Below, piece after piece: positions 1 to 35,821 of a stretch of DNA of 35,821 nt. Below the pieces are notes generated by a model that made no database searches, was not told where the DNA came from, and saw only the letters and a program-made list of their open reading frames with translations. Source of the DNA: a virus; the IMG/VR virus record IMGVR_UViG_3300045974_000130, positions 1 to 35,821 of that record. One strand, given 5' to 3'. Both the position numbers and the translations under genes were made by a program. Within the stretch, counting starts at the first letter, position 1. Each line of letters starts with the position of its first letter.

Positions 1-113
1 TCTACCGATAAGGTCTGTGTAGTGTGTGGGAAGTCTTCCACCACATACAACTTGCCACCGTGCTTTTTTGCGATTCCGAGGATGAAGACAAAGACCACGA
101 TTGCCAGTCGTCC
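1..113. repeat. Terminal direct repeat, left copy
   Basis: These 113 bases are identical to positions 35709-35821. They lie inside an open reading frame that reads correctly across the join, so the repeat is most simply the overlap left when a circular genome (or circularly permuted reads) was assembled. The unique circle is 35,708 bp. A true packaged terminal repeat this short is possible but nothing else points to it. Confidence 0.9.
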
Positions 114-206
114 AGCTTCGCCCTGAATCATCAGAATTTTTGCTTTTGGAGAGTTGCGGAAATCGGCGTCAAGGTGTACGAAATTGTATTTACTGGGTGC
201 GCTCAT
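1..206 (-). CDS. Replication initiator protein, N-terminal part (continues at the right end)
   Basis: This is the start of the gene whose remainder is at 35105-35821. The ATG at 206-204 follows a good ribosome site (GGAGGATG). Joined across the circular junction the protein is 269 residues. The N-terminus (MSAPSKYNFVHLDADF, then a hydrophobic helix near GRLAIVVFVFILGIAKKHGG) resembles the Lin1244/Lin1753-type N-terminal domain found in phage replisome-organiser proteins. It sits directly upstream of a DnaB-like helicase, which fits an initiator or helicase loader. Promoter element 226-251 lies just upstream. The family match is by pattern only; the role is inferred from domain and neighbour. 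Confidence 0.75.
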   Translation of the reverse strand, partial: MSAPSKYNFVHLDADFRNSPKAKILMIQGEAGRLAIVVFVFILGIAKKHGGKLYVVEDFPHTTQTLSV

Positions 207-225
207 TGTTTTCATCCTCCGAATT

Positions 226-251
226 GTGTAATATTCACGGTCGTTCTGTGT
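226..251 (-). promoter_or_regulatory. 26-bp phage promoter/operator element, copy a (replication gene)
   Basis: On the minus strand this reads ACACAGAACGACCGTG followed by AATATTACAC. It matches six other sites (1687, 2469, 9543, 22918, 28138, 32981). The core is CACRG-N5-CNGTG placed directly before a -10-like hexamer. It ends about 20 bases upstream of the replication-gene start at 206. The -35 region is poor here, which suggests that an activator helps at this copy. Confidence 0.6.
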
Positions 252-256
252 ATCGG

Positions 257-508
257 TTAGTAATCCTGCAACTGTTCCAACAACTGGCATTCGAGACTTG
301 CTATTTCTTCTATCGCTGCTGATTCGTTACAGATTGGCTCTGAAATGCCGAGTTGAGACTTAAAAACGTTGAGGCAGAGATTGATATATTCATCCATGAT
401 ATACTCATCACACCCTGCGAAAACGGTACGGGTTGTAATCTCAAACTCTTCTGACCTCTGCTCAAACTCGTCTTGAATGGTTGGTATGTGTCCGGTAAAC
501 AGTGACAT
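257..508 (-). CDS. Hypothetical early protein, 83 aa
   Basis: This is an acidic, soluble protein of 83 residues that I do not recognise. It has no membrane segment and only three scattered cysteines. The ATG at 508 is preceded by a strong ribosome site (GGGGGAG), supporting a real gene. It lies in the minus-strand early run between the 144-aa gene (stop 523) and the replication gene, and the promoter copy at 226-251 begins just beyond its 3' end. A role in early host takeover or replication is possible from position only. Confidence 0.65.
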   Translation of the reverse strand: MSLFTGHIPTIQDEFEQRSEEFEITTRTVFAGCDEYIMDEYINLCLNVFKSQLGISEPICNESAAIEEIASLECQLLEQLQDY

Positions 509-522
509 TGCGTTCTCCCCCT

Positions 523-957
523 TTACAGGTCTTTAAGTTTTTCTTCCAAACCGTGATAATTGGTGTATTTCCTCTCACCGGCTGTGTTTGTGCGTCCTGC
601 TGAGTGGTCGATACAGTAGTCAATGGCCGTTTCATAATCGCATCCCGCAACAACGTTATCGTCACCCATCCTGATAAGTCGCCACCCTTTGCTGTCCTCT
701 ACGTATGGGAACCACGTATCAGCAACCTTTGACTTCATCAGTCGGTAGGTGACTTTGTTTACTGCGCCATGTGCGAGGTCGCCGTCTTTATGCATACGGA
801 ACTTTGGACGCTCCACCATCAGTGGCAACTGCTCTTCCTCTATTTCGTCTGCTATCAATTCCGGGTCGCTATCGATATCGCTTGTATCGACTGGTGCCGG
901 AAAAACCTGTGGATAGCGTTTGTGAAGTGTATTTGCTAGTGACTGTGCGGGTGTCAT
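523..957 (-). CDS. Hypothetical early protein, 144 aa
   Basis: The 144-residue protein has an acidic stretch near residues 24-45 (DTSDIDSDPELIADEIEEEQ) and a mixed-charge C-terminal half with no recognisable motif. Its start (957) overlaps the stop of the 81-aa gene by four bases (ATGA), which indicates translational coupling and supports this start. It belongs to the early operon that begins at the promoters near 1690-1750. I cannot assign a function. Confidence 0.65.
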   Translation of the reverse strand: MTPAQSLANTLHKRYPQVFPAPVDTSDIDSDPELIADEIEEEQLPLMVERPKFRMHKDGDLAHGAVNKVTYRLMKSKVADTWFPYVEDSKGWRLIRMGDDNVVAGCDYETAIDYCIDHSAGRTNTAGERKYTNYHGLEEKLKDL

Positions 958-1199
958 GACAGCACCGCCTTTGCGGATTCCAGACCTACAACATCCATAA
1001 TCATTTCATCGCTGATGAATTCGAGGGTCTCGCTGTTTGGGATGTAGCAGTCAGAACAGCATGCACCGTAAGAGACATAACCGGGTGCATCATCTTCATT
1101 GGCATAGTCACAAACCACACCGTTCGCTTGTTCGCCACACAGTTCGCATGTTTCCTTGTCCAAATAGTCCATCACCGCATCAAAGATATTTTTTCTCAT
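954..1199 (-). CDS. Cysteine-rich small protein, probably zinc-binding, 81 aa
   Basis: The protein carries CELCGEQANGVVC near residues 18-30 and ACCSDC near 46-51, so five or six cysteines in two clusters look able to bind one zinc ion. The C-terminal half is acidic and helical. It overlaps the next gene downstream by four bases, so the two are probably co-translated. Such mini zinc fingers are common in phage early operons, but the target is unknown. Confidence 0.65.
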   Translation of the reverse strand: MRKNIFDAVMDYLDKETCELCGEQANGVVCDYANEDDAPGYVSYGACCSDCYIPNSETLEFISDEMIMDVVGLESAKAVLS

Positions 1200-1210
1200 A
1201 ACAGGGCTCC

Positions 1211-1402
1211 TTAGTAGCCAAAGATTTTTTGTGTTGCGTTGCGCTGTTCATCGGTCTTGAAACTGTGCCCGACATGCCAGCAAGAACAGAGTCCGCATTT
1301 GTATGCGTTGACATTGCTGTGTCCGCTGTTCTTCCTCAAGTGCGATGCTGCTCCGAGTGCCACCTTGCGACGGCTGAACTGTGTTTTTCCTGAGATACAC
1401 AT
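1211..1402 (-). CDS. Small basic zinc-finger-like protein, 63 aa
   Basis: I chose the ATG at 1402 because it directly follows the upstream gene's stop (TAACATG) and has the ribosome site AAAGGTGG. A longer frame starting at 1423 would overlap that gene. The 63-residue product is basic, with KCGLCSCWHVGHS near the middle. The CxxCxxWHxGH pattern is typical of small phage proteins thought to bind zinc and nucleic acid. It sits between two unknown early genes. Function unknown. Confidence 0.65.
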   Translation of the reverse strand: MCISGKTQFSRRKVALGAASHLRKNSGHSNVNAYKCGLCSCWHVGHSFKTDEQRNATQKIFGY

Positions 1403-1403
1403 G

Positions 1404-1667
1404 TTAGGCCACCTTTCTAGCAAGTGCGTTGCTTACGATAACTGCCATCTCTGCGGCTGGGTTGGACTCCAAGAACAATGCTTTTTCGATTGCAAGTGTC
1501 AGCTTCTGCCCGTACTGGCCTTTTTTGTAGTCTTGGCAGTACTTGATACCATTGCGGCTTGGAACTTCGTACCGGTCGACCAAAGTACCGTTAGCTGTAT
1601 AGACCGATACCCGCGACCCTTTTTTGATTCCGTTTTTTGCGTTTTGCTGTGTGCATGAAAGTTTCAT
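1404..1667 (-). CDS. Hypothetical early protein, first gene of the leftward early operon, 87 aa
   Basis: The 87-residue basic protein has an excellent ribosome site (GAGGAGG, 6 bases before the ATG at 1667). It is the first gene after the two promoters at 1687-1749, so it should be among the earliest expressed. The N-terminal half (residues 15-40) has a beta-like pattern and a C-terminal helix follows; no catalytic motif is visible. An early regulator or anti-host factor is possible by position only. Confidence 0.65.
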   Translation of the reverse strand: MKLSCTQQNAKNGIKKGSRVSVYTANGTLVDRYEVPSRNGIKYCQDYKKGQYGQKLTLAIEKALFLESNPAAEMAVIVSNALARKVA

Positions 1668-1686
1668 TTGCTACCTCCTCATTTCG

Positions 1687-1712
1687 GTGTGTTATTCACA
1701 GTTGCTCTGTGT
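1687..1712 (-). promoter_or_regulatory. 26-bp promoter/operator element, copy b (early operon)
   Basis: The minus strand reads ACACAGAGCAACTGTG then AATAACACAC. This copy has the cleanest palindrome of the seven, CACAG-AGCAA-CTGTG. It lies 20-45 bases before the ATG at 1667, and just downstream of the strong promoter at 1721-1749, where a bound protein could block transcription. This makes an operator function at least as likely as a promoter function at this copy. Confidence 0.6.
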
Positions 1713-1720
1713 ATGATTAA

Positions 1721-1749
1721 GTTATACCCCTCCACCAAGAGGAAGTCAA
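1721..1749 (-). promoter_or_regulatory. Strong sigma70-type early promoter
   Basis: On the minus strand TTGACT (1749-1744) and TATAAC (1726-1721) are separated by 17 bases. This is the expected geometry for the main leftward early promoter. Its transcript starts near 1714, at the edge of the palindrome at 1687-1712, so the palindrome is well placed to act as its operator. Confidence 0.7.
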
Positions 1750-1805
1750 CAACTTTTTTTCAACAAAAACGCATATTTACCCGTTTGGTATATCTTAAGC
1801 ATTGC

Positions 1806-1873
1806 AAACATTGGAGTTACGATGTGAAAATAATTTTAAAATATTTTTCGCCCTATCGTAAACATTGGAGTTA
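1806..1873. repeat. Pair of 14-bp direct repeats upstream of the early promoter
   Basis: AAACATTGGAGTTA occurs at 1806-1819 and again at 1860-1873, 54 bases apart, in an otherwise AT-rich non-coding stretch (1668-1955). The spacing is about five helical turns. This fits paired binding sites of a regulator upstream of the promoter at 1721-1749. The stretch between 1874 and 1955 shows nothing else I can name. Confidence 0.6.
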
Positions 1874-1955
1874 AAAATACCTAAAAGTGTCAGTAGCGAC
1901 TTTTTTAGGAAAATAATTTGGAAAAAATCGATGTATTTTTGCGTGGAATTCATTT

Positions 1956-2372
1956 TTAGAGCATGCATTCTGATTCAGACATGAATAAACCGGACAGGTC
2001 AACCGGTCCAGCTTGGCGTGGCGTATATATAGGTTTGGATGGTGGGGTTAAGGTGTGGGCTATCTGTGCTATCTCTTCCGGTGTCAATGACCGACATGGG
2101 GATGATTCCAGGTACTGAATAATAAAGTGGTCATTGCTTACTATATGCTTAACGTAATCGGTGCCAATACGCTTGTCGTCTGCCATCTCATCACGAAGTG
2201 CTTTGATTGTCTGCTCTCGTTCCATGGATGCATTCACCTTATCCTTAGATATGTTTGTTCTGTTGACAGTCTTTGACCGCTTGCGTTTGTAGGCTTTGAG
2301 TTGGCGTTTCAGGTAGGAGACACGATATTGAAGGCTATAGAGGTCGGGGTTCAGTTCTTCCGCTGTCATCAT
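1956..2372 (-). CDS. Hypothetical basic protein next to the lysis-lysogeny switch, 138 aa
   Basis: The start is taken at 2372 (ATGATG) with ribosome site AAGGAG. The longer frame from 2471 would begin one base after the -10 box of its own promoter and cannot be right. The protein has a basic coiled-coil-like segment at residues 12-35 (YRVSYLKRQLKAYKRKRSKT), then a charged helix and a proline-rich tail. It is the first gene of the lytic direction, opposite the repressor-like gene, in the place where a Cro-like or antitermination protein usually sits. I see no clear helix-turn-helix. An intrinsic terminator lies in its leader (2427-2452). Confidence 0.6.
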   Translation of the reverse strand: MMTAEELNPDLYSLQYRVSYLKRQLKAYKRKRSKTVNRTNISKDKVNASMEREQTIKALRDEMADDKRIGTDYVKHIVSNDHFIIQYLESSPCRSLTPEEIAQIAHTLTPPSKPIYTPRQAGPVDLSGLFMSESECML

Positions 2373-2426
2373 GGGGCGACTCCTTAAGTCGGTTAGAGTT
2401 ATGTTTTGCCCTATGATTTTGGCCGG

Positions 2427-2452
2427 AAAAAAGCGGGGGCACTGTGGCCCCC
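2427..2452 (-). terminator. Intrinsic terminator inside a leader (possible attenuator)
   Basis: On the minus strand GGGGGC-CACAGT-GCCCCC (2452-2435) is followed by GC and six T (2432-2427). It lies about 15-40 bases downstream of the transcription start expected from the promoter at 2473-2501 and before the gene at 2372. No minus-strand gene lies upstream, so it can only stop transcripts from that promoter. It fits an attenuator that must be overcome by antitermination. Confidence 0.75.
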
Positions 2453-2468
2453 TATGGAGGTGAACTGT

Positions 2469-2501
2469 CATTTATATACATTAATAAGCTGTGCGAGTCA
2501 A
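2469..2501 (-). promoter_or_regulatory. Leftward promoter with 26-bp element, copy g
   Basis: The minus strand has TTGACT (2501-2496), 17 bases, and TATATA (2478-2473). The segment 2494-2469 aligns with the shared element (GCACAG, then TTAATG, then TATATA). It diverges from the repressor promoter at 2608-2636, so this is the core of the switch region. Confidence 0.65.
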
Positions 2502-2548
2502 CAATTATTTTTAAAATACTTCAACAAAATTATACATTTACAAGAAAA

Positions 2549-2566
2549 TGATACTATTTGGTATAT
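2549..2566. promoter_or_regulatory. Operator-like site in the switch region
   Basis: TGATACTATTTGGTATAT is an imperfect inverted repeat built from the same GGTAT half-site as the elements at 2617-2635, 3355-3366, 3500-3519 and 5164-5183. It lies between the two divergent promoters. It is a plausible binding site for the protein encoded at 2667-3206. Confidence 0.45.
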
Positions 2567-2607
2567 TCAATACTTTTAGTGATTGTGTTTTATCCACAAA
2601 TATGTGA

Positions 2608-2636
2608 TTTACAAAAATGGTACCTTATGGTATCAT
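2608..2636 (+). promoter_or_regulatory. Promoter of the repressor-like gene with embedded operator
   Basis: TTTACA (2608-2613), a 17-base spacer and TATCAT (2631-2636) give a good sigma70 promoter. The spacer contains TGGTACCTTATGGTATCA (2618-2635), a near palindrome. The integrase promoter has almost the same pattern in the same place, which suggests that one protein controls both. Confidence 0.65.
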
Positions 2637-2666
2637 TACTTACAATCTAAGAGCGAGGGGGACGAT

Positions 2667-3206
2667 ATGAATCTTGAACAGCGTGTAATGATGCAAAGAG
2701 AACTGGGGCGCAAAATGAGGGAGCGGATATTGGAAAAAGGCTATGCTGACATCGCCGCCTTTGTGCGTGGGTCTGGACTTGAAAAGCATGTATCATTTGA
2801 GACAACGAGACGAGCCGTAAACGAAGCATCACGCCCTGTGACCGCCGCTACGAATGCCGCTGTAATGAAATTTCTTGATTACAATGAGGAAGAGATATTG
2901 CAAGTTGTCCGGGATAGTGGAGATAACGTGCTGCTGTTGCTTATGGGGGATGTTGGTATTAACCCCTTGACTATCGAACAGCAAGGGCTCCTTGGAGCTA
3001 TAGAGCGTTTACAGGGTATGCGTGAGGATGTGATGACAGATATAGCGGGATTGCTGCGGGTAGTTTCTGAATGCATTGGCGTTGATATCTCTGCGGACTT
3101 GTCTAAAATGACCCGGAAAAAGCGGGCTCGGAAAACAGGAACATTATCGACAATCATGTCAGCGGTTGAAATTGAGCCGGTGCGAAAATTACAGGTCGGC
3201 GTATAA
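2667..3206 (+). CDS. Probable phage repressor (CI-like position), 179 aa
   Basis: The ATG at 2667 follows the ribosome site GAGGGGG. A longer frame from 2583 has no ribosome site and would contain the promoter. Residues about 10-70 look like a divergent helix-turn-helix (ILEKGYADIAAFVRGSGL, then FETTRRAVNEASRPVT and FLDYNEEEILQVV). The C-terminal half is helical and ends in a basic stretch (TRKKRARKTG), with no peptidase motif, so it is not an S24-type repressor. It is the only large plus-strand gene besides the integrase and faces the lytic promoters, as a lysogeny repressor does. The role is inferred mainly from layout. Confidence 0.6.
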   Translation: MNLEQRVMMQRELGRKMRERILEKGYADIAAFVRGSGLEKHVSFETTRRAVNEASRPVTAATNAAVMKFLDYNEEEILQVVRDSGDNVLLLLMGDVGINPLTIEQQGLLGAIERLQGMREDVMTDIAGLLRVVSECIGVDISADLSKMTRKKRARKTGTLSTIMSAVEIEPVRKLQVGV

Positions 3207-3354
3207 GAGTATTGACAACTAAAAAATCTTGTGTCATGTTGTCGAAGTTATACCAAAAAAGAGTCATTAAGTGTCACAGTGCCCGTTTCTGTGGTACTGT
3301 CTGCTGTACTTTTCTTGTTTCAATGCTGACAATGCTTAAACCGTGCCAATTTTA

Positions 3355-3366
3355 TACCACGTGGTA
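3355..3366. promoter_or_regulatory. Perfect 12-bp palindrome with operator half-sites
   Basis: TACCACGTGGTA is a perfect palindrome flanked by TTTA and CATT. Each arm contains the GGTA/TACC half-site seen at the repressor and integrase promoters. Half-sites also occur alone at 3247 (TTATACCAAAA) and 3405 (ATGGTATTGG). The 3207-3404 stretch holds no gene; this cluster of half-sites is what I can see in it. Confidence 0.45.
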
Positions 3367-3412
3367 CATTTCAATTAGTTAGGTTAATATTTACAGTTAG
3401 TTATATGGTATT

Positions 3413-3437
3413 GGTTCCCTCCCTGTTTCGCCCACCA
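3413..3437 (+). other. Candidate attP core: 3' end of a host tRNA
   Basis: GGTTC followed by CCCTGTTTCGCCCACCA looks like the end of a tRNA: the T-arm 3' strand CCTGT, acceptor strand TTCGCCC, discriminator A and CCA. No full tRNA precedes it. Tyrosine recombinase phages often carry such a tRNA 3' end at attP so that integration restores the host tRNA. The integrase starts 118 bases downstream and a terminator follows at once, as after a real tRNA gene. The exact crossover cannot be seen without attL/attR. Confidence 0.55.
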
Positions 3438-3442
3438 TATAC

Positions 3443-3482
3443 AAAAAAGCCTTTTAAGTCTTCGGATTTATTAGGCTTTTTT
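3443..3482. terminator. Bidirectional terminator with TTCG tetraloop
   Basis: AAAAAAGCCT (3443-3452) pairs with AGGCTTTTTT (3473-3482); the inner stem AAGTC/GATTT closes on a TTCG tetraloop. It works in either direction. It directly follows the tRNA-like end, so it may replace the terminator of the host tRNA after integration. It also separates repressor and integrase transcription. Confidence 0.8.
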
Positions 3483-3490
3483 GTTTTCTC

Positions 3491-3519
3491 TTTATATGTT
3501 TTGGTATCTATGGTACAAT
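3491..3519 (+). promoter_or_regulatory. Integrase promoter with embedded operator
   Basis: TTTATA (3491-3496), 17 bases and TACAAT (3514-3519) form a promoter 36 bases before the integrase ATG. The spacer contains TTGGTATCTATGGTA, closely matching the repressor-promoter operator TGGTACCTTATGGTA at 2618. Shared control of int and the repressor gene is the likely meaning. Confidence 0.6.
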
Positions 3520-3554
3520 ACATTGCACTTATAGAAATTACCAAGAGGTATATT

Positions 3555-4796
3555 ATGACAAAGAGTCACCCCTTTTTAGAGCTCCGGGGCAAAATTTATT
3601 ATTACAGAAAAAGAGTGCCACAAGACCTGCTTAAATTTTTCCACAAGGATAGATTAATAATCTCATTGCGAACCTCCAGATTGAACCTGGCGATAAAGGG
3701 AGTCAATTACTGGGATGATAAATGTGAATCTGTTTTCGCTCGACTTAGATACGGGAATCTATCGGAGTTGGATATCGCAACACAAACTGCGGAATTAGTT
3801 CCAGAGACAAAAAGCAAGAGAAAAGCCAGCTTGAAGATTTCTGATGCCTTCGATAGGTACGAGGCCAAAAGAGGCTCTAGATGGGCTCCAAAGACAAAGC
3901 AAGAATACGGATTATCCAAGGATATATGTTTGGAGTTCTTCAAGGATTCAGATGTACGTTCTATTAGCTTAGATAAGTGTTACGAGTATCAAGCCTTTCT
4001 GACTACCCTACCAAAGCGAGGCAAGGGCCAGACTGGAATAATAGATGGTGACACAGTATGTAAGCATTTAGGGAGATTTCGGGCTGCGTTGGCGTTAGCG
4101 ATGGCGGGTGGAGTGATATCAGTTAATCCCATGGCGGTAGTAACTCAGAATAAATCAACAGACAAGGAGGTGCCAAGAGTGCCATACGAACATGAAGATA
4201 TCAAGTTGATAATAGAGCTAATAATGGCTCAGGATAAAGACAAGAGGCCATCTCGCTACTGGGTGCCTTTGCTTGCTATGTATTCAGGTTGCCGTAAAGG
4301 TGAACTATGCCAGCTTTACCCTGATGACATCATTGAGGTTGACGGAATAAAGTGTCTGAGAATTACAGACGCAAGGCCAGACCAGAGACTAAAAAATAAA
4401 GCCGCTAAAAGGATAGTACCTATTCACAGAGTATTAATAGAGATTGGATTTTGCGAGTGGGTAGATTCCAAGGATAAAGATGTAAGGCTTTTTACAGACC
4501 TGTCACTTGCGCGTGATGGCTATGGTCATTCATTCAAGTGGTACGCCCCGGCCACTAATAAGCTGGTGCCAGATGAACGCAAGACCATGCATTCATTCCG
4601 TCATGGTGTGTCGACTATGCTGATGGAGCTTAAATTTCACTCTGTATGGCGTGCTGACCTTTTGGGCCACACTCGGCCCGGGAACCTAGAAACAGATGCA
4701 ACGTACACACACAAAACAAAGACCGAAACACTTAAACCAATGGTCGACGCAATAACTTACGGTGAAATTGACGCAATAATATTGCAAAAAGTGTAA
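3555..4796 (+). CDS. int: Tyrosine recombinase / integrase, 413 aa
   Basis: This enzyme would recombine attP with a host attachment site and excise the prophage. The ATG at 3555 has ribosome site GAGG; the longer frame from 3405 runs through the terminator and promoter and is rejected. The N-terminus (LELRGKIYYYRKRVPQDL) is the DUF6538-type arm domain, followed by a core-binding domain (about 90-195) and the catalytic domain. Visible catalytic residues are R247 (GCRKGEL), probably K280 or K282, H346-x-x-R349 (HSFRHG), H372 (LLGHTRP) and the nucleophile Y384 (ATYTHK). All expected residues are present, so it should be active. It sits beside the tRNA-like attP. Confidence 0.95.
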   Translation: MTKSHPFLELRGKIYYYRKRVPQDLLKFFHKDRLIISLRTSRLNLAIKGVNYWDDKCESVFARLRYGNLSELDIATQTAELVPETKSKRKASLKISDAFDRYEAKRGSRWAPKTKQEYGLSKDICLEFFKDSDVRSISLDKCYEYQAFLTTLPKRGKGQTGIIDGDTVCKHLGRFRAALALAMAGGVISVNPMAVVTQNKSTDKEVPRVPYEHEDIKLIIELIMAQDKDKRPSRYWVPLLAMYSGCRKGELCQLYPDDIIEVDGIKCLRITDARPDQRLKNKAAKRIVPIHRVLIEIGFCEWVDSKDKDVRLFTDLSLARDGYGHSFKWYAPATNKLVPDERKTMHSFRHGVSTMLMELKFHSVWRADLLGHTRPGNLETDATYTHKTKTETLKPMVDAITYGEIDAIILQKV

Positions 4797-4803
4797 AGTT
4801 TTC

Positions 4804-4832
4804 TTGACTTAACTTGCTGTTTTTGTTATAAT
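4804..4832 (+). promoter_or_regulatory. Strong plus-strand promoter after int
   Basis: TTGACT (4804-4809), 17 bases, TATAAT (4827-4832) is close to consensus. It points away from int into 4849-5234. Its transcript would be antisense to the small gene at 4849-5016 and would then reach the plus-strand membrane protein at 5234. It is on the lysogeny strand, so it may be active in the prophage. Confidence 0.6.
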
Positions 4833-4848
4833 TAATACATGTTATGGA

Positions 4849-5016
4849 TTAAAAATCGAGTTCCATGTCTACGCCCAGTTCCTCTAATAACACAAGAGTG
4901 CATCCGGGGTGTGTCCAGTAGCCTGTAAGGTTGGAATTGAAGGGATGATGTGTGTCGACAATCATTTCACAAACAGGGCATTTTTCCCACCGTGAAAAGT
5001 CGATTTTTTGGCCCAT
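4849..5016 (-). CDS. Small protein with CPVC motif, 55 aa
   Basis: An ATG at 5016 with the ribosome site AGGGGG opens a 55-residue frame: it begins MGQKIDFSRWEKCPVCEMIV and contains THPGC further on. The three cysteines and nearby histidines could bind zinc. A hairpin (5036-5061) lies just upstream of the ribosome site, and a -10-like TATAAT is found on the minus strand near 5066-5071. It is transcribed against int, and the strong promoter at 4804 would make antisense RNA to it. Function unknown. Confidence 0.6.
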   Translation of the reverse strand: MGQKIDFSRWEKCPVCEMIVDTHHPFNSNLTGYWTHPGCTLVLLEELGVDMELDF

Positions 5017-5035
5017 TTTTGCCCCCTTTTTGGAT

Positions 5036-5061
5036 TACTCAGTTATTTTACTCACTGAGTA
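5036..5061 (-). promoter_or_regulatory. 8-bp inverted repeat upstream of the 55-aa gene
   Basis: TACTCAGT (5036-5043) and ACTGAGTA (5054-5061) are perfect inverted arms 10 bases apart. They lie between a minus-strand -10-like TATAAT and the ribosome site of the gene starting at 5016. They could be an operator or a leader hairpin. Confidence 0.5.
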
Positions 5062-5163
5062 GATATTATACACGATTTTGTTGAATTTAGAGTATAATAT
5101 TTTTGAAAAAGATGGCTCACTACAGCGTAAGAAATAATAGCTTATTATACGTGACTCAAAAAA

Positions 5164-5183
5164 TTGTACCAAGTTATACCAAA
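5164..5183. promoter_or_regulatory. Repressor-type operator pair, third strong copy
   Basis: On the minus strand this reads TTTGGTATAACTTGGTACAA, very close to TTTTGGTATCTATGGTACAA in the integrase promoter. It lies between the minus-strand 55-aa gene and the plus-strand membrane-protein frame, so the same regulator may act on one of them. Confidence 0.5.
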
Positions 5184-5233
5184 AATCATAATACATATAC
5201 TTTCTTGCATACAGCCGAATGAAAGGCATATTT

Positions 5234-5401
5234 ATGTGCATATTAAAAACGCTATTAACCTACCTTTTTATGGGCATATTAATAGCGATTTTTATCGGTT
5301 ATTGTTTGCGGCCTTTTGTGCATCGTACAATCAAGCACCCTGCCCCACGTTTTGCGTCGACTAATCAAACAACCATCTTGTCAACTTTTTTAATTTCGTA
5401 G
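5234..5401 (+). CDS. Possible small membrane protein on the lysogeny strand, 55 aa
   Basis: A frame from ATG 5234 (weak ribosome site AAAGG 7 bases upstream) gives a hydrophobic helix (about residues 5-24, including LFMGILIAIFIGYCL) followed by a basic polar tail. An upstream ATG at 5219 adds five residues. Its last 37 bases overlap the end of the convergent phosphoesterase gene. Small membrane proteins beside int on the prophage-expressed strand are often superinfection-exclusion proteins. That role is only a guess, and the frame itself is moderately supported. Confidence 0.4.
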   Translation: MCILKTLLTYLFMGILIAIFIGYCLRPFVHRTIKHPAPRFASTNQTTILSTFLIS

Positions 5402-6222
5402 TCTCTGACCTCTGCCCGGACAAATCCCAACTCTACGGGGTTATATCCGAACCGCTCCGCATATCCGGATGTTCCCAGATTGTACAATTTAAGAAAACTT
5501 CCAGTGTTTACAATCCACCTATGGTCGGGGTGAATGTAGGAACTGCCGTTTATCTTGCCGGGGGTTAAATAATTCTGCTTGATATTGCGCCCGTCGTCGT
5601 CCATATAGAGCCCGTGGTCTGGTCTGCATACCAACAGCTGGTGTGTGTGCCCCATGCCCATTAGAACGCAATCTGCGGCCTTTGGTGCTAATTTGCGTTT
5701 TAACGATAGCCGCATGTTGCTTTTTCTGCGGATAGGGTCGTCTGCACTGCTGTTAATAGAGCCAAAACCGTGACTTGTAAAAATCTTAAACTGCACCCTG
5801 TTTGCTTTGTCACGTACTGAAAACTTGGTGCTGTAAGTTCCGTACGGAATGTCGAGCGTTTGACATACAACGTCGCGAACAAGATTGCCGGCTTTATTGC
5901 ACAAGTGATAATCATGGTTGCCGTCGTTGATATAAAGAATCTTCTTTGCAATTGGCCTTAAAAGCTCTGTAACCTTCTGATACTGCCTGATTGGTGTTGA
6001 CCCCTTAACATCCGGTGCCGTCTCCACGTCAAAGCGTTTGTCGTCGATTGTGATAGCTTCGCAAAGGTCGCCTAAAATGATGGCGTACCCTTTGGGGTCT
6101 TTGCGTATCTTTTCGATTGTTTCTGTTAGCCCCTTCATGTGGCAATTTAAAGAGCCGATATGTAAATCAGAAATCATATACAAGTTAAAATCTTTTGGCA
6201 TGCTTCTAGTTAGCAATTGCAT
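5365..6222 (-). CDS. Calcineurin-like metallophosphoesterase, 285 aa
   Basis: This is a two-metal phosphoesterase of the calcineurin superfamily. The ordered motifs are D19LH21, G51D52 (ILGDL), G101NHD104, H151 (TSHG) and G191HTH194, so all metal ligands are present. The ATG at 6222 has ribosome site AAGGGGA. The length and intact motifs suggest a soluble, active phosphodiesterase or phosphatase. It is the last gene of the leftward lysis-side run and ends against the lysogeny module. Phage relatives are proposed to act on nucleotides or DNA ends; the substrate cannot be read from sequence. Confidence 0.85.
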   Translation of the reverse strand: MQLLTRSMPKDFNLYMISDLHIGSLNCHMKGLTETIEKIRKDPKGYAIILGDLCEAITIDDKRFDVETAPDVKGSTPIRQYQKVTELLRPIAKKILYINDGNHDYHLCNKAGNLVRDVVCQTLDIPYGTYSTKFSVRDKANRVQFKIFTSHGFGSINSSADDPIRRKSNMRLSLKRKLAPKAADCVLMGMGHTHQLLVCRPDHGLYMDDDGRNIKQNYLTPGKINGSSYIHPDHRWIVNTGSFLKLYNLGTSGYAERFGYNPVELGFVRAEVRDYEIKKVDKMVV

Positions 6223-6231
6223 GTTATCCCC

Positions 6232-6507
6232 TTATATCCGGATGTTCACTTTTTCCCGGCAATTTAGGCATGCATAGTGTCCGCTGTCGCAATCCTCCAA
6301 TAAAGCTGTACCACACCTTATACAGAGTCCTTTGTCCTTGTTTTTTGACCTGTATCTTTTGCTTCGCTGGCTACTATGGAACCGATGAACCTCACATGAT
6401 ACGTATCCTGGCACGGCTGGCTGTGTGCAAGATATACATATCCCCAGTGCCTTATGTCTGGCCTTGATTTTAGCTATTGATTTTTTTCTGACTTCTTTTG
6501 TGCTCAT
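6232..6507 (-). CDS. Zinc-ribbon-like protein, 91 aa
   Basis: The protein has two cysteine pairs in the first half (ICISC near 23-27, then YVSCEVH) and a second set in the C-terminal half (LCIRCG, then YACLNC). These look like two zinc-binding modules rich in lysine and arginine, a layout common in small phage DNA- or RNA-binding proteins. The ATG at 6507 follows GGTGAT. A terminator lies immediately upstream (6522-6541), so expression needs read-through or a separate promoter that I cannot see. Confidence 0.7.
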   Translation of the reverse strand: MSTKEVRKKSIAKIKARHKALGICISCTQPAVPGYVSCEVHRFHSSQRSKRYRSKNKDKGLCIRCGTALLEDCDSGHYACLNCREKVNIRI

Positions 6508-6521
6508 TTAATCACCAAAAG

Positions 6522-6541
6522 AAAAGGGGGCAAAAGCCCCC
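6522..6541 (-). terminator. Intrinsic terminator after the lysis cassette
   Basis: On the minus strand GGGGGC-TTTT-GCCCCC is followed by TTTT, C and TTTT. It stands just beyond the stop of the gene at 6550-6891, so it ends the main lysis transcript. The two genes downstream would then be expressed at a lower level. Confidence 0.85.
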
Positions 6542-6549
6542 TTTGGTGG

Positions 6550-6891
6550 TTACTGCTTGGGGATAAACCCGCCATCCCCAGTAATCGTACCTTGCGATAA
6601 AAGCTTTGTGCCGTAGTCGACTATTGCACGTTGCGCTGCTGCGTCAAGTGCCGCCGATACCTGCGACACAACCTGTGCCTTAGGGTCTTCTGCTGCCGCC
6701 TGTGCTGTCGCTGGCATAACAGGTGGCTTGACGAACAGAGCGGCCCCTGCGGTCAAAGCGGACACTCCCCCTGCCACTGCATACCCTTGCCAGTTTTTAA
6801 CGTCTCCAGTCGTCGCAAATTGCCCCGCTGCCCCGGCAACTGCTGCACCTAATACCGTTGTGAATAACTTTGCGAAAAATCCCCATTTCAT
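6550..6891 (-). CDS. Holin-like membrane protein, 113 aa
   Basis: Two hydrophobic segments are visible, residues 5-25 (FFAKLFTTVLGAAVAGAAG) and 37-55 (AVAGGVSALTAGAALFV), with a short charged loop between them. A soluble alanine-rich C-terminal tail of about 55 residues follows. Small size, two membrane helices and position in the lysis block suggest a class II holin, though no family is recognised. Strong ribosome site AAAGGAGG upstream of the ATG at 6891. A structured non-coding stretch lies upstream (6892-7166). Confidence 0.55.
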   Translation of the reverse strand: MKWGFFAKLFTTVLGAAVAGAAGQFATTGDVKNWQGYAVAGGVSALTAGAALFVKPPVMPATAQAAAEDPKAQVVSQVSAALDAAAQRAIVDYGTKLLSQGTITGDGGFIPKQ

Positions 6892-7027
6892 TTTACTGCC
6901 TCCTTTGTTTTAGTTTTTGATGGAGTTACTCACTTATCCATCTACCCCGCCCCAATTACGTATGAGTCGTACTCGGCCTATGGCTTGTTCCCCGTACCGA
7001 CGCGTTAGGTATGTGTTTATATTTTGG

Positions 7028-7162
7028 TCGGGGATACAGGTTGGTAGGGGGATTTCACGACGTTCTAACTTAAAAAGTTATCTATCCCTTAGCCTGTCCT
7101 GTACCTACAGCGCATCCGCTGGTGCTCTTTGTGCGTCCACTCCCATTTAAGCTAATCCCCGA
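7028..7162 (-). ncRNA. Candidate structured, possibly pseudoknotted RNA in the lysis cassette
   Basis: The 275-base gap 6892-7166 has no credible gene but holds nested complementary arms. TCGGGGAT (7028-7035) pairs with ATCCCCGA (7155-7162). TACAGG (7035-7040) pairs with CCTGTA (7098-7103). CAGCG-CATC-CGCTG (7108-7121) and TAACTT-AAA-AAGTTA (7066-7080) are perfect hairpins. On the minus strand TTAGC next to the outer arm pairs with GCTAA near 7090, and TACAGG inside that loop pairs outside it, which would be a pseudoknot. The transcript is probably leftward, with the lysis genes. The segment 6892-7027 shows further short GC-rich arms that I could not resolve. Confidence 0.5.
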
Positions 7163-7166
7163 AATA

Positions 7167-7580
7167 TTATGGTGCTGTTAGAATAGTTTCTTGCCGGCGT
7201 TTGGCCGCTGCACCGCCAAAGTCAAACAGCGCATGCGCAACCCACCAGCGCCTGATTGCGCTCATTCCGTCCTCCTTGCATATAGTGTCAAGAATCTCAT
7301 CTGCGAGTGGCCTCATATGCTCAGGGAGTTGACCCTGCCGCATAAGTTGATACAACGCATCATGCACGAGTGACCCCCTCATGAAATTCTTTGAGTCGAT
7401 TGTTGGACCAGAAGGACCGTCCCACGCATAACCCTCCTTGATAATCAAGGTGCCATCTTTTTTCAGAGTGATGAACCCGTGGTCGAACAGGTCTTCATCC
7501 GGATGAATTATGATTTGTGTGGTGTACTCTTCATGCAATTGATACTTGTATCCATCGTGATATTTTATTTTCCCAGTCAC
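7167..7580 (-). CDS. DUF1353 family phage protein, 137 aa
   Basis: The motifs GYAWDGPSGPTID (near 49-61) and SLVHDALYQLMR (near 70-81) are the signature of the DUF1353 family, found in many phages near lysis genes. The start is a GTG at 7580 with a very strong ribosome site (AGGAGGTG). The VHDALY histidine and aspartate suggest an active or metal-binding site, but the reaction is not known. It follows the metalloprotease-like gene. Confidence 0.8.
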   Translation of the reverse strand: MTGKIKYHDGYKYQLHEEYTTQIIIHPDEDLFDHGFITLKKDGTLIIKEGYAWDGPSGPTIDSKNFMRGSLVHDALYQLMRQGQLPEHMRPLADEILDTICKEDGMSAIRRWWVAHALFDFGGAAAKRRQETILTAP

Positions 7581-7590
7581 GACTCACCTC

Positions 7591-8052
7591 CTACTTTTTA
7601 GCTTTCAGCCTTTGTCTTTCTGCCTCTGCCTCTCTTTTCATATTCATGACAACTTTGGTCATGTGTTCTGTAACTTGTTCGAGTGCTCTGTTTATCTGTT
7701 TATCTGCAATCTCCATGGCTTCCTTGCCGAGAAGGTCTGCCAAGTCACCAGCTACAGAAACAAGTGGAGCGGTTACTAAATGGCATAGCTCGTGGACTAG
7801 GGTGTGTTCGCTTTCGTCCATATCAAGATTCATAAGGATGGATGAATTGTGGTATTGGTCCCAAAATTTATTGGTTCCAGCACTATCCATTCCGTCACCC
7901 TTGTTGTCTGTGTGCATCAGTCGCTTGTATTCAGCATCTCCACAAACTTGAAGAGTGACGCTCCAGTTCTCCAGCAAAAGCCGCTTTTTCCATATTGCAA
8001 ATAAGACTTCAAGAGCTTTGGTTTTCTTATCTGCGGTTGGCTTTGCTCTCAT
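7591..8052 (-). CDS. Putative zinc metalloprotease (HExxH), 153 aa
   Basis: The motif H87-E-L-C-H91 in a helix (TLVHELCHLV) is the HExxH signature of zincins. A third ligand is not obvious; E103-E105-region or later acidic residues could serve. The C-terminal third is a charged helix (residues 115-150). The ATG at 8052 overlaps the endolysin stop (ATGA), so the two are translationally coupled. Position next to a peptidoglycan peptidase hints at a lysis or wall role, but intracellular SprT-like functions are also possible. Confidence 0.6.
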   Translation of the reverse strand: MRAKPTADKKTKALEVLFAIWKKRLLLENWSVTLQVCGDAEYKRLMHTDNKGDGMDSAGTNKFWDQYHNSSILMNLDMDESEHTLVHELCHLVTAPLVSVAGDLADLLGKEAMEIADKQINRALEQVTEHMTKVVMNMKREAEAERQRLKAKK

Positions 8053-8609
8053 GCGTTGTCCTTTGTTTCAACGTGTGGATAATCCTTGTTTTTGCTCCAG
8101 TAAGCACCGGCACTGAAACCACGCTGTACGAATGCATCAGCTACCTGCAAATAATCCGGGTGCTCGTCTTTGTTCACGTCTGCTTTCAAATCCCAGTTGA
8201 TATTCTGACTACCAGGACGAGCAACGGCAAAATCTAAGGCGTGTGCGAAACCGTCTTCTCGTACGAAGTGATTACTTTTCAGCGTCCACGTGACACTGCC
8301 CTGACAGTTTGCGGCTGGTCGCTGATAACATCCTGCGAAACGAGCCGAGGCGTCGCGTATTGCTTGAGTGTCCATACCCTGCTTAACCCAGTACCTGACT
8401 CTTTCTGCTGATTGAGAAAATCCGGCTTTATCAAGCATAATCAACAGCTCTTTTGTGGTGCGTCCGAGTGAGGCAAGGTAAACCTGCTCTGACTTCGTGC
8501 GGTCAAAGCATGTATAGATGACATTGATACCCTTGCCGGCCATTTCTTCGCGGACTTCTGCGGCGGCTGTACGTAACGATGGCAACAGTTTTTCAGTATT
8601 GGTCGACAT
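8049..8609 (-). CDS. Endolysin, M15 (VanY-like) peptidase, 186 aa
   Basis: This is probably the peptidoglycan endopeptidase that lyses the host wall at the end of infection. The C-terminal part has the zinc site of M15 peptidases: H114 (SNHFVREDG), D126 (HALDFA) and H179 (DYPHVE). The N-terminal 100 residues include a repeated YLASLGRTTKE type pattern seen in L-alanyl-D-glutamate peptidase endolysins. No signal peptide is present, so export needs a holin; the 34-residue membrane protein ending at 8613 is right upstream, with its stop three bases from this start. Confidence 0.85.
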   Translation of the reverse strand: MSTNTEKLLPSLRTAAAEVREEMAGKGINVIYTCFDRTKSEQVYLASLGRTTKELLIMLDKAGFSQSAERVRYWVKQGMDTQAIRDASARFAGCYQRPAANCQGSVTWTLKSNHFVREDGFAHALDFAVARPGSQNINWDLKADVNKDEHPDYLQVADAFVQRGFSAGAYWSKNKDYPHVETKDNA

Positions 8610-8612
8610 GAG

Positions 8613-8717
8613 TTATTCCTTCCCTGTCTTCGTAAGTTTGCGCTTTGATTTAGCTGATATAGATAGGATTGTTACGATTACGATTGATGCAATTGTTATG
8701 AAAATAAAGTCTGCCAT
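8613..8717 (-). CDS. Tiny membrane protein upstream of endolysin, holin candidate, 34 aa
   Basis: ATG 8717 with ribosome site CAGGAG opens a 34-residue frame. Residues 2-21 (ADFIFITIASIVIVTILSIS) form one membrane helix, followed by a basic tail (KSKRKLTKTGK). The stop is three bases before the endolysin ATG, indicating tight coupling. One-helix proteins of this size with a positive tail are known among small holins. The second candidate is the protein at 6550-6891. Confidence 0.6.
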   Translation of the reverse strand: MADFIFITIASIVIVTILSISAKSKRKLTKTGKE

Positions 8718-8719
8718 GG

Positions 8720-8962
8720 TTAAACTCCTGCCCTTCCAAATATGTCTGAGAATATTGCGTTGAAATCTGGCTTTGAATCAAAAGACGATGAAACCCATAC
8801 CATCCCGTTATTAACACCTAAACCAGTAGCCATTCCTTCACTCTCAGCCGGTTTGGTTTTAAAATACGGGTTTTTGATTTTGCATTTGTTTTTGCCTTTA
8901 CGATTCATGACACCCTGACCATAGGTTTTATTCTTATATTCTTTATTCTGTGGGCTGGACAT
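8720..8962 (-). CDS. Hypothetical protein of the duplicated GGACAT-repeat module, 80 aa
   Basis: The frame from ATG 8962 begins MSSPQNKEYKNKTYG and ends in a segment rich in F and D. A longer frame reaching 9103 would read through the GGACAT repeat array and overlap the upstream gene, so I prefer the shorter start, although its ribosome site is weak. A decayed copy with the same beginning (MSSLQNKEYKNKTY) lies at 23051-23254. That conservation supports a real protein-coding past; present function is unknown. Confidence 0.45.
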   Translation of the reverse strand: MSSPQNKEYKNKTYGQGVMNRKGKNKCKIKNPYFKTKPAESEGMATGLGVNNGMVWVSSSFDSKPDFNAIFSDIFGRAGV

Positions 8963-9034
8963 TGACTGGACACCGACATGAACAGTCCAGTTGACGTTCC
9001 AATGGACATCCACCTGGACATGTCCAATGGACAA
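8955..9034. repeat. GGACAT/ATGTCC repeat array, copy 1
   Basis: Eighty bases hold alternating TGGAC and GTCCA blocks 9-12 bases apart, including the palindrome TGGACATGTCCA and the next one CATGTCCAATGGACA. Two more arrays are at 23248-23314 and 23461-23557. The array covers the start of the 80-aa gene and runs up to the coiled-coil gene. It could be a protein-binding array or a recombination hotspot. Confidence 0.75.
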
Positions 9035-9038
9035 GTCA

Positions 9039-9503
9039 CTACCTAGCCTGAATATGTATCTGATTCTGCACCGGTAGTTTTCCGCCATTTCTGATGTCGA
9101 CAATCCCGTTCCAATGCATGAGAATAAGTATGATGAATGCGGTGATTGCTGCTGAAACGCCTTTAAAAATCCACTCTAGGCACTTAGTCCACACCTTCTC
9201 CCACACTCCGGCTGTCTTTTTTTCCTGCTCTTCAATCTTCCCCAGTTTTTGCTTGAGCGTCTTTATTTCGTCGTTCATGGTGTCAACTTTTAGGTCATAA
9301 CTGCGTCGACCAATCACGCAACCTTCGTGCTGACTTTTCAATACTTCGAATGCCTTTTCGCGGTCGTTTTGCTCTTCCAGAGCTTTGTCGATTTTCTTCA
9401 TCCAACTGAGTAAGTTTTCGAGTTTTTCTTCCATACGGGCCATCCGCTCACCTAGTTCTTGTTGTTTAATGTGACTGCCCGTGCTCGTGCTTGTCCCGCT
9501 CAT
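9039..9503 (-). CDS. Coiled-coil membrane protein, XhlA-like, first lysis gene, 154 aa
   Basis: Residues 12-105 form a charged coiled coil (ERMARMEEKLENLLSWM, then KVDTMNDEIKTLKQKLGKIEEQ). A single membrane helix follows near 115-135 (ISAA-type, ITAFIILILMHW) and a short tail. This layout resembles XhlA-like holin accessory proteins or a spanin-like linker. It is the first gene after the promoter at 9543-9575 and opens the lysis block. Ribosome site AGGTGG. Confidence 0.6.
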   Translation of the reverse strand: MSGTSTSTGSHIKQQELGERMARMEEKLENLLSWMKKIDKALEEQNDREKAFEVLKSQHEGCVIGRRSYDLKVDTMNDEIKTLKQKLGKIEEQEKKTAGVWEKVWTKCLEWIFKGVSAAITAFIILILMHWNGIVDIRNGGKLPVQNQIHIQAR

Positions 9504-9542
9504 GCTATATCACCACCTGCTTTTTAATGTTGATTCAATTAC

Positions 9543-9575
9543 GTGCATTATAAACAGTCAGACCGTGCGTGTCGA
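9543..9575 (-). promoter_or_regulatory. Lysis promoter with 26-bp element, copy c
   Basis: On the minus strand TCGACA (9575-9570), 17 bases and TATAAT (9552-9547) make a clear promoter. The spacer segment GCACGGTCTGACTGTT is nearly identical to copies d and f. It lies 40 bases upstream of the gene at 9503. Confidence 0.75.
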
Positions 9576-9580
9576 TGTAA

Positions 9581-12280
9581 CTAGACCGGCACTTCCCACA
9601 AATTGTAGTTTATGGATTTAGTACCAACATTTACAGAACGGCTCATTACCAAAAATTTCTTTTGGTTGGTATAACCAGTCGACATCTGCCCCGTCCATGC
9701 CCAGTAAGTAATATCAACCCCCGGAACCTTGCCAGTTCCCGGCTTGATACACTCGTAAACCCACCCGTTGTAAATCGTCTTCTGCCCGATTACATAGGCC
9801 TGCCCTGCGTTGTATGCGTTGCCAGTTAGCGGCATGTAAAGGTCGTCGACGCAAACAACGTCGCCGGGCTCAACCTCAATATTAAAGATAGGAACCCCAG
9901 AAACCGGCACAGTTGCCCGTGGCCGTGCGAAAAACTTCTGCATACGGTGCGCAAGGCCACCACTTGGAAATAGCGTCTCTGGAGGGTTTCCAATTGCGAT
10001 TGGTGTGACTGCTGTACCGCCACATTTCCAGTTTTCGTAAAATTCTTTTTGGTTGTACTCTCCCCACTCGCCGACAGCTTGCATGTCTTCAACCATAAAA
10101 AGATTGGTAAAGTTTTCTGCGCTGGCTCCCTCTTTTCCAGCAATTGGATTGTAGTAAACGTACGTGGTCGGGTACAAGTCGGCCTGATTAAGGTTTATTT
10201 CTCCGAAACTGTATTTTTTGGCGCTTAACGTAGCAATACCGGCCGATGCTGGATTGTAAATTTTAAGTTTAAATCGTCCATCTGCGCCCTCAATAATCCA
10301 AGTGCCTGTGATAACCTGCAATTCCACCAGCATTTTTATTGCATCGTACGGCTTAATGAACTCGCGGTAGCAATCCCACGTTGTGCCGTTTCTGTATGCT
10401 GTTTTTATGTCGGTAAAAGAGCCTGTATCAATTCGATAAGTAGGAATACCTCCATACGTTTCAAGAATTTCAATCATGATATCGATTGCATTACCGCTAA
10501 ACAGAACAGGGATTGACCTAATCCTCGAAACGTCGTTGTTGTTAATACTGTCTTCCTTCGGTATTTTCAACTTCGACAATTGCTTAAAAACATCCCGAAA
10601 TTTCGGCTTTATTACCTGATTTTTGTTGTCAATTGATGCATCGTGCCACACTCCGGAGTACACCTGCTCGAATTCCGACGCTGCTAGGTTCGCGGTGCCT
10701 AGATACACAGAACACACCCGGTTTTTCATCCGGCCATCTGCCAACAGCTCCGACGTGTGTTCATTAAGCTGCAACTGCGGGGTTATTTGTCCAATGGTTG
10801 ACGCTTCCATAAATTTAATATCTTGCGAAAGTGAGGTTATTGTTTCGCCCTTAAGGTATGGTAAAACCCCAACAAAAGGCACATTTCGTTCCGTCCCGTA
10901 GTAGTCGGCGGCACCAACTGCAACCCCAAAAGTCTTAAGCATAGGAACTAACGAAGGCGAAATGCCATTGCTTAAAGTTATGGTAAATCTGAAATACTGC
11001 GAAGTTGGCAACGATATACCGTTGTAAAGTTGTGTTGGTGTACCACCACCAATCCACGCCCACGTAACATTGTCAACAGAATGCTCCCCAGTAATTGCAA
11101 TACTTGAGCCTGCCGGTTCGTAAGCGTCCATAACTACAATCGGGGCGTTTGAAGGTGCGTAACCAAGGTCGATAGGGCTAAACGTCGTGCACGTCGAAAC
11201 ACGCTTTTTAAGGGGGCCACTTAGCCACGGGTCGAGCGTGTCCGCAAGAAAAGTTGGCGAGTTTTGGCGGTCAATCATTGAGCAAAAAAGATAAGGCGAG
11301 TGCTTATCACCGATAAATCGGTAGAAAAACGACGCAGTGTAAAGCCCTGCCGGCCAAAAAGACGGGTTAAGGGGCAACTCGTACCCGTAAGTAGTTTCCC
11401 ACAAAGTCGACGCAACTTTTCCGTTTACGTCTAGTGAATATAAAGACCACATAAAACGGTTTATTGATTGATAATGTGCGTTATAAAACCCGGCCGGATT
11501 AAAATTTGAATCACCGGGAGCTTGCGGGCTGATGCAACCAATCCATATTGAGATTGTCTGTCCTGCTGCAACTGCAAAAGATTTCATTTTGCATTTAACA
11601 CGCTTGTATCTGAACATCCAATAGCCATTATAGTTGCTTACGCCAATAAACTTAGACCAGACTGGCTCTAAACCAGTAGATATAGCGTTGTCCCATGCTG
11701 GTATTTCTCCTAAACAGATAATCGGGGTAAAAGCCAATTCAGGCACAGTAAATACGGTGCGAGTATTAAAAGCGGTTGGTGGTGCCTGCGAACCGATATT
11801 GCCACGCTCCACAATAACCGGGTTGCACTCAACCGTCATTCCGGTAATTACGCAATCCTCCGGTGCCGTCCATGATATAATGCTTGTTTTGTCCCACCCT
11901 GCTGGGTTGTATTGTGGTAACCACCCATCTTCGTCGGTGATGCCGGCACAGTCTTTGTACATTCCCTGCACCATTGTTGGATAACCATTTGTCGCTGCAA
12001 TAGCTGGCTGTAGCGTGTGCTTTAATTTGCCGTCTACTGGGTATTGAGCATTTAGCGTCAAGCCCTTGCCATGCTCGTTGGTGGTGGAATAAATGGCGGT
12101 TGCGTTGTCGTAGCTTCCAACTGGCGTAATATCTCCACCGTACTGCGTGTCTGCGTCATGGAATGCGTAGTTAGAAAGGTCTATTTTCTTCTGTACACCT
12201 TCAGATGACATAACCTGCATGTACACAACTGGCTTAATTGATGTACCGCGAAATTCCCTTTTAAAATTATCGTTTGCCAT
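9581..12280 (-). CDS. Tail tip / hub protein with a carbohydrate-binding-like C-terminal module, 899 aa
   Basis: This large protein lies last in the tail block, after the tape measure, where hub and receptor-binding proteins are encoded. The C-terminal segment around residues 840-880 (AYNAGQAYVIGQKTIYNGWVY, then a short loop and W-A-W) has the spacing of chitin/carbohydrate-binding family 5/12 modules (YNxGxxYxxGxxxYxxxxxYxC...W). Residues about 470-800 contain the stretch expected for a baseplate-hub-like core (EPGDVVCVDDLYMPL). The N-terminal half is beta-rich with many aromatic residues. The binding target is unknown. Ribosome site AAAGGA. Assignment rests on position and patterns. Confidence 0.65.
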   Translation of the reverse strand: MANDNFKREFRGTSIKPVVYMQVMSSEGVQKKIDLSNYAFHDADTQYGGDITPVGSYDNATAIYSTTNEHGKGLTLNAQYPVDGKLKHTLQPAIAATNGYPTMVQGMYKDCAGITDEDGWLPQYNPAGWDKTSIISWTAPEDCVITGMTVECNPVIVERGNIGSQAPPTAFNTRTVFTVPELAFTPIICLGEIPAWDNAISTGLEPVWSKFIGVSNYNGYWMFRYKRVKCKMKSFAVAAGQTISIWIGCISPQAPGDSNFNPAGFYNAHYQSINRFMWSLYSLDVNGKVASTLWETTYGYELPLNPSFWPAGLYTASFFYRFIGDKHSPYLFCSMIDRQNSPTFLADTLDPWLSGPLKKRVSTCTTFSPIDLGYAPSNAPIVVMDAYEPAGSSIAITGEHSVDNVTWAWIGGGTPTQLYNGISLPTSQYFRFTITLSNGISPSLVPMLKTFGVAVGAADYYGTERNVPFVGVLPYLKGETITSLSQDIKFMEASTIGQITPQLQLNEHTSELLADGRMKNRVCSVYLGTANLAASEFEQVYSGVWHDASIDNKNQVIKPKFRDVFKQLSKLKIPKEDSINNNDVSRIRSIPVLFSGNAIDIMIEILETYGGIPTYRIDTGSFTDIKTAYRNGTTWDCYREFIKPYDAIKMLVELQVITGTWIIEGADGRFKLKIYNPASAGIATLSAKKYSFGEINLNQADLYPTTYVYYNPIAGKEGASAENFTNLFMVEDMQAVGEWGEYNQKEFYENWKCGGTAVTPIAIGNPPETLFPSGGLAHRMQKFFARPRATVPVSGVPIFNIEVEPGDVVCVDDLYMPLTGNAYNAGQAYVIGQKTIYNGWVYECIKPGTGKVPGVDITYWAWTGQMSTGYTNQKKFLVMSRSVNVGTKSINYNLWEVPV

Positions 12281-12293
12281 TATTTATCCTTTC

Positions 12294-14147
12294 TTAGTAA
12301 GGCATTCTTGCATCAAATGAGAATTTTGGAACTTTACGCATTCCGGATGTTCCAGCCGAAACCGGTGCCGAGTGTTTAGCGTCTTTTTTCGGAATGCAGA
12401 AACTGACATTGTCGTGCGCTTGCGATGGAACATAAAAGAAAGGCTTTAGCTGTAGCACCACGTCAAATACCCATGTATAAATAACTGCGTACTCGTTGTC
12501 GTAGAGCTCCGGAAATTGGAAATCAATCTGGCGGGTTACCTTCTGAACAAAAGAGCCGTTAAAAAGATTGCTGTCGCTTGTATTGACAATTCCAGTTACT
12601 TGTGCTGCATCCGGGTCGAATGTTTCCACATATGGTAGCGTTACTTTGTTTGAAAAAAGTACATATGCTATTTCGGTTGCGCTGCTTGGAATGCCAGACA
12701 GAACCAGTCGCCGTGCTTTTTTGCTGGTCGGTGTGTGCGTTCCGTACTTTGTGATGTTGTTACCGGTATCGGTAATAACAGTTGGCCCCCACAAGCTGAT
12801 AACTTCGCTTGTAAAGCCATCATCGGACGCCTGAACCTCTAAGGTAAGGCCTGTGAGGTTTGCGCCCTGTATGGCGAAAGAATCGGACAAATAAGGGGTG
12901 TCATCGGCTCGTGTGTAAGTGAGATACTTAGTGCCTGCGGTATCAAGTGACTTCCATGTGAGGTCCTCGCGTCCAGTCACTGTATCCTGTACGTCATAGC
13001 CGTTTGCGCTTGAGCTTGCTACAACGTTCCAGCTGCGCTCATAGCTCTTGTCTGCGTAAATGACCATAGGGCTGTCATAGTCACCTGCTGGCAGATTGCC
13101 AACTCCTGGAGCTGTGATAAATACGGTTTTTGTGGTGATATTGGCGTCGGATATGCTGATATACGACGGCATTACCTCCACTTGCTGGCTACCGTTTGAG
13201 TTGAACTGAATTTTAAACTTTACCGTTTGGTATGTGTTGAGGACCTCTACCGCTGCCAGTGCTGTTGCCATCTGTGCATGAGTGAGCCACGCCCCGTTAA
13301 ATGAGCCGCCGTTTAATGCGTACTGGTACCGAATGTTTCCAGCACCCCCTAAAGAGTTTTCGAAAAACTTGGCCCCATTTATGGCGGTTGCTGTAAGTGG
13401 AATCCATCCACTCTCTGCAGTTGGTGATGCTGCCGAAAATGTATTCGCTGTCTGAATGGCAAAATTGTCAAAACAGAATTTTTGAGTTGCATTGCCGGTC
13501 GTTCCAGTGAGCGGGATAACTATTCGATTGAGATATGGGTATAATGTCTCTGCAACATTGACAAGTTGCGTGCCATTGCAGAACAAGAGAATGTGCGTTG
13601 CCGTTTTTTGCAATTTCATGTGATATGAAGTGTTGACATTCATAACAACAGTAGCGGTTGCGCCGAGAAATGCTGTGGTGACCCCGTTCCCCTTTCTAGT
13701 TAATGCAATTTGATTGAGTCTTGAATTGAAATTTATGTTGTATCCATTTAGCGCACATCCGTTGCCTAGTACTCCGTTCGTCTGTACGCTGTGGGCATCC
13801 CCTTTGATAATAGGTGTATAGTCGAATTCAAGAGTCCAAACAGAATCCGTATTATTGTAATAATCTAGACTGACCAGGCCGGGTGCTGCGCCAGTCTGGA
13901 TTACAGTGTCATTTATTTGCAACTGTCTTCCAACCACGCTATAAATGTTAGGTCGAACAGTTCCACCTGCCGAAGCACATGGCCAGACTTGCCACTTGTT
14001 GAGGTTTTCAGATGCAAAATCATCAACAGAAAGCCCTATGTTCTTAAGACGTATTCCGTACGTGTCCGCACCGCTGCCAAACAACTCTAATAGGTTATTG
14101 TCTGAAAACGTCCATTGGTTTATATCTGGAAATGCTGACCTTGCCAT
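12294..14147 (-). CDS. Minor tail / distal tail protein with lectin-like domain, 617 aa
   Basis: It follows the tape measure gene and precedes the hub. Residues about 45-235 have the beta-sandwich pattern of a LamG/concanavalin-like domain (for example VWTLEFDYTPI, then SYHMKLQKTATHILLFCNG, and CFDNFAIQT). Two or three further beta-rich repeats follow. The product is probably part of the distal tail or a side fibre that contacts surface sugars. The ATG at 14147 has ribosome site AAAGGAG. Function inferred from position and fold pattern. Confidence 0.6.
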   Translation of the reverse strand: MARSAFPDINQWTFSDNNLLELFGSGADTYGIRLKNIGLSVDDFASENLNKWQVWPCASAGGTVRPNIYSVVGRQLQINDTVIQTGAAPGLVSLDYYNNTDSVWTLEFDYTPIIKGDAHSVQTNGVLGNGCALNGYNINFNSRLNQIALTRKGNGVTTAFLGATATVVMNVNTSYHMKLQKTATHILLFCNGTQLVNVAETLYPYLNRIVIPLTGTTGNATQKFCFDNFAIQTANTFSAASPTAESGWIPLTATAINGAKFFENSLGGAGNIRYQYALNGGSFNGAWLTHAQMATALAAVEVLNTYQTVKFKIQFNSNGSQQVEVMPSYISISDANITTKTVFITAPGVGNLPAGDYDSPMVIYADKSYERSWNVVASSSANGYDVQDTVTGREDLTWKSLDTAGTKYLTYTRADDTPYLSDSFAIQGANLTGLTLEVQASDDGFTSEVISLWGPTVITDTGNNITKYGTHTPTSKKARRLVLSGIPSSATEIAYVLFSNKVTLPYVETFDPDAAQVTGIVNTSDSNLFNGSFVQKVTRQIDFQFPELYDNEYAVIYTWVFDVVLQLKPFFYVPSQAHDNVSFCIPKKDAKHSAPVSAGTSGMRKVPKFSFDARMPY

Positions 14148-14176
14148 TTTTCCTCTCCTTTACTTAAACCCGGCTT

Positions 14177-17035
14177 TTAAGATGCAAAAGCTCTATTTCT
14201 TGACATTGCGTCTGTCAGTGCCGGAATGAGCTTGTCGTCTACCAGCTGCTGAAAACCAGTTGCGTCATAAACGCCTTCAATGTGAATAGTGATGTTTGAA
14301 GGGCCGGATGGTTGACTAGAGCCAGATGGTTGAGTTGGTAAACTCTGTGACCCAGAAGATGGCGCTGTAACTGAGCCAGCACTCCCCCCGGAATCATCTG
14401 TGCCCCAAATGGTTGCAATCTGAGCCGCTCCAGTTGCTGCAACGAGCCCGGCCATCACGAAGTCGACATATGGCGGATAAGTTGCCAGTGCCTTAGTTAC
14501 ACCAAGTGCGGTATTTACTACTGCTTCTGCCGACCGTACGCCTTTTTGAACAATAAATGCTTCTTTGGACTTTTTGCCGACAAGGTTCATCATTGCATTA
14601 GCAAAATTTCCAACGTCGCTGACACCCTGACCGACTGTATTAATGATATCGGTGGTAGCCTTGAGTTCTGCCTGCTTCCTCATGTTGGTGTAAGTGTTAG
14701 TAATTTGTGTGCGGCTTAACTGTGCTTCCGTCTCTGAGATAACACCAGCATTCTTGAGAGCATTAAGGTGATTACCCCATGCGATTTGCTCCGCCTGCCA
14801 CGCCTGCATTTTAGATTGCAGTTCAAGCTGTGACTTTGCCATGGGGTCTGACTCGTTGTTTAGAGCCAGTACCTCCTTTTCTTTTTGTAACTGCTCTAAA
14901 TACGATTTTCTGTACTGAGCAGCTCTTTCTTCAAATTCTGCATCTGTATTGGCAAAACCTGCAAACTGACTGATTCCTGATTTAGGGTTGTTGAGGTCTA
15001 AATCGCGCTCCTGAGTCCTAAACTTACCAGCTAACCCACCAGCGTTAAGGTCTAGCCTTCTATCGGCTAAATCCTGCTCAAGTCTCAGTTGCTCACGTGC
15101 TTGGTTCTGTCTGCGAGTAGCCCACCTACCCTCAATCTCTACCCATATCAAAAGGTTCTTGATACGTGCGTCTTTGAGTGCTTCGTCAAGGCTTATGAGG
15201 TTGTTATGAGTAGATTGAGAGTCTTTGTCCCAGTCCGCCCGGATTTTGTCGATACGTGAGCCGTACTCCTTTTCAATCTGCTCTTTTGCTGCTGCGCTCT
15301 TTCCGGCTTTTGAAAGTGCTGTTGTTTCCCACTCATCAGTTGCTTTGGCATCTGCCAAAAGCTGAGATTGCTTGGCATTGTGCTCTGACTCAATAATAAA
15401 TCGTTTAGTTTCGAAATATGCTTCATCTGAAATCTGATTGCGCTTGTGAGCAGCTTCGTTAAGTATTGACTCCTCTTTTAAGCTCGATTCAAGTGCTGAA
15501 AGCACGGCAGCATTGGTTTTTAACTTTGCTTCAAGCTCAGCCTTTGCTTCAATCTCTGCCGCCCGTATTGCGTCCTTGTCTTCTTTGGTTTTAGGCGGAG
15601 CTCCACCGCCTGTTGGCTGAGTGAATGCTTCTTTAGCCTTTTTAGTCGACGCGAAATAGTCATCCAGTCTTTTTTCAGCTCCAGACCAGTCATAGAGTGA
15701 TACCATGTTCTTTTTAATCTCTCCAACTTCACTCTTGAACTTTTCAACGTTGACGGTCAGTAGTTTCTGATACACTCCCTCGTTTCCAAATTCCTTTCCT
15801 GCTTGCTTCAATCCTTCCCAGTTAAGGGTGATTGCATTCCAGATTATTTTTCCAACCACCGGCATTTTTTCAGCGACCATGCCGATACTGTCGAGCATAA
15901 TCCGCCCAAAACTCATAGCCATGGATGGAAACGACATGATGATATTTCCGATTGCGAAAATCTTCTCAGCTACTGTTGGAAGTACAATGGCTGCTATCAT
16001 GTTCCAGCCTGAAAACGCCATGCCTATGAGCTTGACGCCTTTCTCCATTTCTGCCCCAACTTTTGAGTTAAGGATGACACCCACTGTCTCAACAACGCCC
16101 TTAACACCCAGCCAAGCCCGGTGAATGCCATTGCTTATCATCTCTTCGTTTTTCTTCAACCACTCTTGACCAGCCTTAAGCTGCTCATTTATGAAGTTGT
16201 AACCATCCCTAAAGCCTGCATTCATCATCATGGTGTAGATAGTGCCAAACGAGGAAGAAATAGCCGACCACGTATTCTGCATGTCGTCTGATGCTGCACC
16301 AAAGCCCTTGAGTGGGTCTACCAGCTTTTCCAGGATGTCCTTTTGCTCAAGCCCCTTCTTGAGTACGTTATCCCAGTCTGCTACATGCTGCTTGAGGTAG
16401 CGTCCTATAGTCTCATGTATTCCAGTCTGTCCATTCAGCAACCCCATTGTTTCCTGAGACATCTGAATATCTTTATTTTGCGCCCCAGTCTGCATGTAGA
16501 TAGCATTTACAAGGTTTTCAAAACCTTGCAATTGCTTCTTGTTGTTTGAGTCGAGGTAGATACCTTTAAGCATCAACTGGTTGTTGACTTCCATGAAGTG
16601 CTTAAGTTCGGCTGGAGAGCGAGAATCCATCTGCATGAAAATGGGCATAAGGCTCTGGTAATATTTCTTGCCATTGTCATAAGCCGCTTTTGCGTCACCT
16701 TCTGCGTTGGATGCTATCATAGCGGCACCCTTATATAGCTGTAGATTAAAGTCCTCTACTGCCATATAAGCCGGCTTAATAACTGCCGCAATGCCTTCAA
16801 AGCATGTTTTTGCCGCCATAAATACAGCGTCAAATTCTGCCGCTACAGCTCCAAGCTGAGTGCTAAAAGGGCTGATATTTGTGGCTGCATTTTTGGAGTG
16901 CTGGCCTGTCTGGTTGACGAGTTGTTCAAGCCTCTGGTCGATACGGCCGATAGCGGCTACTACATCTTCGGTTCCGGACATTCCGATACCGATAATCATG
17001 CCATCTGCTCCGCCAACTCCGCTTATAACTCCCAT
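14177..17035 (-). CDS. Tail tape measure protein, 952 aa
   Basis: Length, long helical stretches and position between the G/GT chaperone and tail-tip genes identify the tape measure. Hydrophobic segments appear near residues 300-400. A long charged coiled coil spans about 470-760 (many K, E, Q and A). The C-terminal region has the alanine-rich segment typical of tape measures (VTKALATYPPYVDF, then MAGLVAATGAAQIATIWG), then a serine-proline-glutamine linker and a short globular end. At about 0.15 nm per residue the tail would be roughly 140 nm, a general rule of the family. Ribosome site GGGAGG. Confidence 0.9.
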   Translation of the reverse strand: MGVISGVGGADGMIIGIGMSGTEDVVAAIGRIDQRLEQLVNQTGQHSKNAATNISPFSTQLGAVAAEFDAVFMAAKTCFEGIAAVIKPAYMAVEDFNLQLYKGAAMIASNAEGDAKAAYDNGKKYYQSLMPIFMQMDSRSPAELKHFMEVNNQLMLKGIYLDSNNKKQLQGFENLVNAIYMQTGAQNKDIQMSQETMGLLNGQTGIHETIGRYLKQHVADWDNVLKKGLEQKDILEKLVDPLKGFGAASDDMQNTWSAISSSFGTIYTMMMNAGFRDGYNFINEQLKAGQEWLKKNEEMISNGIHRAWLGVKGVVETVGVILNSKVGAEMEKGVKLIGMAFSGWNMIAAIVLPTVAEKIFAIGNIIMSFPSMAMSFGRIMLDSIGMVAEKMPVVGKIIWNAITLNWEGLKQAGKEFGNEGVYQKLLTVNVEKFKSEVGEIKKNMVSLYDWSGAEKRLDDYFASTKKAKEAFTQPTGGGAPPKTKEDKDAIRAAEIEAKAELEAKLKTNAAVLSALESSLKEESILNEAAHKRNQISDEAYFETKRFIIESEHNAKQSQLLADAKATDEWETTALSKAGKSAAAKEQIEKEYGSRIDKIRADWDKDSQSTHNNLISLDEALKDARIKNLLIWVEIEGRWATRRQNQAREQLRLEQDLADRRLDLNAGGLAGKFRTQERDLDLNNPKSGISQFAGFANTDAEFEERAAQYRKSYLEQLQKEKEVLALNNESDPMAKSQLELQSKMQAWQAEQIAWGNHLNALKNAGVISETEAQLSRTQITNTYTNMRKQAELKATTDIINTVGQGVSDVGNFANAMMNLVGKKSKEAFIVQKGVRSAEAVVNTALGVTKALATYPPYVDFVMAGLVAATGAAQIATIWGTDDSGGSAGSVTAPSSGSQSLPTQPSGSSQPSGPSNITIHIEGVYDATGFQQLVDDKLIPALTDAMSRNRAFAS

Positions 17036-17038
17036 TTG

Positions 17039-17527
17039 CTACCTCCCAGACTTCGCCTTTGCTTCCGCTTCTTTTTGTAGCTCTTCGTTTCTACGTGCCC
17101 TTTCTGAACGAGTTATCTCAACTGCATGTCTGAACCTTACCGGCTGGTCTAAATACGTGCCAGGATATGGCAGATGTAAAAGGTTGCCGTCTCCATCTGT
17201 GCAATTGTTAACAAGGTTGATTGTGTCCCACACCCACCCCGGTATTGCCGTCATAGGGCACTCAAACATTCTTAAGTCTCCCATTGCCAAAACTGGCATT
17301 ATTATCGGTCGACTATTTATTGGAGTGTTTGAGTCATACCCCATGATGTCCCATGCCGGGTTTAGGTTCTGCTCTTTTTCTCCCTGCACAATTACGTATT
17401 TATACCCCTTACGATTGCAACAATTCCGAGCCTCTTTGTTGCGTTCTTCGCAAGTGCTGCAATCGTAACCGTAATTTTTAACCTTGCCGGAACTCTTCTG
17501 CAGCGATAGTCGAATCCCGGCTGTTAT
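17039..17527 (-). CDS. Tail assembly chaperone T part, made by -1 frameshift
   Basis: This frame lies in -1 relative to the upstream G gene and has no ribosome site of its own. It is open from the G stop onward, starting ITAGIRLSLQKSSG and ending AKAKSGR, 162 residues. It would be translated only as a G-T fusion of about 424 residues after slipping at 17527-17534. The beginning carries a cysteine cluster (CSTCEERNKEARNCC), possibly a zinc site. In lambda-like phages the GT fusion binds tail tube and tape measure during assembly. The gene order here matches. Confidence 0.75.
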   Translation of the reverse strand: MTAGIRLSLQKSSGKVKNYGYDCSTCEERNKEARNCCNRKGYKYVIVQGEKEQNLNPAWDIMGYDSNTPINSRPIIMPVLAMGDLRMFECPMTAIPGWVWDTINLVNNCTDGDGNLLHLPYPGTYLDQPVRFRHAVEITRSERARRNEELQKEAEAKAKSGR

Positions 17528-17534
17528 TTTTTTT
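17524..17534 (-). other. Programmed -1 ribosomal frameshift site
   Basis: On the minus strand the G gene ends GAC CAA AAA AAA TAA. Eight A in a row give an A AAA AAA slippery heptamer directly before the stop. Slipping back one base continues AAA ATA ACA into a frame that stays open for 162 codons. Position between tail tube and tape measure genes is the classic place for this event. Confidence 0.85.
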
Positions 17535-18312
17535 GGTCTGCCCTCGTGAGGTTGGTGACCGACAAAACAAGCTGCCGTACTTGCTCCACAATCTCGCTAG
17601 GGCCGTCCTTGATAAGCTGCTCTGCGGTAGTGATAATACCTACCCCGTCAACGTCAAGGTTGTGCATTGAGTGGACATGCTTACAAACTACCTTCTCGTA
17701 AGAGCTATTGAACTCTTCCATTGCTTTGTCTACTGGGTAAGAATCCGCGCAACGTGCCTGCTCAACCAAAAGGCTTTCTGTCTCACTTGCGGAAAGTGCG
17801 CTCAATTCCAGCCAGCACTGCTCCTCTGGCGGCAATATTTTGTTGTCGAGGAAGTCAGGAACGATAGAAAAAAGACTCTGAACGCCAGCAACTGGAATTG
17901 TGGTTGTTGCTTCCACTACACCCTCTGCGCCGTTCACGAAATCTTGGTCGCCCAGCTGCAATTTGTAGCCAACCCGGATAGCTTCCGATACGTCACCGAT
18001 AATTTCAGCCGGTGCGTGCTTGTGCATATCTGAGAAAGTCTCGATTTTTCCCACTTTTTCAACTTCGAGATTTACAACTTTTGAAATCTTGGCGTTGACC
18101 AGCTCGAATGTGCGCTTGTTTACCTTTTCTGCGGCCTCTGCGGGGTTCTTTGCGGTCTTCTGGATGTTCATAATGGCGAATGCAAAGAACTCTTTTTCAC
18201 GTGGCGTGAATGCTTTACACTCCACATAGAATTGTTCCTCTGGCTTGCGCTGGCGATTGTCGAGAAAATCCGGCAGATAGCGGTAAACGTGGTTTTGTCC
18301 CTTGACTTTCAT
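17524..18312 (-). CDS. Tail assembly chaperone G-like protein with internal duplication, 262 aa
   Basis: Start at 18312 with ribosome site AAAGGAA; the frame reaching 18375 lacks one. The protein is made of two related halves of about 100 residues. LPDFLDNRQRKPEEQFYVE (13-31) matches VPDFLDNKILPPEEQCWLE (151-169), and APAEIIGDVSEAI (100-112) matches GPSEIVEQVRQLV (237-249). G proteins of siphophages are usually one such unit, so this looks like a tandem domain duplication. It ends at the slippery A8 run and can be extended to the T part. Confidence 0.8.
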   Translation of the reverse strand: MKVKGQNHVYRYLPDFLDNRQRKPEEQFYVECKAFTPREKEFFAFAIMNIQKTAKNPAEAAEKVNKRTFELVNAKISKVVNLEVEKVGKIETFSDMHKHAPAEIIGDVSEAIRVGYKLQLGDQDFVNGAEGVVEATTTIPVAGVQSLFSIVPDFLDNKILPPEEQCWLELSALSASETESLLVEQARCADSYPVDKAMEEFNSSYEKVVCKHVHSMHNLDVDGVGIITTAEQLIKDGPSEIVEQVRQLVLSVTNLTRADQKK

Positions 18313-18404
18313 TGCTGTTCCTTTCTTCGTATGTAATGGGGGATAAAATGAAAGGGTGAGAGCGGATGCCCTCACCCCGAGGGCTAATATTTGCTAACGG
18401 TTAA

Positions 18405-19490
18405 TTAGTATGCGTCTTCTTGGTCGACCAGCATAAATCCGACTGGGTACTTTGTTTCAATCGACATCAGAGTTGACCACTTGAACTTCACAGCTCCGGT
18501 TTTCCCTTCGTCGTTGATATCCGGGTTGTCGGACGATGCCGAACCGGCCGGAATGTCAATCAGTGCGCTGTACTTCTCGGTTGTGGCACCTGCAAGCTGG
18601 CCGTTATTAAATCGCATAACCAGATTGCTTTTCAGGATGGCTGCGAAAATTGCGTCGGCGTGAGCTTTTGGAGAAAAACCAGTAGCCGGTGCTTCGTAGT
18701 CCATGCCAATCTCAATATCCACCTTGAATTGACCGCTACGTACAGTCTTTTTAGGACCGATAGGGCGTTTTTCGTCAATTCCAGTGGTGATTTTTACCGA
18801 GAAGTCATTCGGGATAAACTTAATCATGCCGGATGGGTCGATATCGTCAAAATCAGGGGCTGTGCCAGTGCGAACAATTCCAGCACCGATGAAGAACTCA
18901 GCCAGTCCAGTGGTTGCGATGAATGGTTCAATGTCGGTGAACGTAAAGCCCTCAATTGCTGCCTGTGCCGCTGCTCCGATGTATGCCCCGTCGCCAGTCA
19001 GCTCAAATTTCAGCTTAATGTCTTCGTTAGGCTTGCCGGAAATCTCGCAAGACTTGATGCGGCCACCGCCAAAGTACTGGCTAACGGTTGCACCGTTGAC
19101 CTCTTCGTTGATAAGCAAGCCGATTGCTTTGGTGCCGAGGTGACTACCCGGACCGAATGCCATAGTCAGTGGGTACAAAATGCCTTTCTTTGCTGTTCCG
19201 TCGACTGTTGCACGTGCTCCTGCATATCCGAGGGTATGCTTAAGCAAAATGCCAGACTCAGGGCCAGCATACCAAGCGGTTTCGAGGGAATAACTCCACT
19301 CGTTCTCACGCCTGATAACACTCTGATAACCCAGTGCGTTGCTCATTCCGCGAAATTCTTTGCGGGGCTCGTCCTTCGGCTTTGCCTCTGGCTTGAGCTT
19401 TCCGCTGATGGGAATAGCGATAAGTGTAGGAACTGCCGGCTTTGTTCCCTTTACCGACTCTTCAACCAATATTAAATAGTTACCAGTCAT
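18405..19490 (-). CDS. Major tail tube protein, 361 aa
   Basis: The protein is beta-rich and rich in glycine, as expected for a tail tube subunit (phage tail tube family pattern: GKLKPEAKPKDEPRKEFRG near 30-48, GGGRIKSCEISGKPNEDIKLK near 145-165). It is longer than the ~200-residue minimal tube protein, suggesting an extra surface domain. Gene order tail terminator, tube, chaperone supports the call. Ribosome site GGAGGG before the ATG at 19490. Confidence 0.8.
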   Translation of the reverse strand: MTGNYLILVEESVKGTKPAVPTLIAIPISGKLKPEAKPKDEPRKEFRGMSNALGYQSVIRRENEWSYSLETAWYAGPESGILLKHTLGYAGARATVDGTAKKGILYPLTMAFGPGSHLGTKAIGLLINEEVNGATVSQYFGGGRIKSCEISGKPNEDIKLKFELTGDGAYIGAAAQAAIEGFTFTDIEPFIATTGLAEFFIGAGIVRTGTAPDFDDIDPSGMIKFIPNDFSVKITTGIDEKRPIGPKKTVRSGQFKVDIEIGMDYEAPATGFSPKAHADAIFAAILKSNLVMRFNNGQLAGATTEKYSALIDIPAGSASSDNPDINDEGKTGAVKFKWSTLMSIETKYPVGFMLVDQEDAY

Positions 19491-19550
19491 TTTGTATGCC
19501 CTCCAGTATCGGCTTCGCCGTTTCTTGACTTGTGATTTGTGCCTTTCGGC

Positions 19551-19955
19551 TTACTGCGATATTTCTATGACAATGGTAGAATCTGCGGCAAATCCGGTGC
19601 GGTCGTTTTTTACTACCTTCCATGCCCCGGAAATGATGGTGTTTCGTGCATTTCCTCCACGTGTTGCGTTTGCGTGCATTTCTCCCAGCACTGCTAATTC
19701 AATCGCTGCCAGGTTTGCTACTGCTACATCAGCCGTGGTTGCCTTTTTGGTCTGATACTGAACCTTTAAGGTGTATGCCCGTCTCTTTGGGCCGCCCATT
19801 GCTGCGAGGTCTGCGTTTATGTCGCCCATAAGAACGTAAATGATATGTTCCTGAGCCCCCGGTTCCTTGTCTTCCGTAAAAACTGCCGGCTTGAAAGATA
19901 AATTTTTAAACTCGGCTACGAGGTCTGCAAGGGCTAATGAAAATGACTGTGCCAT
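19551..19955 (-). CDS. Tail terminator-like protein, 134 aa
   Basis: The size, alternating beta pattern and position directly upstream of the tail tube gene match the tail terminator (gpU-like) of siphophages, which caps the growing tube and joins it to the head. The N-terminal helix (FSLALADLVAEFKNL) and ending in a beta strand (STIVIEISQ) are typical. No diagnostic motif is present. Ribosome site AAGGAG. Confidence 0.6.
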   Translation of the reverse strand: MAQSFSLALADLVAEFKNLSFKPAVFTEDKEPGAQEHIIYVLMGDINADLAAMGGPKRRAYTLKVQYQTKKATTADVAVANLAAIELAVLGEMHANATRGGNARNTIISGAWKVVKNDRTGFAADSTIVIEISQ

Positions 19956-19967
19956 CTGTTAGGCTCC

Positions 19968-20435
19968 TTACAAACTCCAGAAATTTTGCCCGGTAATTTC
20001 AACTTCCGGAGCAGTGGGCCATAACTGAAAGCCGCCCGTTCTAAGAAGTTCTTCGTACTGGTCGCGGAACTGGTGACCCCACAACATCCACTGATTATTG
20101 TCATTAGGGTTGATTGCGTACTCATAAAAAATAGTAGCAATGGCCTTGTAACTGATACAATCCAATATCTGCTGCTCCGTGAATTCATCAGCATACGAAC
20201 CCGTCAACTCGTCCCCTTTAAAAAGCTGCTCAAAGTCGAGCTTTCTTTTATTTCTGAGGTCTTTTTTAAGCTCACGGAATGCGTAATCGATAAAATCCGA
20301 TACCGTCTTTGTGACTGTTTCGTCCTGCGTAGGGGGAATTGCCAGCGGGTCGCCCGGAACAATCTTAGTGCCGAGGATGTAGGTCGCAATATCGCCCCTG
20401 TGCTCCAGAACGTATGACTCTGTTGGCTTCATCAT
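19968..20435 (-). CDS. Head-tail connector-like protein, 155 aa
   Basis: This mostly helical protein lies between capsid and tail genes, in the place of head completion or connector proteins. It has two adjacent ATG codons (20435 and 20432). A conserved-looking segment is EQQILDCISYKAIATIFYEYAI near 96-117, split here by reading only its helix pattern. The function is inferred from position; no motif proves it. Ribosome site AGGAT upstream. Confidence 0.55.
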   Translation of the reverse strand: MMKPTESYVLEHRGDIATYILGTKIVPGDPLAIPPTQDETVTKTVSDFIDYAFRELKKDLRNKRKLDFEQLFKGDELTGSYADEFTEQQILDCISYKAIATIFYEYAINPNDNNQWMLWGHQFRDQYEELLRTGGFQLWPTAPEVEITGQNFWSL

Positions 20436-20438
20436 GGC

Positions 20439-20912
20439 TTAAATCCTGTCCATTGCTGGAACTGCTTTTGCCATCTCTGCCCGTATCGCAACCATCTTGC
20501 CTACCAGTGCTGATAAGCTGGTTACGTCGATTAAGCCTTCGAGAAGGGCAAATATTTGGCCGACTGCCGCAAATTGTGCCTTCACCTTGTTTGCAACGTT
20601 GGCGGCGTAGTAATCAGCAACGTGTCCATAAGCATCTGCCATGCTGTCAAAACCGGCCTCAATCAGAATCCGCTCACTGTCCTTCGTGGCGATTTCTTCG
20701 CCCATGGCTTTTAGGAACGGTACGAGGTCAACCAGCAATGCTCCCCTTTCTTTTGCCGTAAGGTGTGACACGTCTATGGTTTCGAACGGGTCGATACCGT
20801 ACTTGGTCAGCACTTGGTCTGCCATTGGCATCAGGGTGTTGCTATAGCCATTGATAGCGTCATAGATGTAATTATTGGCGGCTGCTATGGCTGAGGCTTT
20901 GCTATCAGACAT
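20439..20912 (-). CDS. Hypothetical virion-region protein, 157 aa
   Basis: This helical, alanine-rich protein lies between the small capsid-following gene and the connector-like gene. It has no membrane segment or motif that I recognise (for example KERGALLVDLVPFLKAMG near 56-73). Strong ribosome site AGGGGG. Its place suggests a head completion or structural role. Confidence 0.6.
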   Translation of the reverse strand: MSDSKASAIAAANNYIYDAINGYSNTLMPMADQVLTKYGIDPFETIDVSHLTAKERGALLVDLVPFLKAMGEEIATKDSERILIEAGFDSMADAYGHVADYYAANVANKVKAQFAAVGQIFALLEGLIDVTSLSALVGKMVAIRAEMAKAVPAMDRI

Positions 20913-20925
20913 CTGTTACCCCCTG

Positions 20926-21144
20926 TTACTTCTTGCCGTCTGCGGCTGCGTCTGCTGCTTTCTTGGCATCCTTTGTGTCTGCATCGCTGCCGGTTTTTGC
21001 GTCTTTGGTATCTGCGGCCGGAACAACAACGATGGTGCCATCATCAACAGCGTAGTCTTCACCGTATTCTGCGAAATCAGCGGAAAAGACATTTTTAAGC
21101 TTTTCGCCGGTTTTGAGGTTTATTACGTTTAAAAATGTGGACAT
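20926..21144 (-). CDS. Small virion-region protein with low-complexity tail, 72 aa
   Basis: The first 43 residues are compact (FLNVINLKTGEKLKN, then VDDGTIVVVPA), and the tail is an ADTKDAK-type low-complexity repeat ending in lysines. It directly follows the capsid gene and has ribosome site AAGGAG. Such a protein may be a head decoration or head-tail adaptor, but this is inference. A strong hairpin (21162-21187) separates it from the capsid gene. Confidence 0.6.
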   Translation of the reverse strand: MSTFLNVINLKTGEKLKNVFSADFAEYGEDYAVDDGTIVVVPAADTKDAKTGSDADTKDAKKAADAAADGKK

Positions 21145-21161
21145 TTCGAGCTCCTTTTAAT

Positions 21162-21187
21162 AAGGGGTAGGTGTTACCCTACCCCTT
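21162..21187 (-). promoter_or_regulatory. Strong hairpin between capsid and next gene
   Basis: AAGGGGTAGG (21162-21171) and CCTACCCCTT (21178-21187) form a perfect 10-bp stem with a 6-base loop just after the capsid stop. No T run follows on the minus strand, so it is not a standard terminator. It could protect the abundant capsid mRNA from 3' exonucleases or reduce read-through. Confidence 0.65.
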
Positions 21188-21213
21188 GCTGTAAGTGTTG
21201 GTATCAGCGTTGG

Positions 21214-22152
21214 TTACTTCACCACTGCTGCGTTCTTGATGCCGTTCAGACGACCAATTGCGGTGTCGCTGAATGCTGCCAGGCCGAGGTACCATTCTAC
21301 ACGGGTACGGTAGCAAGGCTTTGCGTCCTGCTCTCCGAGGTCACGTGCGCTGATAGGTCCGGACTGAATGCCGAGCAGGCCACCTTCGCCAACGTTTGCG
21401 CCGTAGATGGATGTAGAAGCTGCTGCACCACCACCTGGAGATGCTTCGGTGAAGGGAAGGATTGCGTTTTTGCCGCTGTCGTAGTTGACAACGTAGATAG
21501 GGCAATCGCCATATTTCGCGATTCTGCGGCCCCATGTGTCAACAGTCCAGTCGAGGTCTCCACCGACTGTCATGTCACGGCTTGCTGCTGTCAAGAGCCG
21601 ACGAACTGCCTTGCTCATGAACATGGAGTTGCAACCGATGACTGCATCAAGCAGCTCGTCGATTTTCAAGAGGGACAATGCGTCACCGCCAGCGGTTGCA
21701 CCGTTAGCAATGAGCTGGTTACCAGATGCAAGACGCTTCTGGAGACCGTCAAACTCTTTCGGATTGCCGGCGTGGTCGCCCTTGAACAGGACTTTTTCGA
21801 TGTTCAGGGCGATGCTTTTGATTTGCATTGCTTCCTGAGTAGCCCTTGCCTGCTGGCCCTGAGTCTTGACAATGAAAGCGTCAACGTCAAGGTCGCCACC
21901 GGCAATGTAGAGAGCTTCGAGGCCGGGAGCAACTGTGCCAGTCCCTTCTACGTAGCCTTCATTGACTCCACGGAATGCGGAACCCGGCAGGTTCTCTTCC
22001 TTGTTGAACTGAACGGCAGAGCCTGCGATGTTCTCGAACTGGAAAGCCCGGAGAATTTCAGAGTTGACTGCGAAAGAAGAGATAACGCCAGAAAGGAATG
22101 CGTTGCCTCCATTGATTGCCAGTTTGCTGGCTTCTGCGAGTGTAATTGCCAT
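21214..22152 (-). CDS. Major capsid protein, 312 aa
   Basis: The 312-residue protein has the composition and pattern of an HK97-fold capsid subunit: an N-terminal arm, a glycine-rich loop (GVNEGYVEGTGTVAPG near 62-77), a spine-helix region (ATQEAMQIKSIALNIEKVLF near 104-123), and a C-terminal part with VEWYLGLAAFSDTAIGRL. It follows a coiled-coil scaffold-like gene, the usual order. No protease gene was seen, so maturation may not need cleavage. Ribosome site AGGAGA. Confidence 0.85.
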   Translation of the reverse strand: MAITLAEASKLAINGGNAFLSGVISSFAVNSEILRAFQFENIAGSAVQFNKEENLPGSAFRGVNEGYVEGTGTVAPGLEALYIAGGDLDVDAFIVKTQGQQARATQEAMQIKSIALNIEKVLFKGDHAGNPKEFDGLQKRLASGNQLIANGATAGGDALSLLKIDELLDAVIGCNSMFMSKAVRRLLTAASRDMTVGGDLDWTVDTWGRRIAKYGDCPIYVVNYDSGKNAILPFTEASPGGGAAASTSIYGANVGEGGLLGIQSGPISARDLGEQDAKPCYRTRVEWYLGLAAFSDTAIGRLNGIKNAAVVK

Positions 22153-22183
22153 GACCTATCTCCTGTGTGTTTAAAGTGTGATT

Positions 22184-22765
22184 TTAGTTGCTTTTGTTGA
22201 ATCCGTACTCTCTACCAAGTCGCATGCGCTCAATAGGAGTGAGTTTCTCCAAGTCCATAGGCTTAGGCTTATCAACTTGGTCACGAGGTGAAGGGTTGCC
22301 GGTTGCTGCGAACAGTCCCTGTGCTTCTGCGTCCGCAATCAGTTCAAGTCTTTCGTCAGCTGGCAATTTCTTCATTTTCTCGTTTTCAAACAGTGCTCTC
22401 AGATTTTCTGGGATGCTCTTGATTTTAGCGTCGAGGACTTTTTGTAGCTTGGCCTCTGTCGCTGTGTCTTGTGCGTCCAGTCGCTCTTGCAGTTTTTCGA
22501 GTTCAGACTTAGCACCATCCCGCTTTTCAGATGCGGTTTTCATGTCTGCTTTCAGTCTGTCGTTTTCTTTCTGCACGTTTGCGAGTTGCGTGCGAATGGT
22601 TGCAAGGTCAGCGTCCGCCGTCCCTTTGCCATCTGCTACACCTGCTGCTCCGCCAGCTGCACCGTCCGATGCGCCGCCGCTTCCTTCTCCCTCACCGTCC
22701 GGTGTGGTTATCAATGCCGATGCCAGTATCGCGTCCACGGTGCCCTGTGCGTCTGCTTTCTTCAT
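22184..22765 (-). CDS. Scaffold protein, 193 aa
   Basis: An acidic, glycine- and alanine-rich N-terminal region (residues 20-50) is followed by a coiled coil at about 52-115 (LANVQKENDRLKADM, then KSELEKLQERLDAQ) and a C-terminal segment that could bind the capsid protein (PIERMRLGREYGFNK). This is the usual architecture of phage scaffold proteins, and the gene lies right before the capsid gene. Ribosome site AAAAGGAGA. A folded leader (22799-22893) precedes it. Confidence 0.8.
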   Translation of the reverse strand: MKKADAQGTVDAILASALITTPDGEGEGSGGASDGAAGGAAGVADGKGTADADLATIRTQLANVQKENDRLKADMKTASEKRDGAKSELEKLQERLDAQDTATEAKLQKVLDAKIKSIPENLRALFENEKMKKLPADERLELIADAEAQGLFAATGNPSPRDQVDKPKPMDLEKLTPIERMRLGREYGFNKSN

Positions 22766-22798
22766 GCGTAAATCTCCTTTTGATAAACTTTAAATTTT

Positions 22799-22893
22799 GC
22801 CGGTGCCTCTTGCTCGCGGGTGGAGGTCTTATGTTGGCCCATTCAACCTATTGAGGGTTGCCCTTCCACGTGGCAGGGTAGGAACTTACCGGC
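22799..22893 (-). ncRNA. Structured 5' leader of the scaffold-capsid operon
   Basis: The leader from the promoter at 22922-22950 to the scaffold gene is about 150 bases long. Arms GCCGGT (22799-22804) and ACCGGC (22888-22893) can close a 95-base fold. Inside are CAACC/GGTTG (22844-22860) and CCTC/GAGG (22806-22825) stems, and CCCT/AGGG arms near 22860-22880. Such a long folded leader is unusual in this compact genome and may control capsid translation or mRNA stability. Confidence 0.5.
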
Positions 22894-22917
22894 TATCTCT
22901 TTTGTTGTTTCAATGAT

Positions 22918-22950
22918 GTGTATTTTACACGTTCAGACCGTGCGTGTCTA
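22918..22950 (-). promoter_or_regulatory. Scaffold-capsid promoter with 26-bp element, copy d
   Basis: On the minus strand TAGACA (22950-22945), 17 bases and TAAAAT (22927-22922). The segment GCACGGTCTGAACGTG matches copies c and f. It would drive scaffold, capsid and probably the whole tail block. Confidence 0.7.
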
Positions 22951-23050
22951 ATCGGTGACAAAGATACGACGAGGAAAGCTCTAAATTTCGCGTTTAAGGG
23001 GTTTATGCACGGATGGGGTTATCAGGATATGGCTAATGGGGAGATAATGG

Positions 23051-23254
23051 CTAGGTGGTACGTTTCCGTTTCTTAAAACCTGGCTTTGAAAACGAGGATG
23101 AATTGTAATTCCTGTTTTCATAGCCCGGTTTTAGGTTTTGGTTCTAATAACGGGATTTTGGTTTTGAATTTAGCTTTGGTTTAGAGATTTAAGATTTGAT
23201 GCACAAATGAGCATATGTTTTATTCTTATATTCTTTATTCTGTAGGCTGGACAT
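23051..23254 (-). pseudogene. Decayed copy of the 80-aa GGACAT-module gene
   Basis: In the frame starting at ATG 23254 the reading begins MSSLQNKEYKNKTY, as in the gene at 8720-8962 (MSSPQNKEYKNKTY), and later has SSSFSKPGFKK against SSSFDSKPDF in the intact copy. Two in-frame stops interrupt it. About 27 bases just downstream of the ATG are also nearly identical at DNA level. It is a broken paralogue, and is followed upstream by the same GGACAT array as the intact copy. Confidence 0.7.
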
Positions 23255-23314
23255 TCAATGGACAGTCCAGTTGACGCTCCAATGGACGTCCACTGGACAT
23301 GTCCAATGGACATT
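23248..23314. repeat. GGACAT/ATGTCC repeat array, copy 2
   Basis: Sixty-seven bases with the same order of TGGAC and GTCCA blocks as at 8955-9034, including TGGACATGTCCA. It overlaps the start of the decayed gene at 23254. The adjoining 23220-23250 segment (about TATTCTTATATTCTTTATTC) is identical to the one beside copy 1, so the whole module was duplicated. Confidence 0.75.
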
Positions 23315-23317
23315 TTA

Positions 23318-23448
23318 AGCATCAAACGCTGTAAATACCTGTTTTTATTAGAACCGAATTTTTCGTGATTGAATTTTTGATGTATTTTGATGTGATTTTG
23401 ATGTTTAAGACTAATTTAGTCTGATTGCATCAAACGATTGTTTGATGT
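23318..23448. repeat. TTTGATGT iteron-like cluster with palindromes
   Basis: TTTTGATGT occurs at 23375, 23385 and 23396 (10-11 base spacing, one helical turn), and GTTTGATGT at 23440. CATCAAAC-GATT-GTTTGATG (23428-23447) is a perfect inverted repeat, and a single inverted copy is at 23318. A perfect palindrome AGACTAATTTAGTCT lies at 23408-23422. The region is AT-rich and non-coding. It looks like binding sites for a protein: an origin, partition or recombination site. Confidence 0.6.
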
Positions 23449-23460
23449 ACTTTTTTGACG

Positions 23461-23557
23461 TGTCCATGCGTTGTCCATAAAATGTCCAGAACTGGACATG
23501 ACATGGACAGTCCGTTGGATGCTCCACTGGACGTCCACTGGACATGTCCATTGGACA
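23461..23557. repeat. GGACAT/ATGTCC repeat array, copy 3
   Basis: Nearly 100 bases hold about ten TGGAC/GTCCA blocks, again with TGGACATGTCCA. It ends six bases before the stop of the methylase gene. Together with copy 2 it brackets the iteron cluster. Confidence 0.75.
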
Positions 23558-23562
23558 AATTA

Positions 23563-24474
23563 TCAATTAATCAATTTATGGTGCAACTCGCTGCTTGTTA
23601 ACCAGTCCATATTTCCACTTATAACTAACTCCCGCATCTCCACATTGTGGGTGCCTTTCATGGGAACAAGTGCCATGCTAAATCCCCTTGCGTTAGCCAT
23701 AGCCTCTACCTCTGGAGCGTCGTCGTACGTCATGATAAACTGCCCCTGTACCGCCGCCAGTGCATCAAACAAAGCTTCGTGGTCAAGTTGTGAGTGAGTG
23801 TAAAGCCGCTTTCCCGCTGATTTCTTGCTTGATGTATAAGGCGGGTCGACAAAAAACACCGCTTGTGGATTGCCGGCATGCTGCAAAATGGCCTGTATGC
23901 CGTCTGATTGCTCAATGGTCACCCTGTCCCTCATTGGTGCAATGACTTCTATACGTTTTCGCAAGGTGTCAGGATACCAGCGCGATAGCACGCCTTTGCC
24001 AGCTTCTCCATGCTTCAATAATCCGCTACCAGCCGCAAGGATTCCCCCGTGGTACGTTCTATTCTTAAGGATGGTGTGGAATGCCGCCTGTTCTATCGTT
24101 AACGGCTCCAGCGTGATTTCTGCGTTGATATTTTCAGGTGTAACATCAAAGGTCATAATGCGGTCGCAAAGGTTTTGCCAGTCGCCCTCTAAAATAGCCT
24201 TCCAGACTGCCGATACCTGCCCGTCAAGCTCAACCATAACAATCTGGTCAGCCAGTCGCTCATAAGCTGTGGTAAGGCTACATACGCCACCCCCTGCGAA
24301 TGGCTCAACAAACAACGCCGGCCTTTCTGGGAGTTCCAATAGCCACCGTCTGAGATATGGAACAAACCATGTCTTGCCGCCGGGATACCTAAAGGGGGAT
24401 AGTTGCTTTACTTGTGAGACATTAACTGGGGTCACCGTTCCTCCTTGTGTAGCGAATAGAGGAAGTTGTGACAT
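23563..24474 (-). CDS. DNA adenine N6-methyltransferase (D12 class, Dam-like), 303 aa
   Basis: Motifs are P27-FRYPGGK34 (N-terminal SAM region), FVEPFAGGGV at 55-64 (motif I) and D210PPY213 (motif IV), in the order of alpha-group N6-adenine methylases. I start at ATG 24474, whose A overlaps the nuclease stop (TGATG); a GTG one codon earlier is possible. The enzyme would methylate adenine in a DNA site that cannot be read from sequence. It forms an operon with the NotI-like nuclease, so the pair may act as a type II restriction-modification system. The genome itself seems to have no GATC, so a GATC specificity would have nothing to modify here. Confidence 0.9.
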   Translation of the reverse strand: MSQLPLFATQGGTVTPVNVSQVKQLSPFRYPGGKTWFVPYLRRWLLELPERPALFVEPFAGGGVCSLTTAYERLADQIVMVELDGQVSAVWKAILEGDWQNLCDRIMTFDVTPENINAEITLEPLTIEQAAFHTILKNRTYHGGILAAGSGLLKHGEAGKGVLSRWYPDTLRKRIEVIAPMRDRVTIEQSDGIQAILQHAGNPQAVFFVDPPYTSSKKSAGKRLYTHSQLDHEALFDALAAVQGQFIMTYDDAPEVEAMANARGFSMALVPMKGTHNVEMRELVISGNMDWLTSSELHHKLIN

Positions 24475-25310
24475 CACACGCCCCTCACTTTGCTGTATTT
24501 AGTTTGTAGTTGGCTTACAAAGTCGTCAATATCGCCCGGTTTCGGAGTAACTAAAGTCGATAAAACCTCTTCGTACTTAGTGTAAACTACCTTATCAAGA
24601 ACCAAGTGGTATTTATTTTCTTCTACATTTAACTGTAAATCATAGATAAACCACGCTAAATCTGAATCACTTTCAGCAACTGGGTTGAACAAATACTCTA
24701 TCGTTGCATAGAACTTGGTATGTAAAACAATAGCTGTCTTCTTGCCCCAATGGTTAAGGATTGCACCCTTAGATATTATCTGTGGGATTAATCGTTTTCT
24801 GCTTGATGACAAGTAGTCAGCTTTAGGGTAATTATACCCTTTTTTGAACTCATAAGCAAACTTATCTATTGAATCCATATAGGATTTATACGAATTTCTG
24901 ATATTTCCCGATACATAAACAGATTGAATTTCTACGGCTCCGAAATCAAGTATATTTCCATCTGCGTCGACCGATGCAAGAACTATATCGATGTTGCCAA
25001 CTGCCTTGCCTGATATGTCTTTAAGTCGTATTTCATAGAGGGGTACAACGATAGAATCAGGGGGAAAGAAAAACTCCGCTGTTTGATGTATGATGATGCC
25101 ACCTTCTCGAAATCTGCCAGGACAAACAACCGCCAAGTCGCCGCCTTCGTGAATAGAACACACACCCAGTGGGTCATTGTCTTTGTCTTTGGTGCATTTG
25201 ATACGTCGCTCATGGAATGGACAAAGGGTGTTGTTTCTGTCGTGGACTGCTTCGGGGGTGATGTTATCAGCGGGGTATCCGAAAACCTCGCCTAGTGGAT
25301 GTTTCGCCAT
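24474..25310 (-). CDS. NotI-family restriction endonuclease-like protein, 278 aa
   Basis: This protein probably cleaves double-stranded DNA at a specific site. Cysteines C30, C39, C51 and C63 (LCPF, IKC, GVCS, VVCP) match the four-cysteine metal site of NotI. The nuclease core shows D108 (GNIDIVL) and E127-I-Q129 (GAVEIQ), the E-x-Q form of the PD-(D/E)XK motif found in NotI. NotI itself is about 380 residues, so this one is shorter. It precedes the adenine methylase and overlaps it by one base. A nuclease-first order is risky without control; the hairpin at 25311-25352 may provide it. NotI's own partner methylates cytosine, so the site here likely differs. Confidence 0.8.
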   Translation of the reverse strand: MAKHPLGEVFGYPADNITPEAVHDRNNTLCPFHERRIKCTKDKDNDPLGVCSIHEGGDLAVVCPGRFREGGIIIHQTAEFFFPPDSIVVPLYEIRLKDISGKAVGNIDIVLASVDADGNILDFGAVEIQSVYVSGNIRNSYKSYMDSIDKFAYEFKKGYNYPKADYLSSSRKRLIPQIISKGAILNHWGKKTAIVLHTKFYATIEYLFNPVAESDSDLAWFIYDLQLNVEENKYHLVLDKVVYTKYEEVLSTLVTPKPGDIDDFVSQLQTKYSKVRGV

Positions 25311-25352
25311 TTGTGGGCTCCTTTATACCGATTGGCATAACAAAGCCCACAA
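25311..25352 (-). promoter_or_regulatory. Hairpin over the nuclease translation start
   Basis: TTGTGGGCT (25311-25319) and AGCCCACAA (25344-25352) are perfect 9-bp arms 24 bases apart. On the minus strand the near arm fills the gap between the ribosome site AAAGGAG (25324-25318) and the ATG at 25310. Folding would hide the start and limit nuclease synthesis; alternatively the arms are a protein operator. Confidence 0.65.
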
Positions 25353-25375
25353 GCTATATCAGTTTAAATCGTTTG

Positions 25376-25813
25376 TCATCTTTTTACAGCGTCGCGAATA
25401 TGCTCCATCACTCTACTGGAAACATAAGCCTTTTCTGCCGTGGTTAACGAAAACCAGCGCGAGATAAGCTCGTTATAGTAAGCCTTTTTCTGCTCGGCTT
25501 GGGAAGAAAAGCCAATCCTTCTAGCTGTAAGGGTTTTCTCCACTATCCCGATGTTCTGTATCATCTGCCCTGTAACATTAAGGTCACGGTGTCCCACCTG
25601 CTTGCCGTTAGCCTTGCGCCAGTCAGCATATCGTGGGCTGTATGCCTTCATCTGCCCATCTGAGCCACCACCTGCCGATACTCGCTTAACCATCATAGCA
25701 ATAACGTCTTGGGCTAGGACATCAAGGAACGACTGGTCATTAAGTGCCGACTTGAGTTTTGCAAGCCTAGCACGGACTTTTTCCAGACCAGTCACTGTAA
25801 GAGTGATTCCCAT
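25376..25813 (-). CDS. Neck / virion morphogenesis protein (gpG-like), 145 aa
   Basis: The start at 25813 overlaps the MuF stop (TAATG) and has ribosome site AGAGGTGA; the longer frame from 25846 overlaps the MuF gene. It begins MGITLTVTGLEKVRARLAKL, and ends in a helical tail. The pattern (tail-completion proteins: N-terminal helix, LNVTGQMIQNIG segment, HxRDLNVTGxM) fits the phage virion morphogenesis family. Position after the MuF-like gene agrees. The nuclease gene follows at once. Confidence 0.65.
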   Translation of the reverse strand: MGITLTVTGLEKVRARLAKLKSALNDQSFLDVLAQDVIAMMVKRVSAGGGSDGQMKAYSPRYADWRKANGKQVGHRDLNVTGQMIQNIGIVEKTLTARRIGFSSQAEQKKAYYNELISRWFSLTTAEKAYVSSRVMEHIRDAVKR

Positions 25814-26652
25814 TATTTCACCTCTACACCGTTGGCTTTTGCCCATCCCTCAGATACTGGAAGTAAGCGATGCCGGCAATTATAGCCACCGCAACTAATG
25901 CGGACATCTCCGGGTGCCTTGCCTTGCCATGACTTGCTATTCCATGACTCCACCTCTGCCTCTGCATAGACACCACCAACCCGCTTTCTGCAAAAGTCGC
26001 GTGTGGTCTTAATGATAGTTCCCGGGTAAAAGTAAAAGCCTGTTTTTGTCATTGTTGCTGCGTCCATGGTACGCGAAAACTGCATGATTGAGTCATGCGC
26101 CAGCCTTGAAATGTAGCGATAGGCGGGACTATCGGTTGCAATGATGGCCTTGAGCTCACTGATAAGCTGAGAATAAGGCACACCCATCAAAACGCTCTCG
26201 TATAGTGCCTGTTGGATGATATGCGCCGGTACAATAAATGGTTCATTTGTGAGATACGACAACTGGAAGCCCTGCAACTGGTTTAAAACCTCCACCTGCC
26301 CCGGTTGCCATGAAAAGCCGCCACCTGTTATGCCAGAATACAGCTTTTGAGTGAGTGGGATTAGGACAGCGTAAGACTCGACATATTCACGAACGGCTGA
26401 TGAATAACCTGAATTCTGCATGGTCTGGATAAGGTTATCGGAAGCGTTAAGCGCAAATTGCAAGGACTCAGCGCTGTACACAATACGTCCGGATTTAATG
26501 GTAAAGCCGGAAAGTATGTATGCCTCAACCTCTGCTAACATCTTCCCCATAAGGCTGTCAATATCAGTCAGAAAGGTGTTAGTGAGTTTGAGGCTGTGCT
26601 GGTCAATCTGGTTAACCAGCACCTCCAGTTCCTGTGGCGTAAGGTATTTCAT
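25813..26652 (-). CDS. MuF-like minor head protein, 279 aa
   Basis: The C-terminal part carries the MuF domain signature: RDFCRKRVGGVY near 221-232 and RISCGGYNCRHRLLPV near 254-269. MuF proteins bind the portal vertex and are needed for head assembly and DNA ejection; some carry toxin domains, but no extra domain is seen here. The N-terminal 200 residues are helical. The gene overlaps the next one by a base and follows the portal gene. Confidence 0.8.
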   Translation of the reverse strand: MKYLTPQELEVLVNQIDQHSLKLTNTFLTDIDSLMGKMLAEVEAYILSGFTIKSGRIVYSAESLQFALNASDNLIQTMQNSGYSSAVREYVESYAVLIPLTQKLYSGITGGGFSWQPGQVEVLNQLQGFQLSYLTNEPFIVPAHIIQQALYESVLMGVPYSQLISELKAIIATDSPAYRYISRLAHDSIMQFSRTMDAATMTKTGFYFYPGTIIKTTRDFCRKRVGGVYAEAEVESWNSKSWQGKAPGDVRISCGGYNCRHRLLPVSEGWAKANGVEVK

Positions 26653-26665
26653 GATTTGTTACCTC

Positions 26666-28120
26666 TTAAGCCGCCTGTTGATTCTGCTGGTCTGCGCCTG
26701 CTCCTGCTCCTGCCATAGCCTGCTCAAGCCTTGACTTCGCCACAGATAGCATAGAACCAGCCCCCTCTTTAGCGATAGCCTCCAGCATCTTGGAAATGTC
26801 GGAGTCATCCATTTCTGGGTTTTCCTGCTTAATGTACTGCGCCTTGCCAAGTACACCACTTGCCATCTGCTGCTGTGCAATCTGCCAGTCAGTGAGTCGG
26901 TCAGTCGGCAACGCCACTTCTTTGAATGTCGTGTACACAGTCGCATCGGTTGGCAATTTGTAGCCATTAGCATTAGCAAGCATAGCAGTCATACGGTACA
27001 GCTGCTGCTCAAAGCGTTTGGCGTTCTGCTGCCGTCTCTTCCTTGCTGTCAGGTTCCAGTTCTCTTGTACAACCAGCTTAAGTGCGCTGTCTGCCTGTGT
27101 AGCGTTGCCACCGTAGCGAATTGTTACACCCCACTGGTCACCTACACGCTCAATCACGCCATGCAACCAGTCTGTGAATTCCTTGACGTTGACTTCCGGG
27201 CTCTCATACTTAAATACGACATCTTTAACCATCATGTCCTTAGGCGGCTCAACTGTTGAGTCAGGGCCATTTACGAACCCGTCCGGAGTGCGGATGTTAC
27301 TAACTCTTGTTGCGAATGCCTGCCACCTTGCGGAATAGGCATAGATAGTGTCGAGAAGGTTTACAGTTTCATTAAGGGCAATCAGAGACTGCCACGGCTC
27401 ACCTGGGGGAAATATGCCCGAACGTGGGATTGACTTGTCATAAAGGAAAGCGGCGGGAATGCCACCGTACTTATGAGGGGCTGGCATGCCGTATGGTCGC
27501 AATGTACCACCAGCCGTCGAGATGTAATCGGTTACTGAGTCAGGGGTATACAGAGTGTAGCAATCCTCAGTCATTCCAAGCTCGTGAGGACCTTCTGTCA
27601 TAATAAGCATAGACCTGACCTGCCCCGTCTTCATGTCGCGGTCTACAGAGCAGTTAGAGCGGTCGAGTATGTTCCAGTGCACACTCTGTGTTTCTTCTAC
27701 CCACCAGCCAAGCGTGATACCAAGACCTAAAAGGCGCGATATCTTGTCGAGTTCAATCGCGGTGCCATCAAACGAAGAACGATAAAGCAAGTCCTCGTAT
27801 GACTCCGTTGCGGCCTCGTCCTTGGTCGTGGTCTTCATACTGCCACCAGCCGTCTTAAGGTACACTTCACGAGTTGGCGGCTCCAGATACGTCAAGGCTG
27901 TCTTCTCAATAACCATCTTTGTCAGCTCTTCGGTTACGTCCTTGAATTGCCGGTCTTCGTATTTCTTGACAATCTTGTACATCATATCTTTGTGGTGCAA
28001 AGACATGTTGCCATCCAAGAAATCCTTGGCTTTGAGGGCGGAACACAGCGGGAAGTTAAGGGGGCGCAACTGCCCTATCTGCTGGGTTTTGATAATCTGC
28101 AAGTGGTCGGTAAGATTCAT
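26666..28120 (-). CDS. Portal protein, 484 aa
   Basis: I chose ATG 28120 because it has ribosome site GGAGGG and lies after the promoter element at 28138-28163; the frame from 28150 would include that element. The 484 residues fit SPP1-like portals. Features include an N-terminal helix region, a long central region with ILDRSNCSVDRDMKTGQ, a hinge and a stem-like helix segment (TARKRRQQNAKRFEQQLYRM near 385-404), and a glutamine-rich tail. It sits between large terminase and MuF, as in most siphophages. Confidence 0.85.
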   Translation of the reverse strand: MNLTDHLQIIKTQQIGQLRPLNFPLCSALKAKDFLDGNMSLHHKDMMYKIVKKYEDRQFKDVTEELTKMVIEKTALTYLEPPTREVYLKTAGGSMKTTTKDEAATESYEDLLYRSSFDGTAIELDKISRLLGLGITLGWWVEETQSVHWNILDRSNCSVDRDMKTGQVRSMLIMTEGPHELGMTEDCYTLYTPDSVTDYISTAGGTLRPYGMPAPHKYGGIPAAFLYDKSIPRSGIFPPGEPWQSLIALNETVNLLDTIYAYSARWQAFATRVSNIRTPDGFVNGPDSTVEPPKDMMVKDVVFKYESPEVNVKEFTDWLHGVIERVGDQWGVTIRYGGNATQADSALKLVVQENWNLTARKRRQQNAKRFEQQLYRMTAMLANANGYKLPTDATVYTTFKEVALPTDRLTDWQIAQQQMASGVLGKAQYIKQENPEMDDSDISKMLEAIAKEGAGSMLSVAKSRLEQAMAGAGAGADQQNQQAA

Positions 28121-28137
28121 GGGGTATACCCTCCGGT

Positions 28138-28163
28138 GTGTATTATTCACATGTAAACTGTGT
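28138..28163 (-). promoter_or_regulatory. 26-bp promoter/operator element, copy e (portal)
   Basis: The minus strand reads ACACAGTTTACATGTG followed by AATAATACAC. It lies 18 bases upstream of the portal ATG, between the terminase stop and the portal ribosome site. The -35 region is weak (AATACA), so activation by a phage protein is likely. It would start a head-gene transcript separate from the terminase. Confidence 0.65.
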
Positions 28164-28168
28164 ATGTA

Positions 28169-29458
28169 TTATCCGTAAGCGGCGGCTTCTATGATGTAGT
28201 AGAACAGATAACGGGCGGCGGTCGTGATATGCTGCTCAAATATCTCGATTTCCTGAGTAGATGAACCCGGCTTGACTGCTACTGTGTTCATGCCTTTATT
28301 CAGGGTCTTACACTTCTTAGGATTGACCAGAAAGCGACGTGTACCGTCTACCGTCTTTATGTATCTTCTTAATGCGTTCTGGCAGTCCTTAACCAGTGGG
28401 TTTGATGGCGGTACGTACAGCGAGATGTTGTCATATCCAAGATGTTTCATTTCACTAACAAGCTCCTGATAGTCGGACAGTTCCGGGGAGTCTTTGCCAG
28501 CCGTGCCGCTTGCATCGCCATATATTCTAATGTGCCGCTTCTTGTACTGTGGGTATCTCTCGGAAAATTCCACCGCTGCCTGACGTGCGACTGCGTTATC
28601 AAGCACTATCTCGTCAACTGCAATGTAGGTGTCGCCCTTGCGTAACATGATGACGGATGATAGCGGCTTGTAGTTGAAGTCATGCGCCCAGTAGATGTCG
28701 CCCTCGTCGTGCATGGTGACATCTGTGTGGTTCTGCTCATTGTAATCTGGGTACACTCTACCTGTTGGCTGGACAAACTTTGCCAGGTACTCTTGGTCAT
28801 ACATCAGGGTGTCCATGGACGACTTGGCCTCTTCAATCTTGGCCGGACTCAATACGTCTTCTGATGTCCAAGTGTGGTATGAGTGATATCCGCCCGGATG
28901 TTCAATTGCATATTGACAACGCTCGTACCAGTGATTCATGCCCTCTGGGACGCTCTCAAAGATACCAGTTGCAACCCTACCATCTGGGAACTCTGTATCT
29001 AATGCCGGCTTGAGGTTTGCGAACCATGCATGTGATTTTAACTTCGCATATTCAGTGATTAAAAAGTGATTCCACTTGACACCCTCGCATCTATCAGGCT
29101 CATCAAGGCCCATGAAGTGCATTTCGCAACCATTCTTAAGCGTAATCACCTTATCTGATAAGCTGATATCCTCGATAAATGGCAGGTTGAGGATGATTGC
29201 ATCACCCCACAAGACTTTCTTAACCTGCTGGTGTGTTGGCCCCCCTAGCATGAACTTGTCGAATGGTTGCGCCCATGCTTTTAGGCATGTTTTCTTAAGG
29301 GCAAGGTCAGTCTTTCCAGAACGTCGGCCGGAATTCAACCACTGCAAGATTGCTTCGTCTTCCCAGAATGCCAACTGTGCAGGATTGAACCTGTACTGAT
29401 TCCATGCGGCGGTATGCTTCGCTATAACAGCGGGTGTAAGTTTGATTTTGAGTGACAT
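28169..29458 (-). CDS. terL: Terminase large subunit, 429 aa
   Basis: This packaging motor has the ATPase Walker A at G44RRSGKT50, Walker B at about 131-136 (HFLITE) and a C-terminal nuclease region with RIYGDASG near 315-322, whose aspartate is one of the metal ligands. It cuts and pumps DNA into the empty head through the portal. The ATG at 29458 overlaps the small-subunit stop (TAATG). Length is normal for the family. Confidence 0.92.
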   Translation of the reverse strand: MSLKIKLTPAVIAKHTAAWNQYRFNPAQLAFWEDEAILQWLNSGRRSGKTDLALKKTCLKAWAQPFDKFMLGGPTHQQVKKVLWGDAIILNLPFIEDISLSDKVITLKNGCEMHFMGLDEPDRCEGVKWNHFLITEYAKLKSHAWFANLKPALDTEFPDGRVATGIFESVPEGMNHWYERCQYAIEHPGGYHSYHTWTSEDVLSPAKIEEAKSSMDTLMYDQEYLAKFVQPTGRVYPDYNEQNHTDVTMHDEGDIYWAHDFNYKPLSSVIMLRKGDTYIAVDEIVLDNAVARQAAVEFSERYPQYKKRHIRIYGDASGTAGKDSPELSDYQELVSEMKHLGYDNISLYVPPSNPLVKDCQNALRRYIKTVDGTRRFLVNPKKCKTLNKGMNTVAVKPGSSTQEIEIFEQHITTAARYLFYYIIEAAAYG

Positions 29459-30039
29459 TATTCCGACCCTGCAGTGTCTATGGGGCTGTTAGGGCCAGAC
29501 AATGGGACTCCGCCACTTCCCGTATTTAAAGGATTAACACCCGGCTTAGGAGATACGAATATGCCCTGTTTCAACTTCGCGGCGTGGTCAATCATCATGT
29601 CGACCAGCATATCTACACCCTCTGGTGTGTCTTTGGATTCTCTCCACTTGTCAGGCTGTCTGATGCGCAACCACGTCAAGCATGCCTGTGCCTCCGGGGA
29701 TAACTTGCGGGTCTTGCGCTTGATACGCTCAATGTTGCCGCCAGTGGTTGAATTGTTGCCGCCCTTTTTGTCTGGCTTTACAACAACCTCTGTGTCGGTG
29801 ACCTCCCGCTCCTTGCAGATGGATAGCAGGTTGTCTTCAACTACAGAGTCCCAAAAATCCTTGGAGGTGGACATCGCCTCCGAAAACTTGGCATACTTCT
29901 TTTTCCATAAGTAAAGAGTCGACATGGTAATGCCGAACCTGCCGGCGACGTACTCGTCGTCATGCCCCCACCGCGAATAGAACTTCGCAAGCTGGCAGTG
30001 GAACTCTTCCTCATATTTTACTGGGCGGCCTCCTGCCAT
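29458..30039 (-). CDS. terS: Terminase small subunit, 193 aa
   Basis: The N-terminal 55 residues contain a helix-turn-helix-like segment (YVAGRFGITMSTLYLWKKKY) that would bind the packaging site. The middle is helical and oligomer-forming in relatives, and the C-terminal tail is proline- and glycine-rich. It lies directly upstream of terL with a one-base overlap and overlaps the ParB-like gene in the same way. The coupling suggests equal expression. Confidence 0.85.
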   Translation of the reverse strand: MAGGRPVKYEEEFHCQLAKFYSRWGHDDEYVAGRFGITMSTLYLWKKKYAKFSEAMSTSKDFWDSVVEDNLLSICKEREVTDTEVVVKPDKKGGNNSTTGGNIERIKRKTRKLSPEAQACLTWLRIRQPDKWRESKDTPEGVDMLVDMMIDHAAKLKQGIFVSPKPGVNPLNTGSGGVPLSGPNSPIDTAGSE

Positions 30040-30572
30040 TACTTGCCTTCCTTCTTGCTTTTCTTACACTCAACCCGACATCCACAATCCGGGCAAATGT
30101 GGAACTTGCCCTCTCCGCTGCCGCTGCCTTCTCCCTCGCCCTCAATTGGTGGCGGTGGTGCTGCCGTAAACATCATTTCAACTTCTTTCAGGTCAAAGCC
30201 TGTGATTTCAATATCTGGAAGTATGCCGCTGTCTAACTCTTCCATCAGAGCCTTTAACCCCGGAACGTCCCACTCGTTGCTTATCTTATTCAAAGCCAGG
30301 TTTAAGGCTTTTTCGTGTGCCTCGTCGACATCGACAACAGAACAGTCAACCTCGACAACGCCCATTGCCTGCAAAACCTTTAGCCTCTGGTGTCCACCAA
30401 TTACAACGCCCTCACGGCCCTTGTAAGCGTTTATGATGACCGGTTCTACCATGCCATAGGTCTTGATTGACTTCTCAATCCTGCGCCACTCTGCGTCGCC
30501 TGCTTTGATGTTCTTGCGGGGATTGTAGATAGCGGGAATCAAGTCTTTTATGAGTCGGGTTTCTATTTGCAT
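30039..30572 (-). CDS. ParB-like nuclease-domain protein with zinc-binding tail, 177 aa
   Basis: The N-terminal 120 residues match the ParB/sulfiredoxin fold (NPRKN at 17-21, then VIGGHQRLKVLQAMG). A proline-rich linker and a GEGEG low-complexity run lead to a CPDCGCRVEC zinc motif. Proteins of this kind commonly sit just before terS in phages and prophages, often near methylases, and may bind or process DNA at the packaging site. It is fused to a zinc knuckle here, which is less usual. Confidence 0.8.
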   Translation of the reverse strand: MQIETRLIKDLIPAIYNPRKNIKAGDAEWRRIEKSIKTYGMVEPVIINAYKGREGVVIGGHQRLKVLQAMGVVEVDCSVVDVDEAHEKALNLALNKISNEWDVPGLKALMEELDSGILPDIEITGFDLKEVEMMFTAAPPPPIEGEGEGSGSGEGKFHICPDCGCRVECKKSKKEGK

Positions 30573-30575
30573 GGT

Positions 30576-30659
30576 TCAGTCCTTTAGTGTCAAAACAAAC
30601 CATATTCCAAATGCTGCCAAAAACAGCGTCCAGCATATTGAGGCTGTCTCTATTGACAT
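30576..30659 (-). CDS. Tiny membrane protein, 27 aa
   Basis: ATG 30659 opens a 27-residue frame with a hydrophobic stretch (CWTLFLAAFGIWFVLTL). The ribosome site is AAAGAGG. Its start overlaps the stop of the previous gene (30650-30652). It is too short for most gene finders; a single membrane helix is visible. Function unknown. Confidence 0.5.
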   Translation of the reverse strand: MSIETASICWTLFLAAFGIWFVLTLKD

Positions 30660-30844
30660 GGGTTGGCCTCTTTAAACGCCTGATAAGCTGTTTCAAGTTC
30701 AAGCATGTCGTCATCAGATAGACAATCGAACTCTTCGGAGCAACCCATAGTAATAGACCAGTTGTCGGAGCTATATCGGGTGTACTCTTCATCATCAGTA
30801 AGCACACGCTCACCACATATGGTATCAATCCGTAATATCTGCAT
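30650..30844 (-). CDS. Hypothetical acidic protein, 64 aa
   Basis: The start at ATG 30844 has the ribosome site AGGAAGAGG; the longer frame to 30874 lies inside the previous gene. It contains two cysteines and an acidic C-terminal helix (LSDDDMLELETAYQAF). Overlaps the preceding gene by 20 bases and the following tiny gene by 10. I do not recognise it. Confidence 0.55.
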   Translation of the reverse strand: MQILRIDTICGERVLTDDEEYTRYSSDNWSITMGCSEEFDCLSDDDMLELETAYQAFKEANPCQ

Positions 30845-31244
30845 CCGCCTCTTCCTCATACTCATAGGTAGCAATCAGCCTAAACTCAATCCCATGGTTA
30901 CCCGTCAACCTGCACACCACCCGCTTATGAAACGCCATCACCACCGGCAGTAATTTACAGTTAAGCGGTGTATCTCCCCATATTGACCGGCTCTCGTCGT
31001 GTATGAACCCAACCACTCCGTAAAAGCTAATCTTCGCGTCTGGGTACATGCCATCATCAGACTTTCGCATAAGTAAACTTGGCTTTATTGCTGCCCGTCG
31101 TTTCCAGTGACGATACTTATCCTCGTCAACTTTTACCCCCGGCGGTAACATCTTCAACATTAGTTTTAGCCCCGGAATGTACAGCATCCAAAACCACCAC
31201 TTGTACCGAATCTGCGCTACACGATTAACTTTAATTCTTGTCAT
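30825..31244 (-). CDS. Hypothetical protein with hydrophobic N-terminal patch, 139 aa
   Basis: The start is ATG 31244 with the ribosome site GGGGG. A tryptophan- and aromatic-rich stretch at 13-30 (KWWFWMLYIPGLKLML) could associate with the membrane; the remainder is a mixed alpha/beta segment ending in a run of acidic residues. An extended -10 promoter is upstream (31290-31298). I do not recognise the family. Confidence 0.55.
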   Translation of the reverse strand: MTRIKVNRVAQIRYKWWFWMLYIPGLKLMLKMLPPGVKVDEDKYRHWKRRAAIKPSLLMRKSDDGMYPDAKISFYGVVGFIHDESRSIWGDTPLNCKLLPVVMAFHKRVVCRLTGNHGIEFRLIATYEYEEEADADITD

Positions 31245-31289
31245 AATACCCCCTATTTTTGTTTGTTTTAAAGTGAAAAACAAGGGTGC

Positions 31290-31298
31290 ATTATATCA
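31290..31298 (-). promoter_or_regulatory. Extended -10 promoter
   Basis: On the minus strand TGA precedes TATAAT (TGATATAAT), an extended -10 that needs no good -35. It lies 46 bases upstream of the ATG at 31244. It may start transcription toward the ParB-terminase block. Confidence 0.45.
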
Positions 31299-31343
31299 TA
31301 AAATCGTGTTATTCCGAAGGGTTAAGTTGTTTAATATTGTTGC

Positions 31344-31688
31344 TTAATCATCCCACCCTTCGCCGTCATCGCGTGATATTAATTCTGTTCCAAGTCTGTA
31401 AATCCACTCCATCAAAGCCACGTGGTTTTTCCAGCTATCCAGACCACAAAGGTGCAAGTATCCGGGGTTTTCTTCCTCCCCAAAGTGGACATGACAGCAT
31501 CTGTCCCACTTAAGCATGGCTTTCAAATACAGTTCTGTCTCATAAGGGGTTTGGCAATCTTCATCAGTCCAGCCGTTGACTTCTTTTACGGTTACATTTA
31601 GGTATGCAGCTTGAAGGTCTGTAATCTCCGCAATGAAAGTCACCCGACCATCTATTGACAAAGTTCTAACTATCGGTTGCTCTTGCAT
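31344..31688 (-). CDS. Hypothetical protein, 114 aa
   Basis: Ribosome site AAAGGA before ATG 31688. The 114-residue product is acidic with several tryptophans and a C-terminal GEGWDD. No motif is evident; a possible metal site (CCHVHFGEEE near 63-72) can be seen. It is the last gene before the extended -10 promoter at 31290. Confidence 0.6.
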   Translation of the reverse strand: MQEQPIVRTLSIDGRVTFIAEITDLQAAYLNVTVKEVNGWTDEDCQTPYETELYLKAMLKWDRCCHVHFGEEENPGYLHLCGLDSWKNHVALMEWIYRLGTELISRDDGEGWDD

Positions 31689-31752
31689 AACTTAATTCCT
31701 TTCTTTAAACGTCGGTATAGGTGAAAAACGAGTACACTTTTTGGTATTTTAC

Positions 31753-32001
31753 TTAATCAAAATAAAGTTCTTTTATGTCTTTAAAAGCATCATCACCCAT
31801 TACCATCTCAAAGGTTCTTGATACCCTAGCTTCAAGGCAGTTGTTAGGACACTCACTGGCAGGTTTATTCCCACATGCACAGCCGTTGCTATCCAAACTA
31901 TCCCTAACATCGTAAAATGGAGGCAAGTGTCTGCTGCCTGTTTTAGCGGCCAAATAAACGATAAGTTCTTTCGCTAACTCCTTATTTATGAAGATATCCA
32001 T
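31753..32001 (-). CDS. Hypothetical protein with cysteine cluster, 82 aa
   Basis: Ribosome site GAGAGGAAG. The sequence has a basic-helical start (FINKELAKELIVYLAAK) and a cluster CACG near 41-44 followed by ECPNNC, giving four cysteines that could bind zinc. An operator-like TTTGGTATTT is found just downstream at 31740. Function unknown. Confidence 0.6.
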   Translation of the reverse strand: MDIFINKELAKELIVYLAAKTGSRHLPPFYDVRDSLDSNGCACGNKPASECPNNCLEARVSRTFEMVMGDDAFKDIKELYFD

Positions 32002-32004
32002 GAG

Positions 32005-32298
32005 CTATGCTTCCTCTCTTTCTTCTTTGTACTGTTCCTTAATTCCGGACCACCTAACATCCAACTCCGGTGCTTCCGCCTCAATAGCCTTTACAATGTC
32101 GCCTCGCAACTGCGATGTTTTCCCACTGTTACGGTTGAACTGCAAAAACAGCTCGCCGTCTTCAACCTTCCACGCGATGTCGTGCCACAAGCCACAATCA
32201 CAGCATCCGTGCCCAAAGGGGTTTGTCACCCTGTACCACGTGGAGTCTTGCGCTGATACGACTGTGGGGTCGCTAAAATCGATATCCGATGATTGCAT
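32005..32298 (-). CDS. Hypothetical protein with CCDC motif, 97 aa
   Basis: The N-terminal half has GHGCCDCGLWH near 29-39, a CCxCxxxH metal-binding-like motif also seen in small phage and nucleic-acid-binding proteins. The C-terminal half is charged. It starts at ATG 32298, two bases after the FmdB-like stop, so the genes are coupled. Confidence 0.6.
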   Translation of the reverse strand: MQSSDIDFSDPTVVSAQDSTWYRVTNPFGHGCCDCGLWHDIAWKVEDGELFLQFNRNSGKTSQLRGDIVKAIEAEAPELDVRWSGIKEQYKEEREEA

Positions 32299-32300
32299 GG

Positions 32301-32528
32301 TTACACCCCCACTGTATCATCAGGCGTGCTGTCGTAACCCATAGCGTCCTCAATCGACATGTAGCGGTCACGAGCCCAGCCGATGCCCTTGAGTTTGAAA
32401 CCAATAGCGGCCGGTATTCTGGTCGCTGTATTGCCACACTTAGGGCACTGATAATCAGCGTCCATTGATACCTTGACGTCCCTTAATACTGCCTTACAAG
32501 CCTCGCATCTGTAATCATACATCGGCAT
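32301..32528 (-). CDS. FmdB-like zinc-ribbon protein, 75 aa
   Basis: The start MPMYDYRCEACK and the later CPKCG are typical of the FmdB family of putative regulatory zinc ribbons (C8, C11, C28, C31). The downstream stretch (GFKLKGIGWARDRY) is typical too. The family is found in bacteria and phages, with no well-established function. It is followed closely by the CCDC protein. Confidence 0.8.
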   Translation of the reverse strand: MPMYDYRCEACKAVLRDVKVSMDADYQCPKCGNTATRIPAAIGFKLKGIGWARDRYMSIEDAMGYDSTPDDTVGV

Positions 32529-32529
32529 G

Positions 32530-32958
32530 TTAATTGTCCTTTCTGTATGCTGTTACCTTCATTTCGCAACGTGGGTTTTTCTTGTCGACTTCTCCACATA
32601 AGAACTCGATACAGCCAACTCTTGTGCGGTCGTCGTCGTCCCAAACTTCGAGCTCAGTCAATGCGTCGCAAGTGTATTTATCGATGATTGACAGTGGATT
32701 TGCGATGTCAAGGCGGCGGTTAGATGCTGGATAGATGGTGTAGGATAGCTTAACCTTACCGTCGATTTTAACGCTGCCAGGTAAAGCACCCCTTACGACA
32801 TCCTTCCAAATAACCTTCGCCTGATTGGTTTTCTGATAGTGTGCGTTGCGGTAAACGTTCATGTTCAAGATGTATTTTTCATCTGCCTTAGTTTTCTTCG
32901 GTAGCATAATAAAAAGGGGCAAGGACATTTCAAGTAGCGTTTGTTGTGCTGTTTCCAT
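32530..32958 (-). CDS. rusA: RusA-like Holliday junction resolvase, 142 aa
   Basis: This nuclease would cut four-way junctions during phage recombination or before packaging. The core has RRLDIANPLSIIDKYTCDAL (residues 81-100) with D84 and D93, then WDDDDRTR (106-113). These acidic residues are the metal ligands of RusA. The gene starts at ATG 32958 after promoter copy f and its length fits the family. Confidence 0.85.
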   Translation of the reverse strand: METAQQTLLEMSLPLFIMLPKKTKADEKYILNMNVYRNAHYQKTNQAKVIWKDVVRGALPGSVKIDGKVKLSYTIYPASNRRLDIANPLSIIDKYTCDALTELEVWDDDDRTRVGCIEFLCGEVDKKNPRCEMKVTAYRKDN

Positions 32959-32980
32959 GTCTTGCCCCTTTCTCTTTATT

Positions 32981-33013
32981 GTGTATTATACATAGTCAGA
33001 CCGTGCGTGTCGA
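32981..33013 (-). promoter_or_regulatory. Promoter with 26-bp element, copy f (rusA block)
   Basis: On the minus strand TCGACA (33013-33008), 17 bases and TATAAT (32990-32985) are an excellent promoter, and the spacer GCACGGTCTGACTATG matches copies c and d. It begins inside the 3' end of the HNH gene and drives rusA and following genes. Confidence 0.75.
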
Positions 33014-33307
33014 TAACAGGGCCGTTTCACAAAGCCCCCTTTTAGCTTTCCACGATTTTCTGTGTTTCCATGGCTCGTGATTTTTGGTGTGTATGCTTCT
33101 TAAAACCAGACCCAGATTCCAGACTTCATTATTCCTTTTGTTGCCATCTTTGTGGTGCACCACATACCCAGTTGGAACCTTCCCGTGCTCTTGCGTCCAG
33201 TTGTAAATGTGAACGTACTGATAGTATCCGAGGTCGCCATAGTACCGCTGTATGTAGCCGTCTGCGGTTGGTACTTTGTCTTCGTCTGAGACTCGTGTAC
33301 GGGCCAT
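32996..33307 (-). CDS. HNH endonuclease, 103 aa
   Basis: The HNH motif is GYVVHHKDGNKRNNEVWNL with H51, H52, D54, N56 and N60. Before it is a YYGDLGYYQYVHIYNW stretch that often precedes HNH domains in phage proteins. It may be a nicking enzyme or a homing-type nuclease. Free-standing HNH genes are common beside early genes. Ribosome site AAAGGAG. Confidence 0.8.
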   Translation of the reverse strand: MARTRVSDEDKVPTADGYIQRYYGDLGYYQYVHIYNWTQEHGKVPTGYVVHHKDGNKRNNEVWNLGLVLRSIHTKNHEPWKHRKSWKAKRGLCETALLSTRTV

Positions 33308-33323
33308 GGTAGGGGCTCCTTTC

Positions 33324-33470
33324 TTAGTACATCAAAAAGTTTTTATCTATCTTGTCAATGTAAACATCTGGCCCCGGATACTGATTGCTTGATATGTCTA
33401 TGTAATCAATATCCATATCATCAGTAACACCTGCGTCTTCAATAATCTTTTTGAGTTCTCCCCAGTTCAT
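33324..33470 (-). CDS. Small acidic protein, 48 aa
   Basis: ATG 33470 with AAGGAG gives MNWGELKKIIEDAGVTDDMD and a tyrosine-containing tail. The longer frame from 33608 lies within the next gene. The start resembles small phage proteins of unknown role (GELKKIIEDAGVxDD). Function unknown. Confidence 0.6.
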   Translation of the reverse strand: MNWGELKKIIEDAGVTDDMDIDYIDISSNQYPGPDVYIDKIDKNFLMY

Positions 33471-33489
33471 TTTATATCTCCTTTCGTGG

Positions 33490-33684
33490 TTAAGGTTGAC
33501 TGCTGATAAGCTGGCCGCAACAGTTACAATAAGGGCACTCACAGTGCTTGTGCTGTCCCGTAAAGGCTCCTGCGGTCGACGGGGTTGTGATGGTTGAAAA
33601 CGCTCCACAAAGGCCTAAAATAAGCAACATAAGAAGTAGGCCTAGCGTGCCCTCGATGATGTTATCTTTGTCGTTGTAGCTCAT
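33490..33684 (-). CDS. Small membrane protein with zinc-knuckle tail, 64 aa
   Basis: Start at ATG 33684 with GGAGG; longer frame 33858 is rejected because it overlaps the next gene. A membrane helix lies at about 12-28 (GTLGLLLMLLILGLCGAF), followed by a soluble tail with HKHCECPYCNCCG. Five cysteines and two histidines suggest zinc binding on one side of the membrane. Function unknown. Confidence 0.6.
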   Translation of the reverse strand: MSYNDKDNIIEGTLGLLLMLLILGLCGAFSTITTPSTAGAFTGQHKHCECPYCNCCGQLISSQP

Positions 33685-33700
33685 GATAATGGCCTCCAGT

Positions 33701-34078
33701 TTATCTAAAAGAACTAAACTTTTCTTTATACGGTCTATTGCCCCTCTCCATAAAATATCTAGATGTTTCCAATACGTCTTCAACCGTGCATTCAGGCATA
33801 TCACAGGGGTCGTCACAATCACCTCCGTACCAGACTTTACAGATATCAGGGCATGCATGAAGCAACATTAGCACTCCGCATATTTCAGGCCACGGCCCCC
33901 TAGCGTAGTCTTTTCCGTAGTACCTAGTAACTCCCATATCCAGTTCATGAGTAGCACCTATGCTTTCAGATATGTAGTTGTCTACTGGTGTAATTTTAAA
34001 GGAGTCCGACAACCACCACTCCAATTTTGGGTCATTACCTGATTTTGTCTTAAAATAAACAATCGCGTCGACTCCCAT
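33701..34078 (-). CDS. Hypothetical protein, 125 aa
   Basis: The start MGVDAIVYFKTK and an internal stretch GVTRYYGKDYARGPWPEI are reminiscent of phage proteins of unknown function; cysteines near 76-95 (CPDIC, DCDDPC) could bind a metal. Strong ribosome site AAAGGAG. It follows the helicase gene directly. Confidence 0.6.
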   Translation of the reverse strand: MGVDAIVYFKTKSGNDPKLEWWLSDSFKITPVDNYISESIGATHELDMGVTRYYGKDYARGPWPEICGVLMLLHACPDICKVWYGGDCDDPCDMPECTVEDVLETSRYFMERGNRPYKEKFSSFR

Positions 34079-34090
34079 AAATATCTCCTT

Positions 34091-35062
34091 TCAAACCAGT
34101 TGCTGTTGAGTTGGTGTTGGTGCTTCATATGCCGGCGGCAACTCATAAGCAGTTGGTGCCGGTGCCTTAAATCGCCCAGTTGCCATTTCCATTTCAAGCT
34201 CACAAACTCCACAACGCCCTGTGTAGCGTTCCCTCACTTTCTGAATATAGACCTCTGTGTAGCGAACATCAGGGGTTGCACGGTGAACTGTCATGCAAAA
34301 ATCAGCTTTGTTACGCCAGTGTGCTGAATCGCTGATGTCGTAAGGTGTCGGGACGTCATACAAGCCAGTTTCCTTGTTCTTCTGTAGTTTGGTGGGGTGC
34401 GCTATTACCCAAATGTGGATTTTGTGCTTACGGGCAAATCTGCGGATTTTACCAAGTGCCAACGCCACATAATCGGTCTTGCTTCTGCCGTTCGAGGTGT
34501 CGGCCTCCATTTCGTTCCAAGGGTCAATAACCAGACCGTCAAGGTGAATGCCGTTGTCAAGCATCAGCTCCGCTTTTTTCAGTATCAGCTCTACTGTCCA
34601 CGCTTCCTCTGATGGATAAATCCACGAGAAGTGCTCAGCAAGGAAGTTGTAAGCATTACTCAAATCTTTAACGCTCATGCGGTTAATAGGCCTTCCTGCA
34701 AGGTCTTTAGTGTTGTGCGCTGGCTTACCAGTGAATATTTCAGCAACCTTTGTTTCGTGAGAATCAATCGGATAATTCTCCGGGCTGAATATTGCAAATT
34801 TCCAGTTGTGGGCGTGTGCCAGGTTAACCATCAGTGCGTCAATAACCGAGCTCTTACCAGACATCGGGATACCGGTTACAATTGTCATAGAGCCACGGTA
34901 AGGGCGGTAGTAGTTGCCAAGGTCTCCAAGCATTGGATTAGTACCTGTTTCGCGCTTGCCGTTGTATCCGTCCCACAATCCACGCTTAAGGTGCTTTCCT
35001 GTGAAGATGCCTAGTGCGGCCAGTTCATCCTCTGTAAGTTGTTTTTTAGTTTCGTCCGACAT
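34091..35062 (-). CDS. DnaB/Twinkle-like replicative helicase, 323 aa
   Basis: The start is ATG 35062 with GGAGG. Walker A is G64IPMSGKSS72 and a Walker B-like LVIDPW lies near 175-185, followed by WVIAHPTK (H-loop) at about 228-235. The order is that of the RecA-like motor of DnaB-family helicases. At 323 residues it lacks the N-terminal primase or DnaB domain, so it may be a stripped-down motor that works with the initiator encoded next upstream. Confidence 0.8.
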   Translation of the reverse strand: MSDETKKQLTEDELAALGIFTGKHLKRGLWDGYNGKRETGTNPMLGDLGNYYRPYRGSMTIVTGIPMSGKSSVIDALMVNLAHAHNWKFAIFSPENYPIDSHETKVAEIFTGKPAHNTKDLAGRPINRMSVKDLSNAYNFLAEHFSWIYPSEEAWTVELILKKAELMLDNGIHLDGLVIDPWNEMEADTSNGRSKTDYVALALGKIRRFARKHKIHIWVIAHPTKLQKNKETGLYDVPTPYDISDSAHWRNKADFCMTVHRATPDVRYTEVYIQKVRERYTGRCGVCELEMEMATGRFKAPAPTAYELPPAYEAPTPTQQQLV

Positions 35063-35104
35063 GGTGTTACCTCCAAGAGAGTCAATCATTTAAGTTGGTA
35101 CTGA

Positions 35105-35821
35105 TTAGTATGCCCCGTTAAGGAATGCTCCAGAATTTGCTGGTGGTCTTGGAACTGGGGGAGCGGTGCTGATAACATCAGTCCAGCGGTCACCATTAAG
35201 CCAAGTCGTAGCGTGTGGTACTTTTTCAATGGGACGATACCTAAAGTCTTTTTCTGTCTGCTCGGTGATTGCTCCGAGGATGGCTTCTGCGCTGTGTTTC
35301 GCTGTTCGTGCCTTAATGTACGCAATGAGTGCTTTTTTCTTTTCCACCTTGCGAGGATAGGCTTCCCAGAATGCATTGAATTCGGCTTGGAAAATAGAAT
35401 AGTCCTTTTTATTATTCCTAGCCGGTTGTGCTTGTACCGGTTGCGCCATTTCCACTGTCTGTGCTTTTTCCGTATCAACCCCCGCATCTTCCACTTCCAC
35501 CACTTCCACCCCATCAATTGAGGCTTCCGTTTTGGCCCTATCCTTGCGCTTACGATTTTTGTCGTATTCCCTAATCTTGTTCAACCGCTCTTCGCTCTGA
35601 TGCTCTTCCCACCCGCTGATAAACAAAACCCCTGCGTATTCGTCCATCATTTTCATTTTCTTAAGCAGTTCGATTGAAGTCACCATCTCCAGTTCTGTCA
35701 CACAGCACTCTACCGATAAGGTCTGTGTAGTGTGTGGGAAGTCTTCCACCACATACAACTTGCCACCGTGCTTTTTTGCGATTCCGAGGATGAAGACAAA
35801 GACCACGATTGCCAGTCGTCC
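35105..35821 (-). CDS. Replication initiator protein, C-terminal part (starts at 206 across the junction)
   Basis: This is the main part of the 269-residue protein. After the N-terminal domain there is a charged linker (KIREYDKNRKRKDRAK), an acidic and glutamine-proline-rich segment and a C-terminal block with FNAFWEAYPRKVEKKKAL, then PHATTWLNGDRW, the pattern found at the end of many phage replication proteins. It stops 42 bases before the helicase start. Open at the right edge because the circle continues at position 114. Confidence 0.8.
   Translation of the reverse strand, partial: GRLAIVVFVFILGIAKKHGGKLYVVEDFPHTTQTLSVECCVTELEMVTSIELLKKMKMMDEYAGVLFISGWEEHQSEERLNKIREYDKNRKRKDRAKTEASIDGVEVVEVEDAGVDTEKAQTVEMAQPVQAQPARNNKKDYSIFQAEFNAFWEAYPRKVEKKKALIAYIKARTAKHSAEAILGAITEQTEKDFRYRPIEKVPHATTWLNGDRWTDVISTAPPVPRPPANSGAFLNGAY
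35709..35821. repeat. Terminal direct repeat, right copy
   Basis: Identical to 1-113; see that entry. Reading across it keeps the replication gene in frame. Confidence 0.9.

What the first reader, a model, noticed from the sequence alone, without database searches (positions are those of the whole stretch)
24474..25310. NotI-family nuclease in a phage head operon
NotI homologues are usually chromosomal restriction enzymes. Here the four-cysteine site and D108/E127-x-Q129 core are intact, and the gene is set between neck and scaffold genes. It may destroy competing phage or unmodified DNA, or protect the lysogen.
Basis: partly seen in the sequence, partly recalled or inferred. Interest (0 to 1): 0.75.

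Follow-up and report, generated by a model that had tools for sequence, protein, structure and literature searches.

The report
Phage-borne NotI-type restriction-modification gene pair
A temperate-looking bacterial virus carries a NotI-type DNA-cutting enzyme next to its matching DNA-methylating enzyme in its capsid-gene operon, so it owns a complete self/non-self DNA defence kit; such kits are well known in bacteria and plasmids but uncommon in phages.

Summary
The nuclease is real. The 278-aa minus-strand ORF 24474-25310 matches Pfam NotI (E 2e-46), keeps all four cysteines and the E93/D108/E127-x-Q129 core, and its predicted fold matches NotI-DNA crystals best (Z 10.2). The same pair lies side by side in 24 other fetched loci (two near-duplicates): Chloroflexota, Thermus, Aeromonas and Variovorax plasmids, Bdellovibrionales MAGs and three other viral contigs, mostly nuclease first. 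So this is a complete type II restriction-modification system, not a lone nuclease. A related phage (TerL 88% identical) lacks the pair but keeps the same 38-nt RBS hairpin before similar repeat-rich non-coding DNA, suggesting an accessory slot, filled here and empty there. An adenine methylase must protect an A-containing site, so the target is probably not NotI's GCGGCCGC (inference). Likely role: destroying unmodified competing DNA or stabilising the prophage; expression and specificity are untested. New member of a known kind; the late-operon position and sequestered nuclease RBS are unusual.

The parts
24474..25310 (-). R: NotI-family restriction endonuclease, 278 aa
   Evidence: PF12183 E 2.2e-46; Cys4 and catalytic residues invariant; NotI top fold match
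23563..24477 (-). M: D12-class adenine-N6 DNA methyltransferase, 304 aa from GTG 24477 (303 aa from ATG 24474); overlaps R by 4 or 1 nt
   Evidence: PF02086 E 1.4e-10; phrog_56 E 4.5e-28; FRYPGGK, EPFAGGG, DPPY motifs; fold like Mcbe1 and E. coli Dam
25306..25354 (-). Hairpin that pairs the Shine-Dalgarno of R; 38 nt of it identical in related phage L033
   Evidence: -27.1 kcal/mol, z -4.0; L033 copy; SD mean unpaired 0.15
22766..23562 (.). Non-coding region with two 71-nt dyad repeats (TGTCCA/TGGACA), directly after M; same layout after the leader in L033
   Evidence: repeats; comparison with L033
25376..25846 (-). Flanking gene: neck1 / tail completion
   Evidence: phrog_26 E 8e-6
22184..22765 (-). 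Flanking gene: head scaffold
   Evidence: phrog_1793 E 6e-5; 43% identical to the gene before the L033 capsid gene

Best explanation
A complete two-gene type II restriction-modification system carried as an accessory cassette in the head operon of a temperate-looking tailed phage. Supported by sequence and structure: a NotI-fold nuclease with intact Cys4 site and catalytic residues, followed by its co-inherited adenine-N6 methyltransferase. Inferred: the methyltransferase marks phage and host DNA at an A-containing site and the nuclease cuts DNA without the mark, so the cassette destroys competing unmodified phage or plasmid DNA and/or penalises loss of the prophage. Also inferred: the hairpin over the nuclease ribosome-binding site keeps nuclease output low while the methyltransferase starts from its own site, making a nuclease-first order safer in a newly infected, unmodified cell. 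Confidence is for a functional R-M pair; for the competitor-destruction role alone about 0.5.
For: NotI family match, residues and fold; methyltransferase directly downstream; same pair adjacent on one strand in 24 other loci, in 14 of 15 Chloroflexota loci, in a Thermus plasmid and in three other viral contigs; related phage L033 lacks both genes; leader hairpin.
Against: No activity, methylation or expression data. R has the longest branch in the R tree and lower GC than M, so decay cannot be ruled out. AF2 confidence is low over the cysteine region. No clear promoter, so expression in the lysogen is unknown. R-first order without a control gene is risky for the host if R is made early.
Confidence: 0.85

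Rival explanations
1. Anti-restriction methyltransferase beside an inactive nuclease: the phage keeps M to evade host restriction and R is a decaying passenger.
For: Solitary MTases are far commoner than REases in phages (PMC4176335). R is on a long branch and its RBS is sequestered.
Against: R is open and keeps every invariant residue of the family; the pair stays together across loci.
Confidence: 0.1
2. A PD-lambda-5-like prophage defence system rather than an ordinary type II R-M system.
For: M's best PADLOC model is PD-Lambda-5_B, E 2.5e-39. The authors describe PD-lambda-5 as a compacted prophage RM+Abi system (PMC9519451).
Against: R matches a PADLOC type II REase model and NotI. No PD-Lambda-5 partner model hit R or the neighbours scanned.
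Confidence: 0.03
3. A free-standing homing-type nuclease that spreads the head segment, with the methyltransferase there by chance.
For: Nuclease genes between late genes can be homing elements (general knowledge); the related phage lacks the gene.
Against: The nuclease is of a restriction-enzyme family and is almost always paired with the same methylase.
Confidence: 0.02

Closest known systems
NotI restriction endonuclease (PF12183; PDB 3bvq, 3c25)
   Same: Family, fold, four cysteines, D/E-x-Q catalytic core
   Different: Shorter (278 vs 383 aa) and remote in sequence; paired with an adenine MTase, so the site probably differs from GCGGCCGC (inference)
Thermus brockianus plasmid pTbrSNM4-1c NotI-family nuclease + DNA adenine methylase (L003)
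   Same: R 45% and M 46% identical, same order, overlapping genes
   Different: Plasmid, not a phage operon; no RBS hairpin like this one
R-M pair of viral contigs L015, L016, L017
   Same: R 44-46% and M 48-53% identical, R then M
   Different: Different phage backgrounds; no other window protein had a convincing homologue there in that comparison
Pseudomonas phage vB_Pae_U8 NotI-like nuclease + C5 methyltransferase
   Same: NotI-family nuclease overlapping a methylase gene in a phage
   Different: Cytosine-C5 methylase, M before R, at the genome end; R only 27% identical
PD-lambda-5
   Same: Methyltransferase component matches PD-Lambda-5_B
   Different: No partner found; R is NotI-like

Membership tests
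NotI family (PF12183) | Profile match above the curated cut-off | tested here: met
   158.6 bits vs 22
NotI family (PF12183) | Four cysteines and D/E-x-Q catalytic residues | tested here: met
   Invariant in 11 sequences, aligned with NotI 3bvq
NotI family (PF12183) | NotI fold | tested here: met
   3c25 first by Foldseek and VIA-align Z 10.2; model weak over the cysteine region
NotI family (PF12183) | Metal bound by the Cys4 site; cleavage of a defined site | not testable with these tools
   Needs purified protein
Type II restriction-modification system | Adjacent, co-inherited nuclease and methyltransferase genes | tested here: met
   Pair adjacent on one strand in 24 other loci
Type II restriction-modification system | Both enzymes act on the same site and M blocks R | not testable with these tools
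   Needs methylome and digestion assays
D12-class adenine-N6 MTase (PF02086) | Profile match plus FxGGG and DPPY motifs | tested here: met
   41.8 bits vs 22; motifs read; Dam-like fold
Dam subfamily (TIGR00571) | Score above the curated cut-off | tested here: not met
   34.1 bits vs 114.85
PD-Lambda-5 | PD-Lambda-5 partner protein beside the B component | tested here: not met
   M hits PD-Lambda-5_B, but R and the neighbours scanned hit no partner model

The most novel reading that the evidence does not exclude
The head operon holds an exchangeable cargo slot (RBS-hairpin leader, cargo, dyad repeats). The hairpin acts as an RNA gate so that the nuclease is made only at a set phase of infection, letting the phage destroy co-infecting DNA during lytic growth rather than as a resident defence of the lysogen. 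The nuclease would be a NotI relative with a new, A-containing recognition site.
Probability: 0.15. Interest if true: 0.6.

Novelty: new member of a known kind. Interest (0 to 1): 0.42.

Why it matters
Complete restriction-modification systems are rare in phages (nine in 831 phage genomes in one survey, PMC4176335), so a compact, apparently intact pair inside a late operon is a testable case of phage-borne DNA defence. NotI-fold nucleases paired with an adenine methylase form a widespread group, for which I found no characterised member here, and which may hold new rare-cutting specificities. The related phage with an empty slot gives a natural control.

Tried and rejected
Close relatives of the phage: megablast of 20000-30000 and viral-contig scans with the portal and MCP found nothing; TerL found L033 and L034. 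A single-sequence viral-contig scan with R found nothing; the alignment found three. phmmer of R alone against the PDB gave only chance hits; the profile found NotI. No Rfam match. The leader was found in viral contigs only on the contig that L033 comes from. Promoter and terminator scan not clearly above chance. Phylum searches around G001 and G002 (5 and 17 genomes) added no new member. Literature searches for NotI relatives and phage-encoded R-M gave little of use. BFVD gave only weak nuclease-like matches. Predicting the site from genome avoidance was not attempted: a rare-cutter site has no statistical power in 36 kb. The host was not identified.

Full report
Observation. The ORF at 24474-25310 on the minus strand encodes 278 aa in an open frame. 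It matches Pfam NotI with E 2.2e-46, far above the curated cut-off. An 11-sequence alignment shows C30, C39, C51, C63, E93, D108, E127 and Q129 invariant. A profile of that alignment finds NotI itself in the PDB (3bvq, E 1.5e-8), aligning D108/E127-x-Q129 with NotI D160/E182-x-Q184 and the four cysteines with NotI's (NotI numbering counted by hand). The AlphaFold2 model (mean pLDDT 66, weak over the cysteine region and residues 131-170) matches NotI-DNA complex 3c25 first by Foldseek (E 1.5e-6) and by VIA-align (Z 10.2 over 195 residues; next entry that is not NotI 7.0).

The gene directly downstream (23563-24477), overlapping the nuclease by 1 or 4 nt depending on its start codon, is a D12-class DNA methyltransferase. 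Evidence: PF02086 E 1.4e-10, phrog_56 DNA methyltransferase E 4.5e-28, motifs FRYPGGK / EPFAGGG / DPPY, and best fold matches to Mcbe1 and E. coli Dam. It does not pass the NCBIfam dam cut-off (34 bits vs 115).

The two genes are a cognate pair. The closest plasmid relative, on Thermus brockianus pTbrSNM4-1c, has an annotated NotI-family nuclease (45% identical) overlapping a DNA adenine methylase (46%) in the same order. Aeromonas and Variovorax plasmids have the same pair, with M 53% and R 29-30% identical. In a draw of 301 genomes from the phylum of the Chloroflexus MAG (L014), 27 have a NotI-family match. Of the 15 loci fetched from that draw, 14 carry the adenine methylase beside it; the exception is a short contig-end locus. 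Over all fetched loci, 24 other places have both genes on one strand, R first in 22 and M first in the two Bdellovibrionales MAG loci; two of the 24 look like near-duplicates, L012 of L011 and L030 of L014. Among 50,697 phage records the best matches to M are only about 24-30% identical, so M is not a generic phage methylase that happens to sit there. Other NotI-family members pair with C5-cytosine methylases on plasmids and in Pseudomonas phage vB_Pae_U8.

Phage context. The window is a virus record of 35,821 bases. Order of transcription on the minus strand: ParB-like, TerS, TerL, portal, MuF-like, neck1, nuclease, methylase, 797-bp non-coding region, scaffold, major capsid, tail genes. A tyrosine integrase (3405-4796) suggests a temperate phage. 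Three further viral contigs (L015, L016, L017) carry the same R-M pair in different backgrounds.

A natural empty site. L033 is a related phage (TerL 88%, portal 51%, MCP 53% identical) in which neck1 runs into scaffold and no R or M is found. L033 nevertheless keeps a 38-nt stretch identical to the leader in front of R. There it is followed by a 9-codon ORF and by non-coding DNA with duplicated dyad repeats, a layout like the region after M in the window. The slot lies before neck1 in L033 and after it in the window, so either the slot or neck1 has moved. Since phage-type DNA lies on both sides of the pair, a chimeric assembly is unlikely. That the slot exchanges cargo is an inference from two genomes.

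RBS hairpin. The leader folds into a stable hairpin (-27.1 kcal/mol, z -4.0; 0 of 200 shuffles as good) that pairs the Shine-Dalgarno of R (mean unpaired 0.15). The eleven other R loci examined have weaker upstream structure (-3 to -17 kcal/mol). Because L033 keeps the hairpin without R, it is not specific to R. A possible effect is low nuclease translation while M starts from its own site; this is inferred only.

Mechanism. Best reading: a type II R-M system. M methylates adenine in an A-containing site (from the D12 class; inference) and R cuts unmodified copies. NotI's own site GCGGCCGC (general knowledge) has no adenine, so the specificity probably differs. Role: destroying unmodified competing phage or plasmid DNA and/or stabilising the prophage. 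Promoter predictions were not clearly above chance, so whether the pair is expressed in the lysogen or only with head genes is open.

Novelty. R-M systems are rare in phages (nine in 831 genomes, denser in prophages; PMC4176335) but known, and relatives of this very pair sit in plasmids, chromosomes and other viral contigs. It is a new member of a known kind. The late-operon slot and hairpin-gated nuclease are unusual but unproven. R is flagged as a long branch in the R tree and has lower GC (0.41) than M (0.50), so its activity must be tested.

Noticed in passing
window 22766-23562 and 8852-9034; L033 13737-14262: Dispersed intergenic repeats rich in TGTCCA/TGGACA dyads, two copies after M and a third (about 76-83% alike) near 9 kb; L033 has an analogous duplicated dyad region with different dyads. 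Could be operator or replication/partition sites; function unknown.
   Followed up: partly
window 30039-30572: ParB-like gene just before the terminase that matches the N-terminal part of phage and type II methyltransferase models (phrog_498, PDLC03229), without a methylase domain.
   Followed up: no
window 24429-24450: A second strong Shine-Dalgarno (AAGGAGG) and GTG lie inside the start of M, giving a possible second translation start (read).
   Followed up: no
window 4797-5364: 568-bp region without an obvious gene after the integrase, possibly around the attachment site.
   Followed up: no
L002 / PP003920.1 38443-40568: Pseudomonas phage vB_Pae_U8 carries a NotI-like nuclease, annotated only as hypothetical, overlapping a DNA-cytosine methyltransferase: a second kind of phage-borne NotI-family R-M pair.
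   Followed up: partly
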